Assembly: GCA_015178975.1 (NCBI GenBank)
Contig: WHVD01000005.1
Location: 620,001 to 684,000 of the forward strand
Direction: 5' to 3'
DNA from: Hysterangium stoloniferum
Lineage: Eukaryota > Basidiomycota > Agaricomycetes > Hysterangiales > Hysterangiaceae
Length of the DNA: 64,000 bases
The notes beneath the pieces are model-generated. The model was given only the letters and a program-made list of their open reading frames with translations. It did not search any database and was not told the origin of the DNA. Shown piece by piece: positions 1 through 64,000 of this stretch; within the stretch, counting starts at the first letter, position 1, and every line of letters begins with the position of its first letter. Made by a program: the position numbers and the translations under genes.

Positions 1-1381
1 AACTGATGATATAGTGTTTTTAAAAACGCCTTCCGAGCAGAAATGTCTGCTCCAATATGGCACGTATGACAAATTAGACCACGAAGCTACACATGCCCAC
101 GCAGGAGTATTGGCATCCTCGTACACCATCCGCAAGGCACTCATTCGCAAGCATTATCTTCACCGTACGATAGTGGGCTACCTTGCTAAACATCCCAGCT
201 CAATTCTTGCATCCGCCGTGCCCAGGACATGGGATATCGATATATCATGGGCAGACGAGCTCGATGATCTCTTCACAGACGAGCTATGGGACCTCGCAGA
301 CATGATGCAATCGTCCCCAAAGCGATGGTTCATTCTTAAGGCGGGAATGGCAGACGGTGGCAACGGGATCCGATTGTTCAACTCGAGAGAATCACTTTAT
401 GCCATTTTTGAGGAGTTTGACGAGGAGTCAGAGGCGGGGTCTGCCTCCGATGCACCAGACATCATCACGTCGCAATTGAGACACTTTGTCATCCAGGTCT
501 CTTACTTCGCTTTCCCCCCATTACCTTGCATTGACTTTCATCTATGTTATGCAGGAATATCTCGACAATCCTTTGCTCGTGGATCCGTCGCAGACTGCCC
601 TTTCGCCTTCCACTTCACCGGAAAGGTTACGCCCATACAAAGTGAGCCACGTACATGTCAAGTCTGCTGAGGCACTTCTGACGGCTTTTGCGAAAGTTTC
701 ATCTGCGTGCCTACTGTTTGGCCTCTGGCGCACTCACCGTATATCTATGGTCACATATTCTTGCATTGTTTGCAGGTGTGCCCTACTCGACACCGAAAAT
801 GGACGAACATGGACGGATTCCATTGTTGGCACACCTCACAAATACAGCGCTACTTACCGCTGAACACGGGGAGAGTGGTATCCGACTACTCTCGGAGCTC
901 GCAGGGCATTTTATTTCACAGTGCTCCCCTGACAGTATTTTCACAGAGTCCGATGTCTCTGATATAGTTGATCAAATGGCTGATATACTTGCGGAGACCT
1001 TCCGTGCTGCATTGGGCTCACCAGTCCATTTTCAAGTGCGTCCTTATCGCTCTGCTAATTTATGCAATATGAATTGTTTGCGGTCGTCAGCCACTGCCGA
1101 ATGCGTTTGAACTCTTCGGTGTAGATTTCCTTGTGACACATGCGCCGGAGGGCTTCTCTGGGAAGTCTCGCTTTCGAGTGTCGCTCTTAGAAATCAATTC
1201 GGAGCCTGCTATCGAAAGGACGGGACAAAGATTGCAGTGGATATTGCGCGATATGTTTAAATCCATCGGCAGAGTTTCCGTCGGACCTTTTTTTAACCAG
1301 AATGGTGATTTGTTGAACGACTGGGAAGTCGGGGAAACGAGAGAAGGATTCAGAAAGTGTCTCCAGGAAAATATTCGTTGA
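1..1381 (+). CDS. Tubulin-tyrosine ligase family protein, 5' end outside window
   Basis: ATP-grasp ligase of the tubulin-tyrosine ligase (TTL) family, related to yeast Pby1. The reading frame is already open at base 2, so the gene starts upstream of the window. Four exons join in phase: up to 496, 555-641, 697-1035 and 1091-1381, with introns of 55-58 nt bounded by GT and AG. Family landmarks are a lysine in WFILKAGMADGGNGI, the stretch FVIQEYLDNPLLVDP across the first intron, KFHLRAYCLASGALTVYL across the second, and the metal/ATP-binding end LLEINSEPAIERTG. The stop is TGA at 1379-1381. TTL proteins ligate amino acids to protein termini; the real substrate here cannot be read from sequence. 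Confidence 0.9.
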
Positions 1382-2378
1382 CTGCGGCAGCATGAAACAA
1401 AATATTGTCGAACATTGTTTTTTGATATTGACTCTTGCAAGGCAGCGTCCCAAGTATTCTTCTATGAAACTTTAAAACCAACTTCCAGGTTTCTATGCCA
1501 CTGGTGTCCAACTCGAGGAGGATGGGATACATCTTAGGTCGGTCTTCTCAGTATGACAAGATGGACATGTCGATTCTGGAAGATTACATGTGATCTGCAG
1601 CGTCATAAGAAACTCGCAGAAAAAAAGGAATCTGCAATAAAGGTGGAAACGGGCCGATTTTAGAACACAAGATTGCAATTTGATCATCTTGACTTTTTTT
1701 CGACTATTATTCTGTAGCTGGAGTCAGATTTGGGAGTTGAGGAATACTTGGATGAAATGGGCGGCACCGGTGTTTCTGTTGAACATGTGCTGATTCACAG
1801 CGGTTCCATTTAGGGTAAAATTTGAGAACGGTGATATACAAATATGCCTGATATGGGGTCACCGTGACCATAAGGACAAATGTGCTGGCTGGGATGGCCA
1901 AAATATCAAGACATTGATTGCTACGGTGATGATGGCACCAGAACCCTAGATCTTGTCCCAAATAGCACAGAAAATTTTCACAATTATGAGTTGCTTCGAT
2001 CATGTGTGGGATCAAATATTTGTGAAGTAGAAACTATTATTAATTGAAAATCGAATCGCACACCACACCAGCGATCGGAACTTCGGAGAATATAGGGATT
2101 CAGTCATGTCATACTGAGAGGTTGCACTTCGTCGGTATTACTAGCAGAACAGTACGATAAGGCAATACTATATCTATAAGATATATGTTTCGGTCTGATT
2201 GCTATACGGTAGGATATCTCGCCTATCGATGATACAATCGGTACAAAAGGGGTCACAATATTGAACGTGTCAAAATTGATTCCAGGGAGTGAGGGCGGAT
2301 ACATCCGTGCGGGAGTAATAGATACGACTAAGAGACCAAAGGAAATCTTAAAAGGGGGGGCATGTGGAAATAAAGCGG
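1382..2378. other. Intergenic, no gene recognised
   Basis: About 1 kb between the ends of two convergent genes. Reading frames on both strands are short and show no family motif. A run of G lies at about 2353-2359 near the end of the repeat-precursor gene. I see no RNA gene or mobile element here. Confidence 0.5.
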
Positions 2379-2967
2379 CTATTTCCAATCAGCGCGTCTC
2401 CAGTCTGCTGGCTGCCGGGGGGGGGGAAAGAGTGAGCGGGATGCCTGGCACGGGCGATAGGGACATACCTCGGGCTCGCGACGCCAGTCCGCGGGCTGTG
2501 GCACACGTCTCCAGTCGGCAGGCTGAGCTTCACGCCTCCAGTCGGCAGGTTGGGGTTCACGTCTCCAGTCAGCAGGTTGGGGCTCGCGCCTCCAGTCGGC
2601 AGGCTCGGGCTCGCGTCTCCAATCGGCGGGGGCAGGGTCCCGTCGCCAGTCAGCAGGCGCAGCCTCTCGTGCCACTACAGCAAGGACCGGTTCTCGTCGC
2701 CAGTCGGCCGGCTGACAGGGACAGGCTCTGTGAGGGTGGAGACAGAGGGGAGACAGCAGGACGTACCTCGGGAGCACGTCTCCAGTCGGCGGGCGTAGGC
2801 TCACGCGCAGCAGAGTCGCGGGCGGATATTTCATTCTGGGAGTGCTAGGAGAACACGGTGAGAAATGGGCAGAAAACGCGGGGGAAGGGGGTCGTTACCG
2901 GAGTGGGCAATGCGGCAACAAATGCAATGAAGAAGAGAAAGAAGGCTGATAACCAGGAGGTCAGCAT
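2379..2967 (-). CDS. Secreted Kex2-type repeat precursor (PADWRR repeats)
   Basis: Not a family I can name; the architecture is that of a KEP (Kex2-processed repetitive protein). Four exons read on the minus strand: 2899-2967, 2767-2844, 2469-2711 and 2379-2411. The three introns are 54, 55 and 57 nt, all phase 0 with GT/AG ends. The 140-aa product starts MLTSWLSAFFLFFIAFVAA, a clear signal peptide. After a short linker it carries ten PADWRR units with a 9-residue period and ends RRADWK. The tripeptide ADW is invariant in all eleven positions and is followed by RR, or by terminal K. Between RR and ADW nearly every spacer is two X-Pro or X-Ala dipeptides (EPQP, EAQP, VPQP, DPAP), the substrate type of Ste13-like dipeptidyl aminopeptidases. 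Two introns fall exactly at repeat boundaries. I infer release of many copies of one short peptide, possibly ADW itself. No UstY-like or other tailoring enzyme gene is seen nearby. Confidence 0.82.
2469..2711 (-). repeat. 27-bp coding minisatellite encoding PADWRRxxx
   Basis: This exon is eight copies of a 27-bp unit, the first extended by nine codons. Each copy encodes PADWRR plus three variable residues (EPE, EPQ, EAQ, VPQ, DPA). Substitutions between copies are mostly silent or confined to the three variable positions, which suggests selection on the core rather than mere recent slippage. Confidence 0.9.
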
Positions 2968-3797
2968 GGTGTAGGAGAGTGAATGAGAGTTAAACGATTG
3001 TGAGAGGAGTGAAGAGCATGGGTCTCCGGGTTTTGTATGGTTTAGAAATATTTGGGAGAGCATGTGCCAAAGGGTACCAAGGATAAGGAACCAGGGACAG
3101 GCCCCACGCTTGCCACTATTGTATCCAATCTCCGCGACTCGCCTAATTCCAGTGTTAGACTAATGTGGCTGCACCGGCACACATATGGCGCAAATTCTGC
3201 CGCGTTCGATACATATTGTGCTATCCAAAATGTCAACCAAGTCTCATGAAGGCATGTGAGTAGATCCTCTTATAATAGGTCCGAATTACTACCTATTACA
3301 TTACTATTTGATGGATCGTGCTTATTTAAAGATGATCACTATTTAGATGACCCGAGGTTTCCTTTTTGGGATCCTTCTTCTTCTTGTGTCAAGTGGCCCG
3401 GGAGTACTTGCACCAATTGGTGCGAGTCATCTGCTTCACAAAACACTCGGAACATCTTCATCTCATTAACCGCCCCAATTCCTCACTGCCGCGCATAGCC
3501 GGTTAAATATGCTCATTCGACTCAGCATTGCCACTCATCATGCCATCATCAGCACTACACATCACACGACTATTTAAACCCACATAAGCACTGGTACTCC
3601 CCTATAGTATAGTGTAGTGTACCTTTATCATAGTTCAATCTTGGGCCCAAGCAGGTCCCAGATCGATAACGATCTCGTCTCCTCCAACAATAAATCCAAT
3701 GCGCGCGGTAGTACCTGATTATCGTCGTGAAAAGTCTGCTTAGTCAACGTTCCCGCGCTCGACATGATTGCCTTTTTCGATACTCACTGATACTTGC
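2968..3797. other. Shared upstream region of two divergent genes
   Basis: 830 bp between the start codons of the repeat precursor (minus) and the Myb/zinc-finger gene (plus). No convincing exon was found. A pyrimidine-rich stretch and TATA-like sequence near 3605 precede the plus-strand gene. It probably holds both promoters, but I could not identify specific sites. Confidence 0.45.
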
Positions 3798-5984
3798 ATG
3801 GCCGACAAGAGCACTGTCCCTCGTCCATGGTCCCAAGAAGAAGACGATCTCCTCAGGCAGGCAGTTAACACATACGGCGACGAACCGGGTGTATGGAAGA
3901 CAATAGCAGAGTCTGTCCCAGGTAGGACGAACAAGGCCTGTCGCAAGGTACTCTCATCCAATCCTCAATTGTCATTTCTTGTTGTTCTCATCCGTGGCTT
4001 CAGAGATGGTTGCATTCCCTCTCCCCTCTTATTCGCAAGGTATTCTTCAATACGTCATCATCTCCCATCTTTGGCCTTTTGTCTCAGTGGCAACACCTAG
4101 ACTCCATGGACCCCCGCTGAAGATGCCCAACTTCTCAAACTATACGCAACCCACCAACCCCCTCGATGGTCTCTCATCGCCAAACAGATTCCCGGTCGTA
4201 CAGACGATGCATGCTCAAAGCGCTACCGTGAAGCACTCGACCCACGGCTCAAACGAGACAGCTGGTCCTCGAATGAGGACGCCAAACTCCTTGAATTGAC
4301 GGCCCAGCTCGGCAGTAAATGGACACAGGTCGGACAGGCAATGGGCCGCAGTGGTCTCGGCTGCCGCAATAGGTTCGTCTCTTATCCGACTGAATTATTG
4401 TGTACCTGGATCATTTCAACATCATTCCTGCATTTGTCCAACTAGATGGAGACTGCTCCAACGAAAGCAACGTTCCAAAATGGCGCCTAAAGCTCCTGCA
4501 GCCCAGCCTTCTGAACAAGACATCTTGGAATCCCTTTCTCCCTATAGCGTCACCCCCGAAACCTACGCGTCTAATGCTATTGAACACACTGTACTAGCTT
4601 TCCCCTCTACTACTGCGTCATCAGATACTTTTTGTGCCCAAGCTAACGGGATAGACTACGGAACTCAAGATGTCGATCAAGTCCTTTCCCCTATTGATCA
4701 CGAACATTATTCCCACTTGCAACCAGTGCCTTGCACCATATCCACCGTTTCTTCTCTAAGCGATGCTCTTGTACAGACCCTCTCCTCACGTTCGCAGATG
4801 TATCCCAATTCTTCTACTTCGCCACATCCTTGGATAGATCCCGACCTCTGTTCCGTAGCTCAGACCTGCCATGACCCTGCTCTTTCTGATCCTCTGGTTA
4901 ATTCTCACGAGGACTCGCCATTTACATTTAATGAAGAATATTGTCACTCGTCACCTAATAGCCATCATGACCTTGGTCTATCCTTGACATATCCCCACAA
5001 CGACGATCACACTATGAATTATGTTACCGACCCTGACTCTTCTACGCAGTTGATTGAAAATGCTGAACCCGTGTCGCTTACAAGCACGCTTAAGCAGCCT
5101 CGGAAGCGTGGTCGGATTAGTAAGATTGCTGCCCAGGAACAGGAACAACCACGGCTCTCGTCGCATCTTCCAGCGGACCTCGAGTGAGTGTTTGAAACCA
5201 GTCTCGGAAATAGCGAGTGATGGTATGACGCCCTGACCAAAACCATCTTTCTTCTTGCTTATTGATAGGCGCACAATCTTGCCGTACGCTTGTGGCCATT
5301 CAATGTGCTGGCCTCAATCGGCGCACACTGGCTCCGCACGTTTTGCCACTGCATCTGAACTGGCAGAACATCGGAAAACTGCGCACACCGGAACGGATTC
5401 CGCAGATACGAATGTAGATGAGCACTATAAACCTTTTAGATGTGCTCTCGAGGGCTGTGGGAAAAGTTGGAAGGTTAATTTTCATGACATGTTCTTATTT
5501 CCACGTAACACTGACCCTTATCACACTTGTAAGAATATAAACGGGATACAGTACCACCTGCAGATGTGTGTGCCTGGCATCTCTCCGCATATAAACTCTT
5601 TCACATATGACACCTTGATTTCAGATCGAAAGCACACTTCCAAACGGCGTTGAGTGAAAAACGCGTTCGAACACAGTCCTCTAACGCCTCTGAATCTGAT
5701 GCCGAAGCCAATCAAATGATCGATGAACGCGCGCACGAGGAGGGCGTAGAAGCTGCCAGCACCCGAAAACACCAGACAGCTAAGGACTTCACATGCCCAC
5801 ACGAGGGCTGCCCGAAAAGCTACAAACAGCGCACTGGGCTCCAATACCACTTGGATCATGTAAGTCTGCTTAACACGGACCATCGCGCGCTTGGCAAACC
5901 TGTTTTATGACACAGGGCCATCCCCAGGATGTTGCGCAGCTCCAGATCATTCCGCCCGCTTTGATGCGCAAGGCTGGACTTTAG
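3798..5984 (+). CDS. Three-repeat Myb / C2H2 zinc-finger transcription factor
   Basis: Eight exons join in frame: 3798-3947, 4004-4039, 4101-4372, 4446-5183, 5269-5473, 5534-5565, 5625-5859 and 5916-5984, giving about 578 aa. The N-terminus has three SANT/Myb repeats: WSQEEDDLLRQAV to ACRKRWLHSL, WTPAEDAQLLKLY to ACSKRYREAL, and WSSNEDAKLLELT to GCRNRWRLLQ. A Ser/Thr/Pro-rich middle follows, then a basic patch PRKRGRISK. The C-terminal half has C2H2-type fingers: a degenerate CGHSMC finger with downstream histidines, FRCALEGCGKSWK with YHL, and FTCPHEGCPKSYK with YHLDH. The two conserved fingers resemble SFP1-type fingers. Expected role is sequence-specific nuclear DNA binding; targets are unknown. 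The combination of both DNA-binding modules in one chain is unusual, but every splice joint is phase-consistent. Confidence 0.85.
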
Positions 5985-6811
5985 CCAGAGGCACTGTACC
6001 CAGTCGCACGGCAGGGGCTATGTCGCCGCCCGATATAGCTAGACCGGGCGGCCAACTAGAACACGACGGGCTGTGTTGCGCAGTTCGCTATTGGATATGG
6101 GGGAGCTGCTGCGTTTCTGATGTGCGATGTCTCTCTGAACAGGCCAAGGTTCTGTCAACCATAAGGAGGCTCAGATGCTCCTCAGACTCGACTTCTTTCA
6201 TGTGGCGCGCTTAAACGTTTAGAAGCGACGCTCCTCGTGTGTCTGTGACTGCTTGAGAGTATAAACGTCATTCCCTAGATATAGATGTATTGATAGTCTA
6301 CGCATTAATAGTGTTATTATACTATGTAGAGATGATCAATGAAATGTTTGTGCTCATGTTTCACGCGCGAAAAATGTGACGATCGTCAGATCTCAGGTCC
6401 CTCCGCTAGAGTCTCTGCTGGGAGATGGGTGCGTGGCTAGTAGTCAGCTCTTAATTCAGGGAATGGCCTGATTGGTAGGCAGGTAAGTAGCATTCAACAG
6501 AACTTGCGACGAAAACGATCGCTTTGCTTGTCGAATTTAACGCCGACGGTGGCATCGCAATGTGCCCCGTGCTACTCAAGTGGCTCAAATGGCTCCAAGG
6601 GGTGGCAGAACAGACCGAGTACTGCGATACGGTACAGCGGACACTACTCGATGCGGGCCGCTGCAAACACCCATGTCATATTTTGTACGGCGGAAAACAA
6701 GCCGTGTGCACGACACAAACAAAGTGCCGCCGCCGTTTCCCATGCGGGGGAAGCGCCGCGCCGGCGAATCGGCCGCTGGTCCACGGCCACGGCAGCGTGT
6801 GTGTGCGGGGC
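5985..6811. other. Intergenic between convergent genes, GC-rich at right end
   Basis: About 830 bp. From roughly 6690 the sequence becomes strongly GC-rich and stays so through the last TIM10 exon. The open frames there are mirror images of GC-rich DNA without family motifs. I see no supported gene. Confidence 0.45.
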
Positions 6812-7261
6812 TCATGCACTCGGGGGACTGGACATCGCCCCGGGCGCAGCGCCCTGCGCCTGCACGCGCTCCTCGACGGCTTTGTGGACGCCGAGGAACT
6901 TGGCGACGCAGCGGTCGAGGCACGTCGACTCGCCCTTGCTGAGGTCCGGCTCGGCATAGCGGCTGGCGATGCACTTGTTGTGGCATGTTCTGTGGGAACG
7001 TCAGCGTTCGTGGTGGAAGCCCTCGGGCTTTGAATGTCAAACGGTTGCGCACGCGAGCAGGTTGTTGAACGTGTTTGTGAGGAGTGTCAGTCTTAGGCGG
7101 AAGGTCGGTCAGTTGTTGTGCGAATTAAGCTATAAATGAAGACTTACTCGACTAGTGAGGTGTCTAGTTGTGCTGAATCGACACCAGTTTGATCACCCTA
7201 CCTATCAAACTGTATTTTAGAGTTGATATTGGGTCCTAACATATATAGATTTTGGAGTCAT
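6812..7261 (-). CDS. TIM10: Mitochondrial import translocase subunit Tim10
   Basis: Small-Tim chaperone of the mitochondrial intermembrane space that, with Tim9, escorts carrier proteins to the TIM22 complex. Exons on the minus strand: 7148-7197, 7053-7091 and 6812-6989, with introns of 56 and 63 nt. The joined product contains the twin CX3C motif: CHNKC and CLDRC, with ASRYAEPDLSKGES between them, and a short C-terminal tail ending MSSPPSA. The segment before the first cysteine pair reads ELTLLTNTFNNLLAT. The start is uncertain. I place it at 7261 as a 7-codon exon (7241-7261) joined by a short 43-nt intron; another upstream start is possible. The last exon is far more GC-rich than neighbouring genes. 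Confidence 0.8.
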
Positions 7262-7508
7262 TGCTCTACCATACAGCAATGCATACAGGGAGCACAACAA
7301 AACAGAACCACAAATCAAGTGAGTAGCAAGAACAACTTGTTCAGACAGTTTTCTAGATAGTGATTACTTAATGGGATGCAAGACCAAAGACAGAGGACAT
7401 GGTGCAGGCAAGTGACACGTTACAACGTCACGACATACATGTTTTTGGTATAACGGTATATTTAGCGAATTAACAGTGTGTCCTTTACACACTCCCAAAA
7501 ATGCAGTG

Positions 7509-9230
7509 CTACTTTTTAACCCATCCCGTTTCCAGACCAGTTGCAAAACTCAGCCGTCCTCCGACAACGAATTTTTCCTCCATTCGTTTGTTTGCTTTTC
7601 CCCAATCCATAACTAAGTTGCACAGCGCCTCAAGCGTTGTCCACGCAGGTCTATACTCTAATCCGCCTTCTGCGGCGGGTTTACGAGCACGAGAGTCATC
7701 AAACACCAAATGGACTTGAGTGAGATTGAATAATGAGGGTTGCAAAAATATTATTTCACCCTGCATTTGATGAGACATGATATTCGCTAACAAAAGCCGG
7801 CAAAAAAAAACTTACCTTCACCTCCGGTAGAATGGCAGAAAGGATGGGATGTAATAGGCGGAAGAGATAGTACCCTTCGACGATATGTGCGAGTAGTAAC
7901 ATAACCACCGGGGGGGAGTCATGAAACTTGGTCTCGACACTGAGTGCGGTCAAAACATCATATAAATCTCCGAAGGAGATGGGCGGATTAGGATCTGCGA
8001 CATTGAAAGCCTGGCCGCCGATGTCCGGCCTTGATTTCGCAGCATCTGCCATTTCTAAAATGCGTTGCTCGTAAAGCAAATGGGCCAATGCGCAATTTTC
8101 CACATAAACGAATGACTAGATTTAAGGTTAGTAGGGATAATAGCCTATGATGTACGGACATACTTGGATAATGTGTCTAACCCACGTGCTGCTTTCATAT
8201 AAGCTAAATAATTATCACAAGCGGGGTGAACATACTAATTAACTTTTCGGACTAAGTAGGCACCGGCAAGCATGTCTCCACCGGGACCATAAATGCCGTT
8301 TCCAGGACGAATGCATCCTGTCCGGAGCAGATTTCCGTTGGATAACACAGCCCTGTCTGCATTGCGGACAAGTCGTTCAGCTTCAGCCTTACTGGCTGCA
8401 TAATTGGAAAAGAAGTCATTATGTTTGACTGGTAATGGGGTATCATCATCTAACACTTGTACAAGACCCTTGGGATATTTCTGCCACGGCCAAAGCCAGA
8501 AACGAGTGCTACGAGTGGCGACGGAAGCACTAGAGGTATAAATCAGGACGTTTGCGCGGATGACATGGCAAGCCCGGATCACATTCTGAGTTCCTAGGAC
8601 ATTAACACGTGTAGAGAGAGGGAGGAGAGATATAGCCCGCTCCCAGAAACGAATATTAGCAGCTGGTCATAAGTCGGTAAATATATACTGCAAATAGAAT
8701 AGCTTGGGATGTACCTGAATGGAACACAGTCACAGGGCACTCACTGGTTTCTCCATCGTCCCAAGGGGCTGTGAAGCCGCTCAAAACCTCTTCATAATTC
8801 CCTATATTAGCTTTATAAAAGGCCACCTGCGATGCAGTGCCGGTAGTGAGGTCCTGACGAGTCGGCGCACGAATGTCTATAATTCTTATTCGCTTTGGAT
8901 CTTCACCTCGTGCTATCAGCTGGATCACAATCCAGCCTAAGGTCGATCTCTGAGTATGCTGATTTCGAGAGAATAGCCTTTTGACCTACCTGATAGAAAG
9001 CCTGCCCCACCAACAACAACGTATCGGCGCCCTGTTTTGGGGGGAAGCTCGGGAGAAATGGGGTTATTGCTGAGACGATCGTATGCCTCGCGAATATCAG
9101 CATTATTAAATCTCCCCGGGTATATGGAAAGTGCTTCTCTTGGGACAGAAGATAGCGCTCTATTAACATGAAGCAAGTAAGCAGCCAATGTGAGAAGCAC
9201 AGCTGCTGTGCCAACCACGGTAATATCCAT
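7509..9230 (-). CDS. 3-beta-hydroxysteroid dehydrogenase / sterol C4-decarboxylase-like (ERG26 family)
   Basis: NAD(P)-dependent short-chain dehydrogenase of the 3-beta-HSD / sterol-4-alpha-carboxylate 3-dehydrogenase family, probably ER membrane-bound. The start at 9230 gives MDITVVGTAAVLLTLAAYLL, a membrane segment. The Rossmann glycine motif VVVGGAGFLS is split by an intron and continues GWIVIQLIARGEDP. The catalytic YAASK lies in the third main exon (8235-8582), preceded by YTSSASV. Further exons carry FVYVENCALAHLL and GGQAFNVADPNPPISF (7756-8103) and the C-terminus LTQVHLVFDDSRARK up to the TAG at 7509-7511. About 430 residues, normal for the family. Whether this is ERG26 itself or a paralogue cannot be decided from sequence alone. 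Confidence 0.88.
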
Positions 9231-9913
9231 AATAAGCCTGAGGCTGCCTGGGTATGATAAAAAATAAAAGTACAAAGGTCCTTACACTGTAATTAATATA
9301 CCCTTATGTAAGGGGATTGGACAGTGGTATTGATTTGCGAGAAATAGTATCAAGAAACAAGGGGGCGGCGCAACGGGAATCTTTAACGATGGGAAAGAGT
9401 CGGCTGGAGGTCTAAACAAAAAACAACTTGAGCTCGTAATAGTATTACTCCTTTTGTTCCAGAAGCATTCAATTTAGTCCGAAATTCCCAATAGACAGTT
9501 AAAACCAATAATTACTAGATTAGCATGTTTTTCCACTGGTGTCTGTCAAGACGTATGCCACTCTTCTCGGCACCATCACTTATTCGTGCCGAAGATTGCA
9601 CTGATGTTCACGTGACCGGAATTACCATAAATGGAAGATTGATGGCAGGGCCCCTTGCCACCTTTGGTCTGTGGCCGTATCTTTTTTAGAGTTTTGAAAA
9701 CAAGTTGGGACTAAAATGGGACGCATTGAAACTCAGAAAAGACGAGATTTTCTATAGGGTATATTCAGCTCAGAAGTATTTAAGCATATTTATGTGTGAT
9801 TTTGTGCTTCATGTATAATGCTCCCGAAACGATATTGCCGAAGATAGAAAATAGGGATTAGCCGAGGTCTTAATTTCCCCTTTGGTAAAAAAAAAAAAGT
9901 AACAGCTTCCGCT
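9231..9913. other. Divergent upstream region, no gene seen
   Basis: 683 bp between the start codons of the dehydrogenase (minus) and UTP4 (plus). It is AT-rich with an A run at about 9888-9899 just before the UTP4 start. No coding signal or RNA gene is apparent. Confidence 0.45.
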
Positions 9914-12803
9914 ATGCCCTCCACCGTTTCTGTCCACCGTTGCAGATTCGTGGACTACAACCCAACAGCATTAACAGCTATCGCATTTCCTCCACTACCT
10001 CTACCAAATATCAAAGGGAAAGACAAACCTCCAGCCACATCTTCTGTTCCTTATGGTACTCTGGCCATTGCTAGAGCAAATGGAAACATTGAATTACACC
10101 AATGGAGTGGTGTAGATCCACAAGTCCCATCCCATCAGGCATGGGTCCTACACAAGGTATCTACCAAGACCATCCATCCCGAGAGTGCTCTCAAATCTTA
10201 CTAGGTCCTCCCTGGTCCCGTGCCTTCCAAAATTGACAGTCTAGTCTTCTCATTGCGGAGAAACAATATCCTACCCTCCGGCATTGACCATCTGCATGAA
10301 TTAAGACTTTTTAGCAGCGGTGGGGGAAGCGAGGTCCTGGAATGGGATCTCAGTAGTGGGACGGTACTTGTGAGCATCCCTCAGTTTGCGATGACGATGT
10401 CTCCGACGTTTGTCACTCTTCCAGCAGTCCATTTCCTCTCAAGGCGGCTCAGTCTGGTCCATGGCTGTCAATCCTTCTTCGTCACTCCTTGCTCTGGGTT
10501 GTGAAGACGGCTCAATACGCATTCTCTCACTAGCCGACAACAGCCTCACGCCGATCCGTCGCCTGGAGCGTGTTAAAGCACGTCTTTTATCAATAGCCTG
10601 GGGACCACCGATCCTTCAGCCTCACCAGCCATCCAAAACTGCCGCAGACGATTCTTCTTCAGACGAAGATGACACACTGGGCGGCGGTTGGAAGGATTCT
10701 TGGATTGTCGCCGGTTGTTCAGACAGTAGCATTCACAAATTTGATGTTTCTTCTGGAAGGGCCCTCCATAGGATGACTATGGACAAATCAAGGGGAAATA
10801 GAACTCTTGTATGGGCCGTTGATGTCATTGGGTATGAAAGCCTCCATTTATTGTACGGAAATGCTGATTGACGTTCGAAGTGACGGTACCATAATATCTG
10901 GAGATTCTACCGGCACAGTCAAATTTTGGGACTCTAATACTTGTACCCAGCTTCAAAGCTTCAAAGCACACGGCGCAGATATTCTATGTTTATCAATTGG
11001 ACCCGTACGTTTCCTTGATTTGCGCGATTTATTTGTACCCACATAATCTAGGACATGAATTCAGTCTTCACTTCGGGGGTGGACCAAAGAATCAGCCAGT
11101 TCTCAAGGGTCCAAATCGCTTCGGCCACAGCACAGGCCCCATCAAAGACTCAATGGGTACACAGTTCTGCGAAGCGTCCTCACTCTCATGATGTGCGCGC
11201 CCTTGCCATATGGCCGCCTCACGTTCCTCTCAGCCCTGCTCATCGTCCCTCAACTCTCAGCACCATAGTACCGCTCCTAGTGTCTGGCGGATTGGATATG
11301 TCGGCCGTGGTTCATCCCTGCGCTTTGCCTTCTAGTGCAATGGGACGTAAAATGATCAATCCTCTATCATTTAATTCCTCGGTGACATTCGAGGATGCAT
11401 ACCACCAACGTATACCATATAGCACCGGATTGTCCCCTGCCATCCAGGTTGCCCCCTTGGCCAAATTGATTCTTTGCCGGAGAAATACTAGTCTGACTCT
11501 GTGGAAAATCAAAAGTAATATTTCAACTATCCCCGTAGAAGATGTAGGACACTGTCCTGGAGATTGGGAAAGAATATTGGAGATAGAATTAAAGGTTAAG
11601 ACCAATCTATTAGCAAGCGCTATTTCTAGCGACGGCGTGTGGATTGCTGCTGCTGATCTTCATGAAACAAAACTCTTTCGTCTTGTTGAAGAAAAAGTAT
11701 GTACTCTTGTTTTCTATTTGTCTGGGAAAAAAATGACACTGGATCTAGTCTGGCCTTCGGCCCAAACGTGTTCAATTGCCCGAGAGTTTTGCTACGGTAG
11801 ACTCGGGTGCGACTTCGCTACTACTTACCAGCCATCCCACCAAGCTGGTCATTGGCGCATCCATGGGATCTGCACTAGTTCATGTATTAGACCTTTCAGA
11901 GAGTACACCACAGTTTTTACGGACATTCGAACACCATCGGACACGGGATATTATTGTTGGTTATTCCAAACCAGGTCATAAGACCGACTTGTCTGATATG
12001 GAGGTAATTGCTCCAGAAGTTGGAGGGTCTACGGAAGAAATGGACCCACCCCTTGCGTCTCGTTCTGTGTCTAACATAGCCACTACCATTACGCACATGA
12101 CTACGAGTATCGATGGACAGTGGCTTGCCTCGGCAGATACTCGTCACCGCATTCATGTTTTCAACTTTGATTCTGTACAAGTAAGGTCTTTTTCTTCTGA
12201 ACTGGTCTTTTTTAGCACTTATATTTTCTACAGCACCATTGTGTCCTACCCTCATTTCCGTATTCAATCGCCGCAATGGCGTTTGATCCTCTGTCCCCTT
12301 CGACACTGATTATTGGATTAGCAAATAACACACTGCAAGTGTTTGATGTAGAAACGCGGCAATTCCCTCAATGGTCACAGATGTCAGCGGACAATACGCA
12401 CTCGACGCTTCGTCACCTTCATGATCCTCTACTGGGAATGACATTCGATTACCGCGATGCGGAAACCGTTGACGCCGAGGCCGAAAGAGAAGTGCTCCTA
12501 TGGAGTTCCAGTTGGATGTATAAGGCAAAACTAGGGGTGTCGACCAGGCCTGTGGGCACCCTTTCAAAAAAGAGGCGGAGGGACAGCAGACGTCTCTCTC
12601 AATCTGCAGCTGCAGAGGGCGAGTTGGATGACCACGCCCCCGAAGCAGAAAACGACACGGACAACCGTATCATTACACGGTACCGACCGGTGCTACTGGC
12701 TGAGTATATTGGCCCAAAAGAACTTGTGGTTGTCGAGCGGCCATTAATGGAGCTTCTTAGTACATTACCGCCGGCATATTTCAAGCCTAGATACGGTTCT
12801 TGA
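9914..12803 (+). CDS. UTP4: U3 snoRNP / t-UTP component Utp4 (Cirhin-like WD40 protein)
   Basis: WD40 protein of the small-subunit processome t-UTP subcomplex, acting in the nucleolus on 18S pre-rRNA. It begins MPSTVSVHRCRFVDYNP, followed by AIAFPP, IARANGNIELHQW and, after the first intron (donor at 10157), VPSKIDSLVFS and RLFSSGGGSEVLEWDL. Later blades read SSLLALGCEDGSIRIL, WIVAGCSDSSIHKFDV, IISGDSTGTVKFWDS, SVFTSGVDQRISQFS and LASADTRHRIHVFNF. A basic patch KKRRRDSRR lies near the C-terminus, as is common in nucleolar proteins. The stop is at 12801-12803. At least six introns interrupt the gene. Length and order match Utp4/Cirhin, with two beta-propellers. Confidence 0.9.
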
Positions 12804-13121
12804 CGGGGCTCGATTATTCTGTTGTGAGAGTTAATATCCACCCAGTGATTATAATAATATTTAGTCAACGGGACACATGACTTGACTCGGTGGTCTTCCA
12901 TTGCAACCCTTGGTATTAAATATTGCCCTGTAAGTTTGTATGGAAATTACAATTCAACAAAACGAGAGACAACAACAACAACAACAACATCCGGATAGAA
13001 CCCAAAGCGCTACATATTTATATTTTTTTGTTATTTAACAAGATAGATCTAAGTATAACACCAATTGAATGAGAACGAATACAAAATCGGCTAACGAACA
13101 TCCCAAAGAGCCAATACCCAA
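12804..13121. other. Short convergent intergenic region with CAA microsatellite
   Basis: 318 bp between the stops of UTP4 and the SRPK gene. It contains a short (CAA)n run at about 12970-12988 and AT-rich DNA that probably serves as 3' processing region for both genes. Nothing else was recognised. Confidence 0.5.
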
Positions 13122-14848
13122 TTAAGCAGTCCATTCGTAATCTTCGTAAGACTGAGCTATTTGTGGCTGTCCAGTTGAAACCCACGGCGTAGGACCATGG
13201 CTACCCAGCCATTCATGCATCATCATCTCAGCTGCGGTCGCTCGCAACTCGGGGTCTACGCGAAGCATAGGCCCAAGGAAAGCCGCGAACTGCTTTGCGT
13301 CGTGAGAATGGAAGCGGTAGTTCTCAGCGAGCAAGTGGGGTAACGTAATTGGTTTCAGAGTGTGGATGTGTCGGAGTGCGCCCCGCGAATTGAAGATGTC
13401 GCGGCTGAACCTGCCACCCATTTTTAGTCCGAGATCAAAGTCGCCGCAGAGTTCGATGATCTGGGCCATGTGATCATCGTCCTTCTCCCATGCATTGCGC
13501 CTCGCACGCGGGTCAAACAAGTAATCTCCCGTGGCGAGTTCAAAGAGCTGGATGGCAGATGTGAAATCATACAAAAGTGATGGTGAGCGTAGACATTTAC
13601 CATGCATGCGACACTCCAAATATCTACCGGGAAACCCCAATCGCTACGTTGAATAATGGCTTCTGGTGAGCGATATTGCCTTGTCTGTATGTCTTCAGTG
13701 TAATGTCTGTCCACAGGAGTGGCATTACCCAGATCAGAGATTTGGACAATCAAGGAGGAGAAATTGCCCCGGGATCGTGATCGTGACGAAGAATGCGAAG
13801 AGCTATTGAGAGTGTTTGCAGAACCGTTCCAGCTGCCATTTCCAAGCGCCGTGGGAAGGAAAGGGCTGGGGATTGGTTGGGATGAGTACATGTCAACGTA
13901 GTGTCTACGTCGTTCACCGTGAGCTGGACGGGCCTCAGAAAGTACCACACGTTTGGGTGGTAGTGTCCCAGTAGTGGCCAGATGGGCATGTACATATTCT
14001 TGCTTGTTGGGTAGACCAACCACTATGATGAAATATGTGTTTATAGTAGATGAAATTTGGATAATAAAATGGGTACGAACGGATATTCTCAGGCTTGATA
14101 TCGGTATGTACAAGCCCGCACTCATCGTGCAAGAATTGGAGTCCCATCAAAACTTGCTTCCCAATCGTCTTCAGAAGATTTAGGGATAGACCGCCATGTT
14201 CGTTTCGTCCGCCATAATGGCCCCGACATTTGTCGAGAAGATTTAGGAGGTTCTCTCCTAAAGGCTCAAATACCATACAGATATGATCTTCGCCCTGGAA
14301 CCGTCCACGAGCAGAGAAATAGTCTAGGAGCGAAATGATGTGCCTGGAACCAGGATGTTCCGCCGATTCCACCCTCCCATGTGTAGTGGTGACTGACCTG
14401 AAGGCACGTTTGCGAACCTTCATCAGGAGAGCGATTTCGTCCTTTGCAGTGATTCCGTATTTTGAAGAGCAAACTTTGAGGGCTGCGTAGCGATGGTCAC
14501 TAGATGTGGTCAGATATAGATTAAGACGGATATTGTTTGAAGGCGTGTAGCAGGCCTACTCGTGGTTTTTTATTAGCCACACAGTCGAGAAATGACCCCA
14601 TCTGTAGATTGGATTGCGTGAGATGGATGGGATGGGACTGAAGAGAAGAGAAGTATCACGCACCCTAATTTGCGGATAACCTTGTAGGCACAGTTGCGAG
14701 TCGGACTTCTGTACTCTTCGCCAACCTTGACGTTGAGGTAACCACCAGGGGCATAATCTGCGATGTCTTCCTCCACATCTAGCGAGCGGGGAGGGGAAGG
14801 AGGACTATGCCTGGAAGAGGTGGGACGTACAATAGTTGGGAAAGGCAT
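13122..14848 (-). CDS. SRPK-type serine/threonine protein kinase
   Basis: SR-protein-specific kinase family (yeast Sky1, fission yeast Dsk1), which phosphorylates RS-domain splicing or mRNA-export factors. The start at 14848 gives MPFPTIVRPTSSRHSPP, then the SRPK signature DYAPGGYLNVKVGEEY and YKVIRKLGWGHFSTVWL across an intron. The ATP lysine is in ALKVCSSKYG. The catalytic loop is HTDIKPENI, with the SRPK-typical HTD instead of HRD. The magnesium loop is DLGNA rather than DFG, also typical of SRPKs. A Ser/Arg-rich insert of about 80 residues sits between the two kinase halves, as in the family. The activation region TRQYRSPEAI and the C-lobe ELATGDYLFDPR follow. At least five introns. The stop is at 13122. 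Confidence 0.92.
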
Positions 14849-15682
14849 GAAGAATAGAGGGAATAGAGGAATAAAGAGGAAGAGAGATGGGAGGATTGAC
14901 GCTGAATCGGAAGGACTATGTAAGAAAGAGAAAGAATAGCATCATGACTTCACTGCTTCCTTGAAAAGACTGGGAATATCGCTTAGGTGACTGGTCACGT
15001 TTCGACTCACTGTGGCGCACAGAATACATAATAAGGAAACTACTTTAAGGTTGGTGTCTTAGATTGTCAGTCTGGTTCCTTTATTGGGATTTAGACATGA
15101 AATTAAAGGGCGACAACTGCTTGTTTTCGGATGTAATTAAAGATTACCTTAAATGTAGACGTTTTGACCGTTACGGTTGTCTTGTACATGTCCTCGTGAT
15201 CCCATATTCTTGTTAGAACTGTTTCTGAATTCCGAGGCTCGAAGCAAGTACTCAAATGTGGACCATTTGACATCGGGCACCGCCGACACGTTCGAGGCCT
15301 AACAGGGCGCAAGCTTTCCCCTTCGGTCACAACCCTAACCAATGCTGACTCGGGTCAACATTCCCTATTCCCTGCATATAGGGTGACACCACATTTGGAT
15401 ACCCTGTCAACTGTTCCCATCACTAAAAGGTAGGAATGCAGTGCCATGACTGCGCAACGGGTGTGCCCATGGGATTACAAATCCAATCAGTGCCCTAAAT
15501 GCATGGACGCGTTGTAACTTGTGGACGCGTCGGCTACGCACGTGCACGTGGCAACGTTCGTCTGCCCGGTCTTGTCTTCGCACCAAGGAACACCGTTTGT
15601 AAAGAAATAATGATAAAAAATGTCACATCAAAACAGCGCCAGTCGACTATCAGAATGATTGGCCCACTAGCTCTCGACAGTC
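14849..15682. other. Divergent upstream region, no gene recognised
   Basis: About 830 bp between the SRPK start (minus) and the phosphodiesterase start (plus). Just upstream of the kinase it is purine-rich on the plus strand (GAAGAGAGATGG-type), a pyrimidine tract on the kinase strand. No reading frame has family motifs. Confidence 0.45.
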
Positions 15683-17326
15683 ATGTTCAAAGTGCTCTCC
15701 CCCTTCCTGCTGCTTGTCCAAGTAGCAGCTACCCCCAATCAACGTCTGCTATCGGGCCCTAAGAGATATGGGCATGGTGTTTTCTTTGATATACAGGTCC
15801 AGTACACGGTTCTCCAGCTCCCCCCTATTCTCTGATACAGATCCCGAAGGCTCACCGTGGCGGTCGAGCTAATACAATCGAGAACACTTTGCCCAGTTTC
15901 GCTTGGTACATTCCGTTTCACAGCATAAAACTATAGCTCATTCGACTGTCTAAGGGGATTGATTGAGGGTGCAACTACCTTGGAATTGGACAACGGCATT
16001 ACCCAGGCTAGTCGGTGTCTGTGCTCTGGCGTCACCCCAATTGATTTTCCGCCACAGGATGGCCAAGTAGTAATCTGGCATGACGAGGAAATATCATCTA
16101 CGAAATGTCGGGATACCCAACCAGCAGTACGTCTATCTGGTTTGCTGCGCTGCCATTGCTCTTGGCTAATCCTTTCACCATTCCAGTACCCTGATGACCC
16201 ACAATATCCATATGTCGGAAAATTCATCGCAAATCTAACCTTGTCGCAAATTAAGACTCTTGATTGCTCACGGCGTCAACCTGATTTTCGTGAGAATTAA
16301 CCACTCCTTCAGTTGATTCGTGGGAATTTATACATTCTGGCACAGCACTCCAATTGACATATCCAGGGACACGTATATCAACCTTGCGAGAATTATTTGA
16401 CTTCCTAGACTGTGCAGATCCGGAACATCGAATTCTTTTGAATATCGAGAGCAAAGTCGATCCTGTTTATCCCAATCATACAGCTAGCGTCAATACCTTC
16501 GTGCAAAGGCAATATGAAAGCTTCTCAAGTAGCGGTTATTTCAACTCGATAACTGTAAGATCTTCCCTCACAATGTTGTGTTTGTACTCACAAGTTTTAA
16601 TTATTAGTACCAAAGTTTCGATTGGAGAACATTAATAGCAATGAAGGCATGTCATCGGTCCTTCCTGTGTTGACAAGGCACCGTTAGAACTTGACATCAG
16701 AGTCTTAACTCCACAATTACTATATCGGCCCTCATTACTGAGTAATTGACTGCTTAGGTGACAGGGAAAATGGTGACTCACTACTGTTGTAGCTCGACAA
16801 CAATTGTTCCTGAAGGGAACACCGTATCCCCGTGGCTGGCCGGTATAGATCTTTCTCACTTCGATGGGCCGACACTTGACCACCGCATTGTACAAGCTGC
16901 TGCTTCCATCGGGGCAGACATTTTGTCACCAAGTGCTATATCGGAATTCAGTACGGCGTTGGAACCAGAAGACGAAGGCTATGTACCATATACCACTTCA
17001 GAGATGGTTGCTCGCGCACATGAATTAGGACTTTTAGTAAAGCCTTGGACAGTGCGTATTAGTGTTGTCCGACCCCTTACATTTTTTTCCAATCGCCTGC
17101 CGCAGGTGAACAGCTTAAATATCGTCGAAAACCTTGTAAAATACCAGGTTGATGGCATTATTACGGACAGTAAGTCGACAAAAATTTCCAGATTAAGATG
17201 CTCAATATTTTTTTAGGTCCAGATGCCCTTAGACGTTGGGCACAGCAACAGAAATTGTCTGTGGCCCCTCGATTCCCCAAATACAGAGTGTTAGCTTGCC
17301 TAGAAAAACATAACCAACCCATCTAG
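15683..17326 (+). CDS. Secreted glycerophosphodiester phosphodiesterase
   Basis: GDPD family enzyme, hydrolysing glycerophosphodiesters to sn-glycerol-3-phosphate and an alcohol. The start ATG at 15683 gives a signal peptide, MFKVLSPFLLLVQVAA. The catalytic AHRGGRANTIENTLPSF follows in exon 2 (15841-15905), with HRG and the metal-binding E in the usual N-terminal position. Then come ATTLELDNGIT, DGQVVIWHDEEI, ILLNIESKVD, YQSFDWRTLIAMK, STTIVPEGNTVSPWLAG, LLVKPWT and YQVDGIITDSPDALRRW. At least eight introns. Two of them, 16007-16057 and 16647-16700, start with GC instead of GT but restore frame and family sequence. The stop is TAG at 17324-17326. Confidence 0.88.
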
Positions 17327-17498
17327 TTAATACCTCTACTTCGCTGATAGCATATACATAATTATTGGAGAAGGTGCAATTTGATTCCGTAGTAGAAAGA
17401 CTTTATAGCACGCAGGGATACATCCATCTAAAAAATGCCGCGTGCATACTTTATGCTTTGCTGAATAACGGTGTATTGGTATAAACACTACACTTCCT

Positions 17499-18552
17499 TC
17501 AGCCAATAATCAATTTGTCTTCACCCTCACTAAAGCTATATTGAGGTATTTCCAAATTGGTCTGTGATCATTACATGAGAAACCCCGTCGATTGAGGAAC
17601 TGCCTAATCACTTACGGGAGCAGGTCCTTTGCGTGCACGCCCAGCTACAAAATAATCAGTCATGCAAAAGATCCAAAATCCTATGACTCACAAATATCAT
17701 AATGCGAGCCGTGACAGGGGCAGAACCTGGTTGAAAATTTCACAATTAGGATGAGGCATGCCGCTGAACAATGAATACGAACCATCCTCCATAGTCACCG
17801 CTTTCGCCGATGGGGACGCATCCAAGGTGAGTGCAGACACCAAGCATAACCAGCCACTCAGGCTTTTGGGTCCTGTCCTCATCCTTCTCCGGGTCTCTCA
17901 GGCCCTGCAAATTGACCTGCCGCGCCTCGTCGATCTCGTCCTGGGTTCTGTGGCGGATGAACACCGGTTTGCCGCGCCATTTCAGCACCACATTCTTGCC
18001 CTCTGGGATGCTTGCCAGTTCGACCTCGACCTTCGCCAGAGCCAACACATCAGCCGACGCTGCCATTGAGCCTAGGAACTCGGTGACGGTGGACTTCGCG
18101 ACGGAGGCGGTGAGCACGCCTAGTGAGCCAACCATGAAGTAGGAGAGGGCGCGGTTGCCCGTCTCTGACTGGGCCTCGTACGCGCTGAAATCGGGGACCT
18201 GCGGCGCATCTTTGGCGGGAACAGATGTGTGGAGGAAACGCTGGCCAAAGCTGGTCAACGGCCGTGCTGTTCGCAGAGGTAAGGTGCACCGCAAATGAAA
18301 ACGGAACGGCTGCAAACCATTTATGATCGTTTTCGACACCAAACCCGCTGTCCGACTCTGAGATACGCCTCCCGCCCAGCGTGGAGGAATATCCGCGCGG
18401 ACAGGGGCGCCTTGTCCGTGTCCGTGTCCGTGGGCGGATGGGGGGCCACGCACATTGAGGGAGAGACGAGGGGCGTGTGGAACCCCAGTGGATAGAACTC
18501 GAGTAGTGGGCGACAGATTCACTGCCGTGCGTAAAGGCCGAACGCTGGCCAT
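17499..18552 (-). CDS. RIP1: Rieske iron-sulfur subunit of the cytochrome bc1 complex
   Basis: Ubiquinol-cytochrome c reductase iron-sulfur protein, complex III, mitochondrial inner membrane. The N-terminus from 18552 (MASVRPLRTAVNLSPTTRVL) is an Arg/Ser-rich mitochondrial presequence. The hinge/TM segment reads RALSYFMVGSLGVLTASVAK. The 2Fe-2S ligands are in CTHLGC and, after an intron, CPCHGSHYD. The last exons encode GRARKGPAP and LEIPQYSFSEGEDKLIIG, with stop at 17499-17501. The first exon is GC-rich with C-ending codons, as expected for a highly expressed gene. The presequence region is longer than usual for the family, about 90 residues before the conserved part. Confidence 0.93.
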
Positions 18553-18613
18553 CGTTGGGGTTTCTGTATATCAGGTCAAGTAACTCTGCAAGCGGACTTT
18601 CAAATTTTCCAAA
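18553..18613. promoter_or_regulatory. 61-bp divergent promoter between two mitochondrial genes
   Basis: Only 61 bp separate the ATG of the Rieske gene (minus) from that of the mS35 gene (plus), so 5' UTRs and core promoters must overlap. I see no clear TATA box. Confidence 0.6.
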
Positions 18614-19482
18614 ATGTTCCATTCTCTGTGTCGATTGAGCCTGACAACCTCATTTCGCATTTCTGCAAGGCAGATTCATTCATCGACGCCTCACAGCTAC
18701 CCCCGGAGATCCCGTAACGAAAGGAAGGACAATGATGGCGGTGATGGGTATGATGTCGACAGCATGCCGCTGTTCGACGATGACGACGCGACGTCTGCTG
18801 CACATTTAATGATCCAACAGCAGAAACAGATGGTCGAATATTTGCGCCTAATAGAACGGGATACCCCATTGTTAAAACGTGAGATTTCATTTTTTGTCTT
18901 GAGGCAAATCATATAACATCTATTATTTATGGTGTTCAGGCTTGCGAAGCCCATTTATCCCGCCAACTGCGACCACACCGCTCGTAATTCGATCAATATC
19001 CTACAATGGGGAGGGACATCCCGCCACTCGGAAGCGCGTCATTGTTGCCGCAGTGTCGCAGTTACCCCTGGACTCCTCGCAAGCCGTGCATAAGCTCAAG
19101 CTTCTGGCAGGGCCTCGGTGGTCATCAAAACCTCCACACAATTCGGGCATTGGCTCAGAACAGCACGAAAAAACGGGCTCTCATGGATACATCAAGCTGT
19201 CTTGTGAAGAGTTTCCAGAACCAGAGATGAACCTCAAATGGGGCTGCGATTTGCTGGACAATCTGCTTCGCGAAGCCAATGTGCGCATTCCGTTTCCTCC
19301 CTGTTCTCGTGTCTCAAATCGATCTTCCTTAGAATGCCGAGTCTTCGTTTGCGGACATTCCGCTCGATGAGAGACACCTTGCTTCTAAAGCACGTAAGCA
19401 TCGTAAAGGGGAGCATGTCCGTGGTCGTCATGGTCCTAGGCCCACACTCAAAGACTTCCCCCGGGAATGGCTACCTTCGTGA
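18614..19482 (+). CDS. RSM24: Mitochondrial small ribosomal subunit protein mS35 (Rsm24 family)
   Basis: Protein of the mitochondrial ribosome small subunit. The start at 18614 gives MFHSLCRLSLTTSFRISARQ, a mitochondrial targeting sequence, followed by an acidic linker. The MRP-S35 domain is recognisable by RSISYNGEGHPATRKRV, QLPLDSSQAVHKLKLLAGPRW, HGYIKLSCEEFPEPEMNLKW and LDNLLREAN, then SFADIPLDERHLASKARKH after the second intron. Two introns are resolved: one splits an arginine codon after TPLLK, the other follows EAN. The stop TGA at 19480-19482 ends KDFPREWLPS. Length about 250 aa. Confidence 0.88.
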
Positions 19483-19701
19483 CCGTGTGGATTAGGGATA
19501 CCGAGAATGGCTTGCATCTTGCTGGTATCGACAAACATAAAAATTTGTCTATGTGCTAGACATAACTCTTATGGTAATAACGATACAACATCCCTCGTAA
19601 AATGTGAAAATGTATTAATGCTAATACAGTAAGTAAATAGATTAGAGATAAAAAACAAATTAAACAACGAGGTAACATGCGTGGCGGTCATGACAATACA
19701 T

Positions 19702-21562
19702 CTACTCTGGATTTTGCACTCGTTTACTTCCCATCCTTTTGAGCTTCTTCCACAACCCTGGTGAACTTGACAATAAGGGAGTCTTCCCAGCTGCACGCTC
19801 GAGCGTCCCGGATGGAGCCATTATGGTAGATCTCAAACCCTGCGGTTTCTGAGGCTCGTGGAACGCCTTTCCATAAGACGACGCTGGAGGCGTCAAACGT
19901 GCTTGATCAGGAAATTTCTCATCAGTAGGATCTACAATCTCTCCATGTGAAGATCGTGGTCGTTCATGATCTGGCGAAGTAGTGAAGGCTATCTTTCTGC
20001 TGTTGTCTGCGTTCCAGGCAATACCGGCATTATCGCCAGTGTCAAACATTCCATCTTTGAAGGATTCCTTCAGTCGAAGGGAAAGAGGTAGCGAAGGCTG
20101 TCCTATTTGTGTAAAGTCCCATGTAACCGATGGGAAATGCGAGAGGGATGGCGAGATGCGACCTGTCATAAACTTCTTTAAGACGACTCCGGTGGGTAAA
20201 TCAAGGTTAACATACGTCTCTGTTGTCGCTCAACCAGTGGCGGCAGTCCGCCTATAGGTGTCAGTGTCATGGTGATCCCCTTGAATCTATATACAAGAAA
20301 CATACATAGTAATGCGCGAACTAAAAAATCTTTTTTCTTAGTATTCTTAAAGAATGGCATCTGAAGAAGGTCTGCTGCCGTGGGTCTACTGCACTGTAAG
20401 ATCTTCGTCATAAACAACTTAAAATACGAAAATAATACCTTTCATCAGGGTCTTTCCTTAAACAACTCTGTATAACCTCTTTAAAAGCCTTCGAGTACTT
20501 GAATTGGCCCCCCTCTCGGTCGAGTATCGGAGGCTCGTCTTGGACTCTAAGAAATGATCTAGACAATTCTAAACGAAACGAAGGAGAAACGCACGCACGT
20601 TTTTATGAGAACTTTATGGGGTGGCTCTCGAGACTGAGGGGCCCTTCCCTGTGCAAGCTCCAGAGCTGTGATACCTAAGCTCCACATATCAGCCTTGGAA
20701 TCGTAATGCCTCTGGGCGACAACCTCGGGAGCCATCCAACAGGGCTGTTTGAGGTACTTGTTATACGAAAGAAGAGAGGCTAACATATAACTAACTGTTC
20801 CCACAAAGGACAATCGCTTTCCACGCTTTCCTCTTACGGCACCTGCATCTGAGCCGGATGCCGAAAGGATTGTGGTTCTGGTCGAAGCAAATTCATCGTC
20901 ATGAAGAGCGACAGCAACGCCAAGATCACCCAATAGAACAGTACCATCGTCATCTATCAGGAGATTTGCGGCTTTGACGTCGCGATGTATAAAACCATTG
21001 ATATGCAAATAACTGATGAACATTTATATAAGTCCACTTTCAGAAACATTTCCGTTACTCACTTGAGTCCTTCTAATGCATGCTTGAGGATACATTTGGC
21101 GACCTCCTCCTCGACGCCTTCGGGCCATCCGTACTGCATAACGTCAGCCACACTTCCACTCCTCATAAGTCTCAGTGCGATGTAGAGTTTGTGACCATCC
21201 ATCCAGGTTCCCCGCACACGAAGTACGTTAGGATGCTTTGATAGTGACATCAACTGCGTTTCTCTTCGTAGTAGCGGCAGTGAACTCGTAGGCAAAGAGT
21301 CAAGATCGACCACTTTCAGAGCGCAGGGGCTGGATTCGCCAGAAGACGAATGGTACTCCGCCTGATAAACGATGGAGGATGCACCAAAGCCAATCGGTTG
21401 GCCCAATGTATAGTCAGTGGGGTTATTACTTCAACATGAAAGGAGAGTTGCGTTAGAAAATGGCAAATTTAAGAAACAGGGAGTGAACCTATAGAGCTGC
21501 CACTCATCTTGCACGGCGCCGATAAATTTGACAGTGTCTGGGAGTCCTCTCCTGGCATCCAT
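19702..21562 (-). CDS. STE20/SPS1-OSR1-like serine/threonine protein kinase
   Basis: Kinase domain of the STE20 group, closest by eye to SPS1/OSR1/FRAY. I choose ATG at 21562 ([21 protein letters not shown]); after the first intron the chain continues [22 protein letters not shown] with the glycine loop. The ATP lysine is in [10 protein letters not shown], the catalytic loop is [12 protein letters not shown], and the metal loop reads [10 protein letters not shown], so DLG replaces DFG. The activation segment is split by introns: GKRLSFVGT, then [23 protein letters not shown]. The C-lobe ends [15 protein letters not shown]. The C-terminal 150 residues (19702-20169) are low-complexity and basic at the end ([14 protein letters not shown]). 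The upstream activator pathway is unknown. Confidence 0.85.
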
Positions 21563-22533
21563 TGCGCAACCTCTTTCGTTACCAAGTTTATGTAGGCAGA
21601 TTTGTATTAGTTGCCATCTGTAAGCTAGTGGAGGTGATGCAGGGTTTTGAGTTGCTTGGAAGGGATCGGATGACCGGTTCGAAAGACGCCTAACCGAAAC
21701 AAGTAAACCAATCTGATCTGGAAGCAATTAAATGCGTTTGAAACGTTTAACATTTGCAAATGGTTATATGCAATGAGAATTATCTATGATAGCTTCTACC
21801 GTTCGGGCGAAGAAGGGAAACTCATTGGTGAAGCCCTTGCTAAAATGAAATGATATCCCCCACGATCACGGTTCTGTCCCTGAAGGTTAACGTCACTGTT
21901 GTCACAAATGTGACCAAATCCGGTTTGGGAAAAGGTTGGTCACGCTTATATAGAAGGGATTCGGGCTACTGCTTTTATTTCCCACTCAACCACAGACTCG
22001 TTTTAGATTTTAGATTTAGTCTGGTCTCCTCTCTAATATTAGACTTTCTGTTGCTATTGCCATTATTATTATCTAATTTAATTATATAATACATTAGCAT
22101 ACTACACATCCCATGCAGTTCTAGTTAGTCACCCTAGCTACCATTGACAATTTACGTAATATCTATGAGATTGTAATGACGCTCGGTTTATTGAATACCA
22201 CTCAGGTATTAGTCTAGAATGGCTAATTGTCAGGGGACCGGGTTGTAATAGGCGGTGATAAACATGTACATGCCGTGCAAACTCAAAATAACTCAGGGAA
22301 CTCACGCCACCGAATGCCCCTGTCTGGACTCTGTACATGTGCACTTTGTTTGACGTGTCTATGGCCAACTCTTACGGCGTTACATGACAAATTGTTACGA
22401 GAATCAGGCCGCCCCAATCGAAACAGGTCTACATATTTAGCCAGTTTTATGGCTGATTTTGAACAACTCGGCAAAAAATGCCGTTAATAGTTATTAAGAA
22501 AGCAGATGACAGAGCTTTCCGACGACACTAGCT
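21563..22533. other. Divergent upstream region
   Basis: About 970 bp between the kinase start (minus) and the transporter start (plus), AT-rich around 22000-22110. No coding signal was recognised; it presumably contains both promoters. Confidence 0.4.
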
Positions 22534-24816
22534 ATGGATTCTGCTGAAAGGACTAGTAGTCCCCAAGAGACACTGGAAGGGCCCTCGTCCGTCGAGAAAC
22601 CGGTGTCGGACTCAGCTCCCGTCAAAGTCCAGCGCACCAGAGATTTCGGTTTTCTCCCAATTCCCCAGCGCCTCCGTTTTTACGAGGGTCGTCCCCAAAC
22701 CTTCGGTGTATTGCTGCAATTGACTTTTGCCGCTGCTACGACGTTCAGTGAGTACAGACTACACAACGTACTACCGTCACAGTGTCGATAATGGGACTTG
22801 GTATCAGCGGTTACGAATCTATACTATTGCCAACCTCTGCTGAGTGCGTCATGGATTACATTGATCTGTTCTATCTGTTCATTTCAATAGTTACACTGGC
22901 TCAGGCATTTAATGTCGATCATAGTGAAGTCTCAAGGCTAGTGAATTAATATCTTACGCATTATCGACGCAAACTTGATCCATGCGTTTCAATAGGATAC
23001 CGACATTGACTCAAGCAGGGTAATATTCCTGAAAGCCCTGTTGCGATTCCCTTGAGAATAATATAACCCCCAGATACGCCGTTGGACTATTACTGGTCAC
23101 CCCGCTCGGGGACTTGGTCCACCGCCGGCCACTGTTACTTTTTCTAGTGCTTTGTTCTGCGTCCCTCTCTATAGGTTTGGCGGTCACAAAATCCATAGTT
23201 GTATTTGAAGTGCTCTCGTTTTTCGTGGGCGTCGCCACTGTCACCCCTCAAGTTTTACTCCCACTAGCAGCGGATCTCGCACCTCCCCAGCGGCGCGCAA
23301 CAGCTATATCGGTTGTCTTTTCTGGTCTCTTATTTGGGATTCTGTTGGCAAGAGTCCTCGCTGGCGTTATTGCCGATTTCTCAAGCTTTAGAAATGTATA
23401 CATTATGGCGTTGGGAGTGCAATACCTAATCCTATTGTTGCTGTACTTCGTCCTTCCAGATTATCCTGCCAAAAGTACGGGACTAACTTATTTCGGAATT
23501 CTGAAGTCCATGGCATGGTTTTCGGTCACGGAGCCAATTTTGATACAAGGATGCATTGTTTCCTGTGCTTCGAGTGCAACATTTAGCAGCTTTTGGGTCA
23601 CCGTATGTTGTAAATTGATTTCCCGTGTTTATCTCGTCTAACTCTCTTCAGCTCACATTTTTGCGTGCGTCACACTAACCTACTGAATTATTTATGTTGT
23701 TGTTTTTCACGTTGCACCTGTGACAGTCGGTGGGCCGCCTTACCATTTCTCCGAGTACGTGATATTGTATTTGTCTCTCAAGTTGTACTAACAACTCATT
23801 GTGTTGTAGTCTCCAGATCGGTTTGTAATGTGGTTTAGATATTTCGGGTCTCCCATGCTCATTGATAACAGGGCTCTTCGGGTTAATCGGCATGCTGGGA
23901 GTGATGACAGGTATAAATAACCCTCTCCGCCCTTGGCTTTCAAACTTTGATTGCAGCACCTAGCGCCCCTTGTTGGTAGATTTATTGATATGTTGGTGCC
24001 ATGGAATGCAAGTGTTCTTGCTACATTCATCATGTTTTTCTTCCAAAGTGAGTATGCCGGATTCTACGCTATGCCATCGCCCTATTGGTGTTGTAATCTT
24101 CATTTGCAGCTATCCAAACCGGAGGAGGAGGGATCAGTATAGCCGCAGTCATTATAGCGTGTTTTGGTTAGGCTTGCCTTACAGTACATGAAAGGAAAGT
24201 TTATAATGCTTCTCGTAGGTCTAGACGTAGGACGACAAATGCAACAAGTATCGCTTTCTAGTGCTATATTTGGGTACGTCGAATTTAGCACAAATGTGGT
24301 GTAGTATGCCATGTCCGTGATAATCATCTGCAGCATCGACCCGAATGCAAGGGCAAGATTAAACGCAGTTTATATTTTTACGGTTTTGTCTGGTTATCTT
24401 CGAAGTATGAGACTTTCGCTAACTTGTTCTGCAGATTTTCCTGGTAATTGTCGCTCAAGCCCGCTATGTCTTCTCGGCTAATATTGCCTGTATAGGGTCA
24501 ACTAATGGGAACAGCTGCCGGCACAATGGTATTTATTCGCCATGGCTGGCGTGCAGCTGCCTTACTCTCACTTGCTTGGATGGTTTTTCAATTTGGCATC
24601 ATGTTCCTCCGAGGTCCACATGTGCCTAGGAAACAATGGGTTGGTTGGCAAGGCGGGTGGAGCTTACGTCGAAGGGACGAGGAACCCCTCAGTGCTGGAG
24701 ATGCAGAGAAGGGGGACAGCGTCACAGACGATGAGAAGAAGCAGAAGGAACAGGACTCGACAGCGGATGTGCCACAGGACATCGCAGATCCTGATGTGAA
24801 AGATACGAAACGTTGA
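22534..24816 (+). CDS. Major facilitator superfamily transporter (YnfM-like)
   Basis: Twelve-helix MFS transporter of the plasma membrane, DHA1/YnfM-like by the motif AVTNLYYCQPLL in TM1, directly after the first intron. The N-terminal soluble tail runs from MDSAERTSSPQET to RLRFYEGRPQTF. Motif A is in LLVTPLGDLVHRRPLL. TM stretches follow: LSFFVGVATVTPQVLLPLAADL, FSGLLFGILLARVLAGVIADF, VQYLILLLLYFVLPDY. The second half has SCASSATFSSFWVT, LFGLIGMLGVMTAPLVGRFID, GLDVGRQMQQVSLSSAIFG and LMGTAAGTMVFIRHGWRAAALL. The C-terminus is acidic and lysine-rich, with stop at 24814-24816. About nine introns; the region 22860-23080 has small exons I could not place exactly. Substrate cannot be inferred. 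Confidence 0.85.
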
Positions 24817-26684
24817 ACCATTAGATGAAAAGAGGAAGGGTACATGTCAACATTGACAAATTTTTCATGCATACATCATAGATGGCAATAGATTTAGCGA
24901 TGGTCATGGTAGTGGACTCTGATCAATCACTTGACCACTAGACTTTCCCTTGTGAAATGGGTCATGCCTGCATTCCTTCATATGGATCGAGTTTATGCGG
25001 GGCCTGCCTATATCACGATAGTCTCCTATCCTGAACAGCTGCCACACAAGTATTAACAGACGTCAACGAGTTGGACCATAACCGACACCAAAGCTAGTAG
25101 AAGGCTGTTGGTCATTGATACTCGCACAAAGAAGGGGATATCCTCCCCACCAAAACTGTCGCTCTCAGAGTTTTGGCTTCAGGTGGCTGAGCCCCCAGAG
25201 CTTTTGGTCACCCCCTTGATCGATCTAGTTCACCACCGGCCCTTAATGTTACTAGTTATATGCTTGGCAACCCTCATTATTGGGTAGCGGGCACCAGCTC
25301 CGTCGAAGGTTTCATCTGTTATCGCAAGCTATACAACAACGGCTTCATTGCAGGCTTAGAACAATGTGATTATCGAGGAGCAGCCATCCTCCTTGCATTT
25401 TCTTGGCTGGGTCTACACTATTATCTAGGTAAACATACATAGCTATTTGGCGCGACGACGAGCAAATACTGAGATTATTTGTATTATCTAGAGTTCGTTC
25501 TAACAGGATTATCCGCAATGTATATTCCATAGCCCTGCGCCTTCAACTTCTCAACTGGTGATGTTGTACCTCACAATCCCGCCAGAGGCGCAAGATATTA
25601 CACTTGTGACGACGTATCCGAGTTCCTGGGATGGCCACGGTGAATGCATTTGAATTCCGGGGAAGGTAAACGCTCTTTATTGTGTGTGGGACAAATAAAC
25701 TAAATGCTTGCAGATAACATCAGTATCTGTAATTTGAGCATAGCCATATCTATATTCTGATGATTGGTAAACCGATGTGGCTATGAGTACAAGTCAATCT
25801 GGGGAGTTGTGATTGGAAAGCGAAATTAAACAGACGAACTCAGCTGCCGTAAAGCGTTGTCCCACAACGCCTTATCCTGTACTGTATTTATATGAACAAT
25901 TGGTTTGACCAGAATGTCTGGGACTGTTGATAGATAATACGACCCACGAGCCGTCTTGAGGAAGTTTGCTCCGCTGGGAAATGCGTCTTATCGACATGTT
26001 CGTAACCATGAAACGGTGATATAATTGCTATCCTCGTCACGATGGCATTTCAAGGTAAGCATGCAGATTCGGCCTGAATGACTAAAGGGGAGAAATTATT
26101 CCGTGCACTCTAGTCTTTGCCGTCTATATATCTAGCATCAATTCCAGTGTGCACACCTCCACGCCGATACGCGCTGTATTTATCGTGAGAGAAACATACT
26201 CGTCACACGTCACAACATGGCCTTACGATGTTGATATCCAGGATTGTATAAAGATCCTGCTGTATCCTGACATGAGGACTTCGAAGAAGAATATCACGGA
26301 AGCTAGCCGTGTCAGAATCCGGAAAGAAGTGGAGCATTGATTAAGGAGAATACATCAATGTGACAATGGGATGTGGCAAAGAGTCGGAAACTAGGGTTAG
26401 CGTAGAGTATTCCATCTGAGAGTGAACCGTAGAGTAAGTACAGAGTAGAGTACTTGCAACTAACAAATATTAGTCAATGAATTGTTTCATCAAGTATAAC
26501 GGTGGGGCTGAAAAATAATGTATTGTCTGGTGTAATTTAGTTGCTCTATTTTAAGAATTCTATAATTACGATTCAGAACCGTGCGACGCTTAAAAGTCGA
26601 TGACATAATGGAAGGCACTTCCACCAACAAAATTCCAACCAGGAATCGCAGACGTAGGCGTCGTTTGCCGTTATAGCTACTGCC
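24817..26684. other. Long intergenic region with a transporter relic
   Basis: About 1.9 kb. The only recognisable content is the MFS pseudogene fragment at 25177-25440, listed separately. The reading frame at 26149-26340 (63 aa) has no recognisable motif and no clear exon partners. The remainder is AT-rich. Confidence 0.45.
25177..25440 (+). pseudogene. Decayed tandem copy of the adjacent MFS transporter
   Basis: In one frame this reads ELLVTPLIDLVHHRPLMLL, then VICLATLIIG and a stop, aligning with LLVTPLGDLVHRRPLLLF and CSASLSIGL of the intact transporter about 2.1 kb upstream. The following KVSSVIASYTTTAS weakly matches EVLSFFVGVATVT. In another frame YRGAAILLAFSWLGLHYYLGKH resembles WRAAALLSLAWMVFQFGIMFLRG from the last helix. 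Stops and a large internal deletion show it is dead. It is either a relic of a tandem duplication or of a related paralogue. Confidence 0.68.
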
Positions 26685-27803
26685 ATGAGTGCGAATGCAT
26701 CCATCGTTATCGTTGCTTATCTTGGGCCAGAGGGAACCTATTCACATCAGGCGTGTATATTTTTGATTCTGATCCGTGCATAAATATACTGACATCATCC
26801 ATCGAAGGCCGTAACGGAGAAATTTGAGGGTGTGGCGGGAGTGATATATGAGGCGCATGGCACGATTAATGGTGTGTATATAGGCTTTGTGCTCAAGTTT
26901 TGTTTATTATTATTTATCATACTACGCACACAGAGACATTCGCGACACTTGATCCGAATACGCAGTGTCGGGATAACGAGGGGGCAGCTGTCACCCGTTT
27001 CGCCTTCCTCCCATGGGAAAATTTGATCTATGGCCAAGTAATCGATACATACGACGCATTGCGACAGGCGCATATTGGCAAAAGCACGTTTGTAACAGGG
27101 GAATATACATTTGCCGTTGAGCATTGCTTGTTGGTCAGGAAGGGTACGAAATTGAAGGATGTACGACGAATTTTGAGTCACGAGCAGGTATGTTGATTGC
27201 GGGAGACGGGGAGTTCGTTGATGGTGATATTTGGTGTGTAACAGGCACTTGGGCAATGCAAAGTCTGGTTATCAAAACACATACCTGAAGGACAGTTGGT
27301 GGCAGTAGCTTCGACAGCGGCGGCTGCTAAGACGATTTCAGAAAGTGGAGAAGAAGCATCTACGGATGCAGCGATTTGCTCGAAGATCTGTGCTGAGTTA
27401 TATGAAGGGTTAGAGGTGCTTCAAGAAGGGATCCAGGACGACAATAGTACGGGATATTTTCGCTGGTCCAAACTGGATACTGACCGAATTTGATACAGAT
27501 AATAAGACACGGTTTATTGTGTTGGGGTGCAATGTTGATGGTGCTGAATGGAAAGTGGCTGAAAAACGATGGACGACGGGATTGATCCGCGTTAGTGTGA
27601 GGCGTGGGTCCAGTGTAGAAAAGGCGGTTGGGGAGATTGGGCTTAAGGTTGTGCGTATTGACCGACGACCGTCATTGTGGGTTGAGGGGGATGATTATTT
27701 TGTCGAGGTGGAAAGTGAGGGTGAGAGTGAGGTTAAGAGTCAGGAATATTGGAAAAGGAGGGTCGAAGCAATTGGCGGAGTTATTTTAGGAACATGGCTA
27801 TAA
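26685..27803 (+). CDS. PHA2: Prephenate dehydratase
   Basis: Converts prephenate to phenylpyruvate in phenylalanine synthesis. The start at 26685 gives [23 protein letters not shown], the family signature, continuing [11 protein letters not shown] after an intron. The catalytic domain carries [42 protein letters not shown] sequence and [19 protein letters not shown] across an intron. The motif [11 protein letters not shown] corresponds to the TRF substrate motif. The C-terminal part, from [21 protein letters not shown] to GGVILGTWL, is an ACT-like regulatory domain, consistent with feedback control by phenylalanine. In [13 protein letters not shown] see no disruption. Four or five introns; the stop is at 27801-27803. 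Confidence 0.88.
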
Positions 27804-27906
27804 ATAGAAGTCTGATCATTGGGATTATGTGATCGAATACTACTATTTATATAAAGACAACATGCATGGTTAACTATTAATACGTTCATATCCTTCTACC
27901 TCCACT

Positions 27907-29685
27907 ATGTGGTCTTCCCCCGCCCTCGTCGTCGCTCTTTTTGTAGTCGCCGCCTCTTCTCAACCACCTCTCCTCGCGCCTTCCGCCTCAGGTTCCGCTG
28001 CCCCCGCTACCAGCCCTAATGCCTCCGCGACAACCCCCCTCAGTGGCCCTCCAACATTCCCAGTCACCCTCCTCTCTACAAACCCAACCGCTGTCCCTCT
28101 CGCTTCTTTAACAGTCAACCCGCCACCCCAGTCTACCGTTCCATTAGATACGACCTATGCAGCTGGCGCGACTCCTACAGTTGTTTCAGGAGCCCCCCCT
28201 CTTCCAGATAGTAAGTTCATTTCGTTCTTGTCTATTATAATATCTTTATTTCCTATATCTTACCCCAGTCTCGACCTTGAGCCCCGCCAATTATCCTGCA
28301 TTGGACAAAGTTCCTCCAACCGATAGTCCACAAGTGCAACAGTGGATCTCAGAGGTATATTCTTGTTCGAATAACCCCAAAAACACATCTTGACATCTTT
28401 TGCAGCTCAGCGGCTTTACATTCCCAGATATCAATGCCACCGTCGCGGGTGGATGCCCAGCCAACCTAGCGGCAGTTGCAGACACCAACCGCTGCTGGTG
28501 GACTTGTAGCCAATGCACACGCTCCACTGACATCATCACGTGTCCAGATAGGCTAACATGGGGCTCCAGGTACACACAGCTCCCTATGCATATACGTATA
28601 TCCCTTGTTGAGTACCACATTTAGCTTCGACGATGGTCCATCTCCATATAGTCCGAGTCTCGTCCAATATCTCAACCAGCAAAGCCTCAAGACAACATTC
28701 TTCGTTGTTGGTTCCAGAGCCATCTCTCGCCCTGACTTTCTCCGTTCAGAGTACATGGGCGGTCACCAGGTGAATATTACCAGTAGCAATGCCCAGAAAA
28801 AATTTTTTCATGCCCACGCAGATCGCAGTCCACACCTGGTCCCACCCCTCTCTTACTACCCTCACAAACGAACAGGTCATCGCAGAGTTCGGCTGGTCCA
28901 AAAAAATTATCAAAGATGTCATCGGTGTTACGCCCATTTATTTCCGCCCACCCTTTGGAGATATCGAGTAAGTGTAGTTATGGAGTGTGTAGTATATGTG
29001 GGCTGATTCGCTGTCCTAGTGATCGTATCCGCGCTATTGCCGCTGCAATGGATCTGATTCCCATTATCTGGACCAGTGGTGTGGCCAGCAACCATGTCAG
29101 TTTCGATACAAATGGTTTGTAGTTTCCACTTTCAAATCTATCAAATGTGAAATTGACTCTCACCTTCATCTAGACTTCAATATCCCCGCTGGTACGGTCT
29201 CCGCGTCCGGCGTTATCGACAACGTACGTCCTTTTCCTTTTTGCTCAAAACATCCCACCTCCCCCTTACGTCATTTCCTTGTTCAGTTTAACAACATCCT
29301 CGGAAATGCCAGTACACTTAACACCGGCTTCATCGTTCTCGAACATGACCTTTTCCAGCAATCTGTCGACCTCGCAACAGGCTACATCCTTCCCCAGGCC
29401 CTCGCAATGAGACTCACTCTGAAACCGATCATAAGCTGCCTGAACTTGCCTCTCTCGGACGCATACCTCGAGACCAATAACAACTCGACAAACCCCCTTC
29501 CTACGGCTGTAGGAACTAGCGTGATCCCACACTCAACAAACGGCGCTAATGCGTCTCCTGGGTCTAGTGGCAGCCCCGCCAACGGAAACCAAAACGCTGC
29601 AACAGGCATGAATCAGAAGAGCGACATGTGGAGTTGGGCCGGTGGTATGTTGGTCGGCTTGATAGGGGCGGCTGCTGCCTTGTAA
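27907..29685 (+). CDS. GPI-anchored chitin deacetylase
   Basis: Carbohydrate esterase family 4 enzyme that deacetylates cell-wall chitin to chitosan. The start at 27907 gives a signal peptide (MWSSPALVVALFVVAASSQ), then a Ser/Thr/Pro/Ala-rich region, typical of basidiomycete CDAs. CE4 motifs are in order: FSFDDGPSPYS (catalytic D), FFVGSRA-type strand, VHTWSHPSLTTLT (metal histidines), YFRPPFGDIE and IPIIWTSG. A Cys-containing segment (CPANLAAVADTNRCWWTC) precedes the domain. The C-terminal stretch SDMWSWAGGMLVGLIGAAAAL, after a Ser/Gly/Asn-rich linker, is a GPI-anchor signal. At least five introns; the stop is at 29683-29685. It starts only 104 bp after the prephenate dehydratase stop, on the same strand, but transcripts are presumably separate. 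Confidence 0.9.
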
Positions 29686-30631
29686 ATGTATTGCAAGAGG
29701 AAGAGTCGAAACCGGCGTGAGTTGACCGACTGGTTGTTACTAGTACCTTTATATGGGTAGCGGTTGCCACCATTCGAGGCTTGCGTTTTTTCCCCATCTC
29801 GATTCTAAGTACCTCCATCTACTGACATTGCCACAATTACATTGGACTTATGCGCCTGGACATAATGTGCTCCATCGTACATATACTACATACGTATGGT
29901 CTGTTTTTTTGGACAGCTTTCGCCTGGGCATATACATCCTGTTCATAGTTGTGTCTGTTCATCTTTGTTGCTATAGTACTACAGTGTCGTTTCCTGGCGT
30001 ATACCTGGTGCGCCAACTTGCAAGATATTGCGCTGATACTTATGCCAGCCTGATAACCTAGGAGGCCCGTGCAACATTAATTATTAGTTGTAATTGGTTC
30101 TGTGAGAATACCTCTAGACCGTGACCAGAGTGAAAGAAAACTTGACAACTAAACAACTAGCAACATTATTAGCCCACAGAGTGATACAATCAAATGGTAC
30201 AAGATGGATTTCACCCTGATTTCGAAGGCAATCAATAAAGAAGAGAGAACAGCGGACAGCTGTTCATTCTATGGGGGAATGTATGTAGGTCTTCGTGTGT
30301 TACGGTCCTAAGGGGCATTTGTTGAGGCAGTTGGTCAGGGGGATTTCAAACATTACGCAGCTGACTCTTCCTCAGACATTAGGAATCCTGTGTATGGATA
30401 AAGATAGAAGAGAAGGGGAGTGGCAGGGTTTTAGCAGTACAAAGCAATACTCCAAAGTAACAAGATATTATTACACAAGCTCTAAAGACAAGAGGGGGAT
30501 TCTAAGTTGATATTTGACTGAAGGATACAGGGTAGAAATTTTATACTAGATGTAAATTGGATCGGACAAATTACAGTTCTTTAGTGATCATAGGTCTCAC
30601 CCAATGTCACTTCGTGTGACAATCTCCCCTA
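29686..30631. other. Intergenic, no gene recognised
   Basis: About 950 bp with no family motif in any frame. A short inverted repeat at about 30606-30622 (TGTCACTTCGTGTGACA) is present. No RNA gene was found. Confidence 0.45.
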
Positions 30632-30828
30632 TTGTTCACTAACGCTTTTCCCCTTCTCTTCGTCTCTGTTCCTTTGTCTCCCATCTCACAGGATGCTTGC
30701 AGCATCTGTGACAGTTCTTTTTATTTCACGACCGCTGAACCTCTGAACTCGAAGGAGCAAGACCACCGGCGGGCCACTTTGTTGGCCACACAATACTTCC
30801 GATACAGCACATTCCACTACTGGCTTCG

Positions 30829-31371
30829 ATGGGTGGCCCATTTACTCACAGAAGTAACAACAACCGGCAGCGCTCCAAGCTCTTTTTGCCATGCCCGCCC
30901 CAGCTAGTGATCCAAGACCCACTCAGCTTCACTCGATTTTATGCTGGTGTGTGCCAGCGTTCGCGCCGCTTCAAGCCTACACGCTGCCACACCCACTTCC
31001 TTGGTGCTGAGCTTGGACAACATTTAAGTCTGCTCCTCTGTAATGAGTCTGCAGCACCCATTACTATTGCTGGCCCACTTGTTCCCGGCTTCCCATTGGA
31101 GGATGTCTTTCCCTCCCAGGATGGCTCTCACTCATCCCAACCACCTCCTGAGCTTGGACAACAGTTAAGTCTGCTCCTCTGTGACGAGTCTGCAGTACCC
31201 ATTACTATCACTGGCCCACTTGTTCCCGGCTTCCCATTGGAGGATGTCTTTCCCTCCCAGGATGGCTCTCACTCATCCCAACCACCTCCTGAGCTTGGAC
31301 AACAGTTAAGTCTGCTCCTCTGTGATGAGTCCGCAGTACCCATTACTATCACCAGCTGTGAAGAGTGGTAG
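30829..31371 (+). CDS. Hypothetical ORF with 47-residue tandem repeats, probably truncated
   Basis: Open frame of about 180 residues; the first half has no recognisable domain. The second half is two full copies and one partial copy of a 47-residue unit beginning ELGQQLSLLLCDESAVPITI and continuing GPLVPGFPLEDVFPSQDGSH. The third copy breaks at about 31352, exactly where the hairpin-rich retroelement remnant begins, so the last residues SCEEW come from the mobile DNA. I cannot assign a function. A real gene interrupted by an insertion, or an ORF belonging to the repeat family, both fit. Confidence 0.4.
   Translation: MGGPFTHRSNNNRQRSKLFLPCPPQLVIQDPLSFTRFYAGVCQRSRRFKPTRCHTHFLGAELGQHLSLLLCNESAAPITIAGPLVPGFPLEDVFPSQDGSHSSQPPPELGQQLSLLLCDESAVPITITGPLVPGFPLEDVFPSQDGSHSSQPPPELGQQLSLLLCDESAVPITITSCEEW
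31009..31352 (+). repeat. 141-bp tandem repeat, 2.4 copies
   Basis: Units start at 31009, 31150 and 31291, each beginning GAGCTTGGACAACA. The first two are 141 bp (a multiple of three); the third stops after about 62 bp. Copies differ by only a few substitutions, so the duplication is fairly recent. Confidence 0.92.
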
Positions 31372-33625
31372 AAGTTATAACCGTTCTATATACGAAGAAT
31401 ATTGACCGTTGAAGTACGATACCACAATGTATTGACTGTCTAAGTCTAATATGGACCGAATGTGTATTGACTACTTAGTTCAATATGGTAGAGAGAAGTA
31501 GCTATCTAAAGTAAGGTAGATAGCTAGAACGAATAAGCAGAATCAACTGGTTAAGTGCAATTCTGGACAACTGCTCGAGTGCAAGTAGAGTAGTTAGAGA
31601 GTCAAATAATAGAGTAGCGTGGATGTAGTCCACGCGAGTTGAGATAGGGATTGAGTTTCGACTGATACAGTTTGAAACTCAGTTTGAATGAGTAGCTAAA
31701 GCCCGTCTGTGACGGTCGAGACGATACACCAATCACAACTTACAGGACACTAACGGGTGTCTGGGTAAGTCGTGGTTGCGGTGTAAAAAGTGTCTGAGTT
31801 CTAAACTACGGGCGCTAGAATACATAAGTCTGCGTGTGCGCCCACAAGAGTTGATGTACCGCATACATAGGTCGTCGAACACTAATTATAGGTATAATAA
31901 AAGAGAGAAAATAGAAATAATAAAGGAGATTGTGAAGAGTCGATAGATTCTGACCGTTCGATATACGAAGAATAGTGTTTATTCAACTACTATTAGCAGG
32001 TATTGACCGTACAGTACAATACCGTAGATTACTAGACAAGCAAGAAGACACGCTATGCGTCACAAGAGCAACTGTACAGTTGCTCTTGATGGCTTGAATG
32101 AAAGAATGAAAGAGTTGACCTTCACGGTACAACTCGTAGCTAGATGTAAAATAGATAATCAACGCGAAGCTGAATATCTAGAGTAAAGAGATAGTAGCGT
32201 GAGTCGACTATAATGTCGACTAGCGCAAAGACCTTAGAGTGGAACTCGACCTTCGCGGTTCGAGTCCAAAGTACGTTAGTATGCAAGAGAATACTACCTT
32301 TATAGGTGTCAGGAACCGGAAAACCCGCCGGCCTCCGGGCCCCCGGACCCCATCCTACATGCTCCCGACCCTCTATATTGTATAGTAACAACCGGAGTTC
32401 CCACGGGACCCTGTACATCAACTCGTTTATGCCTGACTCTCTGTACGCACCCCACCTGTCTGCACCTAACCCTCTGTGTCTCATACACCAGTCCTCGGAC
32501 TCCACCGGACTCCGGACTCCACTCTATGTACACCCGACACTCTGTGTCTTATGTACCAGTCACCGGACTCCGACCGGACTCCTGGAACCCCTCTAACAGA
32601 GCATAGAACCCCGCTCCTGTTATCTGTCTCTGCGTCTCACACACCAGTCATTGGAAAACCCACCGGACTCCACTGGACCTCCTGCACATCAAGCCTGTCT
32701 ATACCCGACACTATCTTGTGCACCAAGTCACCGGACTCCGACCGGACTTCCGGAACCCCTCTAACTGAGCCCCGCTCCAGTTATGGTTAAATGATCTGTC
32801 ATGATTCGTTCTCTGCTCCCGTTCCGTTCCGTCCCTATTCCCAGTTTAGTATTTACCTGTTTTGTTTTATGTTTAATAGTTCTGCCTCTCATTAATACCG
32901 GATTTGGTATTATTACATTTCACAGTCTATATAAGTCTGCTATGTTCATGTACTTAGAATCCAGTTTCAATCTCGAACTAGTTTTCCCCCGAACAAGTTT
33001 GATCCTTGAACAGTCTCTAGTCCTCTTGTCTGTCTGCACACTCGATTCCCGGAACTCCCACGGGAACTCCGGAATCTATATCTTTCTGTATGCATTCTGT
33101 CAGCTCGAAATATGGACACCCGAATGAGTGTACGAGGGCGCAGCCTATAAGCTGAAGCCAAGTCCATCTCAGTCGTTCACCATATCTTTCTGGTAATTAT
33201 TCTGATATCACCGTTCCTTGTACTAATAATCCCCGGAACTTTCCCGGGACCTATTGCCCGGGGAATCCGTGGGACTATTTCCCGGAAGCAAGTGTGTGTT
33301 CAGAATAGTTACCGGAAACCTCCGCGGGACTATCCGTGGAGCTTTGTTCGGGAACTTAACAATAGGTAGTTGAGACATTACCCTTGACACCTCTCGCTAT
33401 TCGACGTCTGGGTTGTTTACAAGGTGGTGTCTGCTGGGTAAAAGTGTCTATCGTTTTGGCGCCGAGAGCGCCCATACGTATACACAAAGCTTCGAACTAC
33501 AAAATAAGGGTATGCTCGAAATATAGAAAGAATGTAAAGAAAGAAAATAAAAGATAAATAATAAAGTACTATAATCCAACTATTATTCCTTAGTCCAATT
33601 ATGCATATATGCATACCCTTTACAG
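31353..33625 (-). mobile_element. Remnant of gypsy-element 3' noncoding region, two units, interrupted by a solo LTR
   Basis: This DNA is the reverse complement of the region between the antisense gene and the 3' LTR of the gypsy element at 53640-54345. Shared landmarks are GTGAAGAGT, TATACGAAGAATAGTG, the palindrome around 32063-32088, GACACCTCTCGCTATTCGAC near 33390-33410 and GAGCGCCCATA near 33465. Two diverged units lie in tandem: 31353 to about 31925, and about 31931 to 33625. The second is split by the solo LTR 32307-33361. Both units are built of many short hairpins. No coding domain is present. Confidence 0.75.
32307..33361. mobile_element. Solo LTR, 1055 bp, with 5-bp target duplication ATAGG
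   Basis: Begins TGTCAGGAACCGG and ends GGGAACTTAACA. It is flanked by ATAGG at 32302-32306 and ATAGG at 33362-33366. The surrounding repeat continues across it, matching the uninterrupted copy near 53960. The left part contains imperfect internal repeats of a CCGGACTCC type. The inner end motif (CATAAGCTGAAGCC-like, about 33149) is shared with the 3' LTR at 54453-55015, so both belong to one gypsy LTR superfamily. Confidence 0.88.
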
Positions 33626-35017
33626 AGATATAGTAAGAGCTCATCCAACTATAATTCCTGAGTGTATTTTGCCATACCTCTCACACAAGGGTAAAACTAA
33701 GTTGCAGGGATCCAAAATGATAGGATCCTACATTTGGCAGCAGCTAATGCAAGTACACACATAATGCAAACAGCTGTAACAGACAATAATGATATATAAT
33801 CAATGGAGTCACAAGCCCTGCTCAATTCTTTCCCCTAGCAGTGTGTTCCCCTTACCATGAGCATAGGCCGGCTGATAGAGTCAACCCGGGGATCGGGTCA
33901 GACACCACAGACCTCTTCGGCTCCAAAAACGTTATCATTTAGTGTCTCCGTCTCTAAATAGCGATTGAAATCACCAGCAAGTCCTTGATTTGAAGACATT
34001 AATCTATGTTGTAAATTTTGTGTCTCAATATACGAGGGTAAAACACATTAGAATACAGAATGTGAAGACTTGGACTTAAACATAAAGTATTCAATATATA
34101 TAGAACGAATCCTTTGAAGCACCTGAAGTCTCGGGGCAGACTCAGAGCTTCTACGAGTCGCAGCCTCCGACACTCCCCTTAAGTCTTAGAATATCAGAAT
34201 CTTCCCCTTCGACAACACTTCTCAAAACTAGGTCGGCACCAAAGACGAGCTCTCCAGCTCGGGACAAGTAAAATCCGTTATTATTTCTGAAGCACCAGCA
34301 ACAATGTGCACTCGCAATTTCATTACCAACCGATTTCCTTGCCGTCGTCAAATGGATATCGACCAAACGGTTCGCAAAGATCTTCGGCAGAAGAATTCAC
34401 AAAGACAGTGTAATGGAGATCCAATCTAATGCGCATCACATAAACTTTCGAAAGCTCTCGCTCGCCTGCCCTTGGGGTGTAACGACATGGGCTGTACCCA
34501 CAAATGATGTATCTTTTTTAAAGGCAAGCACAAGGTGAAGCCCTGACAAACTATAAACTGATTCAAAAAAAAGAAAGAAAGAAAAGTTGTTATGAGCTAA
34601 TTGGATATTGGAAAGACTTTAGCACCTCTACTTGACGTGTATAACTCCTCGAGATTTCGTATTGCATTGGGGTCATGCATGACCAAGCACATCATTAATC
34701 AAATCAGCGTGTATGCATACAAAGCCCCGGTTGTGGCGGCGTAAAGCCATTGGGTACTTTCACGTAGGACCTACACACATTCATGCAATATGTGAATTTG
34801 TACATGCATGGACGTCTCAAATTACTATAAACAGGTTACCATGCGTGATACTTTTATAAATAATTATAATGAATCCCCCCGTGCTGATGTAGCAATTTGG
34901 ATGGTCGTGTTATGCGGAACTCAGTCGAAAAATGAACCAAAACTAATGGCAATACTGCTCATAATGGTCATATATACATCTGCGACGGGATGGGCAATCT
35001 GAAGAATCGTTAAATAT
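33626..35017. other. Intergenic, only weak coding signals
   Basis: About 1.4 kb. On the minus strand a frame from about 33998 reads MSSNQGLAGDFNRYLETETL, and another at 34151-34366 reads LSRAGELVFGADLVL. They could be exons of an unrecognised gene or relics, but I cannot join them or name a family. A purine-rich run (AAAAAAGAAAGAAAG) lies at about 34565-34582. Confidence 0.35.
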
Positions 35018-36766
35018 TTAAACAATATGTAAACCCTCTATCTCGATGAAAGCGTCATCTTCATCCCGCCATTCCTCATCGAACAGTTTGGAATAACAAG
35101 AGTGTCCCTTTGTCTTAAAATGCGCATAAGGGTCCGTGGCGTTGAGCTTGGAGCCACATCGGTAACAGAAATGTTGCCTGGAGAAAGAGAAATCAGCGAA
35201 TGGCAGAAATGCGAGAATCATGAAAGCATACCCGCATTTTATACACGTCATCTAAAGCGCCAAAATCAGTGGCATGTAAAGTGACATACGGATTTTCGTA
35301 TCTTACATGATTACAGCCCATACTTTTTTGCTAGAATAGCATATCAAGTTTGCCCATATACAAATAAAGTGTAAGATACTCACGACGTGTAATTTGCAGC
35401 CTGGGCAACTACAAAGCCTGTGAGATTGGCTTAGACTACACAATTTATCGAACTGACCAAACGGCTTCCTTTTCCATCCACTGCTGGTTTAATTCGTCCT
35501 CCTTGTATTTCGCCAATAATTTTAAAATATTGCCTTTCCCGTGTTTTTGCTCAATAGCCCTTCTCTGCTCTGAGTCCTCAGGATAGGCAAGATATGCTTT
35601 CGCGGATTCCACGGTGAAGGACAGTGCACAAGGTCTGTGTGGCCCGTGCCAAGCCCTGCGGCAGTACACGCAAAATGCAAATCCGCACTGGCATATCCTC
35701 AAATGGTCCCATTCTGGCCTGCGATCTCCCCCTAAAGGGGACTCTCGTTTGACTGGTTGTTGACAGGCAATCTGAGGGCAGTACACGATGGTTGGATCTG
35801 GGGGAAATTCAAAATTTAAGCAACACCCGGTGACAGCTTTTTTTACCTTGTTCGACTTCCTTCTTTCTTTGCAGCCATTGTAGCCGTGCGACATCATGTG
35901 GCGAAAGGATGGCTTGTATATCTACCAGAGGTGATTGTTTGAGATCTTTAACACATTCAGGATACGGACAGCAAACGCGTTCTGAGGCTCCTTCTGCAAT
36001 ATACAGGCTCCACCCCTCTCTAAGACACTTCCGGCAGGCAACATGCCCGCAAGAAGACAAAGAAATACATTTTGAGCCTAATAGACGTTCTAGACATACC
36101 GGACATTCAAATTTGGATTTTTGGAAATTCGCGTCTAACACCCATGCATTATAGGCTATGAGAGAGGGAATCAACTTATGAGGAGCCTGATGTCGGAGAC
36201 TACCCAGACAATGAGTTAGTTAAGGAGAGGAAACCGAATTGGAGTCAACCTTATAGACTGTGAACGTGCTGGTAAGAAGTCAAGGCTCTCAAGAAGCTCT
36301 TGACCATTTCGTATGCATAATATCCAGAGGGCAAGCACTGTACTGCCATTATCCCACATTTCCAAAAGCTTGCCAGTGAGGAGATTCAGTGATTCAGATG
36401 GTAGCCAGCCGTATTCCGAAGTCAAGGAATGAATGTGAGGAGGCTCATGGTTAGGATATGAAGGTGGTAGGACTATAGTGAGACAGAGAGGCGGTAGTCG
36501 TGAAATATGAGCTGTATGCTCCAAATGAGACGGTCCTTCCGTTTCCAAGTGAACAAATATGGGCTTCTCCATTTCTACACCTATCTTCAGAGTGAACGGT
36601 TGACCAACAATAGGTGTACTGGCTGGTAATGTATCGGGATATGTCGCCTGTGAATTCGTAGAGTTTAGAAAGGGTTGGGACAATATACATGTAGACATAC
36701 CTCTAATATTTTCCATTCCTCTTCTTGAAGATCTTTACAGAATTCGTCGAAGATTTCGTTGTCCAT
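35018..36766 (-). CDS. RWD-RBR E3 ubiquitin ligase (RNF14/Itt1-like)
   Basis: RING-between-RING ubiquitin ligase. Exon 1 starts at 36766: MDNEIFDEFCKDLQEEEWKILE, the start of an RWD domain, which continues in the next exon (PLCLTIVLPPSYPNHEPP, the RWD YPxxxP motif). RING1 is CPVCLERLLGSKCISLSSCGHVACRKCL followed by a CCPYPEC pair. The IBR region has YCPQIACQQPV, CQCGFAFCVYCRRAWHG and C-terminal HRPC. RING2 is HMTCIKC joined by an intron to RQHFCYRCGSKLN, where the thioester cysteine of RBR ligases is expected. The C-terminal EEWRDEDDAFIEIEGLHIV precedes TAA at 35018-35020. Domain order and length fit RNF14/Itt1, which in yeast acts on termination or stalled translation factors. Confidence 0.88.
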
Positions 36767-36882
36767 TGTGATTTGAAGATATAAGAGCTTACATAATGGG
36801 AAATCTACTGATGGCACACGCGGTGTCTTTTCATTCGTTTCATTTTTCGGTTTGTTATATTTTTGGCCACCCAGCTCTACCC
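36767..36882. promoter_or_regulatory. 116-bp divergent promoter (RBR ligase / URB1)
   Basis: Only 116 bp separate the start codons of two divergently transcribed genes, so control elements must be shared or overlap. If URB1 starts at the upstream ATG at 36796 the gap would be only 29 bp, which argues for the downstream start. Confidence 0.5.
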
Positions 36883-39800
36883 ATGGAAGATTTGCTGCAA
36901 TCTGCGCAGTCTTTCATCAGAGTATTGAAGTCTAATAACGACACTTCTTTTCCTAGTGGCCTAACCAAAATCACCATTGCCAGAGCTGGTTGGGAATCTA
37001 AGGCTTTATATTTGCCTCGCAAAGCTGGCGTAGTGTTGGAGTGGTTACTTCCTTCGATATATAAGGAGCATAAGGACGAAGCAAAGTGCGCTCCATACCT
37101 CGCTTTCAGTCTGATTTGGTTATTTACTCTATAAGTGTAGTCCAGGCCAATTAGACCTTGCATATTGGGACCTTCTTGCAGATATTTTAAGTGACCCTGG
37201 TGATACTCAGATCGAGCCCATAATACTACGGTTCTCGGCCCATGTCTGGATCAATACTTTCTTTGCCACATATGCGGCTACTCCATCACATTCTAGGGAA
37301 CAGCTTTCAAACAGGTTTACTCACATTCTCCACGTCGTTTGGCCAATATTAATTCAGCGGGCTGGACTGGATGCGTTGACAGAATGTGTTGGGTCCTCAT
37401 TTAATGTCATATATGGAATAGGAATCAAGGGCCTTAATGAAAATCTCAACGCTATGTTTAACCTTGTATTGTCTGGATTCACGCACTCATTTGTCAACTC
37501 GAATGTCACAGCGAGAAAGAAGGTTTGAGTTCCCTCTTTTTGTAAAAATTTGCGATCTTTAATGATATTTTAGGCATATGGGACATTTTGTCAGCACCAC
37601 TTTTTGTTTTGGCTCCATGCCGTCAGCGTTTTAAAAATCACACACCCTCTCGGTCGCCGTGTATACGATCTTGGTACAGATGTCCTTTATAACCCAGATT
37701 CGCTACGTGTAGCTCTAGAGAACAATTCAGCTTCAAAAACTGGCACTAGTATATCTTCTGTCATCTTTAAGACATCCCTTAAAGATGACCCAATTGCACG
37801 AACTTTGCTAGTATATATATTACCCCATCTCTGTAAATCCTACGCATTGGCTTTGCGGCTTCACCGCTCCGCCATATTTACTGGCAGCCCCTTAGGGACC
37901 AAGACACGCGAGCAGATCCTTCAGATGACGGGTAATTTCCTCAGCGAAATTTGGGACTTCCTAGAAGATCTCAAAGAAATCGAGCCTGCCCACATCATTT
38001 GGAAAACCATCGCCGATATCCTCCAAGTCGTGGAAGAAGAGTCCTTATTTGATCCAGTCAATTCGCAACAACTCACTGGACTTCTGGAACGGGTGAACAA
38101 GGAGGCCTCTAGTTTACTGGATTACGCACTGGATGGTAAGTCCATTACATGAGCATTGTTGACCATTTACAAAGCTGTAATCACCTGTCAGATTCTCAGT
38201 CAATCTTAATGACCCATGCGCTAGACATTTTGTCCTGCCTCCATCGGATCGAGCCTGGTTTAATTGTTTCTTCGGTCCCCCACATATTACAATGCATTGT
38301 CATAGTACGTTGCTATCGTTTTATATTTTGGCATTTTTTCATTAGCTCAACAGGCCTCATCCTTATTGCAACTTCCCGCGCAAAGATTCCTCACACAGCT
38401 TATATTATATTACTCTAAGACACGGACGCTACCTACTCTCGTCTCCCTTCTATTCTCAGCTTTGGCGACGCCATTTTCACATTTTCCTCATTCGGACCCA
38501 CTGGGTATCTATCGCCTATGTGTCTGCTCGTCACTTCTATCCGTTACATTTGTGAATGAACTTACGCAGGCGTTTGAACACTTCGTAACACCTGGCCAAG
38601 CGCACGAACTAATTATACTGAGCAGCAACATTGTGTCAGAATCGCTTCGACAAATCTCTCAGGTTTCGCCTCAGAAACGTGTAAAATTGGACTCTCAGGA
38701 ATCCAAAGTGTCCACTGGCTCCACCAATGATAAACTAGCGGCCTCCGTCTCTTTTGCTCTCGTCTCACGATTCGGGGCATCTATTCTACGTATATTGATA
38801 TCTAGTAATTCGAAAAAGCATCCTTTCGAGGCAAGAGAAAGATACCTGGAAGACATGGATACTTCGATCTCCAAGGCCATTCGCGACGCTATCGTGTCAT
38901 TAAGCCAGCAGCTCAAAAGCACTCCTAGTCTGGGTAAACGACCACGTCCTAGCCACCTGGAAAGACCACAATGGGTGCAACATTGCTTATGCGCCAGTCT
39001 CTTGAGATTCTGGTATGAAGTACTTGATCAAGAGACACTGCATTTAAACACTTCCGAAGTATTGAGCCAATTACTCAGTGACGTCCTGGACCTCATGTCG
39101 GAGGGGATATTCCCAGAACTACAGCTAGAAGCCGTAAGTTTTTTAAAAACACTACATGATATTATGGAGAGCTAAAAATGCAAAACAAGGGTCGCACTGT
39201 TTTGGCTTTGCAAACTAAGCCAATGGCTTTGCAGACGACTCCAGCGACTAAGGACCGACCACTAAAGGTGGTTTTGGACTATATTGAAAGGAATCTACTG
39301 TCAAAAATGGGTCACATTTTTAGCACTTCCGATGCCAATGTCTCCGCGTTTCATGATTGCGCTGAAAAGGCTGCACTTTCATTGTGGGGGTTACTACTGG
39401 AAAGATTTTTGCCTGCTCTTGAGTCAGTTCTTGGAATAATGTGTTTAATGACTGTTGACATAAGGCTAATAGGGCAAGCGCTCCTATTGAACAGCTCCAT
39501 CGCCTCGTCAGTTTCATCGCACGTATTAATGCTGCAGCAATTTTTACAAGCGAGTTAGAAACCGTCATAAAGAGAGCGTTTAATTCTGCCTACTTCTGGG
39601 AACTTCCCCGCCTACGAGGTTTGAGATTTATCTATTTTCAGCCAGCCTATTAACGAAGGTGTTGTGCGGCACTAGAATCTATGAGCAATCTAATAGAAAC
39701 TCAAACGACCGCGTTTGCTTCGTTCGACACCGCACCTCTCATCAATGCCATGGTCAGAGGCGAAACTTTATTGATTAAAGAGCAGATTATGTTGTGCGAG

Positions 39801-42031
39801 GTCTCCCGCACAGACGCAGAATCTGCTGCAGAAATATTTTCTCTGATGCACCATTTTCCTCCCGAGTATCTTTCTAAGGTTTCGAAAGTGGATCTTGTAA
39901 CGAGAGCAATGAATGCAGATGTATATGTCAGTGCACTTAATTCTGACCTGGAACCAATGTTGCGCGGCGTAGAATGGCGAGCGATATTTCGGTCTTTCAT
40001 TTCGAACTCCATCAAGGATACAAACTTGAAGATGGCTCGGAATTTAGTGAGATCGTCATTGTCATTGCAGATTACGGATATTGTCTTAGTGTTAATAGGT
40101 TTTAACTCCAACCGGGATGGCTTACTTCGCCTTGTCACCTCAAAACCACGCGCCATTATCAATGTATGCTACGTCAACGCTGGACTTAATGTTAGCAATT
40201 CAATTGTAAGTTAAGCCCATTTTCGACGTTACCTGCATGTTTATCATTTAGGTTGGCAATACAAATCGCCACGAAAGGGGATGATACATATATCAAGAAC
40301 ACAGTTGACTACTTTGTGGCCGGTAGCATGTTCCAGGAAGACCAATCATTTATCCGCAGATATTTTACGCAGTTCGTAGAAGCGCTTATAAACGAATTCA
40401 ATCCATCCAGGTGGCGGTCGTCAATATTTTCATCTGTGAAAGTGGCCGTTGACCTTCTGAAAGTTTCCGACAGCACACACTGGCTCATTTACATCAATCA
40501 TGTGCCACAATTGAGCCTGGTCTACAACAAGCTCTATCTTTTGCAGTTGAAGGGCCAGATGACAAGTTTTCTTCTTTGGAAGACTTCATTGATGCGTGGC
40601 ATGCACTCATTTCCCTGAAGCATTGGCTCGGAATAGGTAATGTAACGTCTACTGTTCTCATATCATCATCGATGACCAGGTTTCTGTGTGAGCAGCTCAG
40701 TCGCCCAACGCGACTGTCGTCAACCGACAACTCTTCAGACGAACCGTCAATGTGATGAAGGCTGCAACCCCCAACTGCCCAACTGTCTCTGATGCATTCC
40801 TTGCTGCCGTCCTTTCTACTCTGATTATTGAAGTGCAAACTACACTTCAAACTGGATGGGACGATATGGGCGGTATGTTAGCGGCATACATATGTTTCGT
40901 ATCATTTTCACCATCAGCTAGTAAGCAGCGCCTTCTTACTCAGAAGTTACCTGTGAATTGACTTGTTATCCAGTGGAAGTCTGTAATACTGTCCTTTCTC
41001 GCGCCTGCAAATCGCTTTCCCCTGTGCAATACGGACATGGCCTCAATCTTATTAGAGAAATGCTCGAGGATGATAACGAAGTCCCATCACGACTGACTAT
41101 TATTGTACGACTGTCGACCGTATTCCTACGTGGGGCCCCCGAGAGTAAGTTCAGGAGTTTCAATTAAAGCATTTTTCTTTATACCTCTTTTCATAGAGAC
41201 ATCAAAAATATTATACGAGCATATGTCAAGATGCTTGTTTGTATTCAACCACGAAGCGTTGTTCACCAGTGGCTCTTCTGAGCTAAGAGGCCATACATTG
41301 GAATTCATTCAGTGTCACTTTACTGATCGGGTAATTATCGCCTCGCTGTTGGTATGTATTTTCTGACCTAAATAACATAGGCTGCTACACTGAAGCCGTC
41401 CGATGCAATGTATACCTTGTTAATCTTGTCTAAAATGCTGACTGGGTGTCCAGAACATGACGCACATACCTCAACATCCATTTTCAAAGCAATCATTTAC
41501 ATCCTGGACACTATGATTCGATTACGCAGAGACTTGTTGAATCCCCTGCTTCCGCAATTGGCAATAGTTCTGCGGCAATTAATGACACTAGTCCGCTGCG
41601 TTCGTCCTCATCTCGGTAGCAAACAACATCGCCTGGTAGCAGACACCCTTCCAAGATGGATCAATCCTTCTGAAGCACTCGGCAGCGACGATGCGCGCGC
41701 TCTCTCACGTCTCCTGTCCGCTTTCACCACAAAATATCTTATTCGTGGGTATGATACCCATGAGCAGAAAGCGACATCACTGGCACGACCATTTGCACGC
41801 CACGCGCCATATGTGCTCCTGGCGTATATCCAAATGATGAACGATCCTTTAAGTATGGTGGCAATGTCTGTCCGAAGGGAATTGGAACCCGGCTTGTTTT
41901 CGCTGTGCACAATGATGGGTGAACATGGTCGAGACACTTTAATGATGCAATCCCTCGATGTTGGTGGCAAAGCCCTGTTAAAGAGTATATGGAAGGAGTA
42001 CAACAAACAGAGATACATTGGTAGAGGATGA
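36883..42031 (+). CDS. URB1: Nucleolar pre-60S ribosome biogenesis protein Urb1 (Npa1)
   Basis: Large helical-repeat protein of early pre-60S particles in the nucleolus. I choose the CCATGG at 36883 (MEDLLQSAQSFIRVLKSNN). The Npa1 N-terminal domain follows: LPRKAGVVLEWLLPSIY, DLAYWDLLADIL, RFSAHVWINTFF, FTHILHVVWPILIQRAGLDAL and LNAMFNLVLSGFTH. The long middle part (38366-39175, 39681-40214) is helical without motifs. The URB1 C-terminus is recognisable: STLPRWI-type tail, RALSRLLSAFTTKYLIRGYD, ARPFARHAPYVLLAYIQ and GHEDTL-like end with KYNKQRYIGRG at 42031. At least twelve introns; several internal exons, for example around 39180-39680 and 40500-41170, I could not delimit exactly, so a frameshift there cannot be excluded. 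Confidence 0.82.
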
Positions 42032-42072
42032 ATTACTCCTACATATTCCTAACAGAATACATGTCTGTGCTA

Positions 42073-43666
42073 TCAGGCTTTGGACGCATTCTTGACACGG
42101 ACATAGATATCTCTGAGGTCTGCTGCAACGTCATTAGCATCTACAGGAGGTGCAGCTTGATCAGTGGCGGATCCTTTCTCCTCGGACATGCGCTTTAGCA
42201 GGTTGATGAAGTCATCAACAGCTTGCGAGCTCGTCTGGATGTGTATGACCAGCCTAGAGCCGCCTACTTTGATTGGGTCAGGTAGACTAGCGGCTCTTTC
42301 CATTATTTCCTCGTACGTTAACCCAATTGGAGCGGGATTATAAAAAACCTACATACAGCCCGCCTTTGTAAACTAAAATGCTACAAGAACTACATCAGTT
42401 ATACGCACCATGCAAGTTTCGGCGGGACTGGTGATCTGCACTCCAATTGCCCTAAGGCCCTGTTCTAGTTTTCTTGCTAAAGCGTGAACGCCTGGCAGCA
42501 GTTGGAAATGGTTCGATAAAGCATATGCAGCAGACCCTGCTAAGATGCCAGTTTGGCGCATACCACCTCCAAAAAGCTTTCTCAACCAGCGGGCATGTGT
42601 CACTAACTCAGCACTGCCAATTAGACATGACCCGACAGGAGCACCTAGGAGACTTGATATGTGAAAGAGTACATTGCCATATACCAATTACTCATACCCA
42701 AGCCTTTGCTGAAGCAACAGCTGACAGAATCGAATGGTGCACAAAGTTCCGAGAGTGAAGTTCCAGTTTCAGCAGCCACATGCCAAATCCGTGCACCGTC
42801 CAGATGCATACGAACGCCTTCCGTTTTGGCGAACGCCGATATCTTCAAAATCTCATCTTGAGGAATAACACAGCCATTAAGTGTATTTTCAAGGGCAATG
42901 ACGCGAGTATTGGCGCTGTGCAGCCTTCTTTAGTAGCCGCACTCAATTATGGTGCAGGGAGAATACCGACAAGTGGACATCCGTGCCAGTTATAATATGC
43001 TTTTCGACGTCTGCCAAAGTCAAGTGGCGACCTAATCCCTCGCATTAGGCTTGCACAGACAACTAAACGTGGAATACGTGCCATTTGACGGGACAACTGC
43101 TGTCACAGCTGCCTGAGAGTGGTATGCAGCCCCGCCTCCTTCATAGCTGTCAAGATGGGACTGTATTGTGTATATTTTCCCAAGAAATTGCACTGATATT
43201 TTACACACCAGTTAATGTGGGAACGGATATCGCACAGGACAGAATGCGGGGGGCGTGTGAGGTGAGCGCGCAAGGCAATCTGATTAGACATTGAGCCAGA
43301 AGATAGGAAAATGGCAGCCTCCTTTCCAAATAATTGAGCTATGTGCCTTTCCAATTGATTCGTAGAAGGCTCTTCGTATACATCATCGCCTAGGGAAGAG
43401 CGCGTAGCATAATCATACATCTCCTTAGTAGGCACTAACGACTATAGCGTAAGTGTAGAATACGTCGCATGAGGCATGGTTTGTACCCGTAATTGTGTCC
43501 GCTGGTTCAGTGCTATCAGTATTGTGAGATAAGTACGACCTGTAGACTCACAAATAAAGCTTCGAGAGACAGTATGTTTGGTGGCCTCATTGTCAACAGC
43601 CAAATTCACGTCGACCTTGACTTCTCTAAAAAGGGTGTCCCTTAGCTGCTGAACATGATCGGCCAT
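42073..43666 (-). CDS. GLY1: L-threonine / L-allo-threonine aldolase
   Basis: PLP-dependent enzyme cleaving threonine to glycine and acetaldehyde. I choose ATG at 43666 (MADHVQQLRDTLFREV); 43747 is an alternative. Exons join as RSFI (to 43552), SDTITV (43487-43501), then PTKEMYDYATRSSLGDDVYEEPS, HIAQLFGKEAAIFLSSGSMSNQIAL, EAGGAAYHS-type, NGRHLTLADVEKHI, DVHFANTRVIALENTLNG, MHLDGARIWHVAAETG and SVSCCFSKGLGAPVGS, where the lysine in CFSKGLG is the PLP lysine. The C-terminus runs through GGMRQTGILAGSAAYAL to TGA at 42073-42075. One intron (43032-43081) appears to use a GC donor. A Ser/Lys-rich C-terminal extension follows the catalytic fold. Confidence 0.85.
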
Positions 43667-43844
43667 TCTAAACCTGACGTAGTCTGAATAAAGGAGTCTG
43701 AGACTCGCAGATTTTTTATTTATGATCGACCACGTCCTACCCGACATCTAGGCTATAAAGGTGAACTTTGCTTCCGCCCTGTCCGTCTTCTCACAAGCCT
43801 GCCACCTGTCAACTTGTGCTTTACTATTCGTACGCTTTTTTATC

Positions 43845-44242
43845 ATGGGTAACGTACGACCCCGTGGTACTCGTCTATGCAACGTGTTGTAAAGTACTGC
43901 GTTCTAGGGTGCGAAAGCTCAACAGAAGCGAGAGCGAGCTGGCAAAAATGCCCCGAAGGAAGGCAAGAGCTCGTTAAAAATCAATGAGCAAGCAAAGAAC
44001 ATACAGTGCAGTGTCTGTAAACAGACATTCGTGAGTATTGTGCTGATATAGTCAACCTTGCTGTGCTAAATTGCATCCACAGCTGATCACAACTCGTCAA
44101 CCAGCGTAAGGGCCTATTGCCTTCTGCTTACTTTGGTCAAGTATAACTGACAAATCTTTCTGCCATTAGACTCGAGGAACATGCGTCGAATAGGCACTCG
44201 AAGACTCTCGAAGTTTGTTTTCCCACTTTTGTCAAAGCGTAG
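43845..44242 (+). CDS. Small zinc-finger protein of the 4F5/At2g23090-like family
   Basis: A 75-aa protein in four short exons: 43845-43853 (ATG plus two codons, MGN), 43908-44030, 44083-44105 and 44170-44242. All joints are in phase with GT/AG ends. The product begins MGNGAKAQQKRERAGKNAP, then SSLKINEQAKNIQCSVCKQTF, LITTRQPALEEHASNRHSKTL and ends CFPTFVKA. The zinc ligands are the CSVC pair and the two histidines of HASNRH, as in the conserved eukaryotic zf-met2/4F5 family of unknown function. The gene is divergent from threonine aldolase, with starts 179 bp apart. It is hard to see by ORF scanning because the longest exon is only 41 codons. Confidence 0.88.
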
Positions 44243-44755
44243 GTAGAGGTTAGTTGGCCGCTACGCAGCTTATTCGGACATAAATGGTTTCTACTGCAAT
44301 TGTTACCTTAGTTGTTTGTCGATTCAGCGATTTGCTTTCCCATGTTTGGAGAGAGAGTGTCCTCTGTATGCCACCTTTGGCTGTCGTTTTCTTGATCCTC
44401 AACGCCATCCGAAGAGAAAATGCTATGGGCTCTACAGCTGGACGGACATCTCTGCATCTGGCACCACCTGGATTCCTCTCCAACTCAGCTTGCGAAGTAT
44501 TTTTCTAGCTCGGGTTAACACTCGTTGCTATATATTTTCACAATACCTCTTTGGCGTGCAAGTCCTGCCAGTGGCGCTGTATAGTGCACTTGATAAATGC
44601 TGTGCTGTGCTCGTAAGTGGCTATAATCCGATATCGATGCACTGTGGAGGCAGTTTGCAGACACCGCAAATATGCGTAAATATGGCTTACAGGTGCTGTT
44701 GATTTCTGGCATCATACATACAATCGCCCCGTGATATCCTTTTACTTGTATAACA
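44243..44755. other. Intergenic, no supported gene
   Basis: About 510 bp between convergent genes. Plus-strand frames of 74 and 128 residues occur at 44284-44702 but show no motif, no codon bias and no partner exons. Confidence 0.4.
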
Positions 44756-46345
44756 CTACTGTGCTCTCAGAATCCACCATGCCCCAAATCCCAAGGCAAA
44801 AAGAACCCCTATAGCACGCAGCACAATTACCACTATCAATGCTTTACGGACGGCTGCGTAAAAGGCATTCAACGCAGTACCCGCCCAATTAATCCTAAGA
44901 TGTTTTTAACACGCCGTCTGACGAGTAGACAACAGGCTGCTTACCGTTTGTTGTTGCTACCGCCAGATAGCAAACTCGCTTCCCATCCACGGACAACTTC
45001 ACGATAACGTTTACCGAACACCCTATCTATAGGTCAGTTGATGCGATAACCGCGAAATGAAGGCAAACCATATCCAAAAATTAACGTCTGGGTAGGAAAA
45101 TCGAGGGAATACAGAGCTGAAAATTGTAGTTAAGGAACGGCAAGTGAAATACAAAGATCATGAGAGCATACGTCATTGCAGGCGCCACTGCAAAACTCGT
45201 GGATCGGTCATCCTCAGTTGGATGCGGTTTGAAGGCATAGTTTGTTGGGGATCCCGGTGCATTCTCATCTGTGTTAAGTTGAGGGTGCATGCAAGCTAGC
45301 AGATCCATAGTCATGCCCAGAGTTAATCCCCAAAGTTTCAGCTGTCGATCAGGTCGAGTAGCGCTCGCATGAGGCTTTTTCTTAGTTATTTTGGTGGGAT
45401 AATTCAAAACGATGGCAGAGAACTGCATGCTGCCTACGAGAATGCGCACAAGGATCTTGACCCATGAATGTCGAGGTGCTAAACGAGATGCCACATCGAC
45501 TGCAACATGCGACCAAGTAGGATCTTGATTTGATAAAGTCGAAACCGGTATCCAATGGAGAGCTGTTTCTGGTGGCGGATCGATGGGTACATCACCGGGT
45601 GTAACTTGAAGGAATACTGACAATGCAATTTAATAATGTGTGTGGAAGGTAGTGAAAATGCGTTACCAAAAGGTGATAAAATCATGAGAAGACGTTTGCC
45701 CAAAGAAGTCGTGATCTCCCGGTCATCAAGCTGGCCTATACATATGAAGTCTCGTTCTGCCAAGTCCAAACCAATTTCTTCCCATGTTTGCCTCATGGCT
45801 AGGATTGTATACTTTATATGAGCCCATGATAAAATCAGCTAAACAAAGTTAACATACCAGTATATAGTCCGTTTTCGTCCCCCTCCTCCATTCGTCCGCC
45901 AGGAAAGGCTACATGGGCCTCTTTCGTTAGACGGTCGGTATCCGGTGTCTGGCCTTTCTCTCGATGCAAGAACAGAACCTCCGCGCGTGCCCCACTGGCA
46001 TGGACCCAATCAAGCTTGAAGAAATCGGTGAGACTGGGTGATTCAGAAGTAGAATATGAAGCTGAGGATTGCGACGGCGGAACGATTCGCAAAACAATGG
46101 CTACTGCGGCGCGACGAGGTTCTAGACAAAAGTTCACATAGTACCTGGTGGAAGTCAACGCCAAAGGGCAATTATAGCCCGAACTTACGGGTAGCAGGTG
46201 AAGATATCAGACGAGGAGGCGTAGAGCGTATTTTATGCAAGGCATGAGATAGATGGGCAATGACCACCCGTTCTTCTAGAATGATATAACGATTAATTAC
46301 CTAGTGTGCTGTAAGATGATAGCATCACTTACCGGCGTCAGACAT
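44756..46345 (-). CDS. CoA-type Nudix hydrolase with hydrophobic C-terminal tail
   Basis: Nudix fold pyrophosphatase of the NUDT7/NUDT8 type. The Nudix region reads AFPGGRMEEGDE, then after an intron AMRQTWEEIGLDL. The expected RE of the Nudix helix is RQ here, while the metal-binding EE pair is kept. Core lines are PRRAAVAIVLRIVPP, LFLHREKGQ and IGQLDDREITTSLGKRL. Behind the core, the chain continues through WIPVSTL, WGLTLGMTMDLL, FWIWFAF-like, FGKRYREVVRGWEASLLSGG and a final hydrophobic stretch ALIVVIVLRAIGVLFALGFGA ending at TAG 44756-44758. The start is uncertain. ATG at 46345 gives MSDA joined by a 211-nt intron (46122-46332) to EPRRAAV; an alternative start is at 46164. Possible membrane tethering is inferred from the tail. 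Confidence 0.78.
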
Positions 46346-47213
46346 GTGTAATACTCGTATACGGACACGGCAGACGGCGGCGCAGTGGTGCTTGTTCGTG
46401 AGGGCTCGTTAGAGATAAGTATCAAGTAAATACAGCTCCGCCTGACTCTGGCCAGCCTTGCCCCCGCCGCGTGTGTCTCGGCTGCCTCATGCGTAATTGA
46501 CAACGTACTAAGCAAGTTCGGGCGGGGATATAAATATGTTCCGCATGACCTTTTCGTTGTTGATATATAGTTATCCTGATGTCGACTTACACCCGGACGC
46601 CGCCTACCGTGCCAGCTCAACGGAGTCGGGCTCAAACTTCTCGAATATGAACTGGATCGTTAACGCGTCATTGGTATAAATAAGTATGACCCATGTCTCA
46701 AACGTTGCATTGTGCGGGTTTGGGGGCGGTCAGCCGTGGCCGTCAAGCCTCCACTGGAACTTGAGTCCTTTCCTTGTTATTTCCATCTTTCAGTGGGACT
46801 ATAATACTGTATTAACGATGCCGAACTAAATGTTAACATGATTGTCCATCACGCTCAAACGTTGATACCAGAACACATGGCTATTTAATTCATGCTTGGG
46901 CATGGACCGGATTCGTACTTGGAAGTGAGTTTTACTCTATTTTAATTTCTGATTTAAATACTCGACTTGTTAATAAGGCCGTATTAAACATGCCGATTCT
47001 GTCAATATTGTCGCCTGCTACTTTATGTATGCTGTGACGTTATTTTCTGTGACAACGATGGGTTCCTTTAGCCTTGCGCAATCGTTTGCTAATATTGCGA
47101 ATAGTTGATCCTTTGATTGATTGATATCCTCGTTAGTATACATATTTCTTCTATTATAATTCGACTTCAAGATACATGCCTGGGCATGCAACATTCCGTC
47201 TACGTTCTAGCCA
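46346..47213. other. Divergent upstream region, no gene seen
   Basis: About 870 bp between the Nudix start (minus) and the bZIP start (plus), AT-rich in its second half. No coding or RNA signal was recognised. The space directly left of the bZIP gene likely holds its promoter. Confidence 0.4.
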
Positions 47214-48183
47214 ATGAACGACCTACAGGAAAGATCGCCTTCGGGGGGGACGCCAGCCTGTAGCGTTTTGGAGCCATCTCTTATAGCTGAACATAATACA
47301 GGCCAAAATAATGCTAGAACATTGTCGATACCCCACGTTCCCCCTCACACTGCCAACTATGTAACGCCGCATTCTTCTGCTACAGTCAATTCTCATCCAC
47401 GGTCCGCTGCATCTCTTAGTTCATCATCACCCACTCAACATTTGGACTTTACACGATATTTCTCGTATGGTATGAACTATGGCTCTAACAACGTGACACC
47501 TTTACCGACTTCATCTTCCTCTCAAGGTCATCTTAACAACCCGCCTGATCATGACCGCATTCATGTGGCTTTCGGTGTAGTTAATAATAATCAAGGGTAT
47601 GGGAGCACCCAACTACAAGAACAAGTCCCACATCCCGCCTTACAATGCGGAATTGGTCAAAGTGTTCCCCACATCGCGCAAGCCGCACCCTCGTCATCTG
47701 AGTCTGCCTCTTCGCCAAGAGACGGTTCAATTGGCCCCGAGGAGCTCGCGATTCATGAGGATAAAAGACAAAGAAATACAGCTGCTTCAGGTTCGCCTCA
47801 CATCCGTATTTCTCAACGTGAAGTGTTCTGATAGTTTGTTAAATTTCATTTTAACTATTGTAGCACGTTTTAGAATTAAGAAAAAGCAGAGGGATTTGAA
47901 TCTTGAGAGAACGGTCTCTGATCTCACCAGCCGTGCAGAGGAATTGGAGAGGGTGGCCACAAATTTACGACGGGAAAATACGTGGCTAAAGGAATTGGTA
48001 ATTATGAAAGGTCGCCAAAATGTGGCGGCCGCTGTGTCGTCGTCGAATGAAGAGCGTAGCGCTAGTCAACGTAAAGGAAGTGCTAAGGACCAGTCGACAT
48101 CAGAAGATTCAGATATCGATGGTGAGAGGAGAAAAAGAAAGCAGAAGAAAGGAAGGTCTAAAGGGAAGGCTAAAGCAGGATGA
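47214..48183 (+). CDS. bZIP transcription factor (CYS3/MET4-like basic region)
   Basis: Two exons, 47214-47790 and 47864-48183, one 73-nt intron that splits a serine codon inside the basic region. The N-terminal 190 residues are Ser/Pro/Asn/His-rich without domain. The basic region reads EDKRQRNTAASARFRIKKKQR, the NxxxSAxxxR form of fungal bZIP factors, followed by a zipper: LNLERTVSDLTSRAEELERV, then NLRRENTWLKELV. The C-terminus is very basic (KRKQKKGRSKGKAKAG), a likely nuclear signal. The NTAASARFR basic region resembles factors of sulfur metabolism (Neurospora CYS3) and fission yeast Zip1, but the pathway is an inference. Confidence 0.88.
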
Positions 48184-48324
48184 AGAATGAATGTTAAGAG
48201 AACACGGATTTCGGTATGGAGGGGCTCTTCAATCATGGTCCTGGAAATGCCCTTCATTTAGGCATTATCAAAATACATGTTTCTCTTTGACCATTAATCC
48301 TTTCCCCTTGTATCCTACTGATAT

Positions 48325-50054
48325 TTAAAAATAAAGAAAACTTAGTCCTGTCCGTGTTGACCGAGTGAGGCTGATACCAGCAGCCTTACATCTCCCATTT
48401 GCTACTGCCGCACAAAGAGCACTACCATACTCCCCTCCTAGCCTCAAATTAGCGAAAGATATTTCCCCTTGCCGGCTCACCATCACTCACCTTCGACACA
48501 TGCCCCTTTTTCAAGCAGCAGGTCTACAACCTCATCATGGCCCCTCATGACGCAATCTGAAGTGGTATTCCATAATCTCCACCTGAAAGGTTGGTTCCAT
48601 TTACGTGATACACATTCATAGACCAAATTCATAGACGTACCAGCGGCGTCCACAAAGACTTCCTCATTCTCCTTCATCCTGAGAAGCCATTCCACCAGGT
48701 TCGCTTGCCATAATACGCCGCCAACTGAAGAAAGTTTGAGAATTGTCCTGTAGTTGGTTTCCGCGGATTGGCCCTGTCTGTGACCAGCTGGGCGAAACCT
48801 CTTAATAACCTCTTCGAACAACTTTAACCTAGGGACAGTTCGGAATGCCTCCTCAAGTCGCTCCTGAACGGGTATTTGAGTATCTCGAATTGCATTCCAA
48901 GCATCTCGGAGCGGCACAACAAGGAGTAGGAGCGCAAGAATCTGACCAAATCCCCATTGGCCCTCCGAGTTGTCGATTTGATTCACCTTGTTATGACGAA
49001 GCGTGAGTTCAACGTCGACCATGAAGAGAAGATTGATAAACCCAAGGCACACTAGGCCCCCAATCAAGGAGGCATTGTGAACTGATTGATCTAATTTAGC
49101 GAGCGTATGGGAACGTTGTGGGATGGGAGATAGGGTCTGACCATATACTGATGGATTGCTAGGTCCTGGCAGGTATGAATGCCTTGAATTGGCGGGCGTA
49201 TGAGGAGATGCTGATGGAACGCTAGATACCCTAAAGCCTAAAACCGCTGTAAACCGATCCCAGAGCCATCTGTGTTGTTTCCGACAATAGTTATACCCGA
49301 TATGTAGACCGAGGAAAAAGAGGAAAGGGGGAAGAAGATTGAAGCCGGGGATGAGAAGAAGGGAATACATCGTCAACGAAAAGATGCGGAGTGGAGTGGA
49401 AGAAAAGGTAATGGAGGTTCCAAACACGGTTAGGGTGGGATCAGAATTGCAAAAAATGGGCATGCCGAAGTTGGCAGGATTGAGCCAAAGCCATATTCCG
49501 ATGAGGGACATGAGAGAGAGGTGAATTGAGCCGAGGGTGAGTACTGGCGCTGCGGTAACAAGGGAGAAAAGGCTTCGGACAAAGCCCCAAAGGCGAGTGG
49601 CTATGGATTGTTGTTCTCCCGTGGCTTCCTTTCGATGAAGGACCTGGGCAATAGGTGACCAGAGAATGACCCGCCAAGCTGACCATGTAGGATCTGTGCA
49701 CCTGGACTTGATGGTGCTCCTCTGGTGGGCAAAAAGAATGAACCAGATCCATGTACTTGTATTGTTCATCCAACTGAGATCGAGCACGATGGCGGCGTGG
49801 AAACTGGATATGGCAGGACCCTGGCTTCCAAGACCTTTTGCCAGAATGATTGTGGTAATGAGAATGGAAAATGCGACGGCGAGGTTACCAATAGACTGTT
49901 CCCTGATACCTGCCAATTCACCTGGAGTGACTCTCTTATCCCACAAGTAGACGACAAGGGATAGGAAGAAAAGGAAATTCTGTGCGTAAATGGCACCACG
50001 AACACCGATGCCAGAGATATCTGGATCGACGGGAAGGCATTTGTCGAGGTTCAT
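48325..50054 (-). CDS. Multi-pass membrane protein with C-terminal ankyrin repeats, apparently frameshifted
   Basis: The start at 50054 gives MNLDKCLPVDPDISGIG. The first 360 residues contain at least seven hydrophobic helices, for example AQNFLFFLSLVVYLW, VAFSILITTIILA, LIGIWLWL, LLLIPGFNLLPPFLFFLGL and GGLVCLGFINLLFMV. A helical linker leads to VFVDAAG. An intron with strong donor GTACGT (48583-48640) then joins GGDYGIPLQIAS, a typical fungal ankyrin start, but the frame meets TGA directly after. The expected continuation RGHDEVVDLLLEKGACVE is present one base out of frame. A further intron leads to GGEYGSALCAAVANGR and a stop at 48325-48327. Unspliced reading runs open to 48483. A 1-nt deletion or sequencing error fits best. 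Function unknown. Confidence 0.68.
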
Positions 50055-51740
50055 AGTGGTAGTGGATGCCTAGAATTCTGTATTCTCACACATCAGGAGT
50101 TACAACACTAAGGTCCTTATAAACCTTAGGATTTTATTTTATTTCTAAACCTATGTTCGAACTTGAGGTTTCTATAAGGTAAACAACAAGTTCGGATCAT
50201 GTCTAAACTAGAATTAAAAGGAGTTGTAAGTGTATAAGTTTGGGGCCTAATTATACCTGAAGTATAGTCTTAGGTTTAGACGTTGCTCACAGATATCCAC
50301 ACTTTGAGTTTACATTCTTACTTGAACTTATGTCTATAATTGAAGTAATAACTGAGTTCAAATCCATTTTAGGACTTAAAGTTTTGTAAACAAGTGATAT
50401 TGCCGGTATGCCGATGGTTAAGCGACGACAGAAGCTGTCATGTCACCTTTCGAAGGTGGATGATTCCACCTGTGTATCTTCTATTTCCGACCTAATTAGC
50501 TTGCCGCATAGCCCCCTGAGCCCCGACCTAGTTAGAATGAATAAGCTGTTTTGCCGCACCCTGCTGGATGGTCCTGCACTTCCCGGCTGCTAGACGAGTC
50601 GCCCTTCGCTTGCAATGCTCCACGCGACCTCTAGTTGTACACAACTGTACATAGCTGACATAATGTGTCTCCCTGCACTTTGCTTGTCCCACCTGCCGCC
50701 ATTTCATTCCTGGGCTTTGCTTTCCTATCATTTCATGGGCAAGAAGCGCAAATTAGGGCTCTCTTCAAAGGTCTCTGTATCTAGTGTTGGGCCAAATGGA
50801 CGTCTTGTAACTTCTAGGATTACTACTGTGCACATACGTCAGAATGCCGCCAATTTTATTCAAGAACGTCAGGAAAGGTTGAAATGTAAGTAAATTACAC
50901 TTTATTACATATAATAACATAATGAATTGATGATGCCAACATCAAATTGTTTAGAGATATTTCGGGGATTTTGAATGCGGAAGATTTGTGTGCTGGTGTA
51001 CCACACCCCCGCAGGTTTCCTGTCGATGTTGAAATTTGATGTTTGTGCTCTTTGACTGTTGCCCCCGAATTGTCACACACCGTCGCCCACATTTTGGATC
51101 ATCGCTATCGCCATTTCCATGCCGATTTACTGGCTGTTGTCGCCGCTGCATTTTTCCCGCTACATTTTGCACTGCTGCCACATCTTGCCACCAATGCCAC
51201 CGTGTTTCACCACTATCGCCCATTCCTCCGACATTTCCATGGCGTCTTTTTTCACTATTGCTGCGTTTTCGACTCATCTTTGCGTCTTCTACTCATCTTT
51301 GCGTTTTCCACTCATCTTCATGTTTTCCACTCATCTTCACATTTTTCACTCAGCGTTATATTCTGGTTGCCATGCTGGAGCTAGAAAATCGAAGACTTTA
51401 ACACTTATTTGGTTGAGGTAGTAAATTTTTCTTTTCAATTGCTTTTAATTGAAAGACTTTTATATTTCAGGGAGCACTTTGGGCACTTGGTTTTCCTCGA
51501 GGGAGTGTATTAGAATATAGAGCTGTGTGAGCATGTACAAGGTGCTACACTGGCCCCATTGTTCTTTTGATTTTCACTGTATTGCCACATACTATTGTTC
51601 TCATCGTGTATATACATAAGTAGTATAGTTTTTTTATAATTACACTATCCATTCCCCCCCTATGAGACATTGAGGTCAAACGGAAATTATATTCATCTTT
51701 GCTTATGATTATTATGAACTTCGAGAACTGATTTCAACAG
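50055..51740. other. Repeat-rich region with a possible transposase relic
   Basis: The plus strand has two short open stretches: MPMVKRRQKLSCHLSKVDD at 50408 and MGKKRKLGLSSKVSVSSVG, then NGRLVTSRITT and FIQERQERLK, at about 50738-50893. The second reminds me of N-termini of KDZ-type transposase proteins of Agaricomycetes, but no catalytic part is present and the match is from memory only. At 51265-51353 there are about five imperfect 18-19-bp copies of a TTTTCCACTCATCTTC-like unit. The rest shows nothing. Confidence 0.35.
50391..50465. repeat. Inverted repeat, left copy (partner at 57741-57826)
   Basis: Starts AAGTGATATTGCCGGTATGC and contains ATGCCGATGGTTAAGCGAC and CACCTTTCGAAGGTGGATGA. 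The reverse complement with a 2-nt indel and a few substitutions lies at 57741-57826. Together they bracket 7.4 kb of transposon DNA. Confidence 0.75.
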
Positions 51741-52397
51741 TTTTAATGTTATAAAGACTATAATCCGAATCTCACAGTACATTCCGAACGAGATTTGGCT
51801 TCTGTCCGTGCTCAAGAATTTATTACCGACCTCAACGAATTACATCAAGAACTTCGGAAAGCTATTTCTTCCGCACAGGAACATTATCAACGTTCCGCGG
51901 ACAAAAACAGGATCCTGCCTCCTAATTTTAAAGTTGGTGATCAGGTTTTTGTAAAAGCTCAATTCTTCCGTACTACCCGACCTTCTAAAAAACTCGCTGA
52001 GAAATTCTTAGGACCTTTCGAAATTATAGCACAAGCCAGTTCACTTTCATGGACTCTCCGTCTTCCCGACAGTATGTGAGCAGTCCACCCCGTTTTCCAC
52101 ATTTCCATGTTAGAACCTTGTGTTCCTAACTCATTCCCGGAACGTATTCAACCTCCGTCCCCTCCGGTCATCATTGATGGAGAACCCGAATTCGAAGTTT
52201 CCGAAATATTGGATTCTAAAATTGACAATCGCCGACGTACTTGTAAATTGCTCTATTTAGTTAAATGGGCAGGTTATGAAGGTACCGACGAGGAAACTTC
52301 ATGCATATTGGCCACGGAACTTGGACATGCTATGGAAATTGTTACTGACTTCCACACGGCTTATCCAGGCAAACCCGGACCTTTATCATCACTCTAA
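51741..52397 (+). pseudogene. Retrotransposon integrase C-terminus with chromodomain, nonsense-mutated
   Basis: In one frame: SERDLASVRAQEFITDL, then PPNFKVGDQVFVKAQF and EKFLGPFEIIAQASSLSW, the GPY/F module of gypsy integrases. TGA at 52077-52079 interrupts it where the family has an amino acid before HPVFHISMLEP. The frame continues with YLVKWAGYEGTDEETSCIL, a chromodomain. Upstream of 51741 the frame is closed and no catalytic core is present. The gene is dead here. Confidence 0.88.
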
Positions 52398-52482
52398 TCT
52401 TTCTGTTCCTTTTCTGATCAACTTCCGACACTTCCGTCTTCACACTCGTTTTAGGTTTTGCAAGTCAAAATTATTATTAAAT

Positions 52483-53625
52483 CTATCTCAAAGTCTCTGA
52501 CACCCCAAATCCGCCTTCCACTTCATCTCCTGCAACCTCCGCACTTTCCACCATATCCTGTACCTCCTCATCTTCACTCTCCTCTTTTCCCGACCCCCAT
52601 CTCCGCTCCACACACTCCGCCAATGGATCGTTCGGCTGGTTTTTCGCCTTATCGGCAAATCGTTCGGATACCGCGATTACACCGATACTAACCATCATCT
52701 TCTCCAGGAAATCGTTTTGCCTCCGGAAATTCCGGACCAACGAACGGAAACCCTTCTCCTGGATCTCATTATGGCGATCCAGTGTTTCCCGCATTTTCTG
52801 CATCTCAACCCCGATGAAGACCATTGTATCGACCAATTCCTTAAGGAGCTCAACGCCCATACCATCCGTACTCGGCACCTTAGTTTCCGCAGTTTTGGTC
52901 ACTCCTGAACCTTCCGCGATGGTAGGTTTTTGAGCCTTTTCGCTTTTCGGAACCCTTTTCGCAGCAAGAGTGCACAGAAGTTTGAGGACTGCGCAAGGAT
53001 AACAAGTTCCACCCCATTTTACCTTCTGTTTCCAACAAGTTATATCCCATACGGAACATCGAGCACATGGAGTGTCATGGGCAATTTCCATCCGTTCCGG
53101 AGCCTTGACCTTTTGTTTCTGTTTCGAAAGATTAGTCAATTACCGACCTTTTGTAGATGCACTTACTTTAGGACTCGAAGGCCCAGCTTCTCCCTCTACT
53201 TCCACCTCCACGGCTTTTCGCTGTACGCAACAGTTATCGGTTGGAACCACGGAAATCTATGGAATCGGACTCACCTTTCCTTCCCTTACCTCCTTACGTT
53301 TTTCCGCCGCCTCAGCTTCTTGTTGTTTCTTCACTTCTTCTTCCTTCAACCTCCGATCCTCCATCACTTTCCGCAACCTCGCCAACTCTTTTTCTTTTTC
53401 CGCCTTCGCCTGCTCCAATTCCCGTTTTTCCGCCTCTTCCACCTCTTCCGCATCCCTCAACTCTTTTATCAACGCTTTTTCCTCCTCCTCCTGTCGTCGC
53501 TTCAACTCCTCCATTTTCTGGCGTTTTTGTTGAAGTTCTGCGACCTTCGACATTCTTTGCAGGATGGATATTTCGGTATCTGAGTCTTCCGGGGTAGTGA
53601 TGAACAACGGCCGACGAATCGACAT
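52483..53625 (-). CDS. Antisense coiled-coil / cysteine-cluster gene inside the gypsy element
   Basis: On the strand opposite to pol. The first exon starts at 53625 with MSIRRPLFITTPEDSDTEI, followed by about 90 residues of Glu/Lys/Arg-rich coiled coil (EELKRRQEEEEKALIKEL, AEKEKELARLRKV, AEAAEKRKEVREGK). A second open stretch, 52483-53139, has CARCSVWDITCWKQKVKWGG followed by CYPCAVLKLLC, a Cys-rich module like those in other Agaricomycete transposon-associated proteins, then a helical segment (VEMQKMRETLDRHNEIQEKG) and an acidic tail. I infer an intron between about 53257 and 53139. Function unknown; a gag-like or accessory protein is possible. Frames are open over 650 and 370 bp, unlike the damaged pol. 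Confidence 0.6.
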
Positions 53626-54452
53626 ACAAGTTGTGGTTAAAGAAACAAAAACGTTAATTTGAATATTTGGAGGTTTTTATACTCAGAATAATAACCGAAA
53701 CTGTGAAGGGTATGCATATATCATGATTGGACTATGGAATAATACATATATTATAGTATTATATTATTTAGTTCTTACTCTTTTTCCCTAACTCTCTAGA
53801 TCTTCGAGCATACCCGTATTTCTTAGTTCGAAGTCTTGTGTATATCTATGGGCGCTCTCAGCGCTAAACGGAGACAACTTTTTACCCCGCAGACACCACT
53901 TCGTAACGACTCAGACGTCGAATAACGAGAGGTGTCAAGGGTAGTATCTCAGCTACCATAAAGGTAGCATTCTCTAGTCTACTAATAGCCTTTTGAACTC
54001 GAACCGCTAAGGTCGAGTTCTGCTTTCAAGACTTTGCGCTCATCGACACCGTAGTCGACTCACGCTACTAATACTCTATCCTAGACACTCAGTCGTTCGC
54101 TGAGTATCTTTCTTATTTCTAGCTACTAGTTGTACCGTAAAAGGTCAACTCGTTATCTTACTGCTCTAAGCCATCACGAGCAACTATACAGTTGCTCTTG
54201 AGGCGTGCAGTGCGTTCTTATACTAGTACTAACAGTCTAGTAGTCTATAGTATTGTACTGACGGTCAATACTCTCTAATAGTAGTTGAATAAACACTATT
54301 CTTCGTATATAGAGCGGTCAGAATCCACCACTCTTCACAGAAACTCTCACCTCCATAATTGCGTAAATTTCACAACACATAACAGTCAGCCGTCGCTTCA
54401 AACACTCAGTACCTAATCGCCTCTATGGGATTTCGGCCTAACAGGGGGGTAC

Positions 54453-55015
54453 TGTTACGACCCGTTCCCGGATGTTTCAATATCCGACTTCCGATCTCCC
54501 ACTTTCGATATCCGATATCCGACTATGGAACATCATAGTTACCGTATCATCCGCGTTCTTCGTTTGTTCCGCATTTGGTAATTTGTCCGTTGACAAGTAT
54601 TCACTCGTTTGTTGTTGTATTCCCGTCTTGGAATATTGTCTTCCTAATATGTCTTATTGTATTTCCGTTTTAAGAATACTTCCGTTTCCGTCTTATTATG
54701 GTCTCAGTTTGTAGTACAATAACGAGTAGACTTATATTAGTTTCCGCGAATTTGTACTTTACTTTAGATCTGATATCGACTTAGTTTCTTATTCCTCCTC
54801 CCATCTTTCTGTACGCTCGATATTCGGAACTCTTCGGAACTCTGAATATCCATATCTTCCGTCGTTAGTTCACTTCCGAAATTAAGGACATTGAGCGTTT
54901 GCGTAGAGGTGCAGCACATAAGCTGAAGCCGACGTCCTGACCCTATCCACGAGTTTCCGACTTCCCGGTGACTTCCCGATAGTTCCGGAATAAGTTCCCA
55001 ACACGGCACTTAACA
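54453..55015 (+). mobile_element. 3' LTR of the gypsy element, 563 bp
   Basis: Begins TGTTACGACCCG directly after the polypurine tract and ends CGGCACTTAACA. It shares the end TTAACA and an internal CATAAGCTGAAGCC motif (about 54919) with the solo LTR at 32307-33361. No target duplication can be tested because the 5' side is missing. Confidence 0.8.
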
Positions 55016-55104
55016 CAAGTCTAATGTATGGAGCCTGGCAGGAATTCCAGTAAACTGACAATTGGTGTGTATAGGGTGTGAGTGTGTATAAGTTAGTTCC
55101 TGGA

Positions 55105-56017
55105 TGTTGTCACAACCGTCACATGTCACGCATTGTCACAAACATTCAAAGGTAACTTTCGACAATTCTTCGACCTATCGAATTCAACTCGACAAACCGA
55201 ACATAATCGACACCATCGAATCTCTTTCGACATGTCTCATTTCAACGTCATATATGATTTCATAATTAGTTCATAACATAGTCATAACGATATGACGAAA
55301 AGCATAAAAGGGCTATGAAAGGAGTGAGGGAAGTCAGTCGAAATATCTGTATATTAGTGATATTAGTAATCTACTTTGTCGTAACTTCTTCAACAAATAC
55401 TTCCGTGAGTTCTTGCAACTGGTAATAGCCTCTTACTTCATCGACAGGGCGAATATATACTTCATCGAACGAGGCTTTCGAGTTTGATTAGTAGAATATT
55501 ATTCGACTTTATCGAAGAATAATCGATTCGTGACAGATGTCATGAACATACAAACTCAAATTTCGATAATATTCAATTTAATATTTCTTTGACTTTCCTT
55601 CAACTTTCCGACTCAATTTCCAATTCAACTTCCAACTCGATTATTCTTCGACAATATCTTTGACAATATTGAATATCTTTGATTTGTCTCAGATTGATGT
55701 CATTGATGATTTCACTTTGATATTATATTATCATCATAGGTAAATGATATATAGTATATAAGGGCAATGATAGGAACGAAGGAAGTCAGTCAGAAAACCT
55801 GTACTATATTATATATTTACTGTATTATATAATTGTTGAACTTTTTCTGAGCCTTTCTTCGACTTGATTATTTGTGAGCCTCTGTGTCCTATCTTTGCCT
55901 CACGCTTTATCAACAGGATGAATTAATACTTCGTTGAATAAGGTATCTTTATTTGATATTGTTGAATATTCTTTGATTGTTTATTCGATTTTATTGAGTA
56001 AAATTTGATTCGTGATA
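55105..56017. mobile_element. Solo LTR (family B) with TSD CTGGA, split by a younger LTR
   Basis: Starts TGT at 55105-55107, is interrupted by the family A LTR plus its duplicated GATGT, continues CATGAACATACAAACTC from 55541 and ends TTGATTCGTGATA at 56017. It is flanked by CTGGA at 55100-55104 and 56018-56022. Without the insert it is 480 bp. Confidence 0.82.
55108..55535. mobile_element. Solo LTR (family A), 428 bp, TSD GATGT
   Basis: Begins TGTCACAACCGTCACATG and ends GATTCGTGACA, so its ends are inverted (TGTCAC/GTGACA). It is flanked by GATGT at 55103-55107 and 55536-55540. It sits three bases inside the family B LTR. It contains a TATA-type stretch AAAGCATAAAAGGGC at about 55302. Confidence 0.9.
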
Positions 56018-56084
56018 CTGGAGTCTAGCGGGAATTCCAGTCATAACAGTTTCTCCGGAAACCCTCCATGTATGCACCTTAACA

Positions 56085-56297
56085 CATATATACTATCTAT
56101 CATTTACCTATAATGATAATATGATATCAAAGTGAAATCATCAATGACATCAAACTGAGACAAGTCAAAGATATTTGAGATTATCAAAGAATAGTTGAGT
56201 CAGAAGTTGAGTTGGAAGTTGAGTCAGAAAGTTGAAGGAATGTTGAAGAAATATTACATTGAATATTATCGAAATTTGAGTTTATACGTTCGTGACA
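56085..56297 (-). mobile_element. Inverted fragment of the family B LTR
   Basis: The reverse complement starts TGTCACGAACGTATAAACTC and follows the first roughly 210 bp of the family B LTR (AAATTTCGATAATATTCAAT and the run of TTCCAACTCAACTTC), then stops near a TATATACTATC boundary. It is truncated. Confidence 0.75.
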
Positions 56298-56431
56298 GTC
56301 TCTGACCCTTCAACCAACTCTCAACTTATCCTTCAGCTTCTGATTGGTGACTTACTGAGACAATTACTCAACATTAGTTTTCCACCTATCCAAAATTTAA
56401 GGACACCCGACAGTAACTTGCGAGGGCACAG

Positions 56432-57176
56432 TGTCACAACTGTCACATGTCACATATTGTCACAAACATTCAAAGGTAACTTTTGACAACTCTTTGACCT
56501 ATCGAATTCAACTCGACAAAACCAAACATTATTTGACACCATCGAATCTCTTTCGACATGTCTCATTTTGACGTCATATATGATTCATAATTAGTTCATA
56601 ACATAGTCATAACGATACAACGAAAAGCATAAAAGGGCTACAAAAGGAGCGAGGGAAGTCAGTCAAAATATCTGTATATTAGTGATATTAGTAATCTATC
56701 TTGTCGTAACTTCTTCGACAAATACTTCCATGAGTTCTCGTGACTGGTAATATGTTGAGATACGAAGTAATCTATAACAATATACTCAGTCTCGTATAAA
56801 GTAAACGAAAGACTGTATTCTATAATTGCTAACCTATAACAATATACTAATAAGAAATCAGTATCAGTTATGAAGCATTAATTCTAGAATATCTACTAAC
56901 CTCAGTCTCGTATAAAGTAAACGAAAGACTGAGGAAAACTTTTCTAACTCAGAAGTATAGCATATATAGAACTTTTGACACCGCATACCCATCCGGCAGT
57001 TGTGGACCGTAGTGGACCTAAACACCGTCATGTGACACAGACGCGTCGTGCTAATATTCCAACATAATAGCCTCTTACTTCATCGATAGGGTGAATATAT
57101 ACTTTGTCAAATGAGGCTTTCGAGTTCGGTTAATAGAATATTATTCGACTTATCGAAGAATAATCAATTCGTGATA
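56432..57176. mobile_element. Second family A solo LTR, TSD CACAG, split by a copia-like LTR
   Basis: Begins TGTCACAACTGTCACATG and ends AATTCGTGATA. It is flanked by CACAG at 56427-56431 and 57177-57181. Removing the insert plus one target copy (317 bp) leaves 428 bp, exactly the length of the other family A LTR. The flanking DNA (GAGGGCACAGCATACATAAGC) resembles the gypsy LTR at about 33140, so it inserted into an LTR. Confidence 0.9.
56753..57064. mobile_element. Solo LTR, 312 bp, TGTTG...CAACA ends, TSD TAATA
   Basis: Begins TGTTGAGATACG and ends ATATTCCAACA, a Ty1/copia-like pattern. It is flanked by TAATA at 56748-56752 and 57065-57069. It contains two copies of CAGTCTCGTATAAAGTAAAC (about 56790 and 56903). 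Confidence 0.9.
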
Positions 57177-57181
57177 CACAG

Positions 57182-58650
57182 CATACATAAGCTGAAGCCA
57201 AGTCCTTCCATTTGGTCCCCGTTGGTCTACTAACATCTGTCAGTTTTCTGTTCTTAACAGAAAGTCACCTTGAGTATTTTGTGACAATGTTGTGACTGTG
57301 ACAGTTGTGACAGTTTGATCACTGTGAAGGTATACATCAGTGTCAGTATACTGACAGTTGCTGATATAATGACTTGGCCAATAGCTTGAAACATAGATAG
57401 ACAATAGTATCATCAGGGACTGTCGGGTTGCAACATGCGACACAGTTATAACAAAACCTCACTCATATTTCAATTTACAGCCCCTATATGTTTGTAACCT
57501 TTGTATCTATTTGTGTAAATTGTTTGATGCATTTCACTGAACTTTAAATAATGTATTTGCTTACCAGTAAACCTTAAAGGACTTTCCAGACAAAAGGGGT
57601 ATAGCAATGAACAAAGCAGGAGTCACAGCTGCAAGAGGGCCAGGTGGCGGGGCGGAAGCAAATTACCGAAAAGGATATATGGATTAATATATGACACACT
57701 GAGAAATTAGGTACTCACAAAAATTAAATTTTTTTTAGGACGAATCATCCACCTTCGAAAGGTGACATGACAGCTTCCCTGTTGTCGCTTAACCATCGGC
57801 ATACCAGAAATATCACTTAGAACTGAGAATTTAGGATTCTAGGGCTACGGAGAATCATCCAATTTGTATTATTATCTTTGCGCTTCAATTGTGACCTTCT
57901 TTACAGGTAGCTGTTCCGGGAGGATGGCTAGTGCTAACCGAGCTTCTGTGATCACATAAGTAAATGTGACGCGTCGCGACGCTCGTCATGTCGTTTGGTC
58001 GCCCTCCGACATTTTCATCCTTTCAAGCCACTGCTCCTGATCGCGGATCATTTCCTCTGGACCACGAAGGTCTGATCTTTATTAGCTCCATGTATTGAGA
58101 GGACCATCCTCATTTAGTTCCAGGCGAATGTAGCACCCAAATGCAGGTTTATCTGTCGTGCCTCCAAAAGAGTGCGAATAATTCTGTAACTTGTAGACAA
58201 GAAAGCAAGGGATATCTTGAATGTCGAATGTCTCGGTACGTTCTCGGTGGGAATTGGGCATAAACGTCGTCTGATCTGGACTTCAGTGGTCTCATGCAAC
58301 GTGAAGATTGGAAAAGCCTTGGAATGGCGGACGTGCAAAACTTGGAAAACAGTTGCACGACATGTTCTAGAGATAGCAATTTGGACAATGAAAAAAAGAA
58401 ATAGTAATTGCAATGTCGCGTCGGAATTCCGAAATGCTATTGCTAGTAATTCGACTACACGGACCTGGAGGAGGCTGCTCCCGTAAGCTTCCTGCTAAGA
58501 GTTGAAAATGGTGACTAGATAGCGGGTGAACAGCACATAGTGACCAGATGCAAAAACTTCAGCTGTTGTAGGGTAAATATGTGGATACAATTAACGTGAC
58601 TGTACACCTAAAAGTAAGCTACAGAATTGAAATGAACAACTGAACAACTA
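57182..58650. other. End of transposon nest and gene-poor spacer
   Basis: To about 57235 the DNA is still gypsy-LTR-like. 57239-57400 is rich in short inverted repeats (TTTTCTGTTCTTAACAGAAA; GTCAGTATACTGACAG). 57741-57826 is the right copy of the inverted repeat listed at 50391. From 57880 to 58490 frames of 80-99 residues exist on both strands without a motif, and I cannot support a gene. Confidence 0.45.
57741..57826. repeat. Inverted repeat, right copy (partner at 50391-50465)
   Basis: Contains TCATCCACCTTCGAAAGGTG and CGCTTAACCATCGGCATACC, the reverse complement of the left copy with a small indel. Confidence 0.75.
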
Positions 58651-61636
58651 TTATCGCATCCCACCATACATCAGTCGCTCCAAGCTTCCTGGGTCAACAT
58701 ACTCTAAACCGCCAAACGAAAACAATCCATTATGAGCTGCTGGATTGGTGAGATTACACTCTGACATGTCTTGTGACAAAAGTTCGTCTAATAACTTCGT
58801 TTGTCGATAGCCGAGTGGCAGTCGCTCACCCATTCGGGCAAGCGCCGTCCTGTCGTTTTTTTGATCAATCAGCAGGAACCTTTGAAAATCAAGCGAAATC
58901 CACACCTAATAGCCTCGATCTCTGATCGCAGGAATGTGGCTTGCTCACCCTGACCGGTCTCTCGTGCATGTCGCATTTCTTGTACGAGTTCCTGTGCCGC
59001 AGTATACCAACACCACTGAAAAAAAATCGGTCATGACACTGCGGCGTGTTGGCAAAAGACTTACCACAACTGAGGGATCCAATAACGTGATGTCATAATT
59101 GGTAGAGCAAACCGCATATACCATCTGCAAGATTGCATGCGCCGCTACAGTGAGCTTCTCACATGATTGATCATGCACCATGAAGTCTGCATGTGGGTCA
59201 TGCAACAACAACATGGCACTTTAAAACAAAAAAAAGAATGACAAAAGGTGAGAATTACGACCCTCTTCCTGCTGATGTTACTTACGTGTGCGGTATCAAA
59301 TGTGCGAGATACAAGTGGTTATCGACTACGCCTCCCACAATGGGTTCTCGCAAACCTGGCGGAAATGAAATGCGGAACGTCGATATGATGCCGTCAAGAC
59401 CCTTGAAAACTGGTGTATCGCGGGGATCCACTTCCCCAGCATTCTGAAACTTCGCTCTAAAACGTGAGTTGAAAATTTTGACTTTGGAGAGTAGCGCCAT
59501 GGCCTTGACATATAAAACAAATGAATCAGTATGTTCCGGCGGATGACTTGTCAGTACACGTGGGGAACCGAGACGCTGCCGTTCCTCAACGGGAGGCGAT
59601 AGCTGTGCAAAAAGAAATATTAGTATAAAACTCATAATCATCCATAGTACTTACTCCCTCGTTGAATTCTTGCGATGAACAAGGCAGCACCTGTGTTATG
59701 TCTTCATCGTCCAAGGTCATCGCGAATTCGTGACCAGCTGCATGAATGCGGTCTGATGAATATGCAAGCCAGAAAGTGTTCCGTCGAGTTTCGTCTTCGG
59801 CTCCGGTTCGGGATGGCGAAATAAACATCGAATTTGCTTTCCAAGGGCGGATTAGGGGTAACAGCGGTTTACAGACGTTTAACCCTAACGGCACACAATA
59901 TCGTAAAGCTTCGCCTGTTGTTATCCACACCTGATAATAGGAAGTCTGATGAGCGAGCATCCCACACGCAGTAACTATGTATCTTACGTCGGCCCATCTG
60001 CCACGGAAATTATAAGTTTTCATTCATCCGAGAGCAGCGAAAGAATAGGCTTACCTTGCATGGTAGAGATAGTACCAGCTTAGAATAACGGTAGCTGACA
60101 AAGATATTAATTCTTTGGATAGGTTAGTGTCTGAGACCGATATTACCTTGCAAACCTGAAAACAATCCTTCTCCTAGCATCATGGCTTCACTCTGCGCTT
60201 CTTTAGCATACTTGGCCTGCATCTCGCCAAACGAATCGTCTCTGTTTTCCGCTCGTCTATACTTCTCTTGAAATATTTCTTCTGAATGAGGTGTCAGCAT
60301 ATAAATACTACGTACAGGAATGGAAAATCCAAATCTACCTGCTGGACGTTCATCAAGATTGGGTAGTGGTTGAGGTGCAACAGCAGAAGTGAATAGACTC
60401 GCAACAGCACAAATGGCATGTAGTATGCAAGTTTCTGGAAATCCGGGAGCTGTGGGTTGAAGAGACAGTGAACGGATGAACGTCTCTTTATGAAAGATCC
60501 GGCTGGCGTGAGGAAGAGAGGCAAAGAAAACGTCCACACTGTGAAATGTTAATTAATCATTACAATTGAGAACAGGGGATGACAGTGGATAAGCCAGCAC
60601 CGAACGCACAGGTGTTCTAGTAGTTCTGGAGTGGGCAAACGTGCCGGCCAGGAGGGCCAAAATAAATCTCGTAATAATTCAACATCCTGTGTGGGAGAAT
60701 TTGTAGCTCTTGTCAGAGGGCCAGTATAGGCCAAATTCTCATGGGATATAGAAACAGATCCAGTTGCACCTAAAGAAGAGACGGGTGTGGAAGACGCAAT
60801 AGGCTGATGATTGGGATCCATATCAGCGTAGGAAGTCAGATGGGCTAAACTTGCAGGCAATGAGGATCTTGAGTAGCGTTCGGCAATGGTATTTCGGAAG
60901 TCTGCATGACCTAAATGTTGCGCACTTGAGGGCCGCGAAACCGATTCTCGGGAGAACAGCTCGCGATTTAGCGGATCTTGATTTTGAAGCGGCCCGTTCA
61001 CAAAGGTTGAGTAAGCTCGGGGGGAAAACTGTTCTGCGCGTGACGCCATGTCTCTTTGTCGGAGCATACTTTCCAGCTCATCTACGCTGCATGTCATTAT
61101 TGTGGGATTCAAACGGTTGATATCGAGCGCACCTATCCTACTCTCCAGTCTTTCGTATCTGCTTTTCGGGGGGTCCTGGGTCTGAGGCCGTGGCTCAGGA
61201 ATTTCGTCATAGGTACAGTCGGGTTGAGGAGGGACCGAAGCTGCGCCGTTAGCACGAGCATTTGCATGCGATCGGAGACAAGTCGAACAAGGTCTTTGGG
61301 CATCACTGTGCATTGTTAGATCCATATGTTGAAATCATAATGCCTTGTTTCTTCTGAAGCTCACCACTTCTGTACAACAAGAAGAGGTTAATCAGAGTAT
61401 AAAGTCAAAAGAATAAAACCCATACAAGTTTGCGACGACGGCATTGATGGCATGCCTATATATGATATATTATATGAAAAGAGGTGCTGTGAGCACAAAT
61501 TGCGCACCTGGTTTCTCTTGAGGATGTTAGAAGATGAGGTCACGTGACTGCTACTTGGTGAGGTAGCCTGATGAGTTCCTGAGATGCTCGACGTAACTTT
61601 GGGCATTTGGGGAACAATGTGTGATGTCGAAAACAT
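58651..61636 (-). CDS. Zn(II)2Cys6 transcription factor with fungal_trans domain
   Basis: The start at 61636 gives MFSTSHIVPQMPKVTSS. The Zn2Cys6 cluster is spread over short exons: ACHQCRRRKL near 61450, then CDAQRPCSTCLRSH near 61300. The linker LERLESRIG-type coiled coil follows. The middle homology region (fungal_trans) starts SVDVFFASLPHASRIFHKETF and continues ILHAICAVASLFTSAV, AMMLGEGLFSGLQ, YRGRWAD-like, WITTGEALRYCVPLGLN, DETRRNTFWLAYSSDRIHAAG and LPCSSQEFNEG. The C-terminal part has HLIPHT, LTVAAHAILQMVYAVC and ends GGLEYVDPGSLERLMYGGMR at 58651. At least nine introns. Expected nuclear regulator; the controlled pathway is unknown and no metabolic cluster is adjacent. Confidence 0.88.
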
Positions 61637-63350
61637 AGTGAGGCAGCTCTAAACAGATGCACCTATGTCTTCGTGTTGGAACTGGGAAAGGATGCAGGAA
61701 TGGTTGAGCTTCGAAGCGTCACTGCATCAGGCACCACCATCAGATGAGTTAACCGCCCGCGCATTTGCACTGCCTTGCGCAACATGGGATACGAACCTCA
61801 ACTATAGACCTTTTATTACTCCCATTTATCCACTTTCAAGATTATGACTTTTGAGTGGTAATTGGAGTACTTATTATATGATGTCTTGTGTACTAGTTGC
61901 GAGCCCAAAGCCGAAAGTGCTTCCAGAATTTTCGGAAGACCATATAAAACTAGACGACGACGTCGAAGCAAGCATGCACACTGTATTGGTCGTGAGTGGT
62001 CTATCTACCCGACTCACTGCCTTCATGGTTGCATCTTTCAAAGACATGCGCACGGCAGCCTTTCAATCACTCACAGCGTTATGCGAACAGACGCATTGAT
62101 GGTCTTAATCCAGTTTTGAGCGGCCTTGATCCACATATACAACCTTTATACACTGCATCGTGATGAAGTGAGCTAAAATGTAACCAGTGGGTACTTCGGT
62201 CCTTCCATCTCCGGTTTTCACAGTTACATTGATCCTATCTGCTTCGCTCACTGCCTTGTAAATTTATGTCTTGGACTTTTAGATCGCAGTACATATGGGT
62301 TTCACGGCTAAGTCAACCCCCACGACGCCACACTTTTCTCGATGCTTTTCGGATATGAGGACAAGGGTAACCATTTCACCCTTTAACACTTTCAAGCCAT
62401 GGCGTCCTGTTTTTTGATACTCCTAAGAAAGAATATAACCACTATGATATTGACAGCACCTCCAGAGCAGCTGTTCATGCACGGGAATGCATGCTAATTC
62501 ACGTATATGGATCGCAGGCCTGTTCCTCCTGTCTTGCATGACTCTGCGGTGTCATCTTTTTGATTTCACCACACATAATTCGCGTTGAAGTTATCGTGGC
62601 CTATGCTTATGTACTTTTTTTCAAGGCGGCGCAAAAGACAACTGTTATGTGTCCATTACTGTTCTGTTGCTTTCTGGCCACCTGATCCCTCGTTCCCCGC
62701 GGTGCCCTTCGCCAGCTCACATTGTCGGATTTAACGCAAACTTACAGCCGCAGCAATGCGATATTTTATAAATGTCCTATTGTTGAGGATGTTCAAGTGT
62801 TTATAACAACTGTGGCGGATACAATTCCATAAAATACACAGCATGCAGCATAAGCTTGGGCGCCTTGTTTTGACGTCTATGCTATCAGCATCACTTTTGA
62901 CCAGAATATTTATATCTTTCCTGACTGAACTTAATTCAAGTGCCATTTGCTGATCATGCAACAGATCTGCTGCTTAAACCGAATGGAGTGAAATCCTTAC
63001 ACGTGGTGATCAACGGTTGACGGCTAGGTCAGTGATCATGTGTTGATCTCCCACCCAGAAGGCTCCATACCACCCCAAACCTTAGGGTTATCCGACAAAT
63101 ACTTTTGAAATATATTATATTTTCTTATTCACAAAAATCATTTATAACACCGATTTTGTGGAATACTATCTCTCCAGTAGCGTGACAACAGGGCCAGGAC
63201 ATATGTATTGTATTGGACAACCAAAATTAAGCAAATACTAGAACAAAAACCAATAAAGTAAGGATACTGATAAATTTCCGGTCACAATAGCCAAATATGC
63301 GTGTCATCAGGTGACTTTTTAAAAGGGGGAAATGATGCAAATCGATCATT
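61637..63350. other. Intergenic, no supported gene
   Basis: About 1.7 kb. Plus-strand frames at 61665-61847 and 61851-62099 (60 and 82 residues) lie directly divergent to the transcription factor but carry no motif. The remainder is unremarkable. Confidence 0.4.
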
Positions 63351-64000
63351 TCAACCGGTCTTTTGCTTTTTGCGAGGGTTTTCCAGATCGATTTCATCGT
63401 CCTCGTCCTCATCCTCGTCATCGTCCGAGTCGTCGTACTCCATAGCTTCGGCAGTCCCAGAGAAGTACTCGATAGCGTCGGGGAACAGTTCGGTGGAAAT
63501 GGCAGCACCAATCTTTAGAGGTCGATATAAAAACATAGTAAATATTGCGCGTTGGAACTAACTCACGTCAAAGGGATCATCCGCATGCTCGAAGAAGTTG
63601 AAGAAACTACCAGGTTCGGCTGGCAGATCATCGTCTTCGTCACCTTTAATGCGACTATACAGCTTTGTAAGGTTCTTCCCTTGATCTTTCCATTGAATGG
63701 TAGTTGCTTGTGGTGCAACATTCAGGTCCCAGTCAAAAGCCAGCATGGCAGGAGTAATGCCTTCAGCGTTTGGTTCCTCCTCCTTAACGGTGGGCAAGTA
63801 TTTGAACTCTTTCTTAAGAACCGAGTTACTGAAGTACGGGTTAGATTTGAAATGCTAGTTTCAACAAGCAACTGTCAGGAAACATCCCAAAGAAGCAACA
63901 GAGCGAGGCATACGAATTCAAGTGTGAAGCATCGTGGTTCCGTTTTGTCTCGAACAACCCAGAGATCTTCCAAGTACGAGATTGCGTCGAGATCCATTTG
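63351..64000 (-). CDS. SET/NAP-family histone chaperone, 5' part outside window
   Basis: Nucleosome-assembly protein fold, SET/TAF-I type. From the right edge: DLDAISYLEDLWVVRDKTEP and CFTLEF, an intron, then HFKSNPYFSNSVLKKEFKYL, PTVKEEEPNAEGITPAMLAFDW, TTIQWKDQGKNLTKLYSR and GSFFNFFEHADDPFD. After another intron: IGAAISTELFPDAIEYFSG and a very acidic stretch (about 20 Asp/Glu) ending ENPRKKQKTG, with stop at 63351-63353. The acidic C-terminus and the FFNFF motif are family hallmarks. The N-terminal dimerisation helix lies beyond the window. Confidence 0.9.

Follow-up and report, generated by a model that had tools for sequence, protein, structure and literature searches.

We find that Hysterangium stoloniferum carries, on the minus strand of the window (the whole 64-kb stretch of DNA that was analysed), a four-exon gene at 2967-2379 that encodes a 137-residue, apparently secreted precursor with eleven Ala-Asp-Trp (ADW) cores. 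That this is a real gene we regard as nearly certain. Our reading of it, which we hold to be probable, is that a secreted Kex2-processed repeat precursor is handled in the manner of yeast pro-alpha-factor and trimmed to ADW, which, as a guess, may be a signal. Kex2-processed repeat proteins (KEPs) are a described class (PMC6339444, PMC7329392), and the unusual feature here is that the core is reduced to ADW alone; STE13-type KEPs and peptides ending in -AADW are already known. The host is an ectomycorrhizal fungus (PMC7550596) of the order Hysterangiales, subclass Phallomycetidae.

Re-splicing reproduced the coordinates, the strand and the four phase-0 exons given in the first-pass annotation: with introns 2898-2836, 2766-2712 and 2468-2412 taken out, the coding sequence is open and 414 nt long. 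Exon 1 (2899-2967, this and all other exons and introns on the minus strand) starts in the context CACCATG and encodes a hydrophobic segment, MLTSWLSAFFLFFIAFVAALPTP, that by eye resembles a signal peptide. Exon 2 (2767-2835) encodes the pro-region, which ends in SAAR, then the first repeat unit (EPTPADWRR) and APE, with which the second opens (three residues). Exon 3 (2469-2711) holds the remainder of unit 2, a decayed unit 3, units 4-10 of the form X[P/A]-XP-ADWRR and EPE, the opening three residues of unit 11, and exon 4 (2379-2411) completes unit 11 (PADWRR) and ends with ADWK and a stop codon, with the last ADW directly after RR. All three introns run GT...AG, are 54-63 nt long and contain CTCAC, which we take to be the branch point of a fungal intron; its A lies 14-23 bases before the 3′ end. 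Intron 1 (GTAACG...TCCCAG) has this A 23 bases from its 3′ end, or 14 bases from an alternative end at 2845 (TCCTAG), which lies 9 bases earlier than 2836, is also in phase 0 and adds HSQ to give a protein of 140 aa. Introns 2 (GAG/GTACGT...TGTCAG/CCG, A at 19 bases) and 3 (GAG/GTATGT...CGGCAG/CCA, A at 21 bases) interrupt the repeat unit at the same place, past its third residue (after APE and after EPE), with GTACGT and GTATGT as donors.

From residue 35 the protein consists of eleven consecutive nine-residue units followed by ADWK; of these twelve in-register units, all but one contain ADW. Ten of the nine-residue ones read X-[P/A]-X-P-ADWRR; unit 3 (2667-2693, minus strand), EPVLAVVAR, keeps the register, has neither ADW nor a dibasic site, and is a decayed copy. 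The first-pass annotation had listed the nine-residue period, the eleven ADW tripeptides, RR behind ten of them and a lone K between the last one and the stop, all of which we recovered; its count of eleven ADW units stands, and the twelfth, decayed unit had been missed. The VVAR ending of this unit resembles the SAAR that closes the pro-region. At the DNA level, TRF reports a 27-bp array with a score of 172. The six frames of the window contain ADW[KR] 11 times, where 100 first-order Markov shuffles average 0.36; as many as 9 occurrences fall within 100 codons, a span in which no shuffle has more than 1.

The annotation had suggested comparing the core with the spacers for conservation, and the two behave differently. 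Across the ten intact full units, all 17 substitutions from the consensus in the ADWRR codons are synonymous, the invariant pentapeptide being encoded by four Ala codons, two Asp codons and several Arg codons, whereas 16 of the 29 substitutions in the four spacer codons change the amino acid. Spacer positions 1, 2 and 3 vary in amino acid in these units, and position 4 is always Pro. When 17 changes were placed at random, none of 200,000 simulated placements was synonymous throughout, a figure to be read as a guide rather than a P-value, since tandem duplication makes the units non-independent. Counted over whole units, the ratio of synonymous to other changes is 30:16 in the coding frame and 31:15 in one antisense frame, so that the synonymous count alone does not choose the strand. 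The minus strand was chosen because this antisense frame stays open over no more than 62 aa and because annotated proteins of other fungi carry the repeat in the ADW frame. A 27-bp DNA tandem repeat that is open by chance, with no gene at all, would sit well with the TRF array and with the similar synonymous share in the antisense frame; it would leave the signal-like exon, the in-phase splice sites and the occurrence of the same protein repeat in other fungi as coincidences, and we find it scarcely credible.

By its layout the precursor is very probably a KEP. KEPs are recognised by an N-terminal signal peptide and at least three repeated motifs between dibasic sites; this precursor has ten ADW units ending in RR plus the terminal ADWK, and its N-terminus, clearly hydrophobic by eye, may be a signal peptide. 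The STE13 signature, X-Pro or X-Ala pairs between the dibasic site and the core, is present in 10 of the 10 spacer-bearing intact units. Basidiomycete KEPs with STE13 signatures, with repeat motifs from three residues up, have been described (PMC6339444), and SGVAADW and its relatives have been found by mass spectrometry in Pleurotus, where the precursors have STE13 motifs (PMC9769878). SGTGEASAADW has likewise been found by mass spectrometry in shiitake, and the shared -AADW end has been remarked on (PMC9769878). The view that the precursor looked undescribed in kind is thus not supported, while that of a Kex2-type repeat precursor with X-Pro/X-Ala spacers before a very short ADW core is supported by the array and by the relatives described below.

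The processing steps from translation to free ADW can be proposed from the anatomy of the precursor. The signal peptide would direct the protein into the secretory pathway, where a Kex2-type protease would cut after RR, and perhaps also after the single R of SAAR and VVAR, and a Kex1-type carboxypeptidase would then take off the basic residues. A STE13-type dipeptidyl aminopeptidase would remove the X-Pro/X-Ala pairs two residues at a time and would halt at Ala-Asp-Trp, where Asp in position 2 would not be accepted, so that each precursor would yield up to eleven linear ADW tripeptides. Such removal of XA/XP pairs has been shown in Pichia for a KEP of C. cinerea (PMC9769878). The last unit, as had been pointed out in the annotation, lacks a spacer: its ADWK comes straight after RR and needs no trimming. 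We give an even chance to free ADW, rather than longer trimming intermediates, being the main end product; that one of the twelve Hysterangium units is decayed counts against our reading as a whole. The calculated [M+H]+ values are 391.161 for ADW, 843.352 for EPEPADW and 842.368 for EPQPADW.

The genome contains candidates for these enzymes. A candidate kexin on contig C29 has a subtilase domain, a P domain, a hydrophobic segment (by eye) and an acidic tail, and a candidate dipeptidyl peptidase on C552 has DPPIV_N and Peptidase_S9 domains behind an N-terminal stretch with a hydrophobic segment (by eye). The P-domain search gave one match in the genome; three kex2 genes are described in C. cinerea (PMC9769878). 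Peptidase_S10 gave 35 exon matches, from which no Kex1 was singled out. These genes are weak evidence for the pathway, since kexin and dipeptidyl peptidase genes serve many substrates.

A protein profile search returned 22 relatives, of which 20 have at least two DW-dibasic units, a share biased upwards because the profile was built from DW-dibasic proteins, and nine have at least two ADW-dibasic units. Homologues lacking conserved ADW and RR, which the annotation had said would speak against its interpretation, are therefore not what we see, with DW and the dibasic site kept in 20 of 22 under the same upward bias. The two outside the DW pattern are a Termitomyces protein with cores mostly ending PGW (P0009) and a protein with a single unit that is probably unrelated (P0019); two Trametes proteins (P0015, P0018) and the similar P0003 and P0004 have two DW-dibasic units each and look like a different kind of protein. 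The bare ADW design is common to a Ramaria rubella protein (K439DRAFT_1610884, P0001) and a metagenomic protein (P0007), both of which have ADW, EPADW and EPEPADW units, with EPSPADW in Ramaria. Ramaria rubella belongs to the same subclass, Phallomycetidae, and its units read EPADWKR, ADWKR, EPEPADWKR and EPSPADWRR. It differs from Hysterangium in having fewer units, KR mixed with RR, and one AQW and one ADS unit. The annotated Ramaria protein seems, from its letters, to read through introns, as it has EPEV where unspliced Hysterangium introns would give PEV.

Spacer length in these three precursors is regular. In all 26 parsed units from Hysterangium, Ramaria rubella and P0007, ADW is separated from the dibasic site by 0, 2 or 4 residues (3, 8 and 15 units, respectively). 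Within the spacers, Pro (36) or Ala (2) occupies each second position, preceded by a variable residue (E, Q, A, T, D, V or S). Three fragments through presumed intron sequence (two from Ramaria, one from P0007), the Ramaria AQW and ADS units and the decayed Hysterangium unit are excluded from this count; one of the excluded Ramaria fragments, running through a presumed intron, ends PQPQADW and may count against the ADW reading. Because the units of a single precursor are copies of one another, what counts as independent is which lengths each precursor shows: 0 and 4 in Hysterangium and 0, 2 and 4 in each of Ramaria and P0007. Even spacers with P or A at every second position match what stepwise dipeptide trimming predicts.

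If processing involved Kex2 and Kex1 only, the mature products would be heptapeptides (EPEPADW, EPQPADW and so on) with the X-Pro pairs protecting the peptide N-terminus. In C. cinerea, Lentinula and Pleurotus, the peptides that mass spectrometry identified do keep several residues before W (PMC9769878), and we allow this alternative a modest chance, well below that of trimming. Three of the first four residues of the heptapeptide differ between units while ADW is constant, spacers of 0, 2 and 4 residues stand side by side in Ramaria and P0007, and the terminal ADWK unit would be left unexplained. It is also conceivable that the repeat protein works uncut after secretion, or as pieces coating the hyphal wall like Rep1 of Ustilago maydis, which is Kex2-processed, has no STE13 signature and gives hypha-attached peptides (PMC6339444). 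We consider this improbable: RR recurs regularly at nine-residue intervals, the STE13 signature is clear, and the products of related ADW precursors have been recovered as short peptides (PMC9769878).

Trimming to ADW has to be weighed against the longer cores of other relatives. The Leucocoprinus leucothites protein D9756_007125 (P0002) resembles the Hysterangium precursor in its eight dibasic-flanked ADW units, each opening with an EP or EA pair. Its core, however, reads QADW, and it counts against a strict ADW core because EPQADW/EAQADW trims evenly to QADW or DW; its end product may be pyroGlu-ADW. The Pleurotus KEPs 1091723 and 1439342 and the Lentinula edodes KEP 2599 likewise have dibasic-flanked repeats with cores ending in ADW, but their peptides are 7-11 residues long (SGVAADW, MSGVAADW, LSGVAADW, SGTGEASAADW), whereas in Hysterangium only ADW would be left after the predicted trimming (PMC9769878). 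The residue before ADW is P in ten Hysterangium units and R in one, so that ADW alone, rather than the -AADW of the KEPs in PMC9769878, is common to them. As the core is longer in most Agaricales relatives, ADW may elsewhere be the mere ending of a longer active peptide. At the end of the signal peptide, judged by eye, P0001, P0002, P0010, P0012, P0013 and P0014 have AP[VI]; the Hysterangium protein has LPT there. N-terminal tripeptides are read by the export receptor Erv29/Surf4, for which pro-alpha-factor is named as a cargo (PMC6097701).

The annotation had also offered a modified RiPP, and a dikaritin-like product, in which UstYa-type oxidases cross-link or cyclise the cores after Kex2 cleavage, would share the same precursor architecture. 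DUF3328 genes accompany 22% of KEP genes, at a mean of 3.09 genes away (PMC7329392). An exon-by-exon search of the whole genome, whose counts are lower bounds, gave 17 UstYa matches, which makes an unlinked enzyme conceivable; none of the 17 lies on C441, the 1.75-Mb contig of the gene, and no UstYa appeared among 29 nearby ORFs searched against Pfam. No UstYa/DUF3328 gene clustered with the precursor was thus found, and with no match on its 1.75-Mb contig we hold a dikaritin-type RiPP to be unlikely, its probability being small; the modified-RiPP proposal is not supported. The 17 UstYa (DUF3328) exon matches lie on C536, C549, C476, C279, C110 and C246, several of them close together and some, on C476 and C549, with identical scores that suggest duplication; these are possible dikaritin-type loci of the fungus.

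Length and position guided the choice of the 29 nearby ORFs: 63 ORFs in the window reach 130 aa, and 19 of these were taken, along with one shorter window ORF and nine from the left flank. Pfam families were assigned at E 0.01 to 17 of them (4/10, 7/10 and 6/9 in the three sets), and no recognised peptide-modifying enzyme was among these 17. The left side holds a protein kinase, an HscB-type co-chaperone, a ClpB-type ATPase and MMM1; a TTL domain and a Myb domain adjoin the gene; further right are a 3-beta-HSD-type dehydrogenase, WD40 proteins, kinases, an MFS transporter at a distance of about 20 kb, a polysaccharide deacetylase and a RING finger protein. On the opposite strand beside the precursor gene, 3768-5981 (+) has a Myb DNA-binding domain and, by eye, C2H2-like motifs; two ORFs there, 4300-5184 and 5237-5650, had no Pfam match. 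A 210-aa ORF at 30739-31368 (+) scores 31.3 bits against the Pfam lanthipeptide-precursor family RamS (cut-off 24.3), with no single stretch passing and the best covering about 15 residues; this is probably a low-complexity match.

Ascomycete alpha-factor-type pheromone precursors likewise have the Kex2/Kex1/STE13 layout, but the core of the Hysterangium precursor is much shorter. The precursor matches no Pfam family at E 1, the alpha-factor family included, and no solved structure at E 1. STE2 receptor searches found no match in the genome, and control genomes gave no match either. Nor does it resemble a lipid-modified mating pheromone: the protein ends in ADWK rather than a CaaX motif, and the STE3 receptor matches lie elsewhere, on C553. 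A mating-type link was rejected on finding all 15 STE3 exon matches on that contig. They fall within about 10 kb (C553:189684-199876), apparently several receptor genes, and this cluster is likely a pheromone-receptor mating-type locus.

Searches of the genome found no second copy of the gene, the precursor query returning three exon matches, all from this gene. Together with a search using a Pleurotus relative, they gave these three and one weak match (E 0.10) on C4, met through a Pleurotus KEP. That stretch, C4:160574-160768 (-), is repeat-rich and open in several frames, one of which gives SSTCTGWRKERR-like units; with no DW in any frame it is probably a DNA repeat and was rejected as a paralogue. 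A first DNA pattern search gave 37 matches, seven inside the gene and the rest scattered. The ADW-basic DNA pattern gave 328 matches genome-wide against 77 for a reversed control pattern, and among the first 100 of the 328, which stop before C441, no two lie within 1 kb on one strand.

Neither a Hysterangium entry nor a copy of the precursor was among the 6 and the 22 proteins returned by the protein database searches, whose sensitivity is limited. Since Hysterangium stoloniferum is otherwise represented by proteins in that database, the gene probably lacks an annotation there. We met no precursor with a core of ADW alone in the portions of the KEP literature covered (PMC6339444, PMC7329392 and PMC9769878), and the words Hysterangium and Ramaria are absent from the main texts of PMC7329392 and PMC6339444. 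A description of this gene was likewise not found in the portions covered of the literature on ADW motifs, KEX2-processed repeat proteins, tripeptide precursors and Hysterangium; Fig. S10f of PMC9769878 might show similar precursors. Among the matches listed for ADW-motif strings in the literature, the mushroom-peptide papers are PMC9769878 and the review PMC10417677. For the mushroom KEP peptides with an ADW ending that have been detected, the literature covered gives no known function, and the portions of PMC9769878 covered report no phenotype for six Coprinopsis kep knockouts.

All but ADW appears to be interchangeable trimming material, which points to ADW as the part that matters. Our guess is that ADW would most likely act as an extracellular signal, received by hyphae of the fungus itself or directed at its surroundings or host plant. 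Vertebrate pro-TRH is presumably a parallel: its repeats carry dibasic sites and a tripeptide is released from them, as proposed for ADW. TRH is pyroGlu-His-Pro-amide; no homology is claimed, and no sign of amidation is known for ADW. The length of TRH, three residues, is given in PMC6339444.

We tentatively suggest, as a possibility short of an even chance, that mushroom-forming fungi may have a peptide-hormone family with a shared active end, Ala-Asp-Trp or X-Asp-Trp, and that Phallomycetidae such as Hysterangium and Ramaria may secrete that end alone as a TRH-like, encoded, many-copy tripeptide signal. Peptidomics tuned to longer peptides would be expected to miss ADW. A single cheap synthetic tripeptide could be tried on growth, fruiting and root symbiosis, and if the suggestion is true, ADW, being three residues long, could be perceived through a receptor or imported by di/tripeptide transporters.
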